64,000 nt of DNA from Crocinitomix algicola (GTDB taxonomy: Bacteria > Bacteroidota > Bacteroidia > Flavobacteriales_D > Crocinitomicaceae), in the NCBI RefSeq assembly GCF_001661595.2, contig NZ_LYPF02000014.1, positions 124,001-188,000 on the forward strand, given 5' to 3'. A program made the translations under genes and the position numbers. Below, in pieces: positions 1 to 64,000 of the stretch (position 1 is the stretch's first letter; every line of letters begins with the position of its first letter). The notes under the pieces are model-generated. The model was not told the DNA's origin and made no database searches. It worked only from the letters and a program-made list of their open reading frames with translations.

Positions 1-380
1 TGATAGGCCCTTGCACGTTGGAAGTAGGCCTTACCATATTCAGATTTGATGTTTAATAAAGCATCAATGGTTTGAATTGCTTCTTTGTATTTTTCAACGC
101 TATTTTCTGCAACAGCTTTATTATAATATGCAGGTGTAAATTTGGGATCATTTTCTATGGCCACCGAAAACTTAGAAATTGCTCCTTGAAATTTTTCTTG
201 TTTGAACAATTCTATTCCTTCGTTATAAGCAGTCTGTGAAAGCTCAATTGCGGCATTTGATTCGTTGAGGTGAGTAATCGAATCCCTATAAAATTTTTCT
301 TCAGGTGTTAACTCTTCGATTTGGGCAAAACTCATTCCCCCAAATCCAAAAGCAAATAGTAATAAGGTAATCTTCTTCAT
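1..380 (-). CDS. Secreted TPR-repeat protein (C-terminus cut by window edge)
   Basis: Reading leftward from an ATG at 380, the frame stays open to base 1, so the gene is partial. The first about 20 residues (MKKITLLLFAFGFGGMSFAQ) are a typical Sec signal peptide ending at a Q that often follows signal peptidase I cleavage in Bacteroidota. The mature part holds TPR-like helices (Y-N-x-G-I-E-L-F-K, then a P-x-Y-Y-N-K-A-V motif), which suggests a periplasmic or outer-membrane-associated protein-protein interaction scaffold. The partner cannot be told from the fragment. I see no convincing promoter in the 188 bases between it and glmM; a near-match TACGTTTA lies just upstream on the minus strand. 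The gene call is secure, the function unknown. Confidence 0.8.
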   Translation of the reverse strand, partial: MKKITLLLFAFGFGGMSFAQIEELTPEEKFYRDSITHLNESNAAIELSQTAYNEGIELFKQEKFQGAISKFSVAIENDPKFTPAYYNKAVAENSVEKYKEAIQTIDALLNIKSEYGKAYFQRARAY

Positions 381-568
381 AATATTGAATTGGTGTAAAC
401 GTATGGTTTGACACGATTAAATTGAGCTTTAATTTAGTCAAATTCATTTAGATTAACCCGTTCAAAGAAAGATTATTTGCATGTTTTTTTACACGACCTC
501 CATTGGTCGAAGAAAGGCTGTAATTCACCGATAAATTTAGTGTTATGAGCGTATACTATTTATAGAAA

Positions 569-1957
569 TTAAGCCAAGGCTTTAATTTTGTCCATAATAT
601 CAAAAGCTATTTTATTCGCTTTTTCTTCACTTGAGCTTTCAGAATAAATGCGGATTATAGGTTCTGTATTACTTTTTCGTAAATGTGCCCATTCAGAGCC
701 AAAGTAGATTTTAACGCCATCGGTAGTATCAATCTCAAACGACTTATAGTCATTTTGTATCTGTGTGAGAATTTGATCCACATCCATTTCAGGAGATAAT
801 TCTATTTTGTTTTTGGAAATATGGTAGTTAGGATAAGAAGCTCTAAGTGCTGAACTGCTGATATTTTTTTCCGCTAAATGCGTTAAAAATAATCCTATTC
901 CAACCAAGGCATCCCTTCCGTAATGAGAACTAGGGTAAATAATGCCCCCGTTTCCTTCGCCTCCAATAACAGCATTGGTTTCCTTCATCTTTTTAACCAC
1001 ATTCACTTCTCCTACAGCAGCAGCTTGGTACGAACAGTTGTTATACTTTTCAGTTACCTCGCGCAAAGAGATAGTGGATGATAAATTTGATACAGTGTTT
1101 CCAGGGGTTTTTGATAACACGTAATCAGCTACCGCAACCAGTGTATATTCTTCTCCAAACATCGTTCCATCTTCACAAACGAATGCTAATCGATCTACAT
1201 CAGGATCAACAACAATGCCTAAATCGGCATTCTTTTCTTTAATTGTTTTAGCAATTTCAGTCAGATTTTCTGGCAAAGGTTCTGGGTTGTGCGGAAAATG
1301 ACCATTTGGCTCGCAATATAATTTATGAATTGTATTAACACCAAGAGCTTCTAATAAACGGGGAATAAATATCCCTCCTGTAGAATTGACGGCATCAATA
1401 GCTATTGAAAAATTAGCTTGTTTTATTAATGCGGCATTCACCAAAGGCAAATCTAGAACAGCTTGAATATGTTTTTCCAGGTAAGATTCATCTTTTATGA
1501 CTGTTCCAAGGTCGTCGACTTCCGCAAAGTTAAAATCTTGTTTTTCGGCAGTTGCCAAAATTAATTTCCCCTCTTTGTCAGAGATGAATTCACCCGAGCT
1601 ATTCAAGAGCTTTAAGGCATTCCATTGTTTCGGGTTATGACTGGCAGTTATAATAATTCCACCGTCAGCTTTCTCCATAGGAACCGCAATTTCAACGGTC
1701 GGGGTTGTTGACAAGCCTAAATCAATAACATCAATGCCAAGTCCTATAAGCGTGTTTATAACAAGTTCTGAAATCATCTTACCAGAAAGCCTTGCGTCTC
1801 GACCGATTACAATTTTAGGTTTATTGTTTTCACTCGCGTTTTTTATCCATGTACCGTAAGCAGCGGCAAATTTACATGCGTCTACTGGCGTTAGTCCTTC
1901 ACCTGTTGGTCCACCTATGGTTCCCCTAATTCCTGATATTGATTTTATTAATGTCAC
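569..1957 (-). CDS. glmM: Phosphoglucosamine mutase (phosphohexomutase family)
   Basis: 462 residues, the usual length for the Bacteroidota GlmM type. It should interconvert glucosamine-6-phosphate and glucosamine-1-phosphate on the way to UDP-GlcNAc for peptidoglycan and LPS. Visible family motifs in order: the catalytic phosphoserine loop TASHNP around Ser106, the metal-binding loop DPDVDR (251-256), the sugar-recognition loop GEGNGG (333-338) and the C-terminal phosphate-binding R-K-S-N-T-E-P-I-I-R. The start is a GTG (bases 1957-1955), followed by TLIKSISGIRG, the conserved N-terminus. A TATCTTTG -7 box lies 16 bases upstream. Phosphomannomutase or phosphoglucomutase activity cannot be excluded, because the family is promiscuous; the loop GEGNGG favours the Bacteroidota GlmM group. 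Cytoplasmic, single gene. Confidence 0.88.
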   Translation of the reverse strand: MTLIKSISGIRGTIGGPTGEGLTPVDACKFAAAYGTWIKNASENNKPKIVIGRDARLSGKMISELVINTLIGLGIDVIDLGLSTTPTVEIAVPMEKADGGIIITASHNPKQWNALKLLNSSGEFISDKEGKLILATAEKQDFNFAEVDDLGTVIKDESYLEKHIQAVLDLPLVNAALIKQANFSIAIDAVNSTGGIFIPRLLEALGVNTIHKLYCEPNGHFPHNPEPLPENLTEIAKTIKEKNADLGIVVDPDVDRLAFVCEDGTMFGEEYTLVAVADYVLSKTPGNTVSNLSSTISLREVTEKYNNCSYQAAAVGEVNVVKKMKETNAVIGGEGNGGIIYPSSHYGRDALVGIGLFLTHLAEKNISSSALRASYPNYHISKNKIELSPEMDVDQILTQIQNDYKSFEIDTTDGVKIYFGSEWAHLRKSNTEPIIRIYSESSSEEKANKIAFDIMDKIKALA

Positions 1958-1973
1958 AGTCTAAGTTTTTTAA

Positions 1974-1981
1974 CAAAGATA
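1974..1981 (-). promoter_or_regulatory. Putative -7 promoter box for glmM
   Basis: TATCTTTG on the minus strand matches the Bacteroidota -7 consensus TAnnTTTG and lies 16 bases before the GTG start. No clear -33 TTTG is present at the usual distance, so the call rests on the -7 match and position. Confidence 0.5.
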
Positions 1982-2072
1982 GTTTTTTGTGTGATTAATG
2001 TGGGATTATTAGAAAGAGGTCTTGAACAGTTTGTCGTGAGAAAAAAATGAAAAATAAAATTTGACCAATTTG

Positions 2073-2101
2073 TTTGGTTTAAGATAATATTTGTATAATT
2101 G
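2073..2101 (+). promoter_or_regulatory. Possible rho promoter
   Basis: TTTG at 2073-2076, a 17-base spacer, then TATAATTG at 2094-2101, which is one mismatch from TAnnTTTG. It would give a leader of about 85 bases before the rho ATG at 2191, room for the autoregulation known for rho genes in other bacteria. Weak match, so moderate to low confidence. Confidence 0.35.
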
Positions 2102-2190
2102 CAGTAAATCTAGAGAAATCATTTCGAGATTACTCAATTTTGAATCACCGAATTTCTTTTCAAAGAATAAATCGACACAAGAACATATTT

Positions 2191-3804
2191 ATGACTGACA
2201 TTTCAGATCTGAACGCTAAAAGAGTAGCGGAATTAAGAGAGATTGCTAAGCAATTAGGTATTGCAGGCGTTGAGACGCTTAAAAAGAAAGAGATAATTGA
2301 CAAGATTACTGCAGGTCCAACATCTTCAGAGAATAGTGTAGAGCCAGTGCAAGCGGAAAAACCGAAAAGAACAAGACGCCCACGAAAAAAGGTTGAAGCG
2401 AGTGCTGAAACTGAGAAAGCAGGAAGCGGGGATTTATTTTCAGAAGAAATTAAAACTGCGGTAACTGAAGAGTCAGTGCCTGCGCCGGAACAAAAAAAGA
2501 GGAGAAGAAAACCCAAACCAAGTCAGCAAGAAAATTCAGGTGATCAAAATTCATCAACAACAGAAGAGAAAAAGAATCCTCAAGTTCCAAAAGAGCAATC
2601 TACTAGAGATAAAAACAATAATCGTCAGAACAACAATCGACAAAATAATCGTAAAAAATCAGTAGAAGATTACTACGGATACAATTTTGATGGGCTAATT
2701 ATTAGTGAAGGAGTTTTAGATATGATGCAGGACGGGTATGGTTTTTTACGCTCGTCGGATTATAATTATTTGCCTTCTCCGGATGATGTATATGTATCCC
2801 AGAGTCAAGTTAAACGTTATGGACTTAAAAAAGGAGATACCGTAAAGGGAGCTATTCGTCCACCAAAGGCAGGGGAAAAGTATTTTCCATTAATTAATGT
2901 AGAAAGTGTAAATGGTAGAGAACCTAATTATGTTCGTGATCGTGTTCCTTTCGAATATTTAACACCGCTTTTTCCGAAAGATAAATTCCAAATTACAGGG
3001 CATAAAAACGAGACTTTGTCGACGCGAATCATGGATTTATTTGCGCCAATTGGAAAAGGACAGAGAGGTATGATTGTTGCTCAACCTAAAACGGGTAAAA
3101 CGGTTTTATTAAAAGATGTAGCAAATGCAATTGCAGCTAACCATCCTGAAGTTTATTTAATTGTACTCCTCATTGATGAACGTCCAGAAGAGGTAACAGA
3201 TATGGCAAGGTCGGTTAATGCAGAAGTGGTTGCGTCAACTTTCGATGAGCCAGCTGACAAACATGTTAAATTAGCAAATATTGTTTTAGACAAAGCCAAA
3301 AGAATGGTTGAATGTGGACATGATGTTGTCATTCTCTTGGATTCCATTACGCGTTTAGCTCGAGCATACAATACTGTTCAGCCAGCTTCAGGAAAAGTAC
3401 TTTCTGGTGGTGTTGATGCCAATGCATTACATAAACCAAAACGTTTCTTTGGTGCTGCGAGAAAAATAGAAAATGGCGGGTCTTTAACAATTCTTGCTAC
3501 TGCCCTTACAGAAACAGGATCGAAGATGGATGAAGTGATTTTTGAGGAGTTTAAAGGTACGGGTAATATGGAGTTGCAATTGGATCGTAAAATTGCAAAC
3601 CGTCGAATTTACCCGGCAATAGATATTACAGGTTCGGGTACCAGACGAGAAGATTTACTAATGAGCAAAGAAGCCCTGCAAAGAATTTGGATTTTAAGAA
3701 AGTATTTGGCGGATATGAATCCGGTCGAAGCAATGGAGTTTATTAAGGAACGAATTCAAGGTACTCTTTCCAATGAGGAGTTCTTGATTTCAATGAACGG
3801 ATAA
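2191..3804 (+). CDS. rho: Transcription termination factor Rho with a long disordered insertion
   Basis: ATP-dependent RNA helicase that ends transcription. Residues 7-40 form the Rho_N helical bundle; about 42-156 is a low-complexity region rich in Lys, Arg, Glu, Ser and then Asn/Arg ([12 protein letters not shown]); next comes the cold-shock-like RNA-binding domain ([18 protein letters not shown]), then the RecA-like motor with Walker A AQPKTGKT (297-304), Walker [15 protein letters not shown] and the arginine finger and Q/R-loop region up to the C-terminus. I chose the ATG at 2191 because it starts the conserved Rho_N helix; the frame is open upstream to a TTG at 2140 but those 17 residues do not resemble the family. 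The insertion is typical of Bacteroidota Rho and absent from the 419-residue E. coli protein. A bidirectional terminator follows. Confidence 0.96.
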
Positions 3805-3843
3805 AAAACTAATCCCATAAACTACCTAATGGGTAAAAAAATC

Positions 3844-3878
3844 AAAACCTGTGAGAAAAATTTTCTTACAGGTTTTTT
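3844..3878. terminator. Bidirectional intrinsic terminator between rho and the DUF4301 gene
   Basis: A 16-base stem, AAAACCTGTGAGAAAA pairing with TTTTCTTACAGGTTTT with one G-T wobble, is flanked by T-runs on both strands. It sits between convergent genes, so it can serve both. Confidence 0.8.
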
Positions 3879-3903
3879 GATTTATGATATGTTCGTCTAA
3901 TGA

Positions 3904-5325
3904 CTACTTGCTCCTGTGCATGGGCTTTAATAGGTCTAAAATCGTTTTTACTGGGCTGAAACATTGACTGTCAATTTCGTAAAAGATTGTATTCCAATTT
4001 GCCATCCCTCCATTCCATAAACCCGGTTGCTCGATAAATTGAACGTTTTCACCTTTTTGAGTTTTTTGGACAATAAAGTATTGCAAATCCTCTTTAAAAT
4101 CCATCAAATCAAAATATTCACCTTTGTAGTTCTTTGGTGCACAGATTATTTCAACTGGATTAAAATGGGTTGATTTTATCAACATATTTAATTGTGAAGG
4201 TCGGGTTGAAATTTGAGACTTTTCCACAATTTGCCGCTGGATATCCCCTTGCTCGTTTTTTACCCAGAATGGTCCACCACCAGGTTGCCCTTCATTTTTT
4301 ACCATTCCGCAAATTCGGTACGGCCGATTAAGAATTGATTTTACTTTTTCTTCATTACTCCAATCGGATTCTTTTATGTTGAGTTGGAATTGGTCATTCA
4401 ATTGTTTTAACTGCTGCTTAAAAGGTTTTCCTTCTTCAATAGCATTTAAAACTTCAAAACACATATTTTGGAAATCGAGCAAAATTCCAGACAAAATTTT
4501 ACGCGTTTTGGTGGAGAATTCTGATTTATTTTGATGCTGGATATTATCAATGTTTCTTATTAAAATAAGATCCGATTTTATTCTGTTTAGGTTGTCCAAT
4601 AGCACCCCGTGGCCTGCTGGCCTTGTTATTGGATTTCCATTTTCATCTTTAAAAACTTCGTTCGATGCAGTGAAAGCAACCGAATTCGTATCCTCGTCTT
4701 GTACTGAAAACTCAAATGAAAAATCAATGCCTGTCATCTCTCTCAAGATCTTGATACTGTGTCGTATTTCTTCTTCAAATTTTGAATTTATTGTGAAGTG
4801 AAATTTAGACTGTTCACCGGCAACCTTCGTACCTTGTAAAACGTGTTCTTGAAAAGGGTTGATGATAAAATTACCATATCGATGAAACGGAATTAACCCC
4901 TTTGGACGATTTCCAAAATTAAAGCCTTCTTCATGCAGTATCAATTTTAAAAATTTTTCAATCTCAATTGATCCACTTTTTAATTCTTGTTTAACCGTAA
5001 TAGGTAGTTTGTTGTAAAAAGCAAACTCTTCAACACTATTTATTAAATGCTCAATAAATTCTATGGTTGATTCGGACGGATTTTCATTGTTGAGAAATGC
5101 ATAGGCACTTCCAAACATTCTCGAACCAGAACCGCTTGCAGGAACAAAAAAGGTAATATCAATCGATTCTTTTGTGTTTTCGAAATACGTTAAAGCATCG
5201 CTTTCTATTTTTGGCGTTATTTTTTCTATACCATTATTTATACGGCATGATGCTACTAATTCAATTTTTGGGTTGCCTTTTTCAATTTTCTCTTTCTGAA
5301 TGGCAATTTTTTCTTCGATGGTCAT
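3904..5325 (-). CDS. DUF4301 family protein (nucleotidyltransferase-like N-terminus)
   Basis: 473 residues and resembling the Bacteroidota DUF4301 family over its full length. Near residues 60-71 the sequence FVPASGSGSRMF recalls the glycine-rich, Arg-ending loop of sugar-nucleotide pyrophosphorylases, so a nucleotidyltransferase fold is plausible, but no reaction is established. The C-terminal third has conserved blocks RPYRICGMVKNEGQPGGGPF and GLWNGGMANWNT that are hallmarks of the family. No signal peptide or membrane segment; predicted cytoplasmic. It is transcribed alone, convergent to rho, with a TATATTTG box 28 bases before the ATG. Function unknown. Confidence 0.8.
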   Translation of the reverse strand: MTIEEKIAIQKEKIEKGNPKIELVASCRINNGIEKITPKIESDALTYFENTKESIDITFFVPASGSGSRMFGSAYAFLNNENPSESTIEFIEHLINSVEEFAFYNKLPITVKQELKSGSIEIEKFLKLILHEEGFNFGNRPKGLIPFHRYGNFIINPFQEHVLQGTKVAGEQSKFHFTINSKFEEEIRHSIKILREMTGIDFSFEFSVQDEDTNSVAFTASNEVFKDENGNPITRPAGHGVLLDNLNRIKSDLILIRNIDNIQHQNKSEFSTKTRKILSGILLDFQNMCFEVLNAIEEGKPFKQQLKQLNDQFQLNIKESDWSNEEKVKSILNRPYRICGMVKNEGQPGGGPFWVKNEQGDIQRQIVEKSQISTRPSQLNMLIKSTHFNPVEIICAPKNYKGEYFDLMDFKEDLQYFIVQKTQKGENVQFIEQPGLWNGGMANWNTIFYEIDSQCFSPVKTILDLLKPMHRSK

Positions 5326-5353
5326 CTTGTGCTATCGGTTATTAAATATATTC

Positions 5354-5361
5354 CAAATATA
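5354..5361 (-). promoter_or_regulatory. Putative -7 box for the DUF4301 gene
   Basis: TATATTTG on the minus strand, a full TAnnTTTG match, lies 28 bases upstream of the ATG at 5325. No convincing -33 element. Confidence 0.5.
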
Positions 5362-5434
5362 TAAGTTTATTTTTCTACTCTTATAATTGGTGAAAAGGGA
5401 TTCAAAAAAACACCGTCATTTCCTCTACAAATCG

Positions 5435-5442
5435 TATTTTTG
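5435..5442 (+). promoter_or_regulatory. -7 box placing the start site at the GTG of the methyltransferase gene
   Basis: TATTTTTG ends only 5 bases before the GTG at 5448. In Bacteroidota promoters transcription starts a few bases after this box, so the mRNA would have no leader or almost none. Confidence 0.5.
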
Positions 5443-5447
5443 ACCTC

Positions 5448-6206
5448 GTGATAAGGTCTTACGTTAAATATCGAAGAAAAGCTGTAAACGCCCATGGCTT
5501 GCATTCTCCTTTTCTTTATGAATTTTATCAAAAGGTGGTTCGAAGAAAGAATTATGTTAGACAACCGGAAATTGAATCATTAAGATCATCGCTACTGCAA
5601 CGGAAAGCAAAAATTAGGGTTACTGATTATGGCGCTGGTAGTAGAGTTCAGGCAAATGATTTGAGGTCAATCGCTTCAATTACCCGAACGGCATCGATGC
5701 CGAGAAAAAAAGGGATGTTTTTAAATCGATTACTTGAATATTATGAATGTCGTACGGTTTTGGAGTTAGGGACCTCTTTAGGAATTGGAACGGCTTATTT
5801 TTCTAAAGCAAGAACAGTCAATTCGGTTCTAACTATTGAAGGGTGCCCTAATATTGCGCAAATTGCAAAAGAGAATTTTGATGGATTAAATTGTTCCAAT
5901 GTTGAACTTAGGGTTGGTCGTTTTGATAAGGCATTAAAAGGTGTAAACCAGGTGTTTGATTTTGTTTATATTGACGGTAATCATTTGGAAGGAGCAACGC
6001 TTGAGTATTTTAAATTTGCCCTCGAGCATACTCATGAAGACTCATTTATAGTTTTTGATGACATAAATTGGAGTGATGGAATGAAGTCAGCATGGAAAAA
6101 GATTATTGCGCAGCCTAATGTTCATGTGTCAATGGACTTTTTTCAATTTGGAATTGTATGCAAAAGGCCCACTCAACGCAAACAAGATTTCACTATAAAA
6201 TTTTAG
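5448..6206 (+). CDS. Class I SAM-dependent methyltransferase, O-methyltransferase-like
   Basis: 252 residues. The Rossmann core starts about residue 97 with TVLELGTSLGIGTAYFS (motif I, SAM binding), followed by LTIEGCPN (acidic loop for the ribose), FDFVYIDGNH (motif IV with the Asp often used for metal or catalysis in catechol-type O-methyltransferases) and FIVFDDINWSDGM. The N-terminal 90 residues carry HGLHSPFLYEF and YGAGSR, conserved in the Bacteroidota members of this group. The start is a GTG; a -7 box ends 5 bases before it. The cobalamin adenosyltransferase gene begins 6 bases after the stop, so the two are probably co-transcribed. Substrate unknown. Confidence 0.82.
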   Translation: MIRSYVKYRRKAVNAHGLHSPFLYEFYQKVVRRKNYVRQPEIESLRSSLLQRKAKIRVTDYGAGSRVQANDLRSIASITRTASMPRKKGMFLNRLLEYYECRTVLELGTSLGIGTAYFSKARTVNSVLTIEGCPNIAQIAKENFDGLNCSNVELRVGRFDKALKGVNQVFDFVYIDGNHLEGATLEYFKFALEHTHEDSFIVFDDINWSDGMKSAWKKIIAQPNVHVSMDFFQFGIVCKRPTQRKQDFTIKF

Positions 6207-6212
6207 AATTAG

Positions 6213-6761
6213 ATGAAAGTATATACAAAAAAAGGAGATCAAGGAAAAACTGGATTGATTGGAGGGACAAGGGTACCGAAATCGAGTATTCGAATTGAAT
6301 CATACGGTACAGTAGATGAATTAAATTCTTATTTAGGTCTATTAAGGGATAAAGCAATCGACGAAAAAAGCAAGGAAGACATTATTTACATTCAAGATCG
6401 CTTATTTACAATTGGCTCATGGTTGGCAACAGATCCAGAGAAAGGCAAGATGGAACTTCCTGCCTTATTTGAAGAGGATATTAAATTTTTAGAAGAAGAA
6501 ATAGATCGCATGGATGAGTCGATAGAACCGATGCGTTTCTTTGTATTACCTGGCGGACATGAGACGGTATCTTTTTGTCATATTGCCAGATGTGTTTGTC
6601 GTCGTGCAGAAAGGCTAGTCACTGCTTTAAATGAAGAGTCAGAAATAAATTCATTGATCATGCCTTATTTAAATAGGTTGAGTGATTATTTATTTGTTTA
6701 TGGGAGGTTTTTGACGGTAAAACTCGGGGCTGAAGAGATTCCTTGGAAGCCAAAAAAATAG
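6213..6761 (+). CDS. Cob(I)alamin adenosyltransferase, PduO type
   Basis: 182 residues, the normal length. The family transfers the adenosyl group of ATP to cob(I)alamin, making the coenzyme for mutases and class II ribonucleotide reductase. Key motifs: the N-terminal ATP-binding loop YTKKGDQGKTGLIGG (4-18), SYGTVDELNSYLG, and the C-terminal CHIARCVCRRAERLV helix with the Arg pair used in ATP binding, then NRLSDYLFVYGRF. The ATG follows the methyltransferase stop by 6 bases. No other cobalamin gene is in the window, so it likely serves salvage of imported cobamide. High confidence in family; pduO/cobO naming varies, so I give no symbol. Confidence 0.93.
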   Translation: MKVYTKKGDQGKTGLIGGTRVPKSSIRIESYGTVDELNSYLGLLRDKAIDEKSKEDIIYIQDRLFTIGSWLATDPEKGKMELPALFEEDIKFLEEEIDRMDESIEPMRFFVLPGGHETVSFCHIARCVCRRAERLVTALNEESEINSLIMPYLNRLSDYLFVYGRFLTVKLGAEEIPWKPKK

Positions 6762-6821
6762 ATTGTGAAGAAAAAAAGTGCTAAAAAACTTGCATCTAAG
6801 TTTAAAAAAATTACTTTTGCG

Positions 6822-6829
6822 GCAAAATG
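6822..6829 (+). promoter_or_regulatory. Putative -7 box for the DUF2795 gene
   Basis: TACTTTTG matches TAnnTTTG and ends 14 bases before the ATG at 6844. It falls inside the stretch that would be coding if the upstream GTG at 6778 were used, which supports the later start. Confidence 0.55.
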
Positions 6830-6843
6830 AAAATTTAACACTT

Positions 6844-7065
6844 ATGTATTGGACGTTGGAATTAGCTTCATATTTGGAGGACGCACCTTGGCCAGCAGCA
6901 AAAGACGAATTAATCGATTTTGCTATGAGAACAGGAGCTCCATTAGAAGTGGTAGAGAATCTACAAGAGATTGAAGATGAAGGAGAATCATACGAAAGCA
7001 TAGAAGAGATTTGGCCGGATTACCCGACCAAGGATGATTTTTTCTTCAACGAAGATGAATATTAA
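6844..7065 (+). CDS. DUF2795 family small acidic protein
   Basis: 73 residues, starting MYWTLELASYLEDAPWPA and ending FFFNEDEY, a small acidic cytoplasmic protein that is nearly invariant across Bacteroidota. The GTG at 6778 would add 22 poorly conserved residues and would place a -7 promoter box within the gene, so the ATG at 6844 is preferred. Function unknown; the extreme conservation and the strong own promoter and terminator suggest a highly expressed housekeeping role. I infer nothing more specific. Confidence 0.85.
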   Translation: MYWTLELASYLEDAPWPAAKDELIDFAMRTGAPLEVVENLQEIEDEGESYESIEEIWPDYPTKDDFFFNEDEY

Positions 7066-7080
7066 TTAGAATTTAATGAG

Positions 7081-7105
7081 AGGCTCGCTTTTGCGAGCCT
7101 TTTTT
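7081..7105 (+). terminator. Intrinsic terminator after the DUF2795 gene
   Basis: Perfect 8-bp stem AGGCTCGC / GCGAGCCT with a TTTT loop, followed by at least five Ts. 15 bases after the stop codon. Confidence 0.9.
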
Positions 7106-7283
7106 CTGATAAATAGTTTTAAATACTGTCATTTCGACTTTATTTAGAGTCGATAAATTAAGAAAGTCAGCTAAATAGCGTTTGTTTGTTGGTAAATCGG
7201 ACAGATTGGCTGATTTTTTTTGATGGTATGATTTCTGACTTATGTTGAGTCATGTATTTAGTAACCCAATTTTTACATGAAAA

Positions 7284-7315
7284 TTGGAAATAATTAAGTT
7301 AACTCGCTATTTTTG
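7284..7315 (+). promoter_or_regulatory. secA promoter (-33 TTG, -7 TATTTTTG)
   Basis: TTG at 7284-7286, a 21-base spacer, then TATTTTTG at 7308-7315 fit the Bacteroidota sigma factor consensus well. The ATG of secA is 25 bases further on. The 275 bases between the DUF2795 stop and secA contain otherwise only the terminator at 7081 and a few short imperfect hairpins. Confidence 0.75.
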
Positions 7316-7340
7316 CGGTTCATAAATTTAGACGGATAAA

Positions 7341-10300
7341 ATGTTTGGAATTTTAAAGAAATTAGCTGGAAGTAAGGCTAAGAAAGATGATAAAATATAT
7401 CAACCCTATGTCGATCGAGTAAAAGCCTTGGAAGGAACCATTAGTGGATTAACGAACGACGAATTGCGTGGTAAAACCGCAGATTTTAAAGCGAAAATCA
7501 AAGCAAAAATTCAGTCGTCAGAGGATGAGATTTCGACATTAAATAAAAAGGTGGATGATAATCCTGGGATGGATTTTCAAGAAAAAGAAGCCATCTATGG
7601 TCGTATAGATAAATTGAAGTTACAAATAGATAATGAGATAGAAGAAGTTCTTGAAGAAATTCTTCCAGAGGCGTTTGCCGTTATTAAAGAAACGGCTAAG
7701 CGTTTTGCTGAAAATGACGAGGTTGTTGTAACGGCAACTGCATTTGATGAAGAATTGGCAGCGTCAAAAGATCATATACAGATAGACGGAAATCAAGCAA
7801 AATGGGCAACAACATGGGATGCGTTTGGTACTACCGTAACTTGGAATATGGTCCATTACGATGTTCAGTTGTATGGTGGAGCGGTTTTGCATAAAGGAAA
7901 TGTTGCTGAGATGCAGACAGGAGAAGGGAAAACATTGGTAGCAACATTACCCGTTTATCTAAATGCACTTGCGGGAAAAGGGGTTCACTTAATTACAGTA
8001 AATGACTATCTAGCTAAACGTGACTCGGAATGGATGGGACCTTTATATCAGTTCCATGGATTAAAGGTAGATTGTATTGATCGTCATAAACCAAATTCTC
8101 CTGAACGAAAAGCGGCCTATCGTGCGGATATCACTTTTGGAACAAATAATGAATTCGGGTTTGATTACTTAAGAGATAATATGTCTTCTAATCCTGATGA
8201 AATCGTTCAACAAAAACATCATTATGCTATTATTGATGAGGTGGATTCAGTTTTAATTGATGATGCGCGAACTCCATTGATTATTTCAGGGCCGATGTCT
8301 GGTGGGGATAAACAAGAATTTACAGCGTTAAAGCCAAAAATTGAAAAGCTCGTTAATGCTCAAAAGAAATTGGTGAATGATTTTTTAATTGATGCTAAAA
8401 ATAAGTTAAAAGGTTTGGAAACCGGTGAGGCAGATAAGGATACTCTTTTTGAAGGGGGATTGTCTTTATTAAGAGCATACAGAGGTTTCCCAAAAAATAA
8501 AGCATTAATCAAATATTTAAGTGAAGACGGAATTCGTGCGCAACTTCAAAAAATTGAAAATTATCATTTACAGGATAGAGAAAGAGAAATGCCTAAGGCA
8601 GATAAAGAGCTCTATTTTGTGATCAATGAGAAACACAATACGATTGAGCTTACGGAGAAAGGTATCGACTTAATCTCAGATGGTGAAAACCGAGATTATT
8701 TCATAATGCCAGATATTGGTACCTCAATGAACGAGCTAGAAAGTCAAAACCTTGAAGCGGAGGAATTATTAAAGAAAAAAGAAGAGTTGATCGCTGATTT
8801 TTCTGAAAAATCGAGTCGAATTCACTCCATTAATCAATTATTGAAAGCCTATTCATTATTCGAAAAGGAAGTGGAGTATGTGATTATGGATGGGAAAGTT
8901 AAAATTGTTGATGAACAAACGGGTCGTATCATGGAAGGTCGACGTTATTCAGATGGCTTACACCGAGCAATTGAGGCAAAAGAAAATGTTAAAATAGAAG
9001 CGGCTACCCAAACTTACGCAACAATTACTTTGCAAAACTTCTTTCGAATGTACCATAAAATGTCTGGTATGACCGGTACAGCGGAGACAGAAGCACAAGA
9101 GTTATGGGACATTTATGAATTGGATGTTGTTGTTATTCCTACCAATAAACCAATTCAACGAATTGATGAACAAGATTTAGTATATCGGACCCAGCGGGAA
9201 AAGTTCAACGCGGTTATCGATGAAATTCAACGACTTGTAAATTTAGGACGTCCAGTACTTGTAGGAACGACAACAGTTGAAATTTCTGAATTGTTAAGCA
9301 GAATGTTGACCATGAGAAAGATTCAACATAATGTCCTAAACGCAAAGCACCACAAGAGAGAGTCAGAGATTGTTGCAGAAGCAGGTCAAGCGGGTAAAGT
9401 AACCATTGCAACGAATATGGCAGGTCGTGGTACGGATATCAAACTTTCTCCAGAAGTTTTAGCTGCAGGAGGTTTAGCAATCATAGGTACGGAAAGACAT
9501 GACTCGCGCCGTGTTGACCGACAATTAAGAGGTCGTGCTGGTCGTCAAGGTGATCCAGGATCTTCACAATTCTTTGTGTCATTGGAAGATGATTTGATGC
9601 GTAAATTTGGTTCTGAAAGAATCGCAAAGGTGATGGATAGAATGGGGTATAAGGAAGGAGAGGTTATTCAGCATTCAATGATAACAAAATCGATAGAACG
9701 GGCACAAAAGAAAGTTGAAGAAAATGCATTTGGTGTTCGTAAAAGATTATTGGAGTATGATGATGTGATGAACGTTCAACGTAATGCTATTTATAGAAAA
9801 AGAAGAAATGCACTTTATGGAGAACGTTTAGAATTGGATGTTTCAAACATGTTCTATGATGTTGCTGAGGAGATTGTAAATAACCATTTTCCAAGTAAGA
9901 ATTTTGACGCTTTTGAGTTAGATTTAATTCAATACTTAAAAATTCAATCGCCTGTTAGCAGAGAGGATTTTGAAGGAACGAATCCTGGTCAGTTAATTGA
10001 TACTATTTTTGATAATGCGATGACCGCATATGAGCAAAAATCGGATCGACTATGTAATATGGCTAAGCCTGTTATTGATCGTGTTTTGACTGAAGAAGGT
10101 GATCGTTACGAAAACATGATGTTGCCGGTTACCGACGGTGTAAAACAATTAAGAGTTGTTTTAAACCTGAAAGAAGGACAAGCAACTGAAGGTAAAATCT
10201 TCAAAAAGCAAATTGAAAAAATGATTACGCTCGGTTATATAGATAATGAGTGGAAAGAGCATCTTCGCCAAATGGATATGTTAAGAACTAACGTGCAGCA

Positions 10301-10736
10301 TGCATCTATCGAGCAGAAAGATCCTTTGGTGATTTATAAACAAAAATCATACGATTTGTTCCGTGGAATGATGACCAAAATGAGTAAAGAAGTAGTGACG
10401 TTCTTGGCTAAATCTGATTTACCAAGACAAGCTCCTCAGCAAGCTGCAACTAGCGAAAGTCAATTTTCTCAATCAGGCGCCTTTAGTAATGCACAAGAAC
10501 AAAAACGAGAAGAAGAATTTAAAGGAAGTGAAGGATATGATGAGGCGATGAGAAATTCTGGGGGAAATCAAGCAGCTCCTAAACGACAACCTGTGGTTAA
10601 ATCCGAACCAAAAATTGGCCGAAACGATAAAGTGGAGATTAGAAATATGCAAACCGGAGAAACAAAAACGGTAAAATACAAGCAGGCTGAACCCTTGATT
10701 AAGTCAGGAGCATGGGTCATTACAAAAAAAGTTTAA
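7341..10736 (+). CDS. secA: Preprotein translocase ATPase SecA
   Basis: 1131 residues, in the range for Bacteroidota and about 230 longer than E. coli SecA. It drives unfolded proteins through SecYEG; here it also feeds the T9SS cargo in this window into the periplasm. Walker A MQTGEGKT at 191-198, Walker B DEVDSVLIDDARTP from 299, nucleotide-binding fold II with TNMAGRGTDIKL and the DEAD-like R-x-x-G-R-A-G-R-Q-G-D arginine finger. Extra length lies mainly in an insertion of about 100 residues after GPMSGGDK in the preprotein cross-linking region. The C-terminus ends in a short KOW-like tail (KVEIRNMQTGETKTVKYKQA) rather than the Cys-rich zinc-binding motif, as is usual for the phylum. Single gene with own promoter and terminator. 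Confidence 0.97.
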   Translation: MFGILKKLAGSKAKKDDKIYQPYVDRVKALEGTISGLTNDELRGKTADFKAKIKAKIQSSEDEISTLNKKVDDNPGMDFQEKEAIYGRIDKLKLQIDNEIEEVLEEILPEAFAVIKETAKRFAENDEVVVTATAFDEELAASKDHIQIDGNQAKWATTWDAFGTTVTWNMVHYDVQLYGGAVLHKGNVAEMQTGEGKTLVATLPVYLNALAGKGVHLITVNDYLAKRDSEWMGPLYQFHGLKVDCIDRHKPNSPERKAAYRADITFGTNNEFGFDYLRDNMSSNPDEIVQQKHHYAIIDEVDSVLIDDARTPLIISGPMSGGDKQEFTALKPKIEKLVNAQKKLVNDFLIDAKNKLKGLETGEADKDTLFEGGLSLLRAYRGFPKNKALIKYLSEDGIRAQLQKIENYHLQDREREMPKADKELYFVINEKHNTIELTEKGIDLISDGENRDYFIMPDIGTSMNELESQNLEAEELLKKKEELIADFSEKSSRIHSINQLLKAYSLFEKEVEYVIMDGKVKIVDEQTGRIMEGRRYSDGLHRAIEAKENVKIEAATQTYATITLQNFFRMYHKMSGMTGTAETEAQELWDIYELDVVVIPTNKPIQRIDEQDLVYRTQREKFNAVIDEIQRLVNLGRPVLVGTTTVEISELLSRMLTMRKIQHNVLNAKHHKRESEIVAEAGQAGKVTIATNMAGRGTDIKLSPEVLAAGGLAIIGTERHDSRRVDRQLRGRAGRQGDPGSSQFFVSLEDDLMRKFGSERIAKVMDRMGYKEGEVIQHSMITKSIERAQKKVEENAFGVRKRLLEYDDVMNVQRNAIYRKRRNALYGERLELDVSNMFYDVAEEIVNNHFPSKNFDAFELDLIQYLKIQSPVSREDFEGTNPGQLIDTIFDNAMTAYEQKSDRLCNMAKPVIDRVLTEEGDRYENMMLPVTDGVKQLRVVLNLKEGQATEGKIFKKQIEKMITLGYIDNEWKEHLRQMDMLRTNVQHASIEQKDPLVIYKQKSYDLFRGMMTKMSKEVVTFLAKSDLPRQAPQQAATSESQFSQSGAFSNAQEQKREEEFKGSEGYDEAMRNSGGNQAAPKRQPVVKSEPKIGRNDKVEIRNMQTGETKTVKYKQAEPLIKSGAWVITKKV

Positions 10737-10755
10737 ATCCGATTTATTTTTTTAA

Positions 10756-10795
10756 AACAAAAAAGGTGCACTGTAACGATGCACCTTTTTTGTTT
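10756..10795. terminator. Bidirectional terminator after secA
   Basis: A stem AAAAAAGGTGCA / TGCACCTTTTTT with a 9-base loop and T-runs on either strand lies between the convergent secA and T9SS cargo genes. Confidence 0.85.
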
Positions 10796-10865
10796 GAGGA
10801 GCAAGTATTGTTAAGCAAAGGAGAAACCTATAGAGCGTCTATGTATTAGAAAGGTTCATGAAATG

Positions 10866-12476
10866 TTAACGCTTAATAATTTTACCGGACTGCTGTTTTT
10901 TACCACTTGTTATGGAGTAAAAATAGACGCCAGGACTGAGTTTTTCGGTGTTAATTTGACCCGGATAAATAGTAGGTTTAAGTTCCTGGCTAATTACTAC
11001 TCTTCCATTTACGTCGTTAATTGAAATGAAAACAGGATCAGTTATTTCTGTGGAAAAACTTAAAGTCAATTCATCGTTAAATGGGTTTGGGTAGATGTCA
11101 AGAAAAGAAGAATTTTGTATGTAGTTTTCTGAAGATAAAAAATCACCTGCATTTAATTTAACAATCCAATAATCTGAAAACCCATAATTTGGCTCAGTTT
11201 TATCGGCAGAAAATCCTGAATTAGAAAACGCGCTTAAGTAAATGTTGTTAAAATTATCAAGCACAATGTACCCAATATCATCAGCATTGCCTCCGATAAC
11301 TTTTTGATGTACGATTTCACCGTTTTTATCTAAAACTAAAAGCCATACATCATCAGATAAGTCATAATTGTCGATTGTTTTATTTCCTGAGGCGATTGAT
11401 TTTGATTTGATGGATAAAATAATTTGATCGGTGGTTGGGTGGAAAACTACGCTACTTGAAGATTCGTAACTATATCCTCCAAAATTTTTCTCCCAAACAA
11501 TAGTAAGATCTTTATTCAGTTTAAGTAGCCAACTATCTCTAGAGCCATAATTTTCGGTTGTTTTATTTCCACTTTCAGAAGACTCAGAGTCAACAAGTAC
11601 GTATAGAAAATCTTTGTAAAATTTCACATCACCTTCATGATATTCAGGACTAGTACCACCAAAAGCTTTATCCTGTACAATATTAAAATCAGCATTTAAT
11701 TTAACAATCCATATATCTCCGAGACCATAGTTATCCATAGTTTTATCTTTCCCGGTATCTCCGAGTGAATTTCCAATTAAATAAATGTTATTAGTTTCAT
11801 CAATTACTACATCTGTTAACAATTCAAACCCGTTGCTGCCAACACTTTTTTGGTTGATTATATCACCGTTTTCAGAACTTACTTCTAAAACCCAATAGTC
11901 AGTTAACCCACCTACATCATCGGTTTTGTTACCACTTGTATTTGAACTACTATTTCCCGAAAGAATGAAATTATTGTCGCTATTTAATAGTATGTTAGCG
12001 CTTCGATCATTTTCTGCCCCACCATAAGTTTTATCCCACAGTAAATTACCTTCTTGATCAATACATAAAAGCCAAAAATCTGATTCACCAAAATTTGAGG
12101 TGGTTTTGTTTCCAGAGATACCAGAATAAGATGAAGTTAGAATGTAAATACGGTCGTTGTACTCAATGGCTGATGCGCCTGTACCATCATCATTTATACC
12201 GCCATAAGCCTTTTGCCAAATTATTTCTCCCTCTTCATTCGTGTTTACAACCCATAAGTCTCCTTCTCCGAAAGATTCAGAAGTTTTATTGCCTGTATCG
12301 GTTGAATAAGAATGTCCAATTGTTAAAAGAGTACCATTATTTAATAATAATAAACTTCTCGGTGAATCGATTGACTCGCCACCAACTGACTTTTGCCATT
12401 CAATATCTATTGTTTGAGAAAAAGCTAAATGACTAATTAAAGTTATAAGAAGAACTAAGAAAGATGATTTATTCAT
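10866..12476 (-). CDS. Secreted repeat protein with T9SS type A sorting domain
   Basis: 536 residues. Residues 1-20 form a Sec signal peptide ending in FSQ. Residues about 25-440 are seven or eight degenerate repeats of roughly 55-60 residues, each with the pattern W-x-K-x-x-G-G, a middle block NxIYLxGxSxSxxSGNKT, then Y-G-x-x-D-x-W-x-x-K-L-x; this layout is typical of a beta-propeller or related all-beta surface fold. The last about 80 residues (DIYPNPFNDELTLSF ... LSPGVYFYSITSGKKQQSGKIIKR) are the type A (Por) sorting signal that is cleaved during export over the outer membrane. Predicted cell-surface or released protein of unknown ligand. No strong promoter was seen; a stem-loop that probably ends the upstream broken gene lies just before the start. 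Confidence 0.88.
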   Translation of the reverse strand: MNKSSFLVLLITLISHLAFSQTIDIEWQKSVGGESIDSPRSLLLLNNGTLLTIGHSYSTDTGNKTSESFGEGDLWVVNTNEEGEIIWQKAYGGINDDGTGASAIEYNDRIYILTSSYSGISGNKTTSNFGESDFWLLCIDQEGNLLWDKTYGGAENDRSANILLNSDNNFILSGNSSSNTSGNKTDDVGGLTDYWVLEVSSENGDIINQKSVGSNGFELLTDVVIDETNNIYLIGNSLGDTGKDKTMDNYGLGDIWIVKLNADFNIVQDKAFGGTSPEYHEGDVKFYKDFLYVLVDSESSESGNKTTENYGSRDSWLLKLNKDLTIVWEKNFGGYSYESSSSVVFHPTTDQIILSIKSKSIASGNKTIDNYDLSDDVWLLVLDKNGEIVHQKVIGGNADDIGYIVLDNFNNIYLSAFSNSGFSADKTEPNYGFSDYWIVKLNAGDFLSSENYIQNSSFLDIYPNPFNDELTLSFSTEITDPVFISINDVNGRVVISQELKPTIYPGQINTEKLSPGVYFYSITSGKKQQSGKIIKR

Positions 12477-12494
12477 AAATTAAATTTGTTGTGA

Positions 12495-12526
12495 AAACCT
12501 TTGGGCTATTTTTAGCCCAAAGGTTT
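12495..12526 (-). terminator. Stem-loop terminator downstream of the broken secreted-protein gene
   Basis: A perfect 14-bp stem AAACCTTTGGGCTA / TAGCCCAAAGGTTT with a four-base loop begins 5 bases past the end of the disrupted frame. The trailing T-run on the minus strand is short (TTTT), so it may be a weak terminator or an mRNA stabiliser. Confidence 0.6.
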
Positions 12527-12530
12527 AGGT

Positions 12531-13121
12531 TTATTCAGTTATGGTCTTATTGCGACTACTTGTTTGCTTGATCCATCAGGGACCAGCATCAAAAGGTGTT
12601 GGCGTCATTGCTTCATAGTATGGTACTGTTTCACCTTCATCTTCATCGAAATAATTATAATAAGGTTTTACACGCAAAAAACCTTCAGAGTCTGTATCAT
12701 TAACGTATAATACTAGTTGCCATGCGCAATCTAAACCGTTACACCCCCAACTTCAAGTTTCAGAGTAATTGTCTATTTCACAACCTCCACATATGCTTTC
12801 ATAATCTGATTCGGCTTCTAGTCCTCCTGAACTATTTCGAGCTTGTATTAAAAAATATAAGTCGGGTGTATTCAAATAATTTTGGGTTAAATTTGAGTAA
12901 TTAGTACTTACATTTTCACTTGTTTACAAGTCATAACTTGGTACTCCAGAAATAATTGTGTCAAGTTCAAAAATTTTAACGTCATAATTATCAGCTGATT
13001 GCGCTGAATCCCACACTATGTAACCAGAAGTTACATCTGGGTAGTAAATAAAATCGATATTGCCTATTTGCTGGGCAAAGTTATTAGTAACTCCGCATAA
13101 AAGCAGAAATAATAATTTCAT
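12531..13121 (-). pseudogene. Secreted protein gene broken by three in-frame nonsense codons
   Basis: An ATG at 13121 opens a frame with a signal peptide (MKLLFLLLCGVTNNFAQ) and a short beta-sandwich-like start (IDFIYYPDVTSGYIVWDSAQ). The frame meets a TAA after residue 65 (bases 12926-12924), yet reading on in the same frame gives coherent protein, including a fibronectin-III-like piece YFLIQARNSSGGLEAES, a CGGCEID motif and VPYYEAM, interrupted only by two TGA codons, before a final TAA at 12531. No frameshift is needed. Each stop is one substitution from a sense codon (for instance TGG to TGA at SET-stop-SWG and AGP-stop-WIK). About 197 codons in total, no T9SS sorting domain visible. I interpret it as a recently decayed gene; sequencing error is possible. 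Confidence 0.65.
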
Positions 13122-13316
13122 TCAATTTTTCATTATAAATATTTGTTTGTTACGAAGTAAATTTTGGGTAGGTTTTACTCCTTAGACCGGGTTACGAAAT
13201 ATTGCAATAAATCATTAATCCGCAATATAACAAATTTTTATTGATTTTTTTAAAAGCACATAAAAGATTATACATATTCTCCACAAGTTTCTTTTTTTAC
13301 GGAAAATAGAAAAGAA

Positions 13317-13727
13317 TTACTCCCATTCTGTTCCGTTACGATAAATTGTTCCTTTAAAGGTTGCCACTAAAATGTTGTCTTGATTTGTGATTTTAGTTTG
13401 TAAAACACCAATTTTATTGGTTAAAGAAAATACCTCTGTTGAGGTATGTAATTTATCGTTTATGCGAACAGGTTTGTGGTGAGAAATTGATGTTTCAATT
13501 GAAACGGCATGTAATCCAAAAGCGTTAACGGAAAATGCTAAGGCACTATCCGCTAAAGAATAAGTAATACCGCCATGCGCAATATTAAATCCGTTTACCA
13601 TTTCTGGTCGTACAACCATGGAGCAAATAACATTTCCTTTTGTGAATGATTTGATTTTGATTCCCAGCCATTGACTCATCTGGTCATCTTTCATCATTTT
13701 GGACACAATCTCTTTTGGGTCTAACAT
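13317..13727 (-). CDS. paaI: PaaI-family hotdog-fold thioesterase
   Basis: 136 residues, the size of hydroxyphenylacetyl-CoA thioesterase PaaI. The catalytic hotdog signature is visible as FNIAHGGITYSLADSALAFSVN, with the conserved HGG and the acidic residue in the central helix, followed by SIETSISHHKPVRINDKL. PaaI hydrolyses dead-end CoA thioesters made when ring opening in phenylacetate degradation stalls, which fits the paaABCD genes about 4 kb away on the same strand. The two loci are separated by murB and unrelated genes, so they are not one operon. Its start is 3 bases after the stop of the upstream unknown gene, with which it is likely co-transcribed. Broader acyl-CoA thioesterase activity is possible. 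Confidence 0.8.
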   Translation of the reverse strand: MLDPKEIVSKMMKDDQMSQWLGIKIKSFTKGNVICSMVVRPEMVNGFNIAHGGITYSLADSALAFSVNAFGLHAVSIETSISHHKPVRINDKLHTSTEVFSLTNKIGVLQTKITNQDNILVATFKGTIYRNGTEWE

Positions 13728-13730
13728 TGT

Positions 13731-14216
13731 CTATTTTTGAACTGCGCCATTCATTAATCCAATCATTCCAGAAGCAACAATGAATAATTGAGTTTTAGTT
13801 TCGTCCGTTAGTGAATCTCCATCTTCGTCTACCGCATCAATTTCGTTCATCATGAATTGATTCAAGTGATGTTGCTGCACTAAATCTTGCATCGGACTGT
13901 AATCTTCATCTTTATAAATTGCATCCAACGCTAACAAAAAAGGTTCTTGAAAAGCTTCAATCGCATCTTCAGTGACTTCGTTTAGGGTGATGCCTTGTAT
14001 ATCAAAAGCTTCATGGATAATAGCAAAGTAATAAATTGAATACATATTTAATTCTTCGTTCTCATATTCCAATCCCGCTTGTAGGATGTAATTCACCAAT
14101 GCTTGCTGTTTTAACGTGAAAGTTTCAATTTTTCGGTCAAGCGCCTCCTCATTTAAACCGTCAATTTTTTGTATGGCTTTTTCGATGTTTTCAAAGCTAA
14201 TTTGTGTCATAATCAT
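13731..14216 (-). CDS. Conserved hypothetical acidic cytoplasmic protein
   Basis: 161 residues, mainly helical, acidic, without signal peptide, membrane segment or known motif. Visible pieces include QQALVNYILQAGLEYENEELNMYSIYYFAIIHEAFD and a C-terminal hydrophobic helix FIVASGMIGLMNGAV. I do not recognise the family. The stop lies 3 bases before paaI, so the two are probably translated from one message. A TAACTTTG -7 box is 11 bases before the ATG. MTQ at residue 3 is an equally good start. Confidence 0.6.
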   Translation of the reverse strand: MIMTQISFENIEKAIQKIDGLNEEALDRKIETFTLKQQALVNYILQAGLEYENEELNMYSIYYFAIIHEAFDIQGITLNEVTEDAIEAFQEPFLLALDAIYKDEDYSPMQDLVQQHHLNQFMMNEIDAVDEDGDSLTDETKTQLFIVASGMIGLMNGAVQK

Positions 14217-14227
14217 CCATTTTAAAT

Positions 14228-14235
14228 CAAAGTTA
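14228..14235 (-). promoter_or_regulatory. Putative -7 box for the unknown gene and paaI
   Basis: TAACTTTG on the minus strand matches TAnnTTTG and ends 11 bases before the ATG at 14216. No clear -33 element. Confidence 0.45.
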
Positions 14236-14289
14236 GCAAGTTTTTGGAGGATTGAAAATAATAAGGATTTTAATACCGCGATTGTCTTT

Positions 14290-15426
14290 CTATTTCTTAT
14301 AAATAGGGAGCAGTTCTAATTTTATTTTTTCCAATTGCCAGAGTACTGGGTGATCATAAAAATACCCCTTTAAAGTATATTTATACGGTTTATTTGACAC
14401 AAATGTGAATTCTCCGATTGCCTGATCATTCTTGTATATTGTATATTTTTCTCCACTTTTCACATAAGGATAATTAAAAAATTCGTCATTTTTGGCCTGA
14501 AGAATTAGATAAGTGTTCTTGTGAAAAAATAACCGTTTGTATGGTGCATCACCCTCCTTAAATGAATAGGCACCGTATTCATTTGACTTAGGTAAATTAT
14601 TACCGTTCCAAACGCCGTAGTCAACGTAGATTGAAAGACTTTCAATGACAATTGCTAGCAAAATAAGTACCCGGAAAATTTTTCGATAGTTTGGATGTTT
14701 TTTTAAGATAGAAAATTCGATGTTTTGTACCGAAATGGTGGTTGGTTTACTCCATATATAGCGTTGAATTAATGGTAGGTATGGAGTTAGAATAAGGAAA
14801 TTTATGAGTAGTAAAAACAAGGTGAACTGGACAACTGTAATTCCAAATCCTAGATTAATCATGAGAACGTTAATTAAGACAAAGATTGATACCGATGCAC
14901 CAAACATTCTTGTTCTTGGAAATACCAGGAGTAGGGCAGGAATGATTTCTAAACATCCTGAAAAAACACTGTATACTGGACTGGTTCCCATACTTGTCCA
15001 AAAGAGAAAATCTTTACCGAGTTGTCCCACAGGGGTAAAAAGCGTATTAGGTTCGGGCCAATAGAACTGGTAAATGAAAATTTTACTTAATCCGTAATAG
15101 AAAAGAATTAGGTAGTACAATAAGATGTGGTAGGAAATATCCCAAAATAAACTTAATTTTTCTTTTGTAATGAACGATAAACCAGCGCCAATCAGTAGAC
15201 TGACTAGTATTAGAATTGCTGAAAAACTCCACATTAACGGAGAGTCACTATAGAAAGTTCCGTCAATGCTATTAGTCATCCAACAAGTAAGATCTTCTAA
15301 AAAGGGTTGTAAGATTATACCTGGGCTTGGTAAATAATAAAATGGAAATGGAAATGTGAGAATGAATAAAAGGCAAAATAACACGAGTACAACCCTAGCG
15401 TATTGTTTAAGTTGAAATTGTCTCAT
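14290..15426 (-). CDS. Polytopic membrane protein with DoxX-like core
   Basis: 378 residues with about seven hydrophobic segments in the first 240 residues and a soluble C-terminal part of about 120 residues. The run YYGLSKIFIYQFYWPEP, then GCLEIIPALLLVFPRTR and MFGASVSIFVLINV, resembles DoxX-type membrane proteins (helix pairs with E...ALLL...R...GA). The C-terminal part is beta-rich and polar (YTLKGYFYDHPVLWQLEKIKL) and probably faces the periplasm. It begins one base after the stop of a small secreted-protein gene and both lie downstream of murB. Function unknown; the relation to DoxX is from pattern alone. Confidence 0.6.
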   Translation of the reverse strand: MRQFQLKQYARVVLVLFCLLFILTFPFPFYYLPSPGIILQPFLEDLTCWMTNSIDGTFYSDSPLMWSFSAILILVSLLIGAGLSFITKEKLSLFWDISYHILLYYLILFYYGLSKIFIYQFYWPEPNTLFTPVGQLGKDFLFWTSMGTSPVYSVFSGCLEIIPALLLVFPRTRMFGASVSIFVLINVLMINLGFGITVVQFTLFLLLINFLILTPYLPLIQRYIWSKPTTISVQNIEFSILKKHPNYRKIFRVLILLAIVIESLSIYVDYGVWNGNNLPKSNEYGAYSFKEGDAPYKRLFFHKNTYLILQAKNDEFFNYPYVKSGEKYTIYKNDQAIGEFTFVSNKPYKYTLKGYFYDHPVLWQLEKIKLELLPIYKK

Positions 15427-15427
15427 C

Positions 15428-15802
15428 TTATTTACGCTGTCGTGAGACTTGCTTAAATGCTTTGGTATTAAAGCCTATAAGTTGAATAGAATCATCAACA
15501 AAAATTATTGATTTTAAACTGTCTATATTTCGATCAGCGTTTAAATAGAATTCATCTTTTATTAAGGTCTGAGTATAATTTTGACCAAACGGTTTTTCAT
15601 AATATAAGACTGTTGTGCTGTCATTCACTTTTTCAATTTTCACCAATTTAGGCGGGTAGTCAGGTAAACCAAAATTACCAAGTGCCCCAGGTTTATATTC
15701 ACTTAATCTTCCACCACTACTTTGGTGTGCCAATGGTCCTGTTTGAGCCAAGCCTGAAGAACCAAGTGAGAAAATAAAAATTAGTTTTAGTATTGTAGAC
15801 AT
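15428..15802 (-). CDS. Small secreted protein of unknown function
   Basis: 124 residues. The N-terminus MSTILKLIFIFSLGSSGLAQ is a signal peptide; the mature part is polar with a beta-strand pattern (KLVKIEKVNDSTTVLYYEKPF, SIIFVDDSIQLIGFNTKAF). No lipobox or T9SS domain, so likely periplasmic. One base separates its stop from the ATG of the DoxX-like gene, which suggests that the two work together in the envelope. The murB stop is 43 bases upstream. No family recognised. Confidence 0.6.
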   Translation of the reverse strand: MSTILKLIFIFSLGSSGLAQTGPLAHQSSGGRLSEYKPGALGNFGLPDYPPKLVKIEKVNDSTTVLYYEKPFGQNYTQTLIKDEFYLNADRNIDSLKSIIFVDDSIQLIGFNTKAFKQVSRQRK

Positions 15803-15845
15803 GAGCAGTTTTATTGAAGTAACGAATGTTTAGAATGAAGTTACA

Positions 15846-16856
15846 CTAAATTATATTAACCTCACGTTCTAACTGTATGCCATAAGTCTCGTAAACAGAG
15901 TCTAGTATTTGTTGAGAAAGCTGAAAAATATCTTTTCCTTTAGCGCCACCATAATTAACCAATACCAAAGCTTGGTTTTTATGCACACCGTAGTTGTCAA
16001 ATGTTTTGCCTTTCCACCCAGCTTGGTCAATTAGCCATCCAGCGGCAATTTTGACTTCATGTTCATTTACAGGATAGTGCGCTATGGTTGGATATTTCTC
16101 TTTTAATGATTCAAATTGAATTGTAGAAATTACCGGATTTTTGAAAAAGCTTCCAGAGTTTCCAATTTTCTCTGGATCAGGTAGTTTTGATTGTCGAATA
16201 GCAATGACAGCATCACTTACGTCCTTAATATTAGGTGATGAAATACCCTTAGATGATAATTCTTTTTCTATCGCGCCATAAGAAGTGTTTAATTTGTGCT
16301 TCTTATTCAACTTTAAAGTCATGCTAATGATGATGTATTTTCCTTTTAAGTCTCGTTTAAAAACACTTTCTCGATAGCCAAATTCGCATGATTTTGTATC
16401 AAACTTCTTGACGGTTTGTGTGGCTATTTCTAAAGCTTCCAATTCGTGAAACACATCTTTAATTTCTACCCCATAAGCACCGATGTTTTGCATTGGCGCA
16501 GCTCCAACACTACCTGGAATTAATGATAAATTTTCTATTCCCCCTAAATTGTTTTCAATTGCAAATAGTACGAATTGATGCCAGACTTCACCTGCGGCTC
16601 CTTTGACAAAAGCATAGTTTTCATCTTCGCTGATAATTTCTATCCCTTTCAAATTGTTTTTTAGAACTACACCTTGATAATCCCTTGTTAATAAAATGTT
16701 GCTTCCACCACCTAAAACGAGAAGTTCATCATTCGCATTGCATTGATCTAACAATAATTTTAACGAAGATAAGGTGTCGAATTCAGCAAATTTTTTTGCA
16801 TTAACATCAATACCAAAAGTGTTTAGCTTTTTCAGGCTTATGTTTTCTTGAAACAT
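15846..16856 (-). CDS. murB: UDP-N-acetylenolpyruvoylglucosamine reductase
   Basis: 336 residues; FAD enzyme that reduces UDP-GlcNAc-enolpyruvate with NADPH to UDP-MurNAc in peptidoglycan synthesis. FAD-binding VLGGGSNILL (about 48-57), the second FAD motif SLIPGSVGAAPMQNIGAYG, the substrate/catalytic YRESVFK with the type I Tyr-Arg, the catalytic serine motif NSGSFFKNP and the C-terminal AAGWLIDQAGWKGK plus general-acid Glu region are all present. Length and the YRESVFK loop fit type I (E. coli-like) MurB. A TATATTTG box lies 26 bases before the ATG, and two envelope genes follow closely downstream. Confidence 0.96.
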   Translation of the reverse strand: MFQENISLKKLNTFGIDVNAKKFAEFDTLSSLKLLLDQCNANDELLVLGGGSNILLTRDYQGVVLKNNLKGIEIISEDENYAFVKGAAGEVWHQFVLFAIENNLGGIENLSLIPGSVGAAPMQNIGAYGVEIKDVFHELEALEIATQTVKKFDTKSCEFGYRESVFKRDLKGKYIIISMTLKLNKKHKLNTSYGAIEKELSSKGISSPNIKDVSDAVIAIRQSKLPDPEKIGNSGSFFKNPVISTIQFESLKEKYPTIAHYPVNEHEVKIAAGWLIDQAGWKGKTFDNYGVHKNQALVLVNYGGAKGKDIFQLSQQILDSVYETYGIQLEREVNII

Positions 16857-16882
16857 ATTATTTGTCGCTTTAGATTTTTCAA

Positions 16883-16890
16883 CAAATATA
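16883..16890 (-). promoter_or_regulatory. Putative -7 box for murB
   Basis: TATATTTG on the minus strand, 26 bases before the murB ATG. Full match to TAnnTTTG; -33 element not evident. Confidence 0.5.
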
Positions 16891-16904
16891 GTCGTTTTTC
16901 TGGG

Positions 16905-17543
16905 CTATTTGATAATGAATTTTGGTCCCATATGTCGACGCATGATTCCTTTGCTATCAGTAAACTTAACGGATGAGAATTCAATTATTTGGCCAGGCTC
17001 TAATTGCTTTATATAATCCATTTGATCCGATGTTAACGAAGTTCCATTTGTTGTTTCAAACTCTTTTATCAGTTCATTATCAATGGAGTAAATACTTAGT
17101 TTGAAATTGTTGATTTCAAATGTTTCTAGGTAAAGTCCATTCTCAATAGCCAATAAAGTTTGATTATTAAGAATTTGAGTTATGCTAACATATTTAGTTT
17201 CAAGATCGATTTCTCCAAGTTGAATTGATGCTAAAGGCATCTTTAAAATCCGAAAATACTCTTCCATAATTACTTCATCACCACTCATTATCCTTATGGT
17301 GTCAAAGGTGGTATGATAATTAGGTAAAAGGAGAAAGTTTTGATTGTCTATTGTTGTAATTTTTGAACTCGAAGATTGAAGACTTTGTTCTTTTTTTAGG
17401 GGGATTGATAAATTGATATGATTATCTACTCCGGCATAAACAACTTTAAGAATGGGGTCTTTAATACTTTTATTCCGAAACTCCATTTGGGCAATTGAAG
17501 TTAATTGAAAAATAAATGCGGATAGAAGCAATGCAAACCTCAT
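16905..17543 (-). CDS. Secreted protein resembling the C-terminal domains of GldM
   Basis: 212 residues from the ATG at 17543. I chose this start because it opens a clean signal peptide (MRFALLLSAFIFQLTSIAQ) and lies 4 bases after the paaD stop; the frame is open further upstream only across paaD in another frame. The mature part starts with PILKVVYAGVDNHINLSIP, very like the repeated strand VVYxGVDNxxxxSVPG of the third GldM domain, and ends with GQIIEFSSVKFTDSKGIMRR and PKFIIK, like the fourth GldM domain (IKVxGPDGKxRKLxxIxxKI). GldM is the periplasmic shaft of the T9SS/gliding motor; this protein lacks its N-terminal membrane helix. Proposed periplasmic GldM-domain protein of unknown role; homology is my reading of motifs. 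Confidence 0.6.
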   Translation of the reverse strand: MRFALLLSAFIFQLTSIAQMEFRNKSIKDPILKVVYAGVDNHINLSIPLKKEQSLQSSSSKITTIDNQNFLLLPNYHTTFDTIRIMSGDEVIMEEYFRILKMPLASIQLGEIDLETKYVSITQILNNQTLLAIENGLYLETFEINNFKLSIYSIDNELIKEFETTNGTSLTSDQMDYIKQLEPGQIIEFSSVKFTDSKGIMRRHMGPKFIIK

Positions 17544-17547
17544 AATA

Positions 17548-18015
17548 TCAGTGACATTTAAAGTAATTAAACGGCTCAGAACATTCATTACAGGTGTACA
17601 ATGATTGACAAGGGGTTGATCCAAATTGAGAAAGTAATTTTGTGTTTTTTGATTTACAATTTGGACATACAATAATGCGATCACCGATTGTTGGAGGTGA
17701 TATGCCCTCGTTCAATAATTTGTTGCGGGTTTCATCCGACAGCCAATCAGTGGTCCAGGCCGGATTGAGTTTTGATATGATTTTGACTTTTTTGTATCCC
17801 TTTTCTGCAAGTTTTTCAAGAATTAAATCCTCAAACAACTTTTTTGCAGGGCAACCAGTGTAAGTTGGTGTAATGGTAATAAATAGTTCATCATCATTCT
17901 TTTCAACCTCTCGGATTACCCCAAGTTCCACCAAATTGATTGCAGGTATTTCGGGATCAGGAACTTCTTTTAAAAATTCCCAAATATCAATATTTTGAGT
18001 TGGGTCAATTACCAC
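17548..18015 (-). CDS. paaD: Phenylacetyl-CoA epoxidase assembly factor PaaD (MIP18/zinc-ribbon)
   Basis: 155 residues. The N-terminal two thirds are the MIP18/DUF59 fold (VPDPEIPAINLVELGVIREV ... ITPTYTGCPAKKLFEDLI), with the conserved TYTGCPA Cys. The C-terminus is a zinc-ribbon with CPNC, then STPCQSLYTCNEC and a final Cys-His. PaaD is needed for the metal or Fe-S maturation of the PaaABCE epoxidase. The start overlaps the end of paaC by 7 bases, indicating translational coupling. TGA stop 4 bases before the GldM-like gene. Confidence 0.92.
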   Translation of the reverse strand: MVIDPTQNIDIWEFLKEVPDPEIPAINLVELGVIREVEKNDDELFITITPTYTGCPAKKLFEDLILEKLAEKGYKKVKIISKLNPAWTTDWLSDETRNKLLNEGISPPTIGDRIIVCPNCKSKNTKLLSQFGSTPCQSLYTCNECSEPFNYFKCH

Positions 18016-18761
18016 TTAGCATCTGGATAAGCACGTGGCAAATATTGCATAATGCTTAATAAATGCCCCATATGTTCACTGTGAAAACCATCTCTATAAT
18101 CTCTCATCGAAAGCGGAGGAATTTCTTTTCGGTTTAAGTTACAAGCTGTAAGTGTTTGGTTGATTTCACTTTGCCAATTTGACTCAATTTCCTTATAATT
18201 AGGTAAGAACATTTTATCGAGTTCGTCAAAGTCAAAAATTTCTTCGACATATTTTAATAAATGATCTACAGCGAATTGTAGTCTTTGATTGCTTTCTTCG
18301 GTACCTAAACCAAGTCGTTCCATCCAATCTTTCGCATGCATATGACTGTATTTTATCTCTTTAAGTACTTTCATGGATAACCCAGCCAGTTCAGAGTTGT
18401 CGCTGTTTTTTAAAGTTTCAAAAACAGCTTTTGCATAACAATCGTGAAAAAATTGCCTTGCGATTGTCCAAGCGAAATCTTCATTGGGCTGCTCAACAAT
18501 TTTAAGGTTAAAATATTGACGTTCGTTTCGTCTATAAACAAGATCGTCTGGAGAAAATTTATTTCCTTCCAACGAACAGATTATTTTATATAATTCTTCG
18601 GCGCGACCAAATAAATCAAGTGAGATATTTGATAAAGCGATATCCTCTTCTAAGAATGGTCCACGACTGCAAAGTTCAGCCAAGCGTTGTCCTAGAATCA
18701 CAGATGTATCTGCAATGCGAATTAGAAACTTTGATTGATTTTCGTTTAATTCAAAATTCAT
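18009..18761 (-). CDS. paaC: Phenylacetyl-CoA epoxidase structural subunit PaaC
   Basis: 250 residues. Ferritin-like helical subunit that pairs with PaaA to form the catalytic core of the ring 1,2-epoxidase. Recognisable blocks: ADTSVILGQRLAELCSRGP, then IALSNISLDLFGRAEELY, NEDFAWTIARQFFHDCYAK, and EIKYSHMHAKDWMERLGLGT, in the order of E. coli PaaC. It overlaps paaD and follows paaB after 11 bases. In the family the metal site of PaaC is degenerate and the subunit is structural. Confidence 0.94.
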   Translation of the reverse strand: MNFELNENQSKFLIRIADTSVILGQRLAELCSRGPFLEEDIALSNISLDLFGRAEELYKIICSLEGNKFSPDDLVYRRNERQYFNLKIVEQPNEDFAWTIARQFFHDCYAKAVFETLKNSDNSELAGLSMKVLKEIKYSHMHAKDWMERLGLGTEESNQRLQFAVDHLLKYVEEIFDFDELDKMFLPNYKEIESNWQSEINQTLTACNLNRKEIPPLSMRDYRDGFHSEHMGHLLSIMQYLPRAYPDAKW

Positions 18762-18772
18762 GGAAGGTTTTT

Positions 18773-19057
18773 TTATAAGTGTTTAACGCCATCGGGGATG
18801 GTGTAAAATGTGGCATGCCGATAGACTTTATCATCTGCTGGATCGAAAAAAGCATCTGAATCATCCAAAGGAACAGCAACGATTGCTTCTGCTGGAACAA
18901 CCCATAATGCGCGACCTTCACCACGTCTAGTATAGAGGTCTCTGGCGTTTTGAATTGCCATTTTTTTATCGTATCCGTGGCAGTTTCCTACATGTTTAAA
19001 AGCCAATCCTGGCTTTTTTTGTACAAATACCTCCCAAACTTTATCTCCTGATTCCAT
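18773..19057 (-). CDS. paaB: Phenylacetyl-CoA epoxidase bridging subunit PaaB
   Basis: 94 residues, the family length. Begins with WEVFVQKKPGLAFKHVGNCH, followed by NARDLYTRRGEGRALWVVPA and ends in DPADDKVYRHATFYTIPDG, all classic PaaB motifs. It bridges PaaAC heterodimers in the epoxidase complex. Located 15 bases after paaA and 11 before paaC in a tight operon. Confidence 0.95.
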   Translation of the reverse strand: MESGDKVWEVFVQKKPGLAFKHVGNCHGYDKKMAIQNARDLYTRRGEGRALWVVPAEAIVAVPLDDSDAFFDPADDKVYRHATFYTIPDGVKHL

Positions 19058-19072
19058 TTATTTTATTTCTTT

Positions 19073-20026
19073 TTATGCTACACTCGTTTCTGTTTTTGCT
19101 GCATAAGCTGCAGCAGCTTCTCTCACCCATGCATTGTCATTATGTGCTTTGCGATGGTGATCTAATCTCTCTTGATTACAAGGCCCATTACCATTTACAA
19201 CATTCCAAAACTCATCCCAATTAAAAGGACTGTGATCATAATGACCTGTTTCTTCATTGAATTTTAAGTTAGGGTCAGGAATTGTTAGGCCTAAATATTC
19301 AGCTTGAGGCACAGTCCTGTCAATAAAACGTTGTCTCAAATGATCGTTTGATTCTCGTTTGATTTTCCATGCCATAGATTGGTTTTTATGAACTGAATCT
19401 CCGTCATGAGGTCCAAACATCATTAAAGCAGGTTCCCAAAAGCGGTTCAGTGCATCTTGAGCCATTGCTTTTTGTTCAGGTGTTCCAAAGGCCATTTGAA
19501 CCATGATTTCGTATCCTTGACGCTGGTGGAAACTCTCTTCTTTACAAATTCGAACCATACCTCGTGAGTAAGGGCCATAAGACGTTCGCTGAAGCGAAAC
19601 TTGATTCACGATTGCCGCTCCGTCAACTAGCCATCCAACAGCCCCCATGTCTGCCCATGTTAAAGTAGGGTAGTTAAAGATGCTCGAATATTTAGCTTCT
19701 TGGTTATGTAATTGTTGAATCATCTCTTGACGAGAAATACCTAATGTCTCCGCAACACTATATAAATATAGACCGTGACCTGCTTCGTCTTGAATTTTAG
19801 CAAGTAATACTTGTTTAGCACGAAGAGACGGGGCTCTTAATAGCCAATTTCCTTCTGGCTGCATACCGATTATTTCAGAATGCGCATGTTGTGAAATTTG
19901 ACGAATAAGCGTTTTTCGATATTTTTCTGGCATCCAATCTCTTGGCTCTACTTTGAGATCTTTTTCAATAATCTCATTAAATGCTGCTTCAAATTTATCC
20001 ATCTGGTCCAATTTTGTTTTTTTCAA
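19073..20026 (-). CDS. paaA: Phenylacetyl-CoA epoxidase catalytic subunit PaaA
   Basis: 317 residues, matching E. coli PaaA. Di-iron oxygenase that epoxidises the aromatic ring of phenylacetyl-CoA, the first committed step in aerobic phenylacetate degradation. The two E-x-x-H iron-ligand pairs are seen in [14 protein letters not shown] and [13 protein letters not shown], and the substrate-binding [18 protein letters not shown] block is present. A TATATTTG box lies 35 bases upstream and should drive paaA-B-C-D and perhaps the GldM-like gene. The reductase PaaE, needed to supply electrons, is not encoded in this window. Confidence 0.96.
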
Positions 20027-20061
20027 TTTCGACTTTGATCATTCATCAAAATCCAGTCTCA

Positions 20062-20069
20062 CAAATATA
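20062..20069 (-). promoter_or_regulatory. Putative -7 box of the paaABCD operon
   Basis: TATATTTG on the minus strand, 35 bases before the paaA ATG. No good -33 TTTG at the expected distance, consistent with an activator-dependent or regulated promoter, though that is only inference. Confidence 0.5.
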
Positions 20070-20138
20070 AGGTTTTAAACCCAATTTTAAAGGGGTGTTT
20101 TAAAAGAACATAAACACAATTCGTCAAGTTTTTGTTCG

Positions 20139-21170
20139 CTATTTTTTGTACTTTAAAACTTCTGATCTCCCTTTTTTGAATATTTTATTCGAAACAGACT
20201 TGCCTCGGCGAAGTGCTTTTTGTTCTTCATAGGGCAAGGCATTTATTTCTTGACAATCAATAGAACAACAATTATCCATCTTTTCTTTACATGAATCGCA
20301 TTGGATGAATAAAAGGTGACATGCTTCATTGGCACAGTTTACATGAGTATCGCAAGGTTCACCACATTGATGACAGTTTGATATGATTTCATCACTAATC
20401 TTTTCACTTTTTCGATGGTCAAATACGAAATTTTTTCCCAGAAACTTATTGTCAAGATTTTCGCTTTCTACTTGTCGTGCATAGTTAATTATCCCCCCTT
20501 CTAGTTGAAATACACGTTTAAAACCCTTGTGTTTGAAATACGCGCTTGCTTTTTCACATCGAATTCCTCCCGTACAATACATGACAATGTTCTTATCTTC
20601 TTCATGTCCTTTAATACTCTCCGTAATAATTGGTAGGGAATCTCTGAAGGTATCAACATCAGGTGTTTGCGCATTCTTAAAATGACCAATTTCACTTTCA
20701 TAGTGATTTCGCATGTCAATTAAGATGGTGTCTTTATTTTCTATGATTTCATTAAATTCTTTTGCTTTGAGGTGTACACCTTTGTCAGTAACATCAAAGC
20801 TATCATCATCCAAACCATCTGCTACAATTTTGTGACGTACTTTGATCTTTAATTTTAGGAAAGATTTATTGTCTTGTTCAACAGCGATATTTAATCTTAC
20901 GTCTTTAAGAAAACTTATACTGTCGAGGTGGTTTTTTAGTAGGTGAAATTTTTTGGCAGGAACGGAGAGTTGAGCATTAATCCCTTCTTTTGCTACATAT
21001 ATTCTCCCGAGAACACCCATGGGGTCCCAATTTATAAATAAGTGATTTCTGAATAATTCGGGATTGCCGATTTGATGGTACTGATAAAAAGAAATAGTAA
21101 GACGGTCTTCGCCTGCAGCATCAATTAATGCAGCTCTTTCTTCAGCACTTAGTTTATTGTACAGTTGCAT
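20139..21170 (-). CDS. trhO: tRNA uridine(34) hydroxylase, rhodanese family
   Basis: 343 residues, matching YceA/TrhO, which makes 5-hydroxyuridine at the wobble position of some tRNAs using oxygen. The N-terminal acylphosphatase-like domain contains GRIYVAKEGINAQLSVP; the rhodanese domain (about 130-235) has the active-site loop MYCTGGIRCEKASAY and the following FQLEGGIINY motif. The C-terminal tail carries several CxxC pairs (CHQCGEPC, CDSC) suggestive of zinc, seen in many TrhO proteins. Transcribed alone from a very good Bacteroidota promoter. Confidence 0.93.
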   Translation of the reverse strand: MQLYNKLSAEERAALIDAAGEDRLTISFYQYHQIGNPELFRNHLFINWDPMGVLGRIYVAKEGINAQLSVPAKKFHLLKNHLDSISFLKDVRLNIAVEQDNKSFLKLKIKVRHKIVADGLDDDSFDVTDKGVHLKAKEFNEIIENKDTILIDMRNHYESEIGHFKNAQTPDVDTFRDSLPIITESIKGHEEDKNIVMYCTGGIRCEKASAYFKHKGFKRVFQLEGGIINYARQVESENLDNKFLGKNFVFDHRKSEKISDEIISNCHQCGEPCDTHVNCANEACHLLFIQCDSCKEKMDNCCSIDCQEINALPYEEQKALRRGKSVSNKIFKKGRSEVLKYKK

Positions 21171-21204
21171 GCTATAAATAATTTAAGTAACTAATTCTGT
21201 GCTG

Positions 21205-21235
21205 CAAAAATAATCAAGAAATATTGATTGACAAA
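21205..21235 (-). promoter_or_regulatory. trhO promoter (TTTG, 19 bp, TATTTTTG)
   Basis: On the minus strand TTTG (21235-21232) is followed after exactly 19 bases by TATTTTTG (21212-21205). Both elements and the spacing match the Bacteroidota housekeeping consensus; the best promoter match in the window. The ATG is 34 bases downstream. Confidence 0.8.
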
Positions 21236-21273
21236 TTCAGGGGTTTTGGTATGGTCATAAAATCAAAGTGAAA

Positions 21274-24117
21274 TCATCGTATTAATGTTGTGTTACCCTT
21301 AACTTTTCCAGATTTACCGTCAAGTGTTTCATAGTTTAATACCCAAGTAAATACTCCAGGGTTTTGTTCTTGATTTTTGAATGTACCGTCCCAACCTATA
21401 TTTTGATTGGTGGATTCAAAAATTTGTTGACCGTAACGATTATAAATGGCAAAATAAATGGATTTTAATGCTAGGCCTTTCACAAATAAAACATCGTTGT
21501 TTCCGTCACCATTAGGAGAAAATGCACTTGGTACACCAACGCTTAATCGATAATTTACCATTACAAGAATTTCGTCTTCTACCTTACAGCCATTTTCATC
21601 AATAAACATCAAGTTATAAGTTTGAGTTTCTTCAGGTGATGAAGTTGTTATTTGGCAATCCGAACATTCGACAAGGTTTTCCGGAGACCATAAAAAATCA
21701 CCTTCACTTAGTGTGGTTCCAAAAAGGTTTGCTGTTCCTCCTAAGTCAATAATAGTGTCCGAACTTACATATATTGTTGGATTTTCATGTACTAAAAGTT
21801 CTTGGTTATAGGTGGACACCGCTCCATTAAACGCAACAACATTTAAAGTAATGGAGTAGGTGCCAGGTTCATTTAGGCAGATTGTTGGGTTTTGAGCTGA
21901 TGCAGTTCCGGGTTCAATGCCAGGGCTGAATTCCCACGACCAATCAATCACATTCCCTAAGCTGGTGTCCATTATAGTTATACAGTCGTTTACACAGACT
22001 TCATTGGGCATTTTAAAACCTGCTAAGACAGGCTCACAGTCTAAGACATCGACGGCAATGGTCGCTGTATTCACACAACCTTCATCAGACATACCTGTTA
22101 CTGTAAAAAGATGTGTACCAAGGGAAGCAGGAGTGAAGCTTTCACCATCAATAATTCCATCCTCCCAAAGATAAGAACTTGCCCCTTCACCCGATAATAT
22201 TATTGATTCACCCAAACATATTTCGTCTAATGTTGCATGAGCTGTTACTGAGGGATTTTCAAAAACCGTTATTAATATATCAGCGGTATTGGTACATCCT
22301 GTTTCCAAATTTGTTCCGGTAACTGAGTACTCAAATTCACCGAATCCATCGGGGGTATAATCTTCACCGTTTATTATACCATCGGTCCATTCAAATTCAT
22401 CTGCACCTTCAGCAGTTAAAGTTATGTGCTCTCCTTCACAAATTTCATCAGTGTCAGCTGTAATGGTTATGGTTGGTACTTCGTGAATAGTAATTTCAAC
22501 TGTTGCACTATTTTCGCAACCGTTAATGTCAACACCTACAACCTCATAAATAATAAGACCTGTAGATTCGGGTATAAATTCCTCCCCATCGATAACATCA
22601 CCACTCCAATCATAAGAAACACCACCAGATCCTGTTAAAGTTAATGGTTCTCCTAAACAGATTTCACTTTCGCTTGCGGCACCCGTAATTTCAGGAGTTG
22701 GATGGACGGTTATGTCGATTGTATCTGAATTAGAACAACCTTCTAAATCATAGCCAACCACGATATAAGTTGTTGTTCCTAATGGGGGGGTAAAAGCTAA
22801 TCCATCTTCAATTTCTTCTTCCCATTCCATCGTGACGCCTCCAGAACCGGTTAAAATTACTTCTTCACCTTCGCAAATCACTTCCGCATCAGTGCTTGCG
22901 ATAATTTCGGGGGGAGGGAGGACTTCAACGTAAAGATAATCTTCAGTTGAGCAACCGGTTGCGATGTTGGTTCCTGTTACAAAGAATGCTGCTACTCCTG
23001 TCTCTTCAGGATAATAAGCAATTCCGTCTTCGATTGGGGCGTCCCATTCGTATTCGTCAGCACCAATTCCATAAAATATAAAAGCCTCACCAAAGCAAAT
23101 AGTTGAATCGTCCGCACTCGCTAATACATCAGGATTTTCGTAAACATTAATCAAGACACTATCTTCAGTAGAGCAAACCCCATTGGAAGAAGTGAGGGTT
23201 ATATAATAAGACCCTGCCTCAGGAGTAAAAGGAATGTCCGGTTCTACTCCAGGGTAACTCCAATCAAATACTTCTGCCATTCCATCAACGGATAGTGTAG
23301 CAGATTCACCCAGACAAATTTCTTCATCATCGATTGCTAAATCAACTTCAGGAACGGTATCCACTATAATTTCAATTCCAAAGCCGCAATCATCTTCATG
23401 ATCACTATTTGCCATATATAGGTTAGATCCCAACGGGGGGATGAATGGAACATCATTTTCAATTCCGCCATCCCAAGTAACCGAGCCTCCATTGACGGAT
23501 ATGGCACTGAGCGTAATTTCTTCGCCATAACAAACGCTATCAGCTGTATAAGTTGTTATTAAGGTGTCGCATGGTATGGTTAAATCACTGCCAAATGAAA
23601 TGTTCCATGTATGACTGGAGTATTCTGCGTATTCTATTGTCATGAGCATTTCGGGAGCAGTAGCTACAAATTCCAAATTATGTAAATACCAACTAAAATC
23701 CAATTCGCCTACAAAAGGAAATAAGAAAGATTCGTCTCCTATTTCAATCTTTAATATGCCATCAAATTCAGATAATGTTGCCGTCTGGTCAGATTCCGCA
23801 ATATAAAAATCAAGTGAATAAGTAACTCCAATAGTGAGGTCTGAAATTGTTGTTCCAACGGTTTCATTATAAATACCAGAGACCCATACTGTGTCACCAT
23901 TAGGGGCGTCAGTCATGGGAATGAACCATGGAATTGTACCTCCCCAATAATCTTTATTAGACACATCAGTTGAACCATAAACAATTGTCCATCCAAGTGG
24001 AGCAGTGTCAAAGCCAACATCTGCCGTATTGGTAGGTAATATCGTTTGTGCAGAAATTCTAGTTGTACACAAAACGAGTACAAAATACAAAGCGATCTGT
24101 AGAGTTTTGTTTGACAT
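21274..24117 (-). CDS. Giant Ig-repeat surface protein with T9SS type B (gliding-associated) C-terminal domain
   Basis: 947 residues. Signal peptide of 24 residues ending in ISAQ. A jelly-roll-like domain (about 25-185) is followed by seven repeats of about 80 residues, each starting with the pattern x-I-C-x-G-E-x-x-x-L-x-G and containing a W and a Y-T/E-V-x-G-x-x-x-x-G-C block; these are Ig-like/PKD-type modules. A further PKD-like module (DWSWEFSPGIEPGTASAQNP) precedes the C-terminal sorting domain with PSAFSPNGDGNNDVLFVKG, IYNRYGQQIFES and GWDGTFKNQ. Type B (CHU_C) domains anchor or release large adhesins via T9SS. Predicted adhesin on the cell surface. The repeats are regular enough to invite recombination. 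Confidence 0.88.
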   Translation of the reverse strand: MSNKTLQIALYFVLVLCTTRISAQTILPTNTADVGFDTAPLGWTIVYGSTDVSNKDYWGGTIPWFIPMTDAPNGDTVWVSGIYNETVGTTISDLTIGVTYSLDFYIAESDQTATLSEFDGILKIEIGDESFLFPFVGELDFSWYLHNLEFVATAPEMLMTIEYAEYSSHTWNISFGSDLTIPCDTLITTYTADSVCYGEEITLSAISVNGGSVTWDGGIENDVPFIPPLGSNLYMANSDHEDDCGFGIEIIVDTVPEVDLAIDDEEICLGESATLSVDGMAEVFDWSYPGVEPDIPFTPEAGSYYITLTSSNGVCSTEDSVLINVYENPDVLASADDSTICFGEAFIFYGIGADEYEWDAPIEDGIAYYPEETGVAAFFVTGTNIATGCSTEDYLYVEVLPPPEIIASTDAEVICEGEEVILTGSGGVTMEWEEEIEDGLAFTPPLGTTTYIVVGYDLEGCSNSDTIDITVHPTPEITGAASESEICLGEPLTLTGSGGVSYDWSGDVIDGEEFIPESTGLIIYEVVGVDINGCENSATVEITIHEVPTITITADTDEICEGEHITLTAEGADEFEWTDGIINGEDYTPDGFGEFEYSVTGTNLETGCTNTADILITVFENPSVTAHATLDEICLGESIILSGEGASSYLWEDGIIDGESFTPASLGTHLFTVTGMSDEGCVNTATIAVDVLDCEPVLAGFKMPNEVCVNDCITIMDTSLGNVIDWSWEFSPGIEPGTASAQNPTICLNEPGTYSITLNVVAFNGAVSTYNQELLVHENPTIYVSSDTIIDLGGTANLFGTTLSEGDFLWSPENLVECSDCQITTSSPEETQTYNLMFIDENGCKVEDEILVMVNYRLSVGVPSAFSPNGDGNNDVLFVKGLALKSIYFAIYNRYGQQIFESTNQNIGWDGTFKNQEQNPGVFTWVLNYETLDGKSGKVKGNTTLIR

Positions 24118-24292
24118 TAATTAGAGGTTGGGCTAATTTGCTGTAATTTAATTATCGTTTAAGTCTACCGCTCGATTTACGAACTTGAGCTTTTGCCAAA
24201 AACTAAATTTTGCGCCACTAATTTTTATGTAAGTAATTAGTAAATAAGTGTTTAGTCGCTAATATATGTAAAAAAATGTTCAAAACACTAAA

Positions 24293-24313
24293 CAACACTT
24301 CGTGAGTGTGTTG
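24293..24313 (-). terminator. Possible terminator after the lectin-domain adhesin gene
   Basis: CAACAC ... GTGTTG stem (with inner ACACT / AGTGT alternatives) lies 25 bases past the stop; the T-run on the minus strand is only TTT. On the plus strand six Ts follow, so orientation is uncertain. Confidence 0.35.
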
Positions 24314-24338
24314 ATTTTTTAACGGTAATTCGATATGT

Positions 24339-27050
24339 TTATCGCATCAAATTAAGATTGCCTTGGCCTTTTAGTTCCGTTCCGTCATTGGTTTCAGCGG
24401 TATAGCTGTAAAAGTATGTCCCACTATTACACGGACTACCATTTCGATCGGTCCCGTCCCAGCCCTCTGAAATTTGTGTTATTTCATGTACAACAATTCC
24501 CCATCGATTGACAATTACACAGTTGAATTGAGAGATGGAAGCAGCGCCATATTCAAAAGTGAAAAGATCGTTTATACCATCGTTATTTGGAGTGAAAATA
24601 TTGATTGGTGTAAAGCCAATTGGTTCGAATATATGAATGACTTTGCAAGTTGTGTCTACGCAACCATTTTTGTTCATCGCGACAAGACAGACTTCCGCGT
24701 CGTAAGAATACCCTCTAGATTCGTAGGTTGTGTCAAAAACTTCAAAATAATTATGACTTATTTGCCAGTTGTCGTTTGGAGAGTTAAAGTTCCAAAAAAA
24801 AGTAGTGTCCGCTAAAGGGTTATGTGGGTTGGCATAGTTTTCTGAAAGATTTTCAAAGTTTACAATTACAGGGGCAGTTCCTTTAAGGTCGTCATTCAGT
24901 TGATCTGATAAAACAGAAAATTCTGCAATTGGATTGAGAGAATCCACTAATACGGACTGATTAAGCGTACAGCCATTTGCATCAGTAACCAAGAGTACAT
25001 AGTTCCCTGGATTTCTTCCACCCCAGGTAGAGTTTGTACTCGTTGCTTCTGTTTCAACATGAGTCCACAAATACGAATAGTCTGGAGTTCCACCGGTTGC
25101 TGCACCAAATACTACTCCATTTCCACTTTGGTATTCATGTAAGCGACAATAAGCGGGAAAATATCCAAACTCTGAAAAGTACATTGAATCTGGTTCTGTA
25201 ATGGTAAAGTCAAAACCTTTAGAGCAACCATTTTCGTCGTTAATGGTTAGGGTGTACTCGCCAGCTCCCATATTGTAGGATGAGTCGGCTAAAACACCGC
25301 CGACCCCTGCAGGGTTTGGTGTCCAGATATATGAAATCTCATTAAAATCACCTGTAAAATTATAAACATCAACAACTTTAACATTACCAGTTTCATCACC
25401 AAAGCAAAGTGGATGGTTGATTAAAAGGTCTACAAACAATTCCCCTGGTTCATCAATAAATACGGAATCACTTTCGAAACAACCCGATTCATCCTCGACA
25501 TAAAAATAATACCATCCAGTCGTAAGAGAATTAGCCGTGTTACTATTGTCTTCGTTTAAAACTTCACCGACACTATCAGTTATTTCAAATGTCAAACCAT
25601 CTCCCGCTCCTTCGGTTATAATCGTCAAGGACCCATCAGAGAATCCGTGGCATGTAGGTTGGTTAAATATAAAATCTAATGCCAAACCTGAGGATGCGAC
25701 AGTAATGGTTTCCTCATGTGAACAACCGTTGTCATCTTCAATTGCAATATTATACGTGCCTCCTGCAACATCTTCAAAAATGCCTGAGGGACCAAAAGGG
25801 CCGTCATTAAAGCTGAAAGAATAAGGTGGGGTACCTCCTGATCCAGTCAAGGAAACAGTTCCATCGGCAACATCACAAGAAGAACTTTCAATTATTATAT
25901 CATTAAAAATAACTGGACTCGGTTCACCGATAACAACGCTTGCTTCACCACTGCACCCTTCATCATTCGTAACAATTACAGTATAAGTTCCAGGGGCTAA
26001 ATCAGTTGCGGTTTCTGAAGTTTGAGTTAATGGGTCGTCCCATAAAAAATCATAATCGTCTTCTGGACTAATTGAAACAGTCGCACTTCCGTCTTCATCA
26101 CCCGGACACGAAACATTAGTAAAAATATCAATTTCAGGTTCAAGGTTTTGAATGTTAATGTCTAATTCTATTTCTGTTTCGCACCCCGAAATATCCGAAA
26201 TCGTTAAGGTCACATCTTTTGTTCCTTCAGAATCAAAGGTGAATAATGGATTTTCTTCATCTGATGTATCTCCTCCTTCAAATTCCCAAGACCAAGAAGT
26301 TAAGCCAATTTCATTGTATATTAAACCAGTTGTTGAGGTACTAGTAAATGTAATTTCTTGCCCAGGACAGGGTTCTTCTGGTTCCCAAGTAAAATCAGCA
26401 TCGCGAATTAAACAAACTTGTTGCACGTTAAAAGCTCCGCCTGTAGCACCTGTCCATCCAAAATAAACTTCAGGGTCACCGCCAAATACATCTGTAACTA
26501 TATCGCCAGTATGCGTAAATAGTGTTGTTCCATCAATACTTACTGTAAATTCAAAAGTAACAGGATTCCAAACCGCATTAAATAAATGAAAATTTCCATC
26601 TTCAATATTGTCAATTGCTATTGCCCCAACAAGGTCATGGTTGACAGAACCATTCATACTCATACCAACGTGGTCATCAGGAATATCACCAACAACAACT
26701 TCCGGTGCACTATTCCAAGTATCAACTTCAACTCCTATAGAGGGATTGATGCCATTAAAACCGAGTAATGATCCTTCACCTGCTCCCGTAGATGTCCCTT
26801 CTTGCCTCAATGCAAAAACAATTCCATCAGCTCCGCCACCGTCGTTACTTCCGAGGTTTATTTCGAATGTAAAATCAAACGAATTACTTAAGTCTATTGT
26901 GGAGGGACTCCAAATACTTCCAGAGCTATTTGTTGTATTTGTTAAGGTATAACAATCGCAGCTCCCCGTAGCATCTCCGCTTAAAACCATTTGTCCGTTA
27001 ACACTATTCAAAGTTAATATTACGGATAGTAGTATGAGTAAATTTTTCAT
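24339..27050 (-). CDS. L-type lectin and SprB-repeat adhesin with T9SS type B C-terminal domain
   Basis: 903 residues. Signal peptide 1-19 (ending VNGQ). Residues about 20-220 form a legume/L-type lectin-like sandwich: SFDFTFEINLGSNDGGGADG followed by IVFALRQEG, then SIGVEVDTWNSA and DHVGMSMNG with the Asp/Asn pattern used for calcium and sugar binding. A PKD domain (SWSWEFEGGDTSDEENP) follows, then about five SprB-type repeats, each with D-G-S/T and a Y-T-V/L-x-V/I-x-D-x-x-G-C motif. The end (IFTPNNDGINDLFTFEYG, VNRWGIVVHE, GWDGTDRNGSPCNSGTYFY) is a type B sorting domain. SprB is the mobile gliding adhesin of Flavobacterium, so a gliding or polysaccharide-binding role is likely. Confidence 0.9.
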   Translation of the reverse strand: MKNLLILLSVILTLNSVNGQMVLSGDATGSCDCYTLTNTTNSSGSIWSPSTIDLSNSFDFTFEINLGSNDGGGADGIVFALRQEGTSTGAGEGSLLGFNGINPSIGVEVDTWNSAPEVVVGDIPDDHVGMSMNGSVNHDLVGAIAIDNIEDGNFHLFNAVWNPVTFEFTVSIDGTTLFTHTGDIVTDVFGGDPEVYFGWTGATGGAFNVQQVCLIRDADFTWEPEEPCPGQEITFTSTSTTGLIYNEIGLTSWSWEFEGGDTSDEENPLFTFDSEGTKDVTLTISDISGCETEIELDINIQNLEPEIDIFTNVSCPGDEDGSATVSISPEDDYDFLWDDPLTQTSETATDLAPGTYTVIVTNDEGCSGEASVVIGEPSPVIFNDIIIESSSCDVADGTVSLTGSGGTPPYSFSFNDGPFGPSGIFEDVAGGTYNIAIEDDNGCSHEETITVASSGLALDFIFNQPTCHGFSDGSLTIITEGAGDGLTFEITDSVGEVLNEDNSNTANSLTTGWYYFYVEDESGCFESDSVFIDEPGELFVDLLINHPLCFGDETGNVKVVDVYNFTGDFNEISYIWTPNPAGVGGVLADSSYNMGAGEYTLTINDENGCSKGFDFTITEPDSMYFSEFGYFPAYCRLHEYQSGNGVVFGAATGGTPDYSYLWTHVETEATSTNSTWGGRNPGNYVLLVTDANGCTLNQSVLVDSLNPIAEFSVLSDQLNDDLKGTAPVIVNFENLSENYANPHNPLADTTFFWNFNSPNDNWQISHNYFEVFDTTYESRGYSYDAEVCLVAMNKNGCVDTTCKVIHIFEPIGFTPINIFTPNNDGINDLFTFEYGAASISQFNCVIVNRWGIVVHEITQISEGWDGTDRNGSPCNSGTYFYSYTAETNDGTELKGQGNLNLMR

Positions 27051-27076
27051 CGTTTAAAATGTTCACTTGATTAAGT

Positions 27077-27084
27077 CAAATATA
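27077..27084 (-). promoter_or_regulatory. Putative -7 box for the lectin/SprB adhesin gene
   Basis: TATATTTG on the minus strand, 26 bases before the ATG at 27050. -33 element not evident. Confidence 0.5.
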
Positions 27085-27234
27085 CTAATTTAAATCGATT
27101 AAGGGTTGGTTTTTAATCCTTATTGGATATGTTTTTTTGCATGCAAATATTGTATTCTCAACTAATTTTTTCATAAACGATTAAACGTTTTTAGACAAGG
27201 ATAGTCTAAGAAGAAGAACACAAAAAACAAGAAC

Positions 27235-27615
27235 ATGAAAAAAGGAAAATTTTTAATCGTATTTGTTACGGTATTAGGATTAGGGACCATAGGTTTTGGA
27301 CAAGAAGGTCCTCCAGGAAAGAAAGAGCACAAGAAACTTACACCAACCGAAAGAGCGGAGAAGAAGACAGAGCGGATGACTAAAGAGCTTGGCCTGACTG
27401 AAGAGCAGGCAGCAAAGATTAAGGAAATAAACGCCAGTCATTTTGCGGAAATGGACAAACATCGAGAAGCGATTAAGGTGAGTCGTGACCAACATAAGGC
27501 GGAAATGGATGCTGTTTTAACGCCTGAGCAGAAGGAAAAGTTGGCATCCTTACGGGAAGAAAAAAAAGCAAAAATTAAAGCACGTAAAGAAGGTGCGAAC
27601 TCAAAAAGAGAATAG
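27235..27615 (+). CDS. Spy/CpxP-like periplasmic protein (LTxxQ motifs)
   Basis: 126 residues. Signal peptide MKKGKFLIVFVTVLGLGTIGFGQ, then a highly charged helical protein with two LTxEQ motifs (ELGLTEEQAAKIKEI and AVLTPEQKEKLASL), the mark of the Spy/CpxP superfamily of periplasmic chaperones and metal or envelope-stress sensors. The rest is Lys/Glu-rich. Predicted periplasmic. It stands alone between divergently and codirectionally oriented genes, with a terminator behind it. Confidence 0.8.
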   Translation: MKKGKFLIVFVTVLGLGTIGFGQEGPPGKKEHKKLTPTERAEKKTERMTKELGLTEEQAAKIKEINASHFAEMDKHREAIKVSRDQHKAEMDAVLTPEQKEKLASLREEKKAKIKARKEGANSKRE

Positions 27616-27649
27616 AAGTTGAATTTCAACTTTTGTTTCATAAGCGATT

Positions 27650-27680
27650 CCCGATTGATTAGTTTCAATCGGGTTTTTTA
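27650..27680 (+). terminator. Intrinsic terminator after the Spy-like gene
   Basis: Perfect 9-bp stem CCCGATTGA / TCAATCGGG followed by six Ts. A second smaller inverted repeat (AAGTTGAA / TTCAACTT) lies just before it. Confidence 0.85.
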
Positions 27681-27723
27681 TTTATTTAAATTAAGATTTT
27701 AAGACTTATGAGAGAATTAGCAG

Positions 27724-27731
27724 TACTTTTG
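27724..27731 (+). promoter_or_regulatory. -7 box abutting the MFS gene start
   Basis: TACTTTTG ends 4 bases before the ATG at 27736, predicting transcription to begin at or next to the start codon. Confidence 0.55.
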
Positions 27732-27735
27732 CGCC

Positions 27736-28956
27736 ATGTTATTAAAGAAAGGTTATTTCGAACAGGTTAAAACATATCCAAAATCTTTTTGGCTATTGGC
27801 TTTGAGTACCTTTGTTTTTGTAATGAGTTTCTTTTTACTCCTGCCAGAAATGAATGCGTATATTACGGATTTGGGTGGAGCGGATTACAAATGGATGGTG
27901 CTTGGACTTTGGACCTTAGCAGCTGCGTTTGCAAGACCATTTAGCGGAAAAATTGCAGACAATGTAAGTCGTAAATTTGTAATGTATTTTGGGATAGTTG
28001 TGAGTATCATCATCAGCTTTGTATATCCCCTTTTTTTATCGGTAATTGGTTTTTTAATTTTACGATTCCTTCATGGTTTTAGTACAGGGTTTCAGCCAAC
28101 AGGTGCGACTGCACTAATCGCTGATATTATCCCGCAAGGAAGAAGAGGAGAGGCCATGGGAATTTTTGGAATAACCATGCAAATCGGGATGAGTGCTGGT
28201 CAGGCATTGGGAAGTCCAATCACAATGAGTTTAGGGATTAATGGTTTGTTTATGATTTCTGGCGTATTGGGAATTATTTCTCTGTTCATTTTAGTGTCTG
28301 TCGAAGAGAATAATAAGCCCCACCTCATCGCAAAAGCAAAAGGAACGAGACTTCCTTTCGTTCAAAGAATTATTCCTAGATGGAACGAGGTTTTTGCTCC
28401 AGAAGTAATTCATCCAACTATTATCATGTTCATAACCGCAATGGCTTCAGGTATTTATTTGGTCAGTATTCCTGATTTTAGCTCTTATTTAGGCATGACG
28501 AACAAAGGGCTTTTTTTTCTTGTCAATCTTGTTTTTGTTATAATAACACGTTTTTTAGCGGGTAAGTTTTACGATATGTATGGGGCTAGAAGGAATTTGT
28601 ATATTGGACTATCATTGCTTATTGTAGGAGCAATACTAACCGGAACATCAACTTCTGTCGTTCAGTTTTTAATGAGTGGAATTGTTTATGGAATTGCTGC
28701 TGGAATATGTTCGCCAGCTTTGTTTGCATGGACTGCTGACCTTGCAAACCCTGTATTTAAAGGTCGTGGTATGGCCACAATGTTTGTCGCACTAGAATTA
28801 GGGATAATGATGGGAGCTCTAATGACACGTTTGGTTTATGCAAATGACCCGAATAGATTTTACGATTTATTCGTAGTTTTAGGTTTAGCCGGATTTATAG
28901 GAATTATATATTTATTTTTGACGGGTAGAAGAAAGCGAGCAAACGCCAAATCATGA
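27736..28956 (+). CDS. Major facilitator superfamily transporter
   Basis: 406 residues with about 12 hydrophobic segments. The MFS signature loop between helices 2 and 3 is visible as GKIADNVSRKFVMYFG, and the mirror loop in the second half as GKFYDMYGARRNLYIG. The segment HGFSTGFQPTGATALIADIIPQGRRGEAMG is typical of drug/sugar MFS exporters. Inner-membrane secondary transporter; substrate unknown. An ATG 4 bases after a -7 box suggests a leaderless transcript. rlmB follows after 23 bases with its own -7 box. Confidence 0.88.
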   Translation: MLLKKGYFEQVKTYPKSFWLLALSTFVFVMSFFLLLPEMNAYITDLGGADYKWMVLGLWTLAAAFARPFSGKIADNVSRKFVMYFGIVVSIIISFVYPLFLSVIGFLILRFLHGFSTGFQPTGATALIADIIPQGRRGEAMGIFGITMQIGMSAGQALGSPITMSLGINGLFMISGVLGIISLFILVSVEENNKPHLIAKAKGTRLPFVQRIIPRWNEVFAPEVIHPTIIMFITAMASGIYLVSIPDFSSYLGMTNKGLFFLVNLVFVIITRFLAGKFYDMYGARRNLYIGLSLLIVGAILTGTSTSVVQFLMSGIVYGIAAGICSPALFAWTADLANPVFKGRGMATMFVALELGIMMGALMTRLVYANDPNRFYDLFVVLGLAGFIGIIYLFLTGRRKRANAKS

Positions 28957-28967
28957 ATTGGATTTAC

Positions 28968-28975
28968 TATTTTTG
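28968..28975 (+). promoter_or_regulatory. -7 box abutting the rlmB start
   Basis: TATTTTTG ends 4 bases before the ATG at 28980 and sits in the short gap after the MFS gene. Predicts a leaderless rlmB message in addition to any read-through. Confidence 0.5.
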
Positions 28976-28979
28976 AATT

Positions 28980-29744
28980 ATGTATCAGAACAAAAAAAAA
29001 TTTGAAGACGCAGAAGACATCATATACGGTGTTCGTGCAGTAATTGAGGCGGTAAAGGCAGATAGACCAATCAACAAAATTTTCATTCAACGTGGAATGC
29101 AAAAGGAGTTGTTTTATGAGTTAAAAGATGCGTTAGCGGATAAAAAATATAATCTTCAATTTGTTCCTATCCATAAGTTGAATCGGTTAACGCGTAAGAA
29201 TCATCAAGGTGTTATTGCGCAAGTTTCACCTATTCGATATCAAGAAATAGAACCTATTTTAAATAAGTTGTACGATAACGGAGAGGTGCCGCTTTTCCTT
29301 ATTTTAGATCGATTAACTGATGTGCGAAACTTTGGGGCAATCGCAAGAACGGCAGAATGTGTTGGAGTTCATGCGATTATTATTCCTAATAAAGACAGTG
29401 TATCAGTTACGGGAGATGCTGTGAAGACTTCTGCAGGTGCCTTAAATAAAATACCTGTTTGTAAGGTGCAAGATTTGAATTCGGTGATCCACTACCTCAA
29501 AGAAAGTGGGGTGCAAATTGCTGCCAGTACAGAAAAAACGGATAAACCACTCTATGAGGCTGATTTCACTGTACCACTGGCAATTGTTATGGGATCAGAA
29601 GAGGATGGAGTAAGTATGAAAATTTTAGCAGAAGCGGACATTAAAGCGAAAATTCCAATGACAGGAACGATTGATTCCTTAAATGTAGCTGTTTCAGCAG
29701 GAATTATGATGTACGAAGCTTCGCGTCAACGATTGCTCGAATAG
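28980..29744 (+). CDS. rlmB: 23S rRNA 2'-O-methyltransferase of the SpoU/TrmH (RlmB) family
   Basis: 254 residues. N-terminal substrate-binding domain with IIYGVRAVIEAV and HQGVIAQVSP, then the SPOUT knot: motif 1 LDRLTDVRNFGAIARTAE with the catalytic Asn-x-G-x-x-x-R-T, motif 2 LAIVMGSEEDGVS and motif 3 IPMTGTIDSLNVAVSAGIMMYEA. Order and length match RlmB, which methylates G2251 in the peptidyl-transferase loop. The stop TAG overlaps the GTG of the following gene by one base, so the next gene is translationally coupled. Another TrmH-group target cannot be excluded. Confidence 0.88.
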   Translation: MYQNKKKFEDAEDIIYGVRAVIEAVKADRPINKIFIQRGMQKELFYELKDALADKKYNLQFVPIHKLNRLTRKNHQGVIAQVSPIRYQEIEPILNKLYDNGEVPLFLILDRLTDVRNFGAIARTAECVGVHAIIIPNKDSVSVTGDAVKTSAGALNKIPVCKVQDLNSVIHYLKESGVQIAASTEKTDKPLYEADFTVPLAIVMGSEEDGVSMKILAEADIKAKIPMTGTIDSLNVAVSAGIMMYEASRQRLLE

Positions 29745-31645
29745 TGAGTTATTTTAAAAAGAATATTGATATCTTCTTAATCCTGTTATTAGGATTTGTA
29801 CTCCGTTTCACGGGCTCAATTATACACAGTTATTCCAATGATGAGTTGAGTGCTGTAACGCGCTTAAGGTTTGAAAATTTTTCTGACTTAATGGAGTACG
29901 GTGTTAAAACAGGTGACATGCACCCAGCTGGAGTGCAAGTTTTTATGAAGTTTTGGTCTTTTGTAGCCGGTACTGATGAAGGTCCAATGCGTTTTCCGTT
30001 TGTGATTTTTGGTGTCTGCTCAATTTTTATGATTTTTAAAATAGGTAATGAGTGGTTCAACCGAAAAGTAGGTTTGTACGCTGCTGCTTTATTGGCTGTG
30101 CTCTATTTTCCTATTATGAATTCTGAATATGCTCGACCTTATAGTCCTGGATTATTGATCGCATTGTTAGTCGGGTATTATATTTATAAGGTGCTCTTTA
30201 TTCAAAAAAGTAAATGGAAGAATTCCATGTTGTTAGGGATACTTTTTGCTTTAGGAATGTATACGCATTATTTTTCGTTTCTATTCGTTGGATTTGTTGG
30301 AATAACTGGCCTTTTTTTTATTAATCATAATAACTGGAAACCGCTAGTTGCTGCCGGATTGGTTGGTATCCTTTTCTTTTTACCGCATTATGCAATAACA
30401 GATTATCATTTACATGTGGGAGGACTTCAATGGCTAGCCCCTCCTAGTGGTACATGGCTTTTTGAATTTTTATTTTTTGCCTTCAATTCTTCTTGGGTTC
30501 TTATAATCCTTTTATTGGTAGCTTTAAGCTTTGGCCTTTTCATAAAGGGGGATGAAACTAGATTTAAAAAGTCTCCTATTATCTTAAGTACTCTTTGGTT
30601 CTTTGGAACTTTTGTCGTGGGTTTTGTTTTATCTTATCTATCAACGCCTGTTTTAAAATTCCCAGTGATGTTGTTCGCCTTTCCATACCTTCTTTTGTTG
30701 ATAGGGATAGGTCTTTCTGGTCTTCCAAAAACAAAAATTGTTATCGTGGCCATCTTACTAGTCGGTACGACATCAACAATAGTTGAAAGAAATTTATTTG
30801 GTAATCAACATTATGCGCTTTTTAAAGAAGTAGGGATAAAAATTGCGGAATGGAATGAAGAATATGGAGAAGAGAATATTCATAGGATTTACAATTTGAA
30901 CAATCCGGATTATATTAATTTTTATAAAGAGGAATGGGGAGGTAAACCGATTGTGTTTGATCGATGGGAGCTAGGTTTTTCGAGTGATGTTGAAATTCGA
31001 AGAGATTTGTCCAAAGCTCCAGAGGAATACTGTATAATTGGTTATTCTAGTCGCGTAACTACTGTTCAGATTTATGAAACAGTACGTTCCTTTTATCCGG
31101 AAATTGTTGATTACTGGAATTTCGAAAATGGTGCTGTCTTTCTTTTAAAACGGGGAGCATATAATGAAATAGCTGAAGAAAAATTGATTACCTCAATGGG
31201 CAAAAATGAAACTGGATGGGAATCATCTCCATACTTTTGGACAACTACCTATAATCATGATGCATATCTTTTAAATGAAGAGAATTTATATGGGCCGACT
31301 TATCATTTTAAATTAACTGATATACCAAATTACGAAGATGGTTATTTAATGGTTAAAGTAACCGCTCATTTAGATGTTCATGCGGGTTTAACTGTTACTT
31401 TTTCAGGTAAAAGAAAAGGTGAATTTATACTTAATCCAAATACAAAAGAGAACATGTGGCTAGGACATGATTTGGAGGAGATGATTTTTGAGTCGAGTGA
31501 AAATATTGGTTTTTTTGCTTTCAAAGTTCCGGACTATGTTAAAAAGGATGATGCTTTACAAATTAGTCTATGGAATAGGAATGGAACAATTATTCGCATA
31601 GATAGTATTAGAATAATTTCCATTGAAAATATTTTTAATTCTTAA
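29744..31645 (+). CDS. GT-C family membrane glycosyltransferase (ArnT/PMT-like)
   Basis: 633 residues: about 11 transmembrane segments in the first 360 and a soluble domain of about 270 residues after them. The first outside loop carries SNDELSAVTRLRF, with the DE pair that is the usual catalytic site of GT-C enzymes, and later DMHPAGVQVFMKFW and EYARPYSPGLLIALLVGYYI, which are common in GT39/GT83-like proteins of Bacteroidota. It should use a polyprenyl-phosphate sugar donor on the periplasmic side. The GTG start overlaps the rlmB stop by one base, an odd coupling of an rRNA methylase and a glycosyltransferase that probably only reflects shared transcription. Acceptor unknown. Confidence 0.75.
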   Translation: MSYFKKNIDIFLILLLGFVLRFTGSIIHSYSNDELSAVTRLRFENFSDLMEYGVKTGDMHPAGVQVFMKFWSFVAGTDEGPMRFPFVIFGVCSIFMIFKIGNEWFNRKVGLYAAALLAVLYFPIMNSEYARPYSPGLLIALLVGYYIYKVLFIQKSKWKNSMLLGILFALGMYTHYFSFLFVGFVGITGLFFINHNNWKPLVAAGLVGILFFLPHYAITDYHLHVGGLQWLAPPSGTWLFEFLFFAFNSSWVLIILLLVALSFGLFIKGDETRFKKSPIILSTLWFFGTFVVGFVLSYLSTPVLKFPVMLFAFPYLLLLIGIGLSGLPKTKIVIVAILLVGTTSTIVERNLFGNQHYALFKEVGIKIAEWNEEYGEENIHRIYNLNNPDYINFYKEEWGGKPIVFDRWELGFSSDVEIRRDLSKAPEEYCIIGYSSRVTTVQIYETVRSFYPEIVDYWNFENGAVFLLKRGAYNEIAEEKLITSMGKNETGWESSPYFWTTTYNHDAYLLNEENLYGPTYHFKLTDIPNYEDGYLMVKVTAHLDVHAGLTVTFSGKRKGEFILNPNTKENMWLGHDLEEMIFESSENIGFFAFKVPDYVKKDDALQISLWNRNGTIIRIDSIRIISIENIFNS

Positions 31646-31709
31646 CCGTTCATCAAATCTCATTTGTTTGAAAATTCGATTTAGTTAACTTTATACCAAA
31701 TCTATTTTT

Positions 31710-33068
31710 ATGCGCTTAATCGTTTTAACCCTTTTTATTTTTTTTTCAAATATCTCGTTGACTCAAACGGACTCTATCTTTATTCGTAAGATTTATGATA
31801 TGGCCCTAGAAGATGGGCATGCTTATGAAAACTTAAGGTCACTTTGTAAAGATATTGGTGCAAGAATTACGGGATCAGCAGAAGCGAAAATGGCAATTAA
31901 TTGGGGGCGAGAATTGTTGGAATCGTATGATTTTGATCATGTTTATTTACAAGAAATAAAAGTTCCGCACTGGGAGCGAGGTACTACTGAAGCCGCCTGG
32001 ATAATCAATGAGGAAGGAAAGGTTGTAAAGCTAAATATTCTTGCCTTAGGGGGATCTGTAGGAACTAGTGGGTTAATAGAAGGTGAAGTCGTTAAAGTAG
32101 AGTCAATTCAAGAGTTAGAAAAGATGTCAGAAGATGAGGTAGCAGGGAAGATAGTTTTTTTCAATCGACCTTTTGATCAAAAAATGATAAGTACTTTTAA
32201 AGCATACGGCGCCTGTGTCGATCAGCGTTGGGGCGGAACGAATGCTGCTGCAATACTGAATGCAAAAGGAGTTGTTATCCGCTCCATGGCATCTTCACAT
32301 GATGACCATCCCCATACAGGGTCTATGCATTATGAAAAAGGTGTTGCTCCAATTCCAGGGGCTGCAATTAGTACAAATGATGCTAATCGATTAGAGAAAT
32401 GGTTAGAAACGGGAAGTGTTCATTTAAAGATGGAAATGGACTGTCGATTTTATCCTGATCAAATTTCGCATAACGTAATTGCAGAAATGATGGGTGGAGA
32501 GGATGATAGAATTATTACTTTTGGCGGCCATTTAGATTCGTGGGATGTTGGAGAAGGAGCGCATGATGATGGGGCAGGAATTGTACATGCAATTGAGGCT
32601 TTACGAATTTTAAAGGAACTGGGCTATCAACCAAATCACACCTTACGTTGTGTGTTGTTTATGAATGAAGAGAATGGAAACTTTGGTGGAAAAAGTTATG
32701 CAGAAATTGCCGCTGAGAATAAAGAAGAGCATATTTGTGCGATAGAGACGGATCGTGGAGGTTTTTTGCCAATGGGGTTTGATGTGGTTGGTTCTGCTGA
32801 TCAGTTAGCTTTTATTAGAGGGATAGTTGGAGACTTGAAAGCGTATGACTTGTTAAAGTTTAATCCGGGGTATGGCGGAGTAGATATTGGACCCCTTTTA
32901 AAGTATTATCCAGCGATGATACAGCTAGGACTGAATGTTAATTCGCAACGTTATTTTGATTATCACCATTCCGAAGCGGATGTTTTTGAGTCTGTGAATA
33001 AACGGGAGTTAGAATTGGGGGCAGCTGCTATGGCAGCGATGATCTATTTAGTAGATCAAAACTTGTAG
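31710..33068 (+). CDS. M28-family metallopeptidase (carboxypeptidase Q-like, secreted)
   Basis: 452 residues. Signal peptide MRLIVLTLFIFFSNISLTQ. A PA-like insert occupies roughly residues 100-240. The M28 zinc site is complete: GGHLDSWDVG (His and Asp), GAHDDGAGIVHAIEA (bridging Asp), FMNEENGNFGG (catalytic Glu pair), AIETDRGG (Asp) and YHHSEADVFE (last His). This pattern is that of dizinc exopeptidases such as carboxypeptidase Q. Predicted periplasmic or secreted. A TATTTTTA box overlaps the ATG but differs by one base from the consensus, so the promoter is uncertain. Convergent with the following minus-strand gene; only 6 bases separate the stops. Confidence 0.88.
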   Translation: MRLIVLTLFIFFSNISLTQTDSIFIRKIYDMALEDGHAYENLRSLCKDIGARITGSAEAKMAINWGRELLESYDFDHVYLQEIKVPHWERGTTEAAWIINEEGKVVKLNILALGGSVGTSGLIEGEVVKVESIQELEKMSEDEVAGKIVFFNRPFDQKMISTFKAYGACVDQRWGGTNAAAILNAKGVVIRSMASSHDDHPHTGSMHYEKGVAPIPGAAISTNDANRLEKWLETGSVHLKMEMDCRFYPDQISHNVIAEMMGGEDDRIITFGGHLDSWDVGEGAHDDGAGIVHAIEALRILKELGYQPNHTLRCVLFMNEENGNFGGKSYAEIAAENKEEHICAIETDRGGFLPMGFDVVGSADQLAFIRGIVGDLKAYDLLKFNPGYGGVDIGPLLKYYPAMIQLGLNVNSQRYFDYHHSEADVFESVNKRELELGAAAMAAMIYLVDQNL

Positions 33069-33074
33069 TTTAGC

Positions 33075-33620
33075 TTAATTAAATTGTAGTCTATGCTTTT
33101 TGAAAAAGGCATCCCAATCCCACAAGAAGTTCATCATAATTTCATCCATACGCTTTAAGAATAAAGGGTTTGGATTATGCATGGAACGGAAATAGGTTTC
33201 TTGAAAGTCATTCAAGTTGAACTTGTGAAAAATGGCCTTAGACATTCCGTAAAGTGTGTTTTTAGAAGGATGATTCACACGAGAGATGAATTTGTCATAT
33301 TCTTGGACTATTTCTTCAAATTCTACTTCGGTTAAATTGAATATTCCAGCAAACTTTCGAATAATTTGACGGTGAATTTCTCTGGCTTCTTCCACTTCAA
33401 AATAATCGTCTAAATACCTTAAGTTACCAACAATCACTACCAATAAAAACTTATCCGATGAACGTTCGTCAACCTCTGGATTTAGAATGAATGCGGAGTC
33501 ATCATTGATCATAGCGCAAACGTCATCAAAGCCATTATCAATCGCTTCCATTAATGCATTCACAAAAACATTTGCTAAACGGTCACTATCTAATTTTCGT
33601 TTGATCAGTCGTCCAATCAT
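33075..33620 (-). CDS. Conserved hypothetical helical protein
   Basis: 181 residues, acidic and mostly helical, with no signal peptide or transmembrane segment. Distinct blocks: VFVNALMEAIDNGFDDVCAM, DKFLLVVIVGNLRYLDDYFE, and a Trp/Phe-rich end FLWDWDAFFKKHRLQFN. No family recognised. It stands alone; a TACCTTAG box (one mismatch) lies upstream. Confidence 0.6.
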   Translation of the reverse strand: MIGRLIKRKLDSDRLANVFVNALMEAIDNGFDDVCAMINDDSAFILNPEVDERSSDKFLLVVIVGNLRYLDDYFEVEEAREIHRQIIRKFAGIFNLTEVEFEEIVQEYDKFISRVNHPSKNTLYGMSKAIFHKFNLNDFQETYFRSMHNPNPLFLKRMDEIMMNFLWDWDAFFKKHRLQFN

Positions 33621-33756
33621 ATAAGGGGATTCACTTTTCTTTAATTAGCTAAGGTAATTGAAATAACAGGACGTAAACAGAAGTACGCACGCTAGTTTTC
33701 CACAGTAAAACGTTGACACCACCTACTCAAACGTCTTTAGCTTAATACCGAATAGG

Positions 33757-35175
33757 TTATGATTTTGAAGGAATTTCAAGTCCAATTTTTTCAGCGATTT
33801 TAATCATATATTCATAGGCTTCGTTGTAATCATTTCTGATTTTACCTTCTAGAATAGCTTCTTTAATTTCATTTTTAAGATCGCCGACTTGTTTACATGG
33901 ACTAATTTTAAAAATGTCCATTATTTCTTTGCCTGTAATTGGTGGTTGAAAATTTCGAATACTGTCTTTTTCTTCAACTGTCTTCAGTTTTCGTCGTACA
34001 TTTTCAAAGTTGCGGCGGTATTTTTGGACCTTCATTTGATTTTTTGAGGTGATATCGGCATTACATAATGTCATTAAATCATCAATATCATCTCCCGCTT
34101 CAAATAATAGTCTTCTGATTGCCGTATCGGTAACGTTTCCGCTAACTAAGGCAATAGGTCTAAGGTGTAAACGAACCAATTTTTGGACATATTTCATTTT
34201 ATGATCCAAAGGAAGTTTAAGTTTTTTAAAGATACCACTTGTCATTCGTGCTCCAACCTCTTCATGACCATGAAATGTCCAGCCAGCAGTTTTGTGAAAT
34301 TTTTTGGTCCTAGGTTTTGCAATATCATGCATTATTGCAGCCCATCTCAACCATAAATCCTCGGTGTTTTCCGAAATATTATCAAGAACTTCTAAAGTGT
34401 GATAAAAATTATCTTTATGCCCTTTATTGTCAATGTATTCCACACCGTGTAAATCAACCATTTCTGGGAAAAACTCATGCAGCAAGCCCGTGTTAAACAG
34501 TAGTTTAAACCCTTTTGATGGTTGGTCCGATAGAATTATTTTATTGAGTTCGTCCGTTATTCTTTCTTGCGAAATAATTTCAAGTCGTTTGGCATTCCTC
34601 TTAATAGCTTCTAACGACTCATCTTCTATTCTAAATCCTAGTTGGCTGGAAAAGCGAATTGCTCTTAGCATTCTTAAAGGATCGTCCGAATAAGTTGTAT
34701 CGGGATCTAAAGGCGTACGTATGATTTTGTTTTCAATAGCAGTCAAACCATTAAAAGGATCAATTACAGCTCCAAAAGAACTTTTATTGAGGCTAATTGC
34801 CAGCGCATTAATTGTGAAATCTCTTCTATTTTGGTCATCTGACAATGTTCCATCTTCAACAATTGGATTTCGTGAATTGCGATCATAAGATTCTTTGCGA
34901 GCACCAACAAACTCAATTTCTAAGTCATCAAATACAAAGGCCGCTGTTCCAAAGTTTTTATAATATGCTACTTTTTTAATATCTAGCGCTTTGGCTACAA
35001 GTTCGGCCATTTTCAAGCCGCTACCAAGAACTACAATATCAATGTCTTTCGAAGGTCGCTTAAGAATTAAATCCCTAACATATCCTCCTATAACAAAGGA
35101 GGAAACGCCTTCACGCGAACTAACATCAGAAATAGTTTTAAAAATCTGATGAGCAATATGTTCTTTTAAATTCAA
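33757..35175 (-). CDS. cca: CCA tRNA nucleotidyltransferase with HD domain
   Basis: 472 residues. N-terminal class II nucleotidyltransferase head: GGYVRDLILKRPSKDIDIVV with the two catalytic Asp, then RRDFTINALA and DDPLRMLRAIRFSSQLGFRI, which bind the base and ribose. The middle HD domain has WAAIMHDIAKPRTKKFH and HGHEEVGARM, and the C-terminal helical region contains ITGKEIMDIFKISPC. Adds or repairs CCA at tRNA 3' ends. The ATG is 1 base after the tsaC stop, so the two tRNA genes form an operon. The HD part suggests extra phosphohydrolase activity, as in E. coli. Confidence 0.92.
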   Translation of the reverse strand: MNLKEHIAHQIFKTISDVSSREGVSSFVIGGYVRDLILKRPSKDIDIVVLGSGLKMAELVAKALDIKKVAYYKNFGTAAFVFDDLEIEFVGARKESYDRNSRNPIVEDGTLSDDQNRRDFTINALAISLNKSSFGAVIDPFNGLTAIENKIIRTPLDPDTTYSDDPLRMLRAIRFSSQLGFRIEDESLEAIKRNAKRLEIISQERITDELNKIILSDQPSKGFKLLFNTGLLHEFFPEMVDLHGVEYIDNKGHKDNFYHTLEVLDNISENTEDLWLRWAAIMHDIAKPRTKKFHKTAGWTFHGHEEVGARMTSGIFKKLKLPLDHKMKYVQKLVRLHLRPIALVSGNVTDTAIRRLLFEAGDDIDDLMTLCNADITSKNQMKVQKYRRNFENVRRKLKTVEEKDSIRNFQPPITGKEIMDIFKISPCKQVGDLKNEIKEAILEGKIRNDYNEAYEYMIKIAEKIGLEIPSKS

Positions 35176-35176
35176 T

Positions 35177-35737
35177 TTATTTCCGAATTATATTGATTTC
35201 TCCATCTAAACCAACTTTTATGATTTGCGAAGGAGGAGCATTTTCATTTTTGAGGGGCAAATTTACAATATAATCCACATTTTCTCGAATTGCTGCGGGT
35301 AAATTCCTAATATCGTTTGAATAAGGTTGTTGCGAAACATTTGCAGAGGTTGAAACAATACCGTGTTTTAATACACGAGTCAATTCTTTACAAAAAGGGT
35401 CTTGCGTAATACGAATAGCAATACTTCCATCAGGAGCAATAACTTGATTAGAGACGTATTGACCTTGAGGGTAAATAATTGTTAACGGTCGAGTGCTATG
35501 ATCAATTAAGTCATAACAGATAGGAGGGATTTCTTTCACATAGCGTTGCAAAAGAGCTTCGTTATGAACCAGTAAAATGAAACTTTTCCCAGGCGCTCTT
35601 TTTTTTAAATCCAATAATTTTTGGATAGCATCTTCGTTTGTTGGATCACAACCCAGTCCCCATATCGTATCTGTCGGGTAAAGAATTACCCCACCATTTT
35701 TTATTACGTTAACCGCTTTTTCAACTTCAGATTTCAC
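35177..35737 (-). CDS. tsaC: Threonylcarbamoyl-AMP synthase (Sua5/YrdC family)
   Basis: 186 residues. Family blocks YPTDTIWGLGCDPTNEDA, KKRAPGKSFILLVHNE (with the conserved KxR...K basic ATP-binding residues), RPLTIIYPQ, IAIRITQDP and STSANVSQQP are in the canonical order. Makes the threonylcarbamoyl-AMP used to form t6A37 in tRNAs. The start is a GTG that lies 4 bases after a TAATTTTG -7 box, implying a leaderless mRNA. Heads an operon with cca. Confidence 0.92.
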   Translation of the reverse strand: MKSEVEKAVNVIKNGGVILYPTDTIWGLGCDPTNEDAIQKLLDLKKRAPGKSFILLVHNEALLQRYVKEIPPICYDLIDHSTRPLTIIYPQGQYVSNQVIAPDGSIAIRITQDPFCKELTRVLKHGIVSTSANVSQQPYSNDIRNLPAAIRENVDYIVNLPLKNENAPPSQIIKVGLDGEINIIRK

Positions 35738-35741
35738 ACAA

Positions 35742-35749
35742 CAAAATTA
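35742..35749 (-). promoter_or_regulatory. -7 box abutting the tsaC GTG start
   Basis: TAATTTTG on the minus strand ends 4 bases before the GTG at 35737; the predicted transcription start coincides with the start codon. Confidence 0.5.
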
Positions 35750-35785
35750 AGAATTTAAATGAATTCACAGTGAGAGATGTTGCTA

Positions 35786-35822
35786 CAAAAAAAAACGTCC
35801 GATCACCAAAGTGTCGGACGTT
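35786..35822 (-). terminator. Terminator of the T9SS type A cargo gene
   Basis: AACGTCCGA / TCGGACGTT stem extended by CAC / GTG around a 4-base loop, followed on the minus strand by nine or more Ts. Confidence 0.9.
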
Positions 35823-35845
35823 CTAAAAATTTGTTTACTTATTGA

Positions 35846-36871
35846 TTATTTCACAATAAGTTTTTCAGTTCTAACAGCATTTCCTTTTGTTGCTTGGATA
35901 AAATAAACACCGTTTGCAAAGTTAGAAATATCAACTTCAACTGAATTTTTTGGTTCATCAATGCGCACAAGTTCTTCACCTAAAGAACTGAAAAGTACGA
36001 TTGATTCTGTTAGTTCATCACACGTGATTTTCACAGAATTTCCTAAAGCAGGGTTTGGATAAACAGCTAATGTAGAAATCTCTTCATTTTTTTCGATACC
36101 AACAAGTTCAGTGATGTTGTCCTGCGAATAAACAGTGGTATAACCTATGTCACCTCCAATGCTTAATTCGATTAAAATTGTTGCATGTACGAATAATGGA
36201 AAACCATCTCCTGAAGGGTCGTAATACATATAGCTTTCACGAGTAATTGTATTTGTTGCTCCAAAAATAAATCCTTCAGATTGTTCATAGGTGTGGACAC
36301 GGAGCACATTCGTATAAGTATTGTCCCCAACTTTTAAAGTTCCTAATCCGTCAGCAGTTACTTCAGCTTCACCAGTGATATCAACAGGCGAACCTAAAAA
36401 ATCTACAGTAACTTCCCCTTCAATAGCATCAGTATAAGAATCTCCAACACTCATTGGAAACTTTAAAGATGTCAGAGGATCATCGTTGTATTGAACAACA
36501 TAATCACTCGAAACTTCTTCAAATACAAATCCGTGAATATACACTTCACCAGCATCGGCATCATTTGAATAGAATGACAATAAACTATTTTCGAAATTTT
36601 CTGCGTAAACCGCACCAGGGAAATCGGCTGCAAAATCACTATCTTCTCGATTGATGATTTCATTGGTGTTTCCTGGTAATCCGTATCCACCAATTGTGCT
36701 ATAATCCCATGTTACATCTGATCCTGTGACGTCTGGGAATGCATTGGCATTACTGTCTAAAACATAATAAGTCATCATGTCACCAGTAGACAAGGTGTCA
36801 TCTAATTCTAGACTTTGCGCAGATAACAAAGAAGTTGCACAAATTCCAGCTAAAAGTAAAGGTAGTTTCAT
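35846..36871 (-). CDS. Secreted protein with T9SS type A sorting domain
   Basis: 341 residues. Signal peptide MKLPLLLAGICATSLLSAQ. The body (20-260) is a beta-rich domain with an acidic character (DTLSTGDMMTYYVLD, PDVTGSDVTWDYSTIGG) found in many Bacteroidota secreted proteins; no enzyme motif seen. The last 75 residues (TLAVYPNPALGNSVKITCD ... DISNFANGVYFIQATKGN ... EKLIVK) are a type A sorting signal. Divergent from the RND exporter gene, with a TAGATTTG box 40 bases upstream and a strong terminator downstream. Exported to the cell surface or medium. Confidence 0.88.
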   Translation of the reverse strand: MKLPLLLAGICATSLLSAQSLELDDTLSTGDMMTYYVLDSNANAFPDVTGSDVTWDYSTIGGYGLPGNTNEIINREDSDFAADFPGAVYAENFENSLLSFYSNDADAGEVYIHGFVFEEVSSDYVVQYNDDPLTSLKFPMSVGDSYTDAIEGEVTVDFLGSPVDITGEAEVTADGLGTLKVGDNTYTNVLRVHTYEQSEGFIFGATNTITRESYMYYDPSGDGFPLFVHATILIELSIGGDIGYTTVYSQDNITELVGIEKNEEISTLAVYPNPALGNSVKITCDELTESIVLFSSLGEELVRIDEPKNSVEVDISNFANGVYFIQATKGNAVRTEKLIVK

Positions 36872-36911
36872 AAAATTCGTTTTAAATTTGTCAAATGTGA
36901 TTTGAGTTTGT

Positions 36912-36919
36912 CAAATCTA
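36912..36919 (-). promoter_or_regulatory. Putative -7 box for the T9SS type A cargo gene
   Basis: TAGATTTG on the minus strand, 40 bases before the ATG; a TTGG about 22 bases further upstream may be the -33 element. Confidence 0.55.
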
Positions 36920-36950
36920 CAATTTGTAAACGAATTTAACACCAATTAGG

Positions 36951-39224
36951 TTGGGAAGATTTAAAAATACCTCAAAAGTTGTACTGTTTGTTGTCAGCTG
37001 TATTTCAATACTATTTCTTTTTAATATTAAAAATGTCGAATTTGATTATGATTTCGAAGCTTTTTTCGCTGATAATGATCCAGCTACAAAGTTTTTAAAG
37101 GAACATAGAAATAGGTTTGAAACAGATAATGATTTCGTTTTTATTTCAGTTGAACAGCAGAATGAAACTGTTTTCCAACGCGAATTTTTGACCAAAGTTC
37201 AGGCTTTAGTAGAAGACCTGGAAGAGGATAGTTTAATTACTTCCGTTCAATGTTTGACAAACATGACTGACTTTGTTAAAACATCGTTTTCACCGCAGGT
37301 ATTTAAGCGCCCCTACATCTCAATTGATCAACCAGCGAATTATGCTGCAGATAGTATCCGAATTTTTGAGCGTCCAGAATTAGCAGGGTTTATGATTCGG
37401 GATGATGCTAAGGCATTATTACTTGTTGTTAAACATCAGCAATACTTATCTAAAGCTAAATGTGATATTCTAAAAGAGAATTTATATAAAAGTCTTAATC
37501 AGTATAGTTTTGATGATTACACCTGTGCGGGTAGGGCGGTAGGTATTGGGTTTTATATCGAAGCCATGCAGTTTGAAACGCTCTTTTTCATAGGGCTTTC
37601 ATTTATACTGATTATCATTTTTCTTATTTTTATGTATCGTTCTACTTGGGGAGTATTAATTCCGCTGTCCGTTGTAGCAACTTCCATGTTATGGATTGTT
37701 GGTTTTATGACTCTAGTTGGTCAGCCGATTAACTTAGTTTTGACCACTCTTCCTTCTATTATATTCGTTGTAGCAATGTCAGATGTTGTTCATTTAATCA
37801 CAAAATATTTTGACGAGTTGCGTTTGGGGAAATCACAGTTGGATGCGATAAAAATTGCTTATAAGGAAATTGGTTTTGCAACACTTCTTACTTCATTTAC
37901 AACTGCTGTAGGATTTCTTACATTGTTGACAGTGGGTATGAGACCTGTTCATGAGTTTGGAATATTTACAGCAATTGGCGTGGTATTGGCCTTTGTCTTG
38001 GCTTATACCTTGCTGCCAGCATTATTGATTTTAACAAAACCGCCTAAAATTGCTGAAGTTAGTTTTACACGGAATACATGGTACCCTATTTTGCATCGAT
38101 CGTTAGGATGGGTTTTCCATAACTTTAAAAGAGTTTTAATCGGATTCTTCGTCTTAATAGGGATTAGTTTAGTTGGATTATTTAAGGTAGAGGGAAATTA
38201 TTTTCTTCTTGAGGACTTAAAAGAATCTAGTTCATTAAGACAAGATTATAAGTATTTCGATCAAGAGTTTATGGGACTTCGTCCATTTGAATTATCTGTT
38301 CAGGTTGTTGACTCAAAAAAATCAATTTACGATTATGATGTGTTAAAACAATTAGAGAGGATTGACTCATTTTTAACGTTTGATTATGGTTTAAAGCGTA
38401 CGGCTTCCATCATTCAAATATTAAAAATGGCCAATAGAACAGAACATGGGGGACAGGCTGATTATTATACTTTTCCGGAAGAAAGGGACGCTAAAAAGTT
38501 CATTCGTCAGTTTAAAAAATTTGATAAGAATGGTTTATTGAATTTATTTGTGGATTCGACAGCGACATTTGCGCGCTTTTCAAGTTCAACGGGAGACGAA
38601 GGCTTGTATGCTGTTCGAGAAAAAGATAAAAGGTTTGAAGAATTTTTTGAGACTGAAATAGATCAAAACTTGATCGAATACCAGTTTACCGGAACTGGTC
38701 ATCTGCTTGATAGAAACATGAGTACGCTATCAATAAACCTGACTAAAGGACTACTTTTAGCGGTTTTAATTGTTTCTGTTTTGATGGGATTTTTGTATCG
38801 TTCAATTAAAATGGTGCTAATCGCTATTATTCCAAATATCTTACCACTATTAATGTTAGCTGCTATTTTAGGCTTTTTTGGAATTCAATTAAAAGTCTCA
38901 ACTGCAATTATATTTACGATAGCATTTGGTATTGCTGTTGATGATACGATTCATTTCATGAGTAAATTGAAATTAGAACTCAGAAAAGGGAAATCTTTCT
39001 TATACGCATTAAAAAGGACTTATTTATCCAGTGGTCGAGCAATAATTTTAACCACTTTAATTCTTTGCTCAGGTTTTCTACTTTTAATGTTTTCAGATTT
39101 TTTAGGAACCTTTTACGTGGGACTACTTATCAGTTGTACACTAATGTTTGCATTATTGGCAGATCTTATATTTCTTCCGATTTTATTGTTGATTTTTTAT
39201 TACAAAAAAGAAAAAGGGGAGTGA
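36951..39224 (+). CDS. RND superfamily exporter, MMPL/HAE3 type
   Basis: 757 residues, built as two halves each with one N-terminal transmembrane helix, a large periplasmic domain and a five-helix bundle. The sterol-sensing/RND loop motifs are AMSDVVHLITKYFDEL in the first half and AFGIAVDDTIHFMSKLKLEL in the second, whose Asp pairs take part in proton coupling. About half the length of AcrB-type pumps, so a self-contained HAE3/MMPL exporter, possibly of lipids or hopanoids. The start is a TTG; the in-frame stop 21 bases upstream leaves only ATT or TTG, and TTG-GGA-AGA fits best. Divergent from the T9SS cargo gene. Confidence 0.85.
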   Translation: MGRFKNTSKVVLFVVSCISILFLFNIKNVEFDYDFEAFFADNDPATKFLKEHRNRFETDNDFVFISVEQQNETVFQREFLTKVQALVEDLEEDSLITSVQCLTNMTDFVKTSFSPQVFKRPYISIDQPANYAADSIRIFERPELAGFMIRDDAKALLLVVKHQQYLSKAKCDILKENLYKSLNQYSFDDYTCAGRAVGIGFYIEAMQFETLFFIGLSFILIIIFLIFMYRSTWGVLIPLSVVATSMLWIVGFMTLVGQPINLVLTTLPSIIFVVAMSDVVHLITKYFDELRLGKSQLDAIKIAYKEIGFATLLTSFTTAVGFLTLLTVGMRPVHEFGIFTAIGVVLAFVLAYTLLPALLILTKPPKIAEVSFTRNTWYPILHRSLGWVFHNFKRVLIGFFVLIGISLVGLFKVEGNYFLLEDLKESSSLRQDYKYFDQEFMGLRPFELSVQVVDSKKSIYDYDVLKQLERIDSFLTFDYGLKRTASIIQILKMANRTEHGGQADYYTFPEERDAKKFIRQFKKFDKNGLLNLFVDSTATFARFSSSTGDEGLYAVREKDKRFEEFFETEIDQNLIEYQFTGTGHLLDRNMSTLSINLTKGLLLAVLIVSVLMGFLYRSIKMVLIAIIPNILPLLMLAAILGFFGIQLKVSTAIIFTIAFGIAVDDTIHFMSKLKLELRKGKSFLYALKRTYLSSGRAIILTTLILCSGFLLLMFSDFLGTFYVGLLISCTLMFALLADLIFLPILLLIFYYKKEKGE

Positions 39225-39258
39225 TTTTAATAACCACCCCCTGGGTTAATGTAGAATA

Positions 39259-39654
39259 TTAATCTACTTTTATAAAACGGTAACGGGAAAGGTAATCGTT
39301 ATATTTTCTGCTCAATACAAGTGTTTGCTCTGATAATTCTTCAATTTTGTATGTTGCCAATTCTCCAATTTTCAATTCTAAAGCTTCTGAATTAAATTCG
39401 TAGGATAAAACTTCCGATTCACCTTCATCGTTGATTTTTACGGAACCGTTTGAATTAAGCTCATCCCAAGGGCTGAATTGGTAATATGTGGTAATATCTG
39501 TTTCAGCTCTTAACTCACCTTTTAAATTAGTACCCTCAAATAATTCGGTCATTATTAGTCCCCAGTTACCGGCGATAAACTGTTGTGGAGCATCCAATTT
39601 GTTGCAGGATAAAATTGTTGATAATAGCACTGTTGATAATAGCATAGTTTTCAT
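39259..39654 (-). CDS. Small lipoprotein, lipocalin-like
   Basis: 131 residues. A lipobox LSTILSC gives lipidation at about Cys17. The rest is beta-strand rich (FIAGNWGLIMTELFEG, TYYQFSPWDELNSNGSVKI, LVLSRKYNDYLSRYRF), like the short lipocalin-type domains common in Bacteroidota lipoproteins. Its start is 12 bases after the stop of the CsgG-like gene, suggesting joint transcription. Outer-membrane lipoprotein; function unknown. Confidence 0.65.
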   Translation of the reverse strand: MKTMLLSTVLLSTILSCNKLDAPQQFIAGNWGLIMTELFEGTNLKGELRAETDITTYYQFSPWDELNSNGSVKINDEGESEVLSYEFNSEALELKIGELATYKIEELSEQTLVLSRKYNDYLSRYRFIKVD

Positions 39655-39666
39655 TTTTTAGGTTAA

Positions 39667-40797
39667 TTATGATTTTTTTCGCGTAACATTAAAGCCAAGA
39701 CTTACTCCAATCATTCCCCCATCTTTTTGGGAGGAGTAAAAAACATTTACAGGGATATTTAAGGCACCTGATTTAAACGTTCTACCTAAACCAACAATCC
39801 ACCGCGTAGTTATATCCAGTCGCCCTCTATTGTCAAGGTATCTATCATATTCATATCCGTAGGAATAAATTGGATTTTCAGCATATTCAGTCTGGTTAAA
39901 TTCGTACTCTGTCCAATACCTTTCTTCATCTTCACCGAATAAGTTTTTGTCCTTCGTACTGAAAAAACCTACGGATGTTTTAGAAAAGCCAAAAGAGGGA
40001 CCAAAAGCAATTTCCCAACCTTTTTTACCAAATCGAAAACCGTTCAACAAACTTACGCTAGGAATAAAGCGACCTTGCTCTAAACCGGTAAAATTTATAA
40101 GTCCTTCAAATAAGGCTGAAAAGTTTTCTGTTCCAACATATTGACCTTCAAATTGCCATCCTAAATTGGATACAAATGGAGACATTTCCAGTCCTCCAAA
40201 TTTTTTTTCACGGGTCATAAATTGATTTAAGTCACCAACAGTGTAAGCAAATCCCATTCTTGGACCTGAGTTGTTCACTCGCCCCACATTATTCGATACG
40301 ATTAGTTCATTTCTGAACATCAATTGTTTTTTTATGTCTTGATTTGGTTGAATTTCATGCATTTCTTGTATTACTATTCCAATCATTCGCTGCAATTCCT
40401 TTTCTTGATTATCAAATTCGCAAGTGTGCGTTTTTACAATTTTTTGGTTCCTGATATTTATGAGTTTCAGTGTTATGACAATTTTTTGTCCAAGCCCATC
40501 GATATTTCCAGATAAGATATAGTCTACATTAAGCTCTTTACCGAATTCGATTAAACATGTTTTGCCAAAGCATTGGTTAAAAGCTTTTAAGTCACTGACC
40601 TCTTGCATGTCAAATCGATCCAGTACCTGATACTGATTGATTTTAATAAGCTCGAGTTGTGCGATTGTCGATGCTATGTGATTACTTGCATGAAGGTTAA
40701 ACGTTTTGATTGGACCAACGCCAATGGTTTGATTAAAGCTTAACGTGTGCATTAAGTTTAAAATGAGTGTTATTATAAACGGTTTTATTCTTTTCAT
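39667..40797 (-). CDS. CsgG-like domain fused to a barrel-like outer-membrane domain, copy 1
   Basis: 376 residues. Signal peptide of about 23 residues (FNQT cleavage). Residues 25-155 resemble the CsgG/TolB-N-like fold: LELIKINQYQVLDRFDM, CFGKTCLIEFGKELNVDYIL, SGNIDGLGQKIVITLKLI. The C-terminal 200 residues alternate aromatic and glycine residues in strand-like runs (GPRMGFAYTVGD, GWQFEGQYVGTENFSALFEG, NGFRFGKKGWEIAFGPSFGF), as in outer-membrane beta-barrels. The next upstream gene is a paralogue. Role unknown; possibly a surface sensor or secretion-linked barrel. Confidence 0.65.
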   Translation of the reverse strand: MKRIKPFIITLILNLMHTLSFNQTIGVGPIKTFNLHASNHIASTIAQLELIKINQYQVLDRFDMQEVSDLKAFNQCFGKTCLIEFGKELNVDYILSGNIDGLGQKIVITLKLINIRNQKIVKTHTCEFDNQEKELQRMIGIVIQEMHEIQPNQDIKKQLMFRNELIVSNNVGRVNNSGPRMGFAYTVGDLNQFMTREKKFGGLEMSPFVSNLGWQFEGQYVGTENFSALFEGLINFTGLEQGRFIPSVSLLNGFRFGKKGWEIAFGPSFGFSKTSVGFFSTKDKNLFGEDEERYWTEYEFNQTEYAENPIYSYGYEYDRYLDNRGRLDITTRWIVGLGRTFKSGALNIPVNVFYSSQKDGGMIGVSLGFNVTRKKS

Positions 40798-40807
40798 AAT
40801 TTTAGAT

Positions 40808-40900
40808 TTAAAGAGTTGAAATCCCTATTAATATTCCTATTTGAACCAAGGATCTAACAACAGGTCCTTTAATCGAACTTCCTAGTTTTTTCAGTTTCAT
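40808..40900 (-). CDS. Possible 30-residue hydrophobic micropeptide
   Basis: An ATG at 40900 opens a 30-residue frame (KLKKLGSSIKGPVVRSLVQI, then GILIGISTL) with a basic start and one hydrophobic segment, between the two paralogous CsgG-like genes. No family recognised and such frames arise by chance, so this is only a candidate. Confidence 0.2.
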   Translation of the reverse strand: MKLKKLGSSIKGPVVRSLVQIGILIGISTL

Positions 40901-40931
40901 TGTCCGCTTTGCTTCTTGTTTAATTATAGAT

Positions 40932-42098
40932 TTATCGATTGATTTTGAAACGATTGTTAGTAACATTAAAACCGATGCTCGTTCCTATTGCACCACCATA
41001 TTTATTATAGGAATAGTAGATATTGAAAGGAATATTTAGCGTGCCTACTTTGAAAGTTCTTCCAACAGCCATTAGCCAATTGGTATTTATTTTAAGGGTT
41101 CCTCTTTTATCTAGATTTGTACTGAATTCATACCCTTCTTCATCAAGAATTTCTGAGGAGTACCCCGCATTGTAAAAATCCCCTTGCGACCAATACCTTC
41201 CTTCCTCTCTTCCAAAAAGATTCTTATTACTTTCGGCAAAAAAGCCTCTTGATTCTGATCGGAATCCAAATGAAGGACCAAAAGCTATTTCCCATCCTTG
41301 TTTCCCTATTCTAAAGCCATTGAGAATGTTCAGAGTAGGGATAAATTGACCTTGTTCCATACCTGCAATATTTATAATAATTTCCCCCAGTGCTGAAAAA
41401 TTTTCGGTTCCTATATACTGTCTTTCGAATTGATACCCGAGGTTGGTTGTGAAAGGAAGAATATCTAGACCTCCTAGATTTTCTGCTCGAGTCATGAAAT
41501 CTTGTAGTTCGCTATCATGAAAGTATGCAAATCCAATTCTAGGACCAGAATTGTTCATTCGGCCAATATTGTTATTCACGATTATATCATTTTTAAAAGC
41601 AAGTTGTTTTTCTATTTCAAGGTTTGTTGTTTGGTCATGCATTTTTTGTAAGACAATGCCAATCATACGTTGTAACTCAACTTCTTGATCATCAAATTCC
41701 ATTGATTTTGTTCGTTTGATCGTATTGTTTTCAACATCGATTAGTTTTATGGAAACCACAATTTTATTCCCAAAACCATCGATTGATCCTGATAAAATGT
41801 AGGGGACATTTAATTGCTTACCCAATTCTATAAGGCAGTTTTTTCCATAGCAGTTAATTAAATCATCTTCTGTTATAATTTCAGACATGTCTGCTTGATC
41901 CATGACAATATATTGATCGAGTTTGATGAGTTCAAGTCGAGCCAGTTTAGCGGCAATAGTGGGGGTTGCGTGAACGCCAGAAGTGCCGAATTCGGCCACT
42001 GCAATTGTTTGACTTTTAGCTTTAAATTGACAAAAGAATAAACAAGTAATAATGAGTAGTATTGATTGTGTTTTCATGATTATTTTCGTTGTTATCAT
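40932..42098 (-). CDS. CsgG-like domain fused to a barrel-like outer-membrane domain, copy 2
   Basis: 388 residues and clearly paralogous to copy 1 along the whole length (shared NNSGPRxGFAY, QYxGTENFSAL, GWEIAFGPSFGF and GRTFKxGxLNIPxNxxYS). The N-terminal domain again reads LELIKLDQYIVMDQADMSEI and NCYGKNCLIELGKQLNVPYI. Two starts are possible: the ATG at 42098, 4 bases after a TAGATTTG box and so leaderless, or the ATG at 42077, which gives a tidier signal peptide (MKTQSILLIITCLFFCQF). The mature protein should be outer-membrane. Tandem duplication with a 134-base gap. Confidence 0.65.
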   Translation of the reverse strand: MITTKIIMKTQSILLIITCLFFCQFKAKSQTIAVAEFGTSGVHATPTIAAKLARLELIKLDQYIVMDQADMSEIITEDDLINCYGKNCLIELGKQLNVPYILSGSIDGFGNKIVVSIKLIDVENNTIKRTKSMEFDDQEVELQRMIGIVLQKMHDQTTNLEIEKQLAFKNDIIVNNNIGRMNNSGPRIGFAYFHDSELQDFMTRAENLGGLDILPFTTNLGYQFERQYIGTENFSALGEIIINIAGMEQGQFIPTLNILNGFRIGKQGWEIAFGPSFGFRSESRGFFAESNKNLFGREEGRYWSQGDFYNAGYSSEILDEEGYEFSTNLDKRGTLKINTNWLMAVGRTFKVGTLNIPFNIYYSYNKYGGAIGTSIGFNVTNNRFKINR

Positions 42099-42102
42099 GA
42101 AA

Positions 42103-42110
42103 CAAATCTA
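42103..42110 (-). promoter_or_regulatory. -7 box abutting the start of CsgG-like copy 2
   Basis: TAGATTTG on the minus strand ends 4 bases before the ATG at 42098; would yield a leaderless mRNA, or a 20-base leader if the ATG at 42077 is used. Confidence 0.5.
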
Positions 42111-42208
42111 GGTTGATCACGGAGGTTATAATAATTGAAAACCGCTAGCTAGAAATTGGATTTGCAAAATTCGCAAATATGGATTTTGAGTTAATATAAA
42201 GAGGCATA

Positions 42209-42247
42209 TAAAAAAGCACCCTTAATCAAAATAGACTAAGGGTGCTT
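42209..42247 (-). terminator. Terminator of the GEVED adhesin gene
   Basis: Perfect 11-bp stem AAGCACCCTTA / TAAGGGTGCTT with a 12-base loop; T-run on the minus strand directly after the stem. 20 bases past the stop. Confidence 0.9.
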
Positions 42248-42266
42248 GAAAGATGTTTTTATGTGA

Positions 42267-44837
42267 TTATCTTAATATTGTTACCGTTCCATTAAATTCG
42301 ACTTTTTTATCTGTAGTACTTTCTTTGGCTTGAACTACCCAAACATAAGTGCCATCTTGAGCAGTGTTACCGCCATATGTTCCATCCCAAGTACCAGCAG
42401 CATTATAAGATTCCCAGACAATTTCACCCCATCTATTATAAATTACGCAATGGAAATCATAAAAATCGATACCATCAATAAATACTTGCCATTGATCATT
42501 GAATTGGTCACCGTCAGGGGTAAAAGCGTTTGGAGCATATATGATAACATCAGAAACAATTTTTAAGGTGTGGGTTATGTCAGCAGAACACCCAAAGTCG
42601 TTTGTTAAAGTGAAGGTAATGTCATATTCTCCCGGTACACCTTCAGGGTAAATCACAACGGGTTCTTCTAACGTTGATGTTTCAGGGCTACCGCTAGGCA
42701 TGTACCAGTCGTATGAATCTCCATCCGAATTGTTTCTAGGATTAAGTAACACCTTTGTATTAAAGATAGTTGTTGGGTTTGGATTTATTGTAAAATCGGG
42801 TTGAGGAATAGCAACGCTTTCGAAGTAATCTACAATGGTGATTTCATTTTCACAACCGTATTCATTGGTGAGGTGTAGCTTTACATCATAAAAACCGACC
42901 CCATAAAATTCTTTAGAAACAACCGGATAATCATTGAACACTGCATCACCTATCGTCCAAACAGCTATATCATCAGTTCCAATTGGGAAACCATTGTTAT
43001 AGGCTTTAAAAACAGCGGTTGCAGGGTTACATCCTTTGGTTACATCAGAGTCAAAACTTGGATTAGGAACTGGATTAATAATTGTTTCAGTACAAATTTC
43101 TACTGGTGTTGTTTCACAGCCATCGCTAACGGTAACGCAATAGGTTGTGTTTTCTGTAGGGGTTGTTACAATTGTATTATCAAAATCAAGAATAGGAAAA
43201 CCGTTACCATTCCAACTGTAGCTATAATCTCCGTCTCCCCCAGTAGCAGTCACAGAAGCTCCTGAAGTAAAGCCTGGGCAAATGGAATCATTTTCAGTAA
43301 TGGTTAAAGCGATAGGATCTCTTAATGTGACTTCCATGCTTGTACTTTCGGAGATACAACCAAACTCATCGGTTGCAAAGACATTAACAACCACAGGAGT
43401 TTCAGTAGGAGAAATAATTTGTGTATCGGAGTCATCTGCACCATCAATATCCCAAGTATAAGTATAAGTTCCGCCTCCGCCTTCTGCAGAAGCAATAATA
43501 GTTGCCGCGCCATTTCTACAAATAAGGGTATCATCGGAAACTTCGATGGTAATTGGTTCGGGGTCAATTAATTCAATCTCACTTTCGAATTGGCAACCAT
43601 AATCATCCATTGAGGTAATGGTATAGATGCCAGCAGGTAGATCGTTAAACACATTTTCTACTTGCCAAGTTCCACCACCATCAATGCTAAATTGAGTAAC
43701 AGGAATAATTCCATCATTAATTACAGTAATTGTGCCATCGGTATCTCCAAAGCAACTCGGGTTAGTTGCTTCTAATAAATGACTAGGAGCTAAATAAGTT
43801 AATGAAATTGTATCAGTTTGCGTCGGACAGTAACCGTAGCTATCATCAACGGTGATAATAAATTGGTATGTTCCTGGGTCTTCAACCGAAATTTCAGGCG
43901 ATAGAACATCGTCATCAGGATCATAATCCACCGAAGGAGAACCTCCACCATCAAAGTCGTACATATTCCAAATAATATCGACATTTTCTTCATCAACTTC
44001 AATCGAAGCATCAATAGGGTAGCCAAAGTCAGGCGAATGGCATAAGGTATCATCAAGGCCAGCAAAAGGATTTGCGGGGTGAATAACGTAGACAGTGAAA
44101 GGAACTTCCCAAGTACTATCAGGTGAAGTAATCGTACAAATATAATCAGTAGTATCTTCAGGCCACACTTCTACAATTGGACCACCGAATGCATCGCTGA
44201 TGTTATAATCTGGCGACCACGAAAATGTGAGAGGATCAGGAGGTAAGGTACCTAAATCGAGTTCTGTTGTATCACCAAGACAAATAGTTGGGTCACAAGC
44301 ACCAACTTCAATGATGTAATCTTCAGCTTCACCAAAAGAGGCTGCGGCACAAGGGTCTATTAAAGCTCCAGCAGTTAAATATTGACATCTTACGCGCATA
44401 GTATAATTACCCGGACTAATCCCCCCTGGCACCATGAATGTGCCTGTGTAGACAGCAAAACTAGCCGTTGGGGAAGCATAAACTTTCTCAATAGGTTCGA
44501 AAGTGTCGTTATCATTCCAGTCAATCCAAACTGCAAAACCTTGAGCAAAAGAACCCTCTACCTCACATTGCATATTCATTTCAACTTCCATTCCGGGACA
44601 AACTTCGGCAACCATGCCAGTCACATCATAGTTCCCCGGAGGCGAGCAATTTGAGTCCATATTTAGAATGTCAACATTGGCCCCAACTGTCCAGAAATTA
44701 TCAATTAAATCGTTTGTGGATGCACCTCCACCGCTATAACATGGATTGAACCAAGTAGGAATACAGACCTGCGCTCTGGTTGTAGAACTGAGTAATAGTA
44801 AGAGAGGAAAAACAAAATAAGTGAGCAAAACCTTCAT
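42267..44837 (-). CDS. GEVED/PKD surface protein with T9SS type B C-terminal domain
   Basis: 856 residues. Signal peptide 1-22. Residues about 45-180 are a GEVED domain (FAVWIDWNDNDTFEPIEKVY, then GNYTMRVRCQY and SFGEAEDYIIEVG), often a carbohydrate-binding or structural module in Bacteroidota adhesins. Then come about six Ig/PKD/SprB-like modules, among them CFGDTDGTITVINDG and GGGGTYTYTWDIDG, with a Cys near many module starts. The end holds NAFTPDGDQFNDQWQVF, IYNRWGEIVWES and GTWDGTYGGNTAQDGTYVW, a type B sorting domain. Third such adhesin in the window. Followed by a strong terminator; promoter not evident. Confidence 0.88.
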   Translation of the reverse strand: MKVLLTYFVFPLLLLLSSTTRAQVCIPTWFNPCYSGGGASTNDLIDNFWTVGANVDILNMDSNCSPPGNYDVTGMVAEVCPGMEVEMNMQCEVEGSFAQGFAVWIDWNDNDTFEPIEKVYASPTASFAVYTGTFMVPGGISPGNYTMRVRCQYLTAGALIDPCAAASFGEAEDYIIEVGACDPTICLGDTTELDLGTLPPDPLTFSWSPDYNISDAFGGPIVEVWPEDTTDYICTITSPDSTWEVPFTVYVIHPANPFAGLDDTLCHSPDFGYPIDASIEVDEENVDIIWNMYDFDGGGSPSVDYDPDDDVLSPEISVEDPGTYQFIITVDDSYGYCPTQTDTISLTYLAPSHLLEATNPSCFGDTDGTITVINDGIIPVTQFSIDGGGTWQVENVFNDLPAGIYTITSMDDYGCQFESEIELIDPEPITIEVSDDTLICRNGAATIIASAEGGGGTYTYTWDIDGADDSDTQIISPTETPVVVNVFATDEFGCISESTSMEVTLRDPIALTITENDSICPGFTSGASVTATGGDGDYSYSWNGNGFPILDFDNTIVTTPTENTTYCVTVSDGCETTPVEICTETIINPVPNPSFDSDVTKGCNPATAVFKAYNNGFPIGTDDIAVWTIGDAVFNDYPVVSKEFYGVGFYDVKLHLTNEYGCENEITIVDYFESVAIPQPDFTINPNPTTIFNTKVLLNPRNNSDGDSYDWYMPSGSPETSTLEEPVVIYPEGVPGEYDITFTLTNDFGCSADITHTLKIVSDVIIYAPNAFTPDGDQFNDQWQVFIDGIDFYDFHCVIYNRWGEIVWESYNAAGTWDGTYGGNTAQDGTYVWVVQAKESTTDKKVEFNGTVTILR

Positions 44838-44988
44838 TTAAATCGATTTAGTAAAACGAATCTGAAAATACAGATAATTTGGATGTGAAAATCTTAAAGT
44901 TAAAAAAATATTATTTTTTCTTTAAGACGGGCATATGATAATCACGGTTGCCTCTCAATTTTGATGAATTGTACAAATAAAATGATGT

Positions 44989-45984
44989 TTACACCACTTT
45001 GTTTTTGTTACCAAACCTTTCTAAAATAATGATGAATGACAAGCCGCAAATGGCTAAGAGAACACCAATTAAGAGATAATTTTCATTTCCTGTTAGTTCA
45101 GTGAAATGGATTGGACTAATGTTTTTTTGTAAAACGGGAACTATCTCTTCGTTCGGTTCACCTGCGTGTTTGGTAAAAGAGGTTAAGGTTTCTTTCCAGG
45201 GCCAAATCTTATTCAAAGAACCAACAAGAAAACCTGTTAAAATTGCTATTGTAAGGTCATGTGACTTTTTGAACAGCCAATTTAGAAGTTTTGAAAAGCT
45301 GATTAAACCAATCAGGCAACCTGCAGCGAAAATTGCAATTAAGGTACCATTTTCCAGAATAGTGGTGATGTCTCCAGCTTTAAGTGCTTTAATCAATCCA
45401 CTAATTGCACCAAGAACAGCGGTATATGCCCCTAGTAATAAAAGAATAAAACTACCAGATATTCCTGGTAAAATCATGGCGCATACCGCAATTGCTCCAC
45501 AAATAAAGATATAAAAAAGATTCTGGCTATCGGCAACTGGCGCCATAATAGTAATGTAATAAGCAATCACAGAACCTACAATTAAACCAATAATATTTTT
45601 ATAATTCCAACTTTTTACGGTCTTACCGACAAGCCAAATTGAAGCAACGATTAATCCGAAGAAAAAAGACCATAAAGGAATTGGGTAGTCTTTTAATAAA
45701 TGTTCGATTAATACAGATAAAAGAGCGATACTTAAAATAATACCGCTAAACAAAGCGAGCAAAAAATTAAAGTTACCTTTTTTCCACATTGCTTTGAACC
45801 CTTCGGTTCTCCATGTTTTAATTAGGCCAAAATTAATACCACTTATTGTCTCTAGTAGTTCTTCGTATATCCCTGTTATGAATGCGATTGTACCTCCGGA
45901 AACACCAGGGATAACATCTGCAGCACCCATTGCGACACCACGTAGAGCGATACCAAATTTTGATTTTGAGCTCTTATCACTCAT
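44989..45984 (-). CDS. DUF368 membrane protein, undecaprenyl-phosphate recycling (PopT-like)
   Basis: 331 residues with eight or more hydrophobic segments. Signature motifs: the N-terminal GVAMGAADVIPGVSGGTIAF and the inverted repeat ICGAIAVCAMILPGISGSFILLLLG, a PGxSGG/PGISGS pair that is the fingerprint of the DUF368 family. Family members have been shown to flip undecaprenyl phosphate back over the inner membrane for wall and O-antigen synthesis. Its ATG at 45984 coincides with the last base of the comA stop, so translation is coupled. The chemical role is taken from the family. Confidence 0.88.
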   Translation of the reverse strand: MSDKSSKSKFGIALRGVAMGAADVIPGVSGGTIAFITGIYEELLETISGINFGLIKTWRTEGFKAMWKKGNFNFLLALFSGIILSIALLSVLIEHLLKDYPIPLWSFFFGLIVASIWLVGKTVKSWNYKNIIGLIVGSVIAYYITIMAPVADSQNLFYIFICGAIAVCAMILPGISGSFILLLLGAYTAVLGAISGLIKALKAGDITTILENGTLIAIFAAGCLIGLISFSKLLNWLFKKSHDLTIAILTGFLVGSLNKIWPWKETLTSFTKHAGEPNEEIVPVLQKNISPIHFTELTGNENYLLIGVLLAICGLSFIIILERFGNKNKVV

Positions 45985-46787
45985 TATTTTTCTGCTTTTT
46001 GTTTCATTGTTTTTTCGATATCATCTGGTAAGAACTCGAAGAAGGTATCACCTCTTAAACCTAGTCTCAGGCATTCTAATGGAATGATTTCATTTGGAGC
46101 AATATTTCCCAAATTAACATTTGGACCAAAAAGTCGAATAAACCAAACTTGTTGCGTTTTTTGAGGTGCCTCCCATAAAATACGATTAGGATCAATTTTG
46201 GCAATTATTTTATTAATTAAGTATGTGTGTGCCGTTCCATTTGGACGAAAAACACCAACAGTTCCGCTCTCACGGCCTTCAGCAATAACTTTCCAAGAAC
46301 CGGCCTCCAACTCAGAGCTCATCATTTTGATCCATTTTGCTGGACTGATGATAATGCCAGCATCTTTTGATCCAACCTCAGACATTACCGTTCGTTCTTT
46401 AGAGAGTTTATTGATGTATTCTAACTTTTGGTCGTGTGGAAGGATAATTGAACCGTCAGATACTTCACATAAATCTAAATCGTATTTATCAAGAAGTTTT
46501 TGATAGTCATTGAATTTGTTTCGAGCTATAAAAATTTCAAATAACGTGCCTCCAAAGTATGGTCGAATTCCTGCGCTTTTATACAGTTTAATTTTCTCCT
46601 CTAAATTTTTTGTGACGTATGCTGTTCCGAAACCGAACTTTGCGATATCAGTAAACTCACCATTTGCGTCAATAAAATCTTCAACTTCTCTAAGGCTAAG
46701 GCCCTTATCCATCATCATTGTTACACCTGATTCTCTCGGTTTTGCAGGTCTTTCTGGTATGTGTGATAACTTAAAGTTATTATTCAT
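45984..46787 (-). CDS. comA: Phosphosulfolactate synthase (ComA family)
   Basis: 267 residues. The family adds sulfite to phosphoenolpyruvate to give (R)-phosphosulfolactate, the first step towards coenzyme M in archaea and towards sulfolactate or cysteate in bacteria. Visible blocks: KPRESGVTMMMDKG at the N-terminus, DIAKFGFGTAYVTKNLEEKI, GIRPYFGGTLFEIFI, CEVSDGSIILP, SEVGSKDAGIIISP, IAEGRESGTVGVFRPNG and LWEAPQKTQQVWFIRLFGPNVN, all in TIM-barrel order. Overlaps the TPR gene at its start by 8 bases and the DUF368 gene at its end by 1. In this phylum a likely use is cysteate for sulfonolipids (capnines), which is inference. Confidence 0.88.
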   Translation of the reverse strand: MNNNFKLSHIPERPAKPRESGVTMMMDKGLSLREVEDFIDANGEFTDIAKFGFGTAYVTKNLEEKIKLYKSAGIRPYFGGTLFEIFIARNKFNDYQKLLDKYDLDLCEVSDGSIILPHDQKLEYINKLSKERTVMSEVGSKDAGIIISPAKWIKMMSSELEAGSWKVIAEGRESGTVGVFRPNGTAHTYLINKIIAKIDPNRILWEAPQKTQQVWFIRLFGPNVNLGNIAPNEIIPLECLRLGLRGDTFFEFLPDDIEKTMKQKAEK

Positions 46788-48213
46788 TTTCTATATCTAT
46801 TATCTTTAAAAAATCTGGAATGTTTTTAGCTTCCGGTAAATACAAAAATAGTGTTTTTGCTGAACCTTTATCGATTAAATACTCTTTCTTAAATAAAAGT
46901 AATGCGTCAGTTTTTTGCCCTAATTGCCAAAATATGGCGATTAGTAACATTCGGACGTCCTTACTGTGTTCATGGAAATTTTCAATACTCAATAAAAAGT
47001 CAAGCGCATCATCTAGACTGTATTCAATTTTTATTTTAGCAAGTAATAGCACTGCATCGCTATACGTTGGATCTAACTGTAACGCACGGTCAAGCTCAGT
47101 TTCAGCTTCAGTCAATCGTTCTGATTTATAAAGCGCTTCTGCTAAAACAAGTCGATAGTTAGCATTTTCCGGTTGCAGGTGTACCGCTTGTTTTAAAAAA
47201 TTAATCGCCTGACTAGCTTCACCTTGAACTTCTAATATGATACCTGTTCCCAGCCATGGTTCGGCTAACTCAGGATTTAACTCACGGGCAGTCAAGTAGG
47301 TACTTAATGCTTCTTCGTAACGTTCTAGACGCTCGTATGCCTCGCCTAAATAGCTTAGCGTTAAAGCGTCACTATCATCCAATTCGGCACATTTTTGGTA
47401 GGAGATTAAAGCTTTTTCGTACTCCTCATTCTGCATGTAAATATTGCCAAGGTTGAAATGAGCCGAGGCAAAATCACCGTTAATAATGATGGAATAATCA
47501 TAAGCCCAAATTGCTTTTTCGATGTTGTTTTTAAGAAAGTAAATATTCCCTAAATTATACCAAGCTGTGAATGAGTAGGGGTTGTTATCGATGTATTTCG
47601 TGTAGTATTCAATGCATTTATCAAAATTCCCAATTCGCTCATAGCAATAGGCTACCTCATAAATAGCAGCTTCATTTTCTGTGTTTTCGGATAAAATTTC
47701 TTCCAACACTTGAATTGCTTTTTGAAAATTATGAATGCTCTCATATTCCATTGCAAGGTCGAAGCGAATCTCTTCAAGTTCTTCCAAGTGGTTATATTCT
47801 TGAGCGACTTCAATTGCCTTTTCAAAGTACTTAATTGCTTTTGGATGATCCCTTAATTGCCCAAAAACACTTGCTTTAGTTACAAATATTTCAGGGTTAT
47901 AGGGCTCTTTTTTCTCAAGGTTTTGGAGAATTAAGAGACTTTCTTTTAATTGACCAGTACTTGAGAAAATTTGTGCTTTCCTTAAATCAAAAAGTGTATT
48001 TGTAGGATGTTGTTTGTTACCAAAATTGGCAGCTTTCAATCCTTTTTTTAATTGGTTGTTGACAATAAAATGTTCGACTATTTGCTCCAAGATTTCTGCA
48101 TCGAAATAAAATTCGTCATGATCTTGGAGCATGCGTTCAAAACGTTGCAGTTCAGAGTTGAACTGGGCATCAAACATTCCATCACCTTCATCATTATCCT
48201 CTTCATCAAACAT
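46780..48213 (-). CDS. TPR-repeat protein, 12 or more repeats
   Basis: 477 residues, almost entirely tetratricopeptide repeats with the canonical W-x-x-L/G...Y-x-x-A-x-x-x-Y/F...P-x-x pattern (for example AWYNLGNIYFLKNNIEKAIW, AHFNLGNIYMQNEEYEKALI, ALTLSYLGEAYERLERYEEAL). The N-terminus (MFDEEDNDEGDGMFDAQFN) is very acidic. No signal peptide, so a cytoplasmic adaptor. Its end overlaps the start of comA by 8 bases. A TATTTTTG box is 22 bases before the ATG and should drive the three-gene operon. Partner unknown. Confidence 0.85.
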   Translation of the reverse strand: MFDEEDNDEGDGMFDAQFNSELQRFERMLQDHDEFYFDAEILEQIVEHFIVNNQLKKGLKAANFGNKQHPTNTLFDLRKAQIFSSTGQLKESLLILQNLEKKEPYNPEIFVTKASVFGQLRDHPKAIKYFEKAIEVAQEYNHLEELEEIRFDLAMEYESIHNFQKAIQVLEEILSENTENEAAIYEVAYCYERIGNFDKCIEYYTKYIDNNPYSFTAWYNLGNIYFLKNNIEKAIWAYDYSIIINGDFASAHFNLGNIYMQNEEYEKALISYQKCAELDDSDALTLSYLGEAYERLERYEEALSTYLTARELNPELAEPWLGTGIILEVQGEASQAINFLKQAVHLQPENANYRLVLAEALYKSERLTEAETELDRALQLDPTYSDAVLLLAKIKIEYSLDDALDFLLSIENFHEHSKDVRMLLIAIFWQLGQKTDALLLFKKEYLIDKGSAKTLFLYLPEAKNIPDFLKIIDIENE

Positions 48214-48235
48214 AGAATAAAGTTTTCGCTTTAAA

Positions 48236-48243
48236 CAAAAATA
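48236..48243 (-). promoter_or_regulatory. Putative -7 box of the TPR-comA-DUF368 operon
   Basis: TATTTTTG on the minus strand, 22 bases before the ATG of the TPR gene. Confidence 0.55.
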
Positions 48244-48307
48244 GAATTATCCAAGCCTTTTTTAGGCGCACTTGTTTATTGTTATTAACAAGGTTTTGAA
48301 CAAATTA

Positions 48308-50095
48308 TTATTTACCCGCTCTTTTTCGTTCGTTTTCTGTGAGTAGAATTTTACGAATTCGAATTGATTCAGGTGTAAGCTCTACATATTCGTCTTCTTG
48401 GATATACTCTAAAGCCTCTTCCAATGAAAAAGTAATTGGAGGAGCTATTTTAACCTTATCATCGGCACCAGAAGACCTCATGTTAGATAATTTCTTAGTT
48501 TTTGTAACGTTTATTACTAAATCACCCGCTCGAGAATTTTCCCCAATTACTTGTCCTTCATAAATATCGACATTTGGATGTACAAAGAACTTACCACGGT
48601 CTTGTAGGTTTGATAACGAATAAGGGATACTCGTTCCTTTTTCCATAGAAATTAAAGAACCGTTTTGACGTCCTGGTATTTCACCTTTATACGGTTGGTA
48701 TTCGATAAACCTATGCGTTACAATCGCTTCTCCTGCAGTTTGTGTTAATAAATAAGTTCTCAAACCGATTAAACCACGTGAAGGAATGATGAATTTACAG
48801 ATCATTCTTTCCCCTTTTGGTTCCATACTCAACATTTCCCCTTTTCGTTTAGTCACGGCATCAATAGCGGTACCTGAGAACGATTCAGGAAGGTCAATTG
48901 TTAAATCTTCGATTGGTTCACATTTTACACCATCGATTTCCTTAATTATAACACGAGGTTGGCCAACTTGCACTTCATATCCTTCTCTTCGCATTGTTTC
49001 CAACAATACAGACAAGTGCATTACACCACGACCGTAAACATTCCATTTATCGGCCGAATTAGTAGGCTCGACTTTTAGAGCCAAGTTTTTTTCAAGTTCT
49101 TTTTCTAAACGATCATGGATATGTCTAGATGTCACAAATTTACCTTCTTTACCAAAGAAAGGCGAATCATTTATTGTGAACAACATACTCATGGTCGGTT
49201 CGTCAATAGTAATGGATTTCAAAGGCTCTGGGTTTTCAAAATCACAAATCGTATCTCCAATCTCAAAACCTTCAATTCCTGTAACAGCTACAATATCTCC
49301 AGTTTGAACTGTTTCAACTTTTCTTTTTTCTATCCCATCAAAAACAAAAACCTCTTTGATTTTAGATTTGATTAATGAACCATCTCTTTTACCTAATGTT
49401 ACATTTTGATTTGGTTCAACCGTTCCTCTAGTTAATCTACCAATTGCAATTCGTCCTACAAACGAAGAATAATCCAGTGAAGTGATTAGCATTTGAGTTG
49501 TACCTTCTGGAAATTCTTTAGGTGGGAAATAGTTTAAAATTCTATCCAATAGAGGTTCAATTTTATCGGTTGGTTTTTTCCAATCGTCACTCATCCAACC
49601 GTTTTTTGCTGAACCATAAATTGTTTCAAACTCTAATTGCTCTTCGTTTGCATCCAATTCAAACATAAGGTCAAATACCTTTTCATGAACTTCATCAGGA
49701 GTACAATTTTCTTTATCAACTTTGTTTACTACAAGCAATGGTTTTAGTCCCATTTCTAGTGCTTTTTGTAAAACGAAGCGCGTTTGAGGCATTGGACCTT
49801 CAAAGGCATCGACTAATAAACATACACCATCTGCCATATTCAACACACGTTCAACCTCTCCTCCAAAATCGGAGTGACCAGGGGTGTCGATAATGTTGAT
49901 TTTCGTACCTTTATAAGATACGGATACGTTTTTAGAAGTAATTGTAATCCCTCTTTCTCTTTCGAGGTCATTACTATCCATAATTAATTCGCCATCACTT
50001 TTAATTGGGGCACCACCGGCCTCAATCATACGGTCTACTAAAGTTGTTTTACCGTGGTCAACGTGAGCGATAATTGCGATGTTTCTAATTTCCAT
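48308..50095 (-). CDS. typA: Ribosome-binding GTPase TypA/BipA
   Basis: 595 residues, the family length. G domain motifs: AHVDHGKTTLVDRM (G1), RERGITITSKN (G2), DTPGHSDFGGEVERV (G3) and NKVDKENC (G4). Then the EF-Tu-like domain II, the domain III/V (RGLIGLRTYLLTQTAGEAIV) and the BipA-specific C-terminal domain (NMRSSGADDKVKIAPPITFS). Ribosome-assembly GTPase used in cold and stress. 21 bases after the DEAD-box helicase stop, so the two RNA/ribosome genes are an operon. Confidence 0.96.
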   Translation of the reverse strand: MEIRNIAIIAHVDHGKTTLVDRMIEAGGAPIKSDGELIMDSNDLERERGITITSKNVSVSYKGTKINIIDTPGHSDFGGEVERVLNMADGVCLLVDAFEGPMPQTRFVLQKALEMGLKPLLVVNKVDKENCTPDEVHEKVFDLMFELDANEEQLEFETIYGSAKNGWMSDDWKKPTDKIEPLLDRILNYFPPKEFPEGTTQMLITSLDYSSFVGRIAIGRLTRGTVEPNQNVTLGKRDGSLIKSKIKEVFVFDGIEKRKVETVQTGDIVAVTGIEGFEIGDTICDFENPEPLKSITIDEPTMSMLFTINDSPFFGKEGKFVTSRHIHDRLEKELEKNLALKVEPTNSADKWNVYGRGVMHLSVLLETMRREGYEVQVGQPRVIIKEIDGVKCEPIEDLTIDLPESFSGTAIDAVTKRKGEMLSMEPKGERMICKFIIPSRGLIGLRTYLLTQTAGEAIVTHRFIEYQPYKGEIPGRQNGSLISMEKGTSIPYSLSNLQDRGKFFVHPNVDIYEGQVIGENSRAGDLVINVTKTKKLSNMRSSGADDKVKIAPPITFSLEEALEYIQEDEYVELTPESIRIRKILLTENERKRAGK

Positions 50096-50116
50096 TTTTA
50101 TGACTTGATAATGATA

Positions 50117-51850
50117 TTAATTTCTGTAAGATCTTCTTCTATTACTTGATTTACTTCTTTCGTTTCGTCTTGAACGACCACCGCTTCTTCTGCTACTAGA
50201 TCGTTTTCCATCCCCTTTGTCGTTGCTGCCTTTTGTTTTTTCGATACTCATGCGGTTTCCTTCAAAGTCAACACCTTTCATGCTTTCCAGAATTCTTTCC
50301 GTTTCATTTTTATCGGCATCAAAGAAAGAAAATTTTTCGAGAATATCGATTTTTCCAATATTTGCTTTACTAATTCCTGTATTGTCGCAAAGCAACCTTA
50401 ACAATGCTCCATGGTTAAATCCATCTTTACGACCTAAGCCAACAAAGAATCGTTGTTGATTTGGATCATTTCTACTGTCTCTACCACGTTTTTTAGAACC
50501 AAAATCATCTCTTCCGTTATCTCTTGCAGTAGCGTTCAGGTCTCGAGCGTTTTCATAATAATCCAAAAATTTGTTGAATTCAGTTGCAACAAATCGCTTG
50601 ATTATTTCTTCTTTAGAATATTCACCTAATTCTTCCATTAAAACAGGTAAGAAAGTGTCAATTCTGCTGGTATCGGCCTCATCATTTTTAATTCCTTTAA
50701 TCAAGGATAAAAGTTGCTTTTCACAAATTTGATCTGAGGTAGGCACCTTTTTAAGTTCGAAACTTGTATTAATGATTCGCTCGATACTTTTAATTTTACG
50801 TCCTTCTTTGGTGTTAATAAGAGCGATAGACGTTCCCTTTTTACCTGCGCGAGCTGTTCGTCCGCTTCGGTGCGTGTAGTTTTCTACATCTTCCGGGAGC
50901 TGATAATGGATAACATGAGTAATATCATTGACATCAATTCCTCTTGCAGCCACATCTGTTGCAACCAAAAGTTGCAAGGTCTTGCTTCTGAATTTGTCCA
51001 TCACACGATCACGTTGTGCCTGTGATAAATCTCCATGAATTGGTTCAGCATTATAGCCGCCTGCCATTAATTTATCTGCAACAGCCGCAGTATCTCTTCT
51101 TGTACGACAAAATATTACACCGTAAATATTGGGATTAAAATCAATAACACTTTTTAGTGCCTGAAAACGATCTCTCTCCTTTACAGTATAATAATGATGC
51201 TCGATGTTTTTATTTGTTTCATTTTTACCCCCAACCGTTATTTCGAAAGGGTCTTCCATATAGTTTTTTGCTATACGCGCAACTTCTTTAGGCATAGTTG
51301 CAGAGAATAGCCAAACATTTTTAAAATCAGGAGTTTGATCTAAAATGGCGTCGATGTCCTCTTTGAACCCCATGTTAAGCATCTCATCAGCTTCATCTAA
51401 GACAACTGCTTCTACTTCCCATAGTTTAATTTTTTTACGGTTAATTAAGTCGATTAATCGACCTGGTGTAGCCACTACAATTTGAGCTCCTCGCTCGATT
51501 TGTTTAATTTGTCTACCTATATCAGTTCCACCGTAAACAGGTACAATTGATAAACCTTTGATGTTTTCAGAGTACGCTTTTAAATCGTTAGATATTTGAA
51601 TGCATAACTCTCTAGTAGGACATATAACTAGACCCTGTGTGTTTTTGGATTGCGTGTCAACTTGGTTGAGTAATGGCAAGCCAAATGACGCTGTTTTTCC
51701 TGTACCTGTAGATGCAAGACCAATTAGGTCACCATCATTTTCAAGTAAATAAGGAATTGATTTTTCTTGGATTGGAGTAGGAGATTCATACCCCATTTTT
51801 GTGATAGCCGAAAGAATAGAATCTTTCAAGCCTAGTTCACTGAACTTCAT
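50117..51850 (-). CDS. DEAD-box RNA helicase with DbpA-type RNA-binding domain (DeaD/CsdA-like)
   Basis: 577 residues. Helicase core: Q motif GYESPTPIQEKSIPYLL, Walker A ASTGTGKT (46-53), VATPGRLIDL, DEAD box VVLDEADEML, SAT in WLFSATMP, and C-terminal motifs VATDVAARGID and HRSGRTARAGK. After a helical linker, residues about 455-540 are a DbpA-type RNA-recognition domain (FFVGLGRKDGFNHGALLRLL) and the last 45 residues are an Arg/Ser-rich basic tail. The architecture is that of cold-shock helicases active in ribosome assembly and mRNA decay. A -7 box lies 111 bases upstream, giving a long leader. Confidence 0.93.
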   Translation of the reverse strand: MKFSELGLKDSILSAITKMGYESPTPIQEKSIPYLLENDGDLIGLASTGTGKTASFGLPLLNQVDTQSKNTQGLVICPTRELCIQISNDLKAYSENIKGLSIVPVYGGTDIGRQIKQIERGAQIVVATPGRLIDLINRKKIKLWEVEAVVLDEADEMLNMGFKEDIDAILDQTPDFKNVWLFSATMPKEVARIAKNYMEDPFEITVGGKNETNKNIEHHYYTVKERDRFQALKSVIDFNPNIYGVIFCRTRRDTAAVADKLMAGGYNAEPIHGDLSQAQRDRVMDKFRSKTLQLLVATDVAARGIDVNDITHVIHYQLPEDVENYTHRSGRTARAGKKGTSIALINTKEGRKIKSIERIINTSFELKKVPTSDQICEKQLLSLIKGIKNDEADTSRIDTFLPVLMEELGEYSKEEIIKRFVATEFNKFLDYYENARDLNATARDNGRDDFGSKKRGRDSRNDPNQQRFFVGLGRKDGFNHGALLRLLCDNTGISKANIGKIDILEKFSFFDADKNETERILESMKGVDFEGNRMSIEKTKGSNDKGDGKRSSSRRSGGRSRRNERSKSSNRRRSYRN

Positions 51851-51961
51851 GTTAATTAAATTTAGTTTTTACCTTTTGCTTCATCTCGGTTCGAACTAAA
51901 TTCTCAATAGTAACGACAATGAACCCTGATCAAGCATTTGCTTTTTTCGCAAAATTTTGTG

Positions 51962-51969
51962 CAAAGGTA
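51962..51969 (-). promoter_or_regulatory. Putative -7 box of the helicase-typA operon
   Basis: TACCTTTG on the minus strand, full TAnnTTTG match. It would leave a leader of roughly 105 bases before the helicase ATG, unusually long in this window. Confidence 0.5.
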
Positions 51970-52042
51970 GGGCTTTTATTTAGATCGAGCATAAAAATGC
52001 GTAAAAGAGCTAATTATTCTGTTAAAATATACTAAAGGAAAG

Positions 52043-52058
52043 TCCCGCGAAAGCGGGA
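52043..52058. other. Short GNRA-loop hairpin between the helicase and M23 genes
   Basis: TCCCGC, loop GAAA, GCGGGA. Compact and stable but without a T-run on either strand, so not a clear terminator. The 262 bases between the helicase and the M23 gene otherwise hold only two promoter boxes. Confidence 0.4.
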
Positions 52059-52083
52059 TTCGAGTCATTTATTAAGAAATCAT

Positions 52084-52091
52084 TATTTTTG
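52084..52091 (+). promoter_or_regulatory. Putative -7 box for the M23/LysM gene
   Basis: TATTTTTG ends 21 bases before the ATG at 52113. It overlaps the first codons of the longer reading with a TTG start at 52089, supporting the later start. Confidence 0.55.
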
Positions 52092-52112
52092 CGGTTGACT
52101 GAAAATGAAAAG

Positions 52113-53045
52113 ATGAAAAAAATTGTTTTTACCCTGCTCTTTATTAGTGTTTTAGTAGGAGGGTATTCCCAATCGCCGCAACCTGCACCTATTGATACTA
52201 TTATCACCGAGCAAGGTTCTATGTTAATATATCCCAATCGAACGTGGGCGTATATGCACGAGGAAAATTTTTCTGGGGTGATGAATGAGCGCTTGCACGA
52301 ATTAGTTTGTAACGATTCTACTTACGGTTACAAATCACTTTGGACACATGATGACGTTATAACTTGCACTACAAATGATGTTACTTTATTAAAGGATACT
52401 GTTTGGATGTGCGTCTTAGATTCATTATATGGCAATTATGCAATTCCTTTTAAAGGGAGAAAAACTTCAGGTTATGGTTATCGAAGAGGTCGAAGACACA
52501 ATGGAGTAGATATTGATTTGGAGACAGGAGATACTATTTTCGCAGCATTTGATGGAAAAGTCCGCTATTCGCAGTATCACGATCACGGTTTTGGAAATTT
52601 AATTGTCTTACGGCATTATAATGGGTTAGAAACTTATTATGCACATTGTTCAAAACTATTAGTTGTGCCGAATCAAGATGTTAAAGCAGGTGACCCTATT
52701 GGTTTAGGAGGTAATACGGGACGTTCAACAGGATCGCATCTACATTTTGAAGTTCGATTTTATGATAATCCTATTGATCCTGAATTGATTTTTGATTTTG
52801 AAAACGATTATGTCAAAGATAATCTATTAGTTCACAGTGGAATTTTCAGTCCTTATTCAAGTTCATCCTACAGCAGTTCTAGTAGGAGTGTTGACCGGAA
52901 TGCTAAAACACATCGCGTTCGTTCAGGAGAGAACCTTTGGACAATTGCTCGGAAATATGGGACATCTGTTAGTACTTTATGTCGATTAAACGGATTAAAG
53001 GAAACTGACGTTATTCATATTGGACAAACACTGCGATTAAGGTAA
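52113..53045 (+). CDS. Secreted M23 metallopeptidase with C-terminal LysM domain
   Basis: 310 residues from the ATG at 52113, chosen because it opens the signal peptide MKKIVFTLLFISVLVGGYSQ; the in-frame TTG at 52089 would place the promoter box inside the gene. The M23 domain (about 115-225) shows the zinc site: SGYGYRRGRRHNGVDID (His and Asp), ETYYAHCSKL and GSHLHFEVR (HxH). The LysM domain (residues about 265-310) reads HRVRSGENLWTIARKYGTS ... LNGLKETDVIHIGQTLRLR. The role is peptidoglycan hydrolysis or regulation of it in the periplasm or envelope. Overlaps the next ATG by one base. Confidence 0.92.
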   Translation: MKKIVFTLLFISVLVGGYSQSPQPAPIDTIITEQGSMLIYPNRTWAYMHEENFSGVMNERLHELVCNDSTYGYKSLWTHDDVITCTTNDVTLLKDTVWMCVLDSLYGNYAIPFKGRKTSGYGYRRGRRHNGVDIDLETGDTIFAAFDGKVRYSQYHDHGFGNLIVLRHYNGLETYYAHCSKLLVVPNQDVKAGDPIGLGGNTGRSTGSHLHFEVRFYDNPIDPELIFDFENDYVKDNLLVHSGIFSPYSSSSYSSSSRSVDRNAKTHRVRSGENLWTIARKYGTSVSTLCRLNGLKETDVIHIGQTLRLR

Positions 53046-53869
53046 TGCAATCAGAATTGATAATAGCGATAGATGGAGGAGGAATTAGAGGTATAATTCC
53101 GCTTTTAATTCTTCAAGAGATAGAATCAAAGAGTATTGTAAGTCTTAAAGCTTACGATCCAAATTGGTGGGGTACTTCTACCGGAGCCCTGATTTCTGCG
53201 GCTATTAATGTTCAAGAGAAAGTGAACTATCCAATCGCAATTCAAAACGTTTTGGATTTATATGAATTTCGTTCTGCATCGGCGATAAATCCCCAAGGGT
53301 CGAGTATCCCAGCACGTGCTTTAATGCAATTAATTCAAGCTAATTTTTCTCAGTTTGAAGTAAAAGATTTTCCGAAACTAAATTTAGTTGCTTCTAATGC
53401 CTTGAATTTAAACCCAGTTATTTTTAATGCGTATAATTCATGTCAGTTATCCGATGCGATACTCGCGAGTTGTGCCTATCCGGGAATTTTTCCTTCAGTT
53501 CGAATTAATGGAGTAGATTATGTTGATGGATATTTTAAAGCGAAAAACCCTTCGTTACTGGCTGTAAACAGTGCATTAAGCGAAGGAAAAAAGCCTATCG
53601 TTATAAGTATTGGAACAGGGGATTTGCATATCAAAGATGAGATTGAAAAATACAACATTACGATTAATGATCAATTATTGAATTTGCACGAGACGGGAGC
53701 TATTTTCTATTATCGATTAAATCCTGTTTTATCAAAATCAGTAGATGCAATGCAGAATGTGACGGCAAAAAATATTTACAATTTGAGAAAAGATACAATG
53801 TCCTTTCTTCAGCAGTCGGAAAATCAAATTCAAAACATTTTAAAAACGATTGAAGCGGAACTTAGATAA
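53045..53869 (+). CDS. Patatin-like phospholipase
   Basis: 274 residues. Patatin dyad motifs are complete: oxyanion loop DGGGIRGIIPLLIL near residue 10, nucleophile elbow WWGTSTGALISAA (Ser in G-T-S-T-G), SCAYPGIFPSV and the catalytic Asp in VDGYFKAKNP. Lipid acyl hydrolase; no signal peptide, so cytoplasmic or membrane-associated. Its ATG overlaps the M23 stop by one base (TAATG), a coupled pair. The 3' end overlaps the convergent glycosyltransferase gene by 8 bases, without a terminator between them. Confidence 0.9.
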   Translation: MQSELIIAIDGGGIRGIIPLLILQEIESKSIVSLKAYDPNWWGTSTGALISAAINVQEKVNYPIAIQNVLDLYEFRSASAINPQGSSIPARALMQLIQANFSQFEVKDFPKLNLVASNALNLNPVIFNAYNSCQLSDAILASCAYPGIFPSVRINGVDYVDGYFKAKNPSLLAVNSALSEGKKPIVISIGTGDLHIKDEIEKYNITINDQLLNLHETGAIFYYRLNPVLSKSVDAMQNVTAKNIYNLRKDTMSFLQQSENQIQNILKTIEAELR

Positions 53870-55022
53870 TTGCGTGAGTGTAAAAAGATAGCCATTTTTC
53901 CCTTACTACCTGTTGACCGTATTTATTTTCAATATTCCGTTGAATTTCGGTTGAATTGTACGTATCGATATTCACAATTAACTCACTTATCGCTTTATAT
54001 AATTGGTCCTGGTTTGAAGAGTTTACTGGCGCTGAATTAATAAGAATACTATTTGATTCATTTAAAAATTCCTCCGGTCCTCCACATCTCGTGCAGACTA
54101 CCGGTGTACCAGCATAAAGCGCTTCAGCCACGGTCATACCAAAAGTTTCGTGTCTGGAATTGCATACGTATAAATCGCTAGTCGCCATTATTTTTAAAAC
54201 GTCTTTGTGATTGAGACGTCCTGTTAGATTGAGAGTGCCAGATGGGAACTCAAGATCTTTAACTAGTATATGAATTTTTCCTTCATCAGGCCCTCCACCA
54301 ACCAATGTAAGTTTAGCTTTGGGAAATACAGCAACTATTTTTCGAAAGGCTTTTAATACATCCGAGATATTTTTTGTTTCATCAACAAAATCGCTAACAG
54401 ACAAAATATTAATACCCTCTTTTTTAATCGTACTGGAGTTTGTATGGCGTTCAATGATATTAGGAATGCATACCGAGTGATAACCCGTATTTTTTTTGAA
54501 TGCTTTTTGCAATGTCTTGCTTACAGTGCTAATATTATTTGCTTGTGCAAGGACTTTTTTATACAGGATTTTATCAAGTTTGTTTTTAGCCTGGAATTTG
54601 CCATTTAAATGACCAGACCAATGCTCAGTAATGACCAAAGGAATTTTAAGTTTTCGTTTTAGCTTTAAGGCAAATAGAGTGGTGCGATAGGGTACATGAG
54701 TATGAATTAGATCAATTTTCGAATTGCACCTTCGAATTGCCATTTTTAGTGCTTTACGATACCTGTAAAAATTAATTACTTTCTTAAGTAGGCCCGTGTT
54801 TTGCCTAAAATACACACGATATTCTTCAAAGGAATTACTTTTGTTTTCAGTCAGTTCATATTTACTGTTTAGATTAGGTATACCTTGAGCATACGCAACC
54901 GTAAATCTAAAATCATTATTCATGAGGTGAATTTGGCGCTGAATAAAAATGCCCAGCTGTTCGTCCGTTTTATTGGGATACCATCGGGGTAGAACAAGTA
55001 TGTGTCTTTTAGTTATTGTCAT
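53862..55022 (-). CDS. Glycosyltransferase family 4 (GT-B)
   Basis: 386 residues. N-terminal donor side begins RHILVLPRWYPNKTDEQLGIF, followed by IDLIHTHVPYRTTLFAL and ITEHWSGHLNGKF; C-terminal GT1/GT4 domain has GINILSVSDFVDETKNI, LTLVGGGPDEGKI, SDLYVCNSRHETFGMTVAEA and the E-x7-E-like LYAGTPVVCTRCGGPEEF. Retaining glycosyltransferase, probably for polysaccharide or LPS; no other synthesis gene is next to it. Ten bases after the PspC gene. Confidence 0.88.
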   Translation of the reverse strand: MTITKRHILVLPRWYPNKTDEQLGIFIQRQIHLMNNDFRFTVAYAQGIPNLNSKYELTENKSNSFEEYRVYFRQNTGLLKKVINFYRYRKALKMAIRRCNSKIDLIHTHVPYRTTLFALKLKRKLKIPLVITEHWSGHLNGKFQAKNKLDKILYKKVLAQANNISTVSKTLQKAFKKNTGYHSVCIPNIIERHTNSSTIKKEGINILSVSDFVDETKNISDVLKAFRKIVAVFPKAKLTLVGGGPDEGKIHILVKDLEFPSGTLNLTGRLNHKDVLKIMATSDLYVCNSRHETFGMTVAEALYAGTPVVCTRCGGPEEFLNESNSILINSAPVNSSNQDQLYKAISELIVNIDTYNSTEIQRNIENKYGQQVVREKWLSFYTHAII

Positions 55023-55032
55023 TTATCAGCCT

Positions 55033-56574
55033 CTAATCCTCAAAAATAATCGTTTTGTCATCTGTTTTAATCGTATATGTTGTTTCGTATGATTCGTCGA
55101 AGTCGTCATAAACTGATCTTCGCCATACACGATCGATATTATCCCCAAAAATAATTTTTTTATTTTGAGGAACATAAAGAATTAAACGTACGTATTGCCC
55201 TCTTATTTTGTCCTCAATGGGATAAGAAAAGTAGGGAGGTAAAAATAATTTATTTCCACTTACTTTTACCGGATAATCGATATGCTCAATGTTTTGAATT
55301 GCATCATGTTCAGTTGATCCACGACTTGTTTTTTTAAGTTTGTATCGTAAAGTTTGGTTAGTGTCTACAGGCACTATTTCTAAGCTGGTAAATCCGAAAT
55401 AAATAGCGTTTTTATTGGCTTTTATAAGTTCAGCGTTTGACCAATCATCGTATGGGTCAATGTGATTGGAGAATTGGTCATCATTTATCACATCCACATG
55501 AAGCGTTTCAATATTTTCGTTTATTTCATGAACACTGACAATTGTTTTACCTACTTTAAAATCTGTTCCTAATTGAATACTGACTACGGCTAAAAAACAA
55601 ATTGTAATTGTCCATATTATTGCGAGTGACCAAATGATTTGTTTAAAGTTTTTTGCATTTGTGACGGCTAATTTAATTCCTGCAATTATTAAATATATTA
55701 CAGGAATGATGGAAGCAATAATTATCGCGAAGAATATCAGTTTACTTGGTGAATTTTCAGGATATAAGAGGGAAATTAGAGTAGGTAAATCCTCAATTCT
55801 GTCGGGACCGATGAAGGGAATGATTTCGATGTTTCCAAAGTAAAATAGAAGAAGAAAAGTGAGGATAAAAACTCCGAGTATTATAAACGCAATACCGATA
55901 ATTTTTCCAACCGATTCAAAAATTGATTTTCCTACTTCAACCCCCTTGTTAATTCCATCGTTTAGCCGATGTTTTAATTTTGAATTATTAGCGGACTCTG
56001 AAACAGCATTTTTAATACCTGAAAGGTGTTCTTTAATCGTGTCAACATTTATCGAACGACCTTTCATTTCTAATTTTTCGGATGTAGTTTTTGCTTCAGG
56101 GATGATTAAAATCAAGATGATGTATAATAAAATTCCGGTGCCGAATAGGACCATGAATAAAATGAATAAAACTCTAAATATCAAAGGGTCAACAGAGAAA
56201 TAATGGCCAAAACCAGCGCAAACTCCGGCGATTTGTCCGTTATCTCGGTCTCTAAAGAGTCTCTTATTAATATAGGTTGTAGTATCATCAATATGTTGTT
56301 TTTGGTCTTCGTCAGAGGCAAAATCTTCTGGGTGTCCTAATGTTTCTATGATCTCTGTAATATCAGATTCAATAATGACTTCCCTAGTATTGGATAATTT
56401 TTCATGGAACAGTTCTGCAATTCTAAATTCAATGTCTTCCATTATCTCGTCTCGCTCGGCTGCATCCGCAAAATTTGACTTTATTTTTGAGAGATATTTG
56501 GCCAATTTGTCGTGCGCAGTTTCTTCGATTGTGAATGCAAATCCTGCGATATTTACGGTTATTGTTTTTTTCAT
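55033..56574 (-). CDS. PspC-domain membrane protein
   Basis: 513 residues. N-terminal about 85 residues are a helical cytoplasmic domain seen with PadR partners (FTIEETAHDKLAKYLSKIKS, DIEFRIAELFHEKL, EIIETLGHPEDFA). Then the PspC domain RLFRDRDNGQIAGVCAGFGHYF with two membrane helices, further membrane segments to about residue 345, and a polar C-terminal domain (about 350-513) with strands such as RLILYVPQNKKIIFGDNIDRVWR. Related Bacteroidota PspC/PadR pairs handle envelope stress. The start is 1 base after the PadR stop. Confidence 0.88.
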   Translation of the reverse strand: MKKTITVNIAGFAFTIEETAHDKLAKYLSKIKSNFADAAERDEIMEDIEFRIAELFHEKLSNTREVIIESDITEIIETLGHPEDFASDEDQKQHIDDTTTYINKRLFRDRDNGQIAGVCAGFGHYFSVDPLIFRVLFILFMVLFGTGILLYIILILIIPEAKTTSEKLEMKGRSINVDTIKEHLSGIKNAVSESANNSKLKHRLNDGINKGVEVGKSIFESVGKIIGIAFIILGVFILTFLLLFYFGNIEIIPFIGPDRIEDLPTLISLLYPENSPSKLIFFAIIIASIIPVIYLIIAGIKLAVTNAKNFKQIIWSLAIIWTITICFLAVVSIQLGTDFKVGKTIVSVHEINENIETLHVDVINDDQFSNHIDPYDDWSNAELIKANKNAIYFGFTSLEIVPVDTNQTLRYKLKKTSRGSTEHDAIQNIEHIDYPVKVSGNKLFLPPYFSYPIEDKIRGQYVRLILYVPQNKKIIFGDNIDRVWRRSVYDDFDESYETTYTIKTDDKTIIFED

Positions 56575-56575
56575 T

Positions 56576-56905
56576 TTAATTTGGTTTTGAAATTTTTTGA
56601 ACGGCTTTTTGCAAAGTAGTCCATGTGTTGTGTAATTCGGTTAAAAATTGTTGGCCCTCATCGGTTAACGAGTAATATTTTCTCGGAGGACCACTTTGCG
56701 ATTCTACCCAATTATAGTTTAAAATTCCTGCGTTTTTTAGTCGTGTTAGCAATGGATATAGAGTTCCTTCAACAACAATCAGCTCGGCCTTTTTCAGTTC
56801 ATTGATAATGTCCGACGGGTAAGATTCTTTTTTAGAAAGTATTTCGAGTATACAGTACTCAAGAATTCCTTTCCGCATTTGTGCTTTAGTGTTTTCTATT
56901 TTCAT
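56576..56905 (-). CDS. PadR family transcriptional regulator
   Basis: 109 residues, single winged helix with the PadR features MRKGILEYCILEILSKKESY, VVEGTLYPLLTRLKNAGIL (recognition helix), and PPRKYYSLTDEGQQFL (wing), then a short dimerisation helix. It shares an operon with the PspC gene (gap 1 base) and should regulate it: two direct repeats of AGTACTAT sit over its own promoter. Autoregulation is inferred. Effector unknown. Confidence 0.93.
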   Translation of the reverse strand: MKIENTKAQMRKGILEYCILEILSKKESYPSDIINELKKAELIVVEGTLYPLLTRLKNAGILNYNWVESQSGPPRKYYSLTDEGQQFLTELHNTWTTLQKAVQKISKPN

Positions 56906-56935
56906 CCTTGTGTTTTAGGAGTAATTCAGTTTTGG

Positions 56936-56967
56936 CAAATATATATAAATAATACAGTACTATGCAA
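56936..56967 (-). promoter_or_regulatory. PadR-PspC operon promoter
   Basis: On the minus strand TTG (56967-56965), 21-base spacer, then TATATTTG (56943-56936), which fits the Bacteroidota consensus. The ATG at 56905 is 30 bases downstream. Confidence 0.7.
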
Positions 56968-56980
56968 TACAAAGTACTAT
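56956..56980. repeat. Direct repeat AGTACTAT, likely PadR operator
   Basis: AGTACTAT at 56956-56963 and again at 56973-56980, spaced by 17 bases start to start. The first copy is inside the promoter spacer, the second just upstream of the -33. Each contains the palindrome AGTACT. Position suggests that the PadR protein binds here and represses its own operon. Confidence 0.5.
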
Positions 56981-57000
56981 ATATTTTTTTGTTTAAACAA

Positions 57001-57028
57001 AAAAAAAGGTGAAGCAATTGCCTCACCT
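57001..57028 (-). terminator. Terminator of the GMC oxidoreductase operon
   Basis: Near-perfect inverted repeat AGGTGAAGCAA / TTGCCTCACCT (two wobble pairs), with nine or more Ts after it on the minus strand. Confidence 0.85.
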
Positions 57029-57056
57029 GTCTGGTAATGTGTTTTTTATGCGTTTT

Positions 57057-58736
57057 TTATTTCTTTCTTAAATCTTCAATTATTTTTTCAGCTACTCGAA
57101 AAGAATTTGCATATATTGTAAAAGTATAAGGAACACTTCCTCCTGTAGGCATAAAACTACCATCAGTAACATAAAGGTTTTTGACTTCATGAGCTCTACA
57201 ATTTTTGTCTAATACTGAAGTGTTCGGATCGTCTCCAAAGCGGCATCCACCTGCCATAAGATTGGTTGGTGGTCGACTAGAGATTCCTCGTCTTATATCG
57301 ATGGCTCCTACATTTTTTAAAACTTTTTCTGCGCGTTCAGCTAGATAATTTCCCACTTTTACATTTCTGTCATGGGATCCCACTTTTACACGGCCAACAG
57401 GATCTCCCCATTTATCTTTAACCTCATTATCTAATGATACGAAGCAGTCGTCATTAGGCAGCCAATCACAAAACACTTCATATCTAACGCGTTTTTGATT
57501 CGTAAAATAATCTTTTAAGTTTTCTTTTAAAGCCGAGCCATACAAAAGTGTTCCATCTTTATATTTTGATCGCATAGCTTTAGGCATAGGGTTTGAATGT
57601 TCAATTAAAAAATCAATTGTTCCCCCCTTTGCTTTTCCATTAAAAGAATCATCTTCTATTTCATAAAAATCTAATAAAGTTTGATTCACAAAGGTTAACG
57701 GGACATCGAGTTTTTTTCGATCAACATCACTCAAACTGTCGTACCGAATATATCCAGATCCCGCTCCACCACCTGCAAAGAGTAAGTTTTTGCCAACAAG
57801 ACCGTTTGAATTTGCCAGACCATTTGGGAATGCAGGACCTGTGCTCATTAACATTAGACGAGCAGTTTCCACAGCCTGGGCGGCAATCACATATCGCTTA
57901 GCGGAAACACTTACTTTTTGATCATCAAAATCGTAATACCAAACGTTAGTTATTTCCTTTTGGTCATTTGTTTCCAGTTTAAATACTTTCGAATTTGGTC
58001 GAATTTCACAATTCCCTGTTTCCAGGGCATCATTAATTAGAGCCGCTCTAGAACTCGCTTTAGCATCAGATGAGCACCCAAAACTTCCGCAATAATTCGA
58101 ATGATAACAGGCACCTCTTTTTTCACGAGGTTCAGAAATTATACCCCTTGCAGCTGGGGTTATGTTAAACCCTTCTTTTTTTCCTCCTTCAACAAACCAA
58201 TCAGCAACTATATTGGTTGTAAGTGGGGGATGAGGGTAGTCGGGAGTAGAACGAGGTTCTTGGTGTTTATGCGGTACAACTTTACCAGAAACACCAATCA
58301 CTTTTTCAACTTTAGCATAGTATGGTTCAAGTTCATCATAGGTTATTGGCCAGTCTACAATATTGGCACCTTCTATTGCGCCATATTCACTTTTTAAACG
58401 AAAATCTTTTGGTTTTAAACGGTGGAAGTATGCACTCATAAAATTTGAAGAACCACCAACACAACTTCCGTTCCACATATCGCCACCACCATCAGCAGTA
58501 TTTTTTGCTTTCCATTCGCCTTGAGCATTTTTTCGTACCACGACATGTCGCTCGTCTTTGAGGTTAGGAACATAGGCATCTCTTCGCGTGGCAGTCATTT
58601 CATCTTTTGTAAAGTCAGACGTTTTTAACCAAGGCCCTTTTTCTAAGACTAGAACTTTGAAACCAGCTTTAGATAATTCGTATATAATTGGTCCCGCACC
58701 AGCACCACTACCTACAATACAAATGTCGTATTTCAT
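57057..58736 (-). CDS. GMC-family FAD oxidoreductase
   Basis: 559 residues. The N-terminal dinucleotide motif DICIVGSGAGAGPIIYELSK (Rossmann, G-x-G-x-G/A) is followed by LEKGPWL, the GMC signature region with GGDMWNGSCVGGSSNFMSAY, RGACYHSNYCGSFGCSSDA (Cys-rich), and the C-terminal LYVTDGSFMPTGGSVPYTFT with the active-site region. Architecture resembles the large subunit of membrane gluconate or sugar dehydrogenases. Overlaps the preceding Tat-lipoprotein gene by 4 bases, so the two are a complex. No cytochrome c subunit in sight. Substrate unknown. No signal peptide of its own, so it probably travels with its Tat partner. Confidence 0.86.
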   Translation of the reverse strand: MKYDICIVGSGAGAGPIIYELSKAGFKVLVLEKGPWLKTSDFTKDEMTATRRDAYVPNLKDERHVVVRKNAQGEWKAKNTADGGGDMWNGSCVGGSSNFMSAYFHRLKPKDFRLKSEYGAIEGANIVDWPITYDELEPYYAKVEKVIGVSGKVVPHKHQEPRSTPDYPHPPLTTNIVADWFVEGGKKEGFNITPAARGIISEPREKRGACYHSNYCGSFGCSSDAKASSRAALINDALETGNCEIRPNSKVFKLETNDQKEITNVWYYDFDDQKVSVSAKRYVIAAQAVETARLMLMSTGPAFPNGLANSNGLVGKNLLFAGGGAGSGYIRYDSLSDVDRKKLDVPLTFVNQTLLDFYEIEDDSFNGKAKGGTIDFLIEHSNPMPKAMRSKYKDGTLLYGSALKENLKDYFTNQKRVRYEVFCDWLPNDDCFVSLDNEVKDKWGDPVGRVKVGSHDRNVKVGNYLAERAEKVLKNVGAIDIRRGISSRPPTNLMAGGCRFGDDPNTSVLDKNCRAHEVKNLYVTDGSFMPTGGSVPYTFTIYANSFRVAEKIIEDLRKK

Positions 58737-59371
58737 GTTTGTTTTATTTTCATTTGTTTTTCCATGATTCTTTCATATCGTAATTCTTCCGTTGGTCTAG
58801 GGTATCCGGGAACGTGATTGAGCCATTTCCAACCTACTTCATTGGTATTCCCTCCATAAATTGGATCAAGTAAAAGGGCTTCATAAAGTAATGTAATCAT
58901 CATGGAGGTCCAATTTTTACCCCATTTAAGTTGTACAATTTCAGCAACCAACTCTTCTTTTTCTTTCGGTTGTAGTTCGACAAATTTTTTTTCAAAGAAT
59001 GATTCTGATTGTTCGTTCATCCAGTCTAACCCTTCAATGATGTATTCATTATCTTCCGGTTGTCGATTTAATTCATCATGCAGTACCCACATGATGTATC
59101 CAAAAGCATTTATGTCGTTGGCGCTAGGTCCATTTCCATCATTCGGAAATAAGATTAATAAGATGTCATCGAGTATTGTTGCTTGTTCGGCAGATAGGAT
59201 ATCATTCCCCTTTTTTAGTTCTGGTGTACAAGACATGAAGAAGCCGATTTGCGTCATAGCTCCCGCTAAAAGTGCACCTTTTAGAAATTTCCTACGATTT
59301 AACTCCCATGCCTCTATATCCTGAAGTGCATCCGGTATTTTGTGTTTAGTTTGTTTCTTGTTTTTATTCAT
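58733..59371 (-). CDS. Gluconate 2-dehydrogenase subunit 3-like Tat lipoprotein
   Basis: 212 residues, small-subunit family of GMC dehydrogenases. Near the N-terminus is a twin-arginine motif NRRKFLKGALLAGAM followed by a hydrophobic stretch ending in FFMSC, a lipobox, so it appears to be a Tat-exported lipoprotein. The mature domain has the helical family pattern (EQATILDDILLILFPNDG, DINAFGYIMWVLHDELN, WGKNWTSMMITLLYEALLLD). It should carry the GMC subunit across the inner membrane folded and anchor it. Overlaps the GMC gene by 4 bases. Confidence 0.85.
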   Translation of the reverse strand: MNKNKKQTKHKIPDALQDIEAWELNRRKFLKGALLAGAMTQIGFFMSCTPELKKGNDILSAEQATILDDILLILFPNDGNGPSANDINAFGYIMWVLHDELNRQPEDNEYIIEGLDWMNEQSESFFEKKFVELQPKEKEELVAEIVQLKWGKNWTSMMITLLYEALLLDPIYGGNTNEVGWKWLNHVPGYPRPTEELRYERIMEKQMKIKQT

Positions 59372-59437
59372 GCCAAGACTTTAGGTAAAGTTAGTTAAAG
59401 GCAAATTAATAGCGAAGTAAAATGGAGTGTTTGGGCA

Positions 59438-59471
59438 TAAAAAAACCGTCTTAACGAGGTTAAGACGGTTT
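59438..59471 (-). terminator. Terminator of the Ala/Glu-repeat lipoprotein gene
   Basis: Perfect 13-bp stem AAACCGTCTTAAC / GTTAAGACGGTTT with a 3-base loop and at least seven Ts on the minus strand. Confidence 0.93.
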
Positions 59472-59494
59472 AATATTTTAGAGATTAACTATTT

Positions 59495-59791
59495 CTAGTG
59501 TTCGTGATCTCCACCTTCACATGCTCCAGCTTCGCACGCTCCTTCTTCACAAGCAGCTCCTTCAACAGCCTCAGTAGCATCTTCAACAGCTTCTTCAGCA
59601 GCGTCATGTGCTTCTTCAGCCGCTTCTTCAACAGCGTCAGTAGCTTCATCAGCAGCCTCTTCAACAGCTTCAGTAGCTTCAGTTGCAGCTTCTTCAGCTG
59701 ACTCTTCTCCTCCACAGCTAAATGCTACCATTGCACTAGCCGCTACAAGAACAAATCCCATTTTTCTTAAATTAAGAAAGGTCTTTTTCAT
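59495..59791 (-). CDS. Ala/Glu-repeat lipoprotein with a Cys/His tail
   Basis: 98 residues. Signal peptide of about 25 residues with lipobox VAFSC, so lipidated at about Cys26. Residues 30-78 are a low-complexity run of A, E, T, D and V with seven-residue periodicity (for example EATEAVEEAADEATDAVEEA), expected to form one long amphipathic helix or coiled coil. The C-terminal CEEGACEAGACEGGDHEH has three Cys and two His, suggestive of metal binding. DNA is repetitive, which favours slippage. A perfect terminator and a TATTTTTG promoter box point to strong, separate expression. No known family; Braun-lipoprotein-like spacer role is only a guess. Confidence 0.7.
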   Translation of the reverse strand: MKKTFLNLRKMGFVLVAASAMVAFSCGGEESAEEAATEATEAVEEAADEATDAVEEAAEEAHDAAEEAVEDATEAVEGAACEEGACEAGACEGGDHEH

Positions 59792-59848
59792 AATTTGATT
59801 TTTTTTTAATTAACAATTGATAAATGTTTGAATTGCTTCACAACGAAA

Positions 59849-59856
59849 CAAAAATA
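59849..59856 (-). promoter_or_regulatory. Putative -7 box for the Ala/Glu-repeat lipoprotein
   Basis: TATTTTTG on the minus strand, about 57 bases before the ATG at 59791. Confidence 0.5.
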
Positions 59857-59939
59857 GATATTTTTTTTAATTATCCTAGTATATATACGGATTATCCGCA
59901 GGTTAGGATTCAATTTTTCACAACTTTATCGATGAATGT

Positions 59940-60548
59940 CTATTTTATGCTGATAGAAAAGAGTTCTTGACCGTTAATTCTACCTTGTAAACGATCTCCA
60001 ATTACCACTTTTCCCACACCTTTGGGGGTTCCGGTAAAAATTAAATCACCGGTTTTTAATGTCATGTACTTTGAGACATGTGCAATTAATTCGTCAAAAC
60101 TAAACAACATATCTTTACTGTTCCCTTCCTGAACGATTTGATCGTTCAAATTTAAACTAAAAGGTAAGGCATTCAAGTCCAACTTTTCTTTGGGAATAAA
60201 GGAATTGGAGACAACAGCACTGTGATCAAAAGCTTTCGCTTTTTCCCAAGGCAACCCTTTTTCTTTACATTTTTTTTGAATATCTCTGGCTGTGAAATCA
60301 ATGCCTAAACCAATTTCATTATAATAATTGGCGGCATGTTTCACCTCGATGTGTTTACCTACCTTTGCTATTTTTATAATTAATTCCACTTCATAATTTA
60401 GCTCATTTGTGAAATCAGGGTAATAAAAATTTTTTTCCTTAAATAGTGCCGTATCGGGTTTAAGAAAGAATAGGGGCTCTGAAGGAATTTCGGCATTCAT
60501 TTCTTTTGCGTGATCGCTGTAATTCCTGCCAATACAAATTATTTTCAT
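59940..60548 (-). CDS. Fumarylacetoacetate hydrolase (FAH) family protein
   Basis: 202 residues, the compact FAH form (acylpyruvase/hydratase type). Visible elements: MKIICIGRNYSDHAKEMN (N-terminus), PLFFLKPDTAL, ELNYEVELIIKIAK (metal-binding Glu pair), GIDFTARDIQ (metal Asp) and GDLIFTGTPKGVGKV. Members cleave C-C bonds in acylpyruvates or decarboxylate oxaloacetate; the exact reaction cannot be read from sequence. Its ATG overlaps the last base of the upstream exonuclease stop. Cytoplasmic, Mg2+-dependent. Confidence 0.88.
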   Translation of the reverse strand: MKIICIGRNYSDHAKEMNAEIPSEPLFFLKPDTALFKEKNFYYPDFTNELNYEVELIIKIAKVGKHIEVKHAANYYNEIGLGIDFTARDIQKKCKEKGLPWEKAKAFDHSAVVSNSFIPKEKLDLNALPFSLNLNDQIVQEGNSKDMLFSFDELIAHVSKYMTLKTGDLIFTGTPKGVGKVVIGDRLQGRINGQELFSISIK

Positions 60549-61411
60549 TAGGCTTTTCCGAATTTATTTTTCAATTGGTCCAATTTATTGGCCATTTGTT
60601 GTTCTTTTTTCGCTTTTAGTTTTGCTCTATTTTCGCGATCTTTTTTAATAAGGATATCGACATTTTCCTTGAGAATTTTCTTCGTAATTAAAGGAAAATC
60701 GTTGTCGATTATCCAACGATGATATCCAGGTTCATTTCGATAAACTTCTGCAATAGTTTTGTCTTTATGCTTGCCGAAATTGTAAATTATTTCACCTTCA
60801 TCGTTTAAAGCTAATCGTCCGACAAAATCTATTTTCCTGTTTTTGCCCACCTGTGTAAAGTCGAATAAAAAATCCACATCATTTTCAACTTCATCGTACT
60901 TTTCTATTTGAGCTTTAAGGACATCATAGGTCGCTTGAGTGTCTGCCATTGCACTGTGCGCATCCGTTAAGTCCTGATCACAATAAAATTTTAATGCCGC
61001 TTCCAATGTTCGTTGTTCCATTTTGTGAAAAATAGTTTGAACGTCAACGTATCGACGACCATTCATATCGAGATCTTCGCCAGCATTAAGCATTTCCTCA
61101 AGTAGAAAAGGAATATCAAACCTATTGGAATTGTATCCCGCTAAATCGGCATCCCCTATAAACCCTTTAACTGCTGCAGCTCTTTCTTTAAATGTGGGAC
61201 AATCTTTGACATCAGCATTAGTTATTCCGTGAATTTCGGTCGATTCGATTGGTATATCTATAGTCGGATTATAACGTTCTTCAAACCGTTCTTCGCTTTG
61301 ATCAGGATTAATTTTCAGAATTGCTATTTCTAAAATTTTGTCTTTTGAAAAATTTAAACCTGTGGTCTCTAAATCAAAAAAAGCAATAGGTTTCGTAAGG
61401 TTAAGCTTCAT
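60548..61411 (-). CDS. DnaQ-like 3'-5' exonuclease
   Basis: 287 residues. DEDDh exonuclease domain in the first about 175 residues: motif I IAFFDLETTGLN (Asp, Glu), motif II LAGYNSNRFDIPFLLEEM (Asp) and motif III DAHSAMADTQATYDVLKAQ (His and Asp). The C-terminal 100 residues include IYNFGKHKDKTIAEVYRNEP, the quorum-like KHK domain often fused in Bacteroidota, and a charged helix. Could be the proofreading epsilon subunit or an RNase T/Orn-like nuclease; no DNA polymerase gene is nearby. One-base overlap with the FAH gene. Confidence 0.87.
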   Translation of the reverse strand: MKLNLTKPIAFFDLETTGLNFSKDKILEIAILKINPDQSEERFEERYNPTIDIPIESTEIHGITNADVKDCPTFKERAAAVKGFIGDADLAGYNSNRFDIPFLLEEMLNAGEDLDMNGRRYVDVQTIFHKMEQRTLEAALKFYCDQDLTDAHSAMADTQATYDVLKAQIEKYDEVENDVDFLFDFTQVGKNRKIDFVGRLALNDEGEIIYNFGKHKDKTIAEVYRNEPGYHRWIIDNDFPLITKKILKENVDILIKKDRENRAKLKAKKEQQMANKLDQLKNKFGKA

Positions 61412-61432
61412 GCGAATTAATTATCTGTATTT

Positions 61433-64000
61433 CTACAAAGATAAATATAAGTCTGCCATTTCAGGTACTTCAACCTTGATTTCTACTCTTCTGTTTAATT
61501 GTCGATTTGCTTCATTGTCCGTTCCATCAGGATTTGCGTTTGCAACCTTAGGCTTTGATTCACCAAACCAAGCATTATGGATTCTGTCAGGAGAAATACC
61601 TTTGTCAACTAAATATTTATGAGCAGATAAAGCTCTTTTCTTTGATAGTTTATCATTGTATTCATCAGTACCAATCCAGTCAGCATGCCCGTCTAATTTA
61701 ACGTGTACTGTTTGATTTTCTTTCATGAATAAGTAGAGTGTTTCTAGGATATTTTCACTTTTCGCACGAAGAAAGAACTTATCGAAATCAAATAGTAAGT
61801 CAGCATACTCGCTTAATTGAGGGTCAGATTCAGTTAATTTTTTTAATTCAACAATGTCCACACGCTCTGTATACGTTTCATTTTCATCATCAGGATCTAT
61901 TGTGGTTAGCAATGCTGAATAAAGAATTTCAGGATCTGATTGATCAAGATTATAAGTGATGGTTGTGGTATCATTAATTTCTTCCATTACAGCCAAAGGA
62001 GTCGTGGGATTTGTAAATTTGAAATTACCTTTTTCATCCGTAACCGCCATGTCATTTAGAATTTTATCTTCTTTCGCCAGATAAATGGTCGTTTCAGGCA
62101 TTGCCACTTGATCTTTTACTGTATATTCAGTCAATTTACCTTCTAAATAAAATTCTGATGGATGCGATTCATCCCAATCGTTGTAGGATTTTATAGCATC
62201 ATCCTGATTTACCAATACTTTGTAAGAACTTGCAGTATCTAATTTTTCAAAAGTAAAATCACCTTTCTCATTGGTTTCTGTAATTCTTAAAATTTGATCT
62301 TCTTCATTCAATAAAAGGACTTCTACATCTTCTGCTTTTTCCGTTTCAGAATGTGCTAAATTTCCTGATATTCCCCCAGTATTTTCAGTGTTATTTTCTT
62401 TGTACGAAAAATCAATATCGAACTCTTGCTTTAACATCAAATCTGGATTAGTAAATATGTGCTTAAATTGAGCTTGTTGACTTACTAATTCTCCATTTTC
62501 GTTTCTATTTCGTGAAATTGAAATTTGTTGGAATAGGTTATAAACTTCGCACTGTTTTGGCAGATAAAATTCTTCGATATGCGGTCGTTCTTGTGTATAG
62601 CCCGGTTGCACCACGATTAATTCCATACGATAAGAGTTATCAGGAGGAAGAATCATTTGGTATTTACCTGTTTTTGGGTCTATATTAAATGCCCCCATTT
62701 CCTCACCTGTACCAACATTAGTTACTTTGATTAATCCACTCACAGGAAAATGATTTTCAGCATATATTGCATAACCCTTTACTTCAGATGCAGGGATGTT
62801 TTTACAGTCGTATTTAGCAGTATAGATATCTAAATGTCCATAAGAACCTGGTCGCATCGAAGCATAATAAGCGAGTGTTCCTTCATCATTTTCAATATAA
62901 TAGATATCGTCTCCTGCTGAATTAACAGGGGTTCCAATATTTCTTGCTTCGCCCCATTCCCCATTCTTATTCCGTTCAGATCTGAAAATATCAAATCCAC
63001 CCATTGAGTTATGTCCTTGTGAAGCGAAGTAGAGTGATTTTCCATCTTTCGATAAATAAGGGGCATCCTCTTTATATGGTGTATTGATTTTTGGTCCCAT
63101 ATTTACGGGTTTTTTCCAACGTCCATTTTCATCCTTACTTGAATAATAGAGATCTCGATCACCGTATCCACTATCCACACCTTGTGACACAATAAACATT
63201 TCAGTTTCATCAGGTGTGATAAAAATACTCGGGTTCGCTTCACCTATATTCACATTTTGATTCATGCGAATTGGAATAGACCATTGTCCTTCTTCGTTCC
63301 GTTCACTTTTCCAGATGCTATTTTCTTTGTAGATGTATAAAACTTTACCATCAGGAGAAATACTAACCGGTGCAACATGAGCTTTTCCTTTGCTTATCTC
63401 ATCAGAAACATAACCCGATGACTTATCAATAAGTTTGGCTTGGACAAATGAACTATCTCTTCCTGTTGCTGTTGAAAAATAGATGTCTTCGTAGTATTGT
63501 CCATCTTGATTTTTAACTCCATTTGCTGGTCTACGGGAACAGAAAAGGATTAAATTTTCATCTTGAGATAAAACGGGTGCGTATTCCATATACTCTGTAT
63601 TGATGTTTTGATCCAAGTTCGTAATTTCATCAACCGAGTATAAATGAACGTCTCTAAGGTCTATCCCGTTATTGCAAATTTCAATTTCTCGAATAACATC
63701 TTGTCGAGTAATTTGACCTTTTTTATTGTTCGTGATATTGCTTAAGAAAATATTATAAAAGTCAATTGCTTTTTCAAACTCACCTCTAAAATGATGTGTT
63801 TTTGCTGTATAATATAACAATTCAGGTATCGTGTCCTTTTCCGATAATTCTAAGGCTTTTTCAAAATAGGTAATAGCGTCTTCTCGTTTTACTTGAGAGT
63901 CGTAATAAGCAAGCCCAGCTTCAAACCAATATTGTGCTTTATCAGCATTAGCGTTTGTCACCTTTTCGTAATACGATTTTGATTTCCAATACTCTTCTTT
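61433..64000 (-). CDS. PorE-like TPR, PD40, CRD and OmpA protein (N-terminus cut by window edge)
   Basis: The frame is open to base 64000, so the gene runs off the window; a GTG at 63961 is only an internal codon, as the 13 codons before it continue the TPR pattern. Visible order: TPR repeats (to about 100 residues after the edge), PD40/WD40-like propeller repeats (DENLILFCSRRPANG, SPDGKVLYIYKEN, TPDETEMFIVSQG, SKDGKSLYFASQGHN), carboxypeptidase-regulatory-like modules (GISGNLAHSETEKAEDVEVL and a second NDMAVTDEKGNFKFTNP) and a C-terminal OmpA domain (VKLDGHADWIGTDEYNDKLS, KKRALSAHKYLVDKGISP, NRRVEIKVE). This architecture is that of PorE, the peptidoglycan-binding T9SS component. Possibly a paralogue rather than PorE itself. 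Confidence 0.85.
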   Translation of the reverse strand, partial: KEEYWKSKSYYEKVTNANADKAQYWFEAGLAYYDSQVKREDAITYFEKALELSEKDTIPELLYYTAKTHHFRGEFEKAIDFYNIFLSNITNNKKGQITRQDVIREIEICNNGIDLRDVHLYSVDEITNLDQNINTEYMEYAPVLSQDENLILFCSRRPANGVKNQDGQYYEDIYFSTATGRDSSFVQAKLIDKSSGYVSDEISKGKAHVAPVSISPDGKVLYIYKENSIWKSERNEEGQWSIPIRMNQNVNIGEANPSIFITPDETEMFIVSQGVDSGYGDRDLYYSSKDENGRWKKPVNMGPKINTPYKEDAPYLSKDGKSLYFASQGHNSMGGFDIFRSERNKNGEWGEARNIGTPVNSAGDDIYYIENDEGTLAYYASMRPGSYGHLDIYTAKYDCKNIPASEVKGYAIYAENHFPVSGLIKVTNVGTGEEMGAFNIDPKTGKYQMILPPDNSYRMELIVVQPGYTQERPHIEEFYLPKQCEVYNLFQQISISRNRNENGELVSQQAQFKHIFTNPDLMLKQEFDIDFSYKENNTENTGGISGNLAHSETEKAEDVEVLLLNEEDQILRITETNEKGDFTFEKLDTASSYKVLVNQDDAIKSYNDWDESHPSEFYLEGKLTEYTVKDQVAMPETTIYLAKEDKILNDMAVTDEKGNFKFTNPTTPLAVMEEINDTTTITYNLDQSDPEILYSALLTTIDPDDENETYTERVDIVELKKLTESDPQLSEYADLLFDFDKFFLRAKSENILETLYLFMKENQTVHVKLDGHADWIGTDEYNDKLSKKRALSAHKYLVDKGISPDRIHNAWFGESKPKVANANPDGTDNEANRQLNRRVEIKVEVPEMADLYLSL

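Follow-up and report, generated by a model that had tools for sequence, protein, structure and literature searches.

Two adjacent genes of Crocinitomix algicola encode members of a conserved protein family of known folds, in which a CsgG/TolB-N-like domain and an eight-stranded outer-membrane-type barrel are joined in a single chain, an arrangement found in no paper within the scope of our literature search (titles and the openings of abstracts, with most subscription journals outside that scope). The barrel is homologous throughout the family and appears as its constant part, and the domain in front of it can be exchanged. The genes lie in a stretch of 64,000 nucleotides, hereafter the window (contig NZ_LYPF02000014.1, positions 124,001 to 188,000), whose interval 39667-42098 holds exactly two genes, both on the minus strand and called here paralogues A and B. 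Open reading frames (ORFs) were assigned in our scripts by a simple longest-ORF rule, and the features discussed below are:

42267-44837, upstream of A: protein with GEVED, PKD, SprB-repeat and CHU_C matches (Pfam)
40932..42098, minus strand: paralogue A, 388 aa, signal peptide, CsgG/TolB-N-like domain and 8-stranded barrel (model, structure comparison; tree clade A)
41601..42017, minus strand: CsgG/TolB-N-like periplasmic domain of A, residues 28-166 (alignment, model, structure comparison)
40935..41573, minus strand: 8-stranded outer-membrane barrel of A, residues 176-388 (model, structure and profile comparison)
40808..40930, minus strand: remnant of the 3' end of a partner gene (NPW-motif, helical protein), between A and B (profile match)
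39667..40797, minus strand: paralogue B, 376 aa, architecture as in A (identity and profile match; tree clade B)
40321..40734, minus strand: CsgG/TolB-N-like domain of B, residues 22-159 (match E 4.9e-61 to a profile that includes B)
39673..40293, minus strand: barrel domain of B, residues 169-375 (match E 3.8e-96 to a profile that includes B)
39259..39654, minus strand: small lipoprotein, 131 aa, lipocalin-like by eye (lipoprotein-like signal)
36951-39224, convergent, beyond the lipoprotein gene: MMPL-family protein (Pfam)

Anatomy of the two paralogues

A and B are 54% identical across 371 aligned positions (E 9e-148) and are the sole two matches in their genome at E <= 0.001; the nearest named relatives, among the best 80 of 149 confirmed stretches, are Crocinitomix MAGs. 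The original prediction had described tandem paralogues of shared architecture that keep the motif NNSGPRxGFAY, and this is borne out: both domains of A are matched in B, and both copies carry the motif, whose core (N183, G185, P186, R187 and G189) is invariant across 49 homologues. The predicted anatomy, a CsgG-like domain followed by a barrel, is confirmed for A by an AlphaFold2 model built on the alignment of those 49 homologues and for B, which was not modelled, by its identity and profile match. The model of A has a mean pLDDT of 90.4 and a pTM of 0.55, the low pTM accompanying a poorly placed linker (residues 171-175, below 50), and comprises a signal helix (residues 8-23), an alpha/beta domain (28-166) and the barrel.

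Compared with known structures, residues ~28-160 of A are closest to TolB (Z 12.4), PelC (Z 11.3), LpoB (Z 11.2), FlgT (Z 11.1) and GNA1162 (Z 10.2), the matches at Z 11-12 covering about 110-120 residues, and a Foldseek search with the model agrees; the N-terminal domain thus has, in the model, the CsgG/TolB-N fold, with no CsgG chain among the 50 matches listed. By sequence profile, CsgG (PF03783) scored 11.9 bits on A against a gathering cut-off of 20.8, with B not listed; LpoB (PF13036) scored 12.7 bits on B against 22.3, with A not listed; and FlgO (PF17680) reached 19.1 and 17.4 bits against 22.6, so that membership of these three families by Pfam was rejected. Pfam and NCBIfam together returned only such sub-cut-off N-terminal matches over A and B and none over the barrel part, and a PDB sequence search with a 19-row profile gave no match up to E 10. 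The comparison with CsgG and LpoB that had been proposed for the N-terminal domain therefore fell short of the Pfam cut-offs at the level of profiles and held at the level of the modelled fold, which matches TolB and LpoB. Stand-alone proteins with signal-like starts (L147-L151) also match the profile of this domain, and two of them exceed the CsgG cut-off (L148, 35.7 bits; L149, 27.4 bits); by way of these intermediates the domain can be placed as a divergent member of the CsgG/LpoB/TolB-N clan, and its predicted CsgG-like fold is well supported. According to a passage in PMC3173608, Pfam places CsgG and TolB-N in one clan.

With the members of this clan (PF03783, PF13036, PF04052) the window proteins share the N-domain fold, seen in A at Z 11-12, yet they fall under all three Pfam cut-offs, and they differ in what follows. 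In 19 aligned homologues the signal peptide does not end in a conserved lipobox cysteine, and in place of the lipid anchor a barrel comes next; the model of A has neither a propeller nor pore hairpins, and where TolB continues from its N-domain into a beta-propeller, A continues into the eight-stranded barrel. Two cysteines of the domain, Cys83 and Cys88, are invariant in 49/49 rows and, for that reason, likely form a disulphide.

The C-terminal part, which the original prediction had taken for an outer-membrane-like barrel, has exactly eight strands in the model of A (179-194, 216-229, 234-245, 253-264, 269-287, 334-351, 354-365 and 368-385, the last with a one-residue break), besides short loop strands at 302-304 and 326-329, and residues ~175-385 match NspA, OprF and OmpA at Z ~15. 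Strand number and topology are those of the OmpA/NspA/OmpX-type barrels (Z 11-15). Strands 2, 4 and 6 lead into very short turns (230-233, 265-268 and 352-353; 2-4 residues), strands 1 and 5 into long loops (195-215, 21 residues; 288-333, 46 residues) and strands 3 and 7 into short ones (246-252, 7 residues; 366-367, 2 residues). Eight strands with short periplasmic turns are the OmpA-type fold, and on the usual reading of turns and loops both ends of the barrel would face the periplasm, so that the CsgG-like domain would hang there too. In OmpA the periplasmic domain comes after the barrel, whereas that of the window proteins precedes it and has another fold. Neither a Pfam barrel family nor a peptidoglycan-binding domain was matched up to E 1 in A or B, and the chain of A ends with the barrel. 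Seven polar barrel positions (R187, Q223, E225, E239, E248, R263 and E270), kept in at least 23/27 barrels of the three forms described below, would fit a closed, salt-bridged core.

Distribution of the fusion and age of the duplication

Within the family sample, 131/200 genomes match the fusion profile, far above chance, and a single-sequence query finds an equal number; of these 131, at least 11 match by the barrel alone and one, G008, by the N-domain alone, and some of the matches are fragments. In the order sample 97/199 genomes match, mostly at full length, and the suggestion that the architecture is not a common one thus fails within the order. Full-length fusions occur in families f1, f57, f63, f64 and f66 and in two genomes of f2 (G243, G682), the remaining 15 f2 matches consisting of the barrel region alone. 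Across the phylum sample (33/395 matching) the full-length form was seen only in the window's genome, G022 and G243, the rest being single-domain matches. Two proteins from another family of the phylum (L153 and L154) have a CsgG-like domain that matches the N-domain profile (E 4e-11 and 7e-12) and, as in the window proteins, a strand-rich part after it, which in L153 has a sub-cut-off OMP_b-brl match. Their C-terminal part differs from that of the window proteins in giving no match to the barrel profile of the window's family, and they are for this reason probably an independent fusion of CsgG-like and barrel-like parts.

The duplication itself is not recent. In a tree of 49 rows, A belongs to a group of 10 (support 100/97) and B to one of 9 (support 99/96), and each clade contains both Crocinitomix and a second group of tandem loci, which makes the duplication older than the split between those groups. 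Two fusion matches are present in 6/9 genomes of the window's genus. Elsewhere, immediately before the fusion gene of G604, there is a 65-aa fragment (L174:6362-6556) that almost repeats the beginning of that gene and is perhaps what remains of a recent tandem copy.

Linked genes and candidate functions

Neighbours were surveyed in 78 named-record loci, several of them truncated at contig ends, drawn from the best 80 of 149 confirmed stretches. Eighteen of these loci carry a gene for a protein that measures about 150-230 aa (one copy is truncated at a contig end) and in which a signal peptide is followed by two NPW-type motifs, an arm and helices; in 18/18 this gene adjoins the fusion gene. 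A model of this partner has pLDDT <= 55 over residues 1-70, followed by confident helices. In whole genomes the partner was found at E < 1e-9 in 24/200, beside the fusion gene (by eye) in 20 of the 24; this count leaves out three of 27 genomes (G008, G070, G188), where the match was weaker than 1e-9. Every one of the 24 has a match to the fusion profile, which is weak or fragmentary in G045, G072 and G184. In G181 and G191 the two genes are ~1.7 kb apart, in G135 they are on different contigs, and for G045 no barrel position is listed. At that threshold the partner is absent from 107/131 fusion-profile genomes and is therefore not needed everywhere. In one genome (G072:C65:11854-12354) partner and fusion gene lie side by side and both are apparently decayed, the fusion match containing internal stops and the partner match being a fragment only.

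In Crocinitomix relatives the partner gene sits between A and B. The corresponding gap of 134 nt in the window reads as the last ~40 residues of the partner (19.2 bits), a score that 0/500 dinucleotide shuffles reached (best 4.3), in a frame that stays uninterrupted through 40 codons of the gap and has its stop 10 nt before gene B. In a genome-wide search this was the best place (E 0.037), no other being better than E 0.08. The window's locus has thus lost its partner gene, so that A and B would function either with no such partner or with a different one.

Tentatively, and as a quite possible rather than an established function, we regard the fusion protein as an outer-membrane-anchored periplasmic protein-docking protein. 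The CsgG/LpoB/TolB-N clan acts by protein contact under the outer membrane: LpoB contacts PBP1B, TolB contacts Pal and TolA, and CsgG and PelC form rings. By analogy, the CsgG-like domain would be a docking module beneath the outer membrane, and the barrel, best read as an anchor in view of its conserved polar and presumably closed core, would be non-porous like the transmembrane domain of OmpA and would stand in for the lipid by which LpoB or PelC is attached to the outer membrane. The likeliest docking partner, where encoded, would be the adjacent NPW-motif protein, with a probably disordered arm that starts with the two motifs and helices that probably form an inner-membrane hairpin, so that the pair would bridge both membranes. 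In the window's strain, with the partner decayed, the lipoprotein may be the remaining close companion.

That so many matching genomes lack the partner would also suit a structural tether to peptidoglycan or its enzymes, with an OmpA- or LpoB-like role in wall growth or outer-membrane stability and no NPW protein involved, and the modelled combination of an LpoB/TolB-N fold with an OmpA-like barrel points the same way. The missing peptidoglycan-binding domain speaks against it, as does the neighbourhood, where the sole cell-wall-like cluster that could be named by eye (cluster 4, MurF/alanine-racemase-like) occurs in 24/78 loci of the best 80 of 149 stretches; we consider such a tether unlikely.

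The lipoprotein gene, which the original prediction had placed 12 bases downstream, is indeed a 131-aa ORF with a lipoprotein-like signal that starts 12 nt after the stop of B. It has no Pfam match, and one homologue (L168) has a sub-cut-off match to Lipocalin_8. Among 30 genomes of relatives, the window's own included, it occurs in three. One homologue lies 11 nt below a stand-alone CsgG-like gene (G008), another, counted from its first ATG, ~30 nt below a fusion gene (G023), and a third between DUF368-like and M14-like genes (named by eye) without a fusion gene (G031). Its rarity among relatives might have marked it as a local accident, against which the linked homologues in G023 and G008 speak, and we read it as an old member of the locus rather than a local addition.

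A second linked gene encodes a regulator, mostly of ~337 aa (cluster 1), found in 55/78 loci of the best 80 of 149 stretches; the one member tested matches BetR (25.4 bits against a cut-off of 21.6). In many relatives a BetR-type helix-turn-helix (HTH) regulator would stand upstream of the fusion gene. Could the protein then be an envelope sensor, in line with the label 'sensor-like' that the original prediction gave the periplasmic domain, its barrel or CsgG-like domain registering the state of the outer membrane and the regulator answering? Regulator and fusion-profile match do co-occur in 200 genomes (121 with both, 10 and 15 with one alone, 54 with neither; shared ancestry uncorrected), and in the sister family f2 a divergent regulator is present in both fusion loci (L146, L177). 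Yet the tested regulator has only HTH-type Pfam matches, and adjacency may mean merely that the regulator controls the barrel gene. The linkage also fails in several places: in the window's genome the regulator is on another contig; in 7/7 loci of f57, f63, f64 and f66 the three ORFs flanking the fusion gene on each side do not include it; and in 6/6 further loci of the window's family (L169-L172, L187, L188) it is likewise missing from the neighbourhood of that gene. A sensor seems to us rather doubtful.

Export was considered as well. CsgG-like domains might form a ring, as those of PelC and FlgT do, with the barrels surrounding or docking a channel for a polymer or protein; the N-domain has the fold of these two proteins in the model comparison, and upstream of A lies a CHU_C-type substrate gene of the type IX secretion system (T9SS). 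That neighbour, which close relatives of the window share, is confined to few loci (cluster 11, 10/79 sources), and constant linkage to the fusion gene was recognised for no further export gene. CsgG subunits contribute hairpins to one shared barrel, unlike A, where the model gives each chain an eight-stranded barrel of its own. The proposed test of co-occurrence with T9SS offered no contrast, since SprA is found in 198/200 family genomes with or without a fusion match, the two without it being incomplete. A ring-forming export component is, in our judgement, very unlikely.

Exchange of the periplasmic domain

The barrel family occurs in three forms, fused to the CsgG-like domain, fused to another N-domain that we call Sm-like (a name given by eye), or bare. 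Bare barrels of 192-220 aa are encoded by the six f2 genes that were read (L179-L184). The Sm type was met in genus g22, where 42 genomes match once each and, counted by eye, 30 have the full fusion, 11 the barrel region only and one a fragment; gene positions are listed for 10 of the 11 (G131 included; G193 has none). In the seven of these genes that were read (L161-L167) the barrel is preceded by the other N-domain, of ~60-80 residues, and no genome of the g22 sample has both types. An Sm-type relative from family f9 (L141) gave no Pfam match.

A profile comparison shows barrels of the CsgG and Sm types to be homologous (99.4%, E 3.6e-21, with 34% identity across 138 columns), and fifteen positions are identical in 27/27 barrels of the three forms (G185, R187, G189, G221, E225, G246, P254, G261, R263, E270, G274, P275, G346, P357 and G376). 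From this homology and identity it follows that the barrel is the constant part and the periplasmic domain exchangeable. In g22 the CsgG type has clusters 9, 4 and 1 before it and cluster 3 after it; the Sm-type gene occupies the same gene order, beside the same regulator, in 4/7 loci (L163, L165, L166, L167), with an SDR-like gene (by eye) between barrel gene and regulator in L163 and L165, and stands outside that order in L161, L162 and L164. The reverse separation is seen in G008, where a lone CsgG-like domain of 161 aa (L168:5930-6412) ends about where the barrel would begin and adjoins relatives of the window's neighbours (clusters 35 and 13).

In 7/7 loci (L161-L167) the Sm-type barrel gene is followed by one for a protein with Sm-like repeats and hydrophobic helices. 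In L161 two more small proteins with an Sm-like start (by eye) and hydrophobic helices are encoded directly upstream of the barrel (L161:1499-2643), perhaps members of a larger family of such proteins.

An NPW arm beside the CsgG type and Sm-like repeats beside the Sm type would be consistent with a modular membrane-bridging pair, in which a constant barrel bears exchangeable docking domains and an adjacent helical partner bears a matching module, the two being swapped together. The profiles of the two kinds of partner, however, compare at a probability of only 14% (E 0.0019), with single-profile matches at E 0.0029 and 0.0036 and at E 0.0015 and 0.014, and in g22 itself the NPW partner is present in 3/30 full-fusion genomes and adjacent in none, which lowers the odds further; we hold this joint exchange to be distinctly unlikely.

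To our knowledge, the CsgG/LpoB/TolB-N domains described so far reach the envelope as lipoproteins or soluble proteins, unlike the family considered here, where a CsgG-like domain is built onto a barrel of its own. Roughly half the genomes sampled from the order have a match to this family, for which the partner gene and the regulator linked to it offer concrete leads. Most useful as a lead is the way domains change while the barrel stays constant. One genus has, on homologous barrels, an unrelated domain in place of the CsgG-like one, and several of these genes occupy the very locus of the CsgG type; with domains thus swapped by nature, what each part does can be put to the test.
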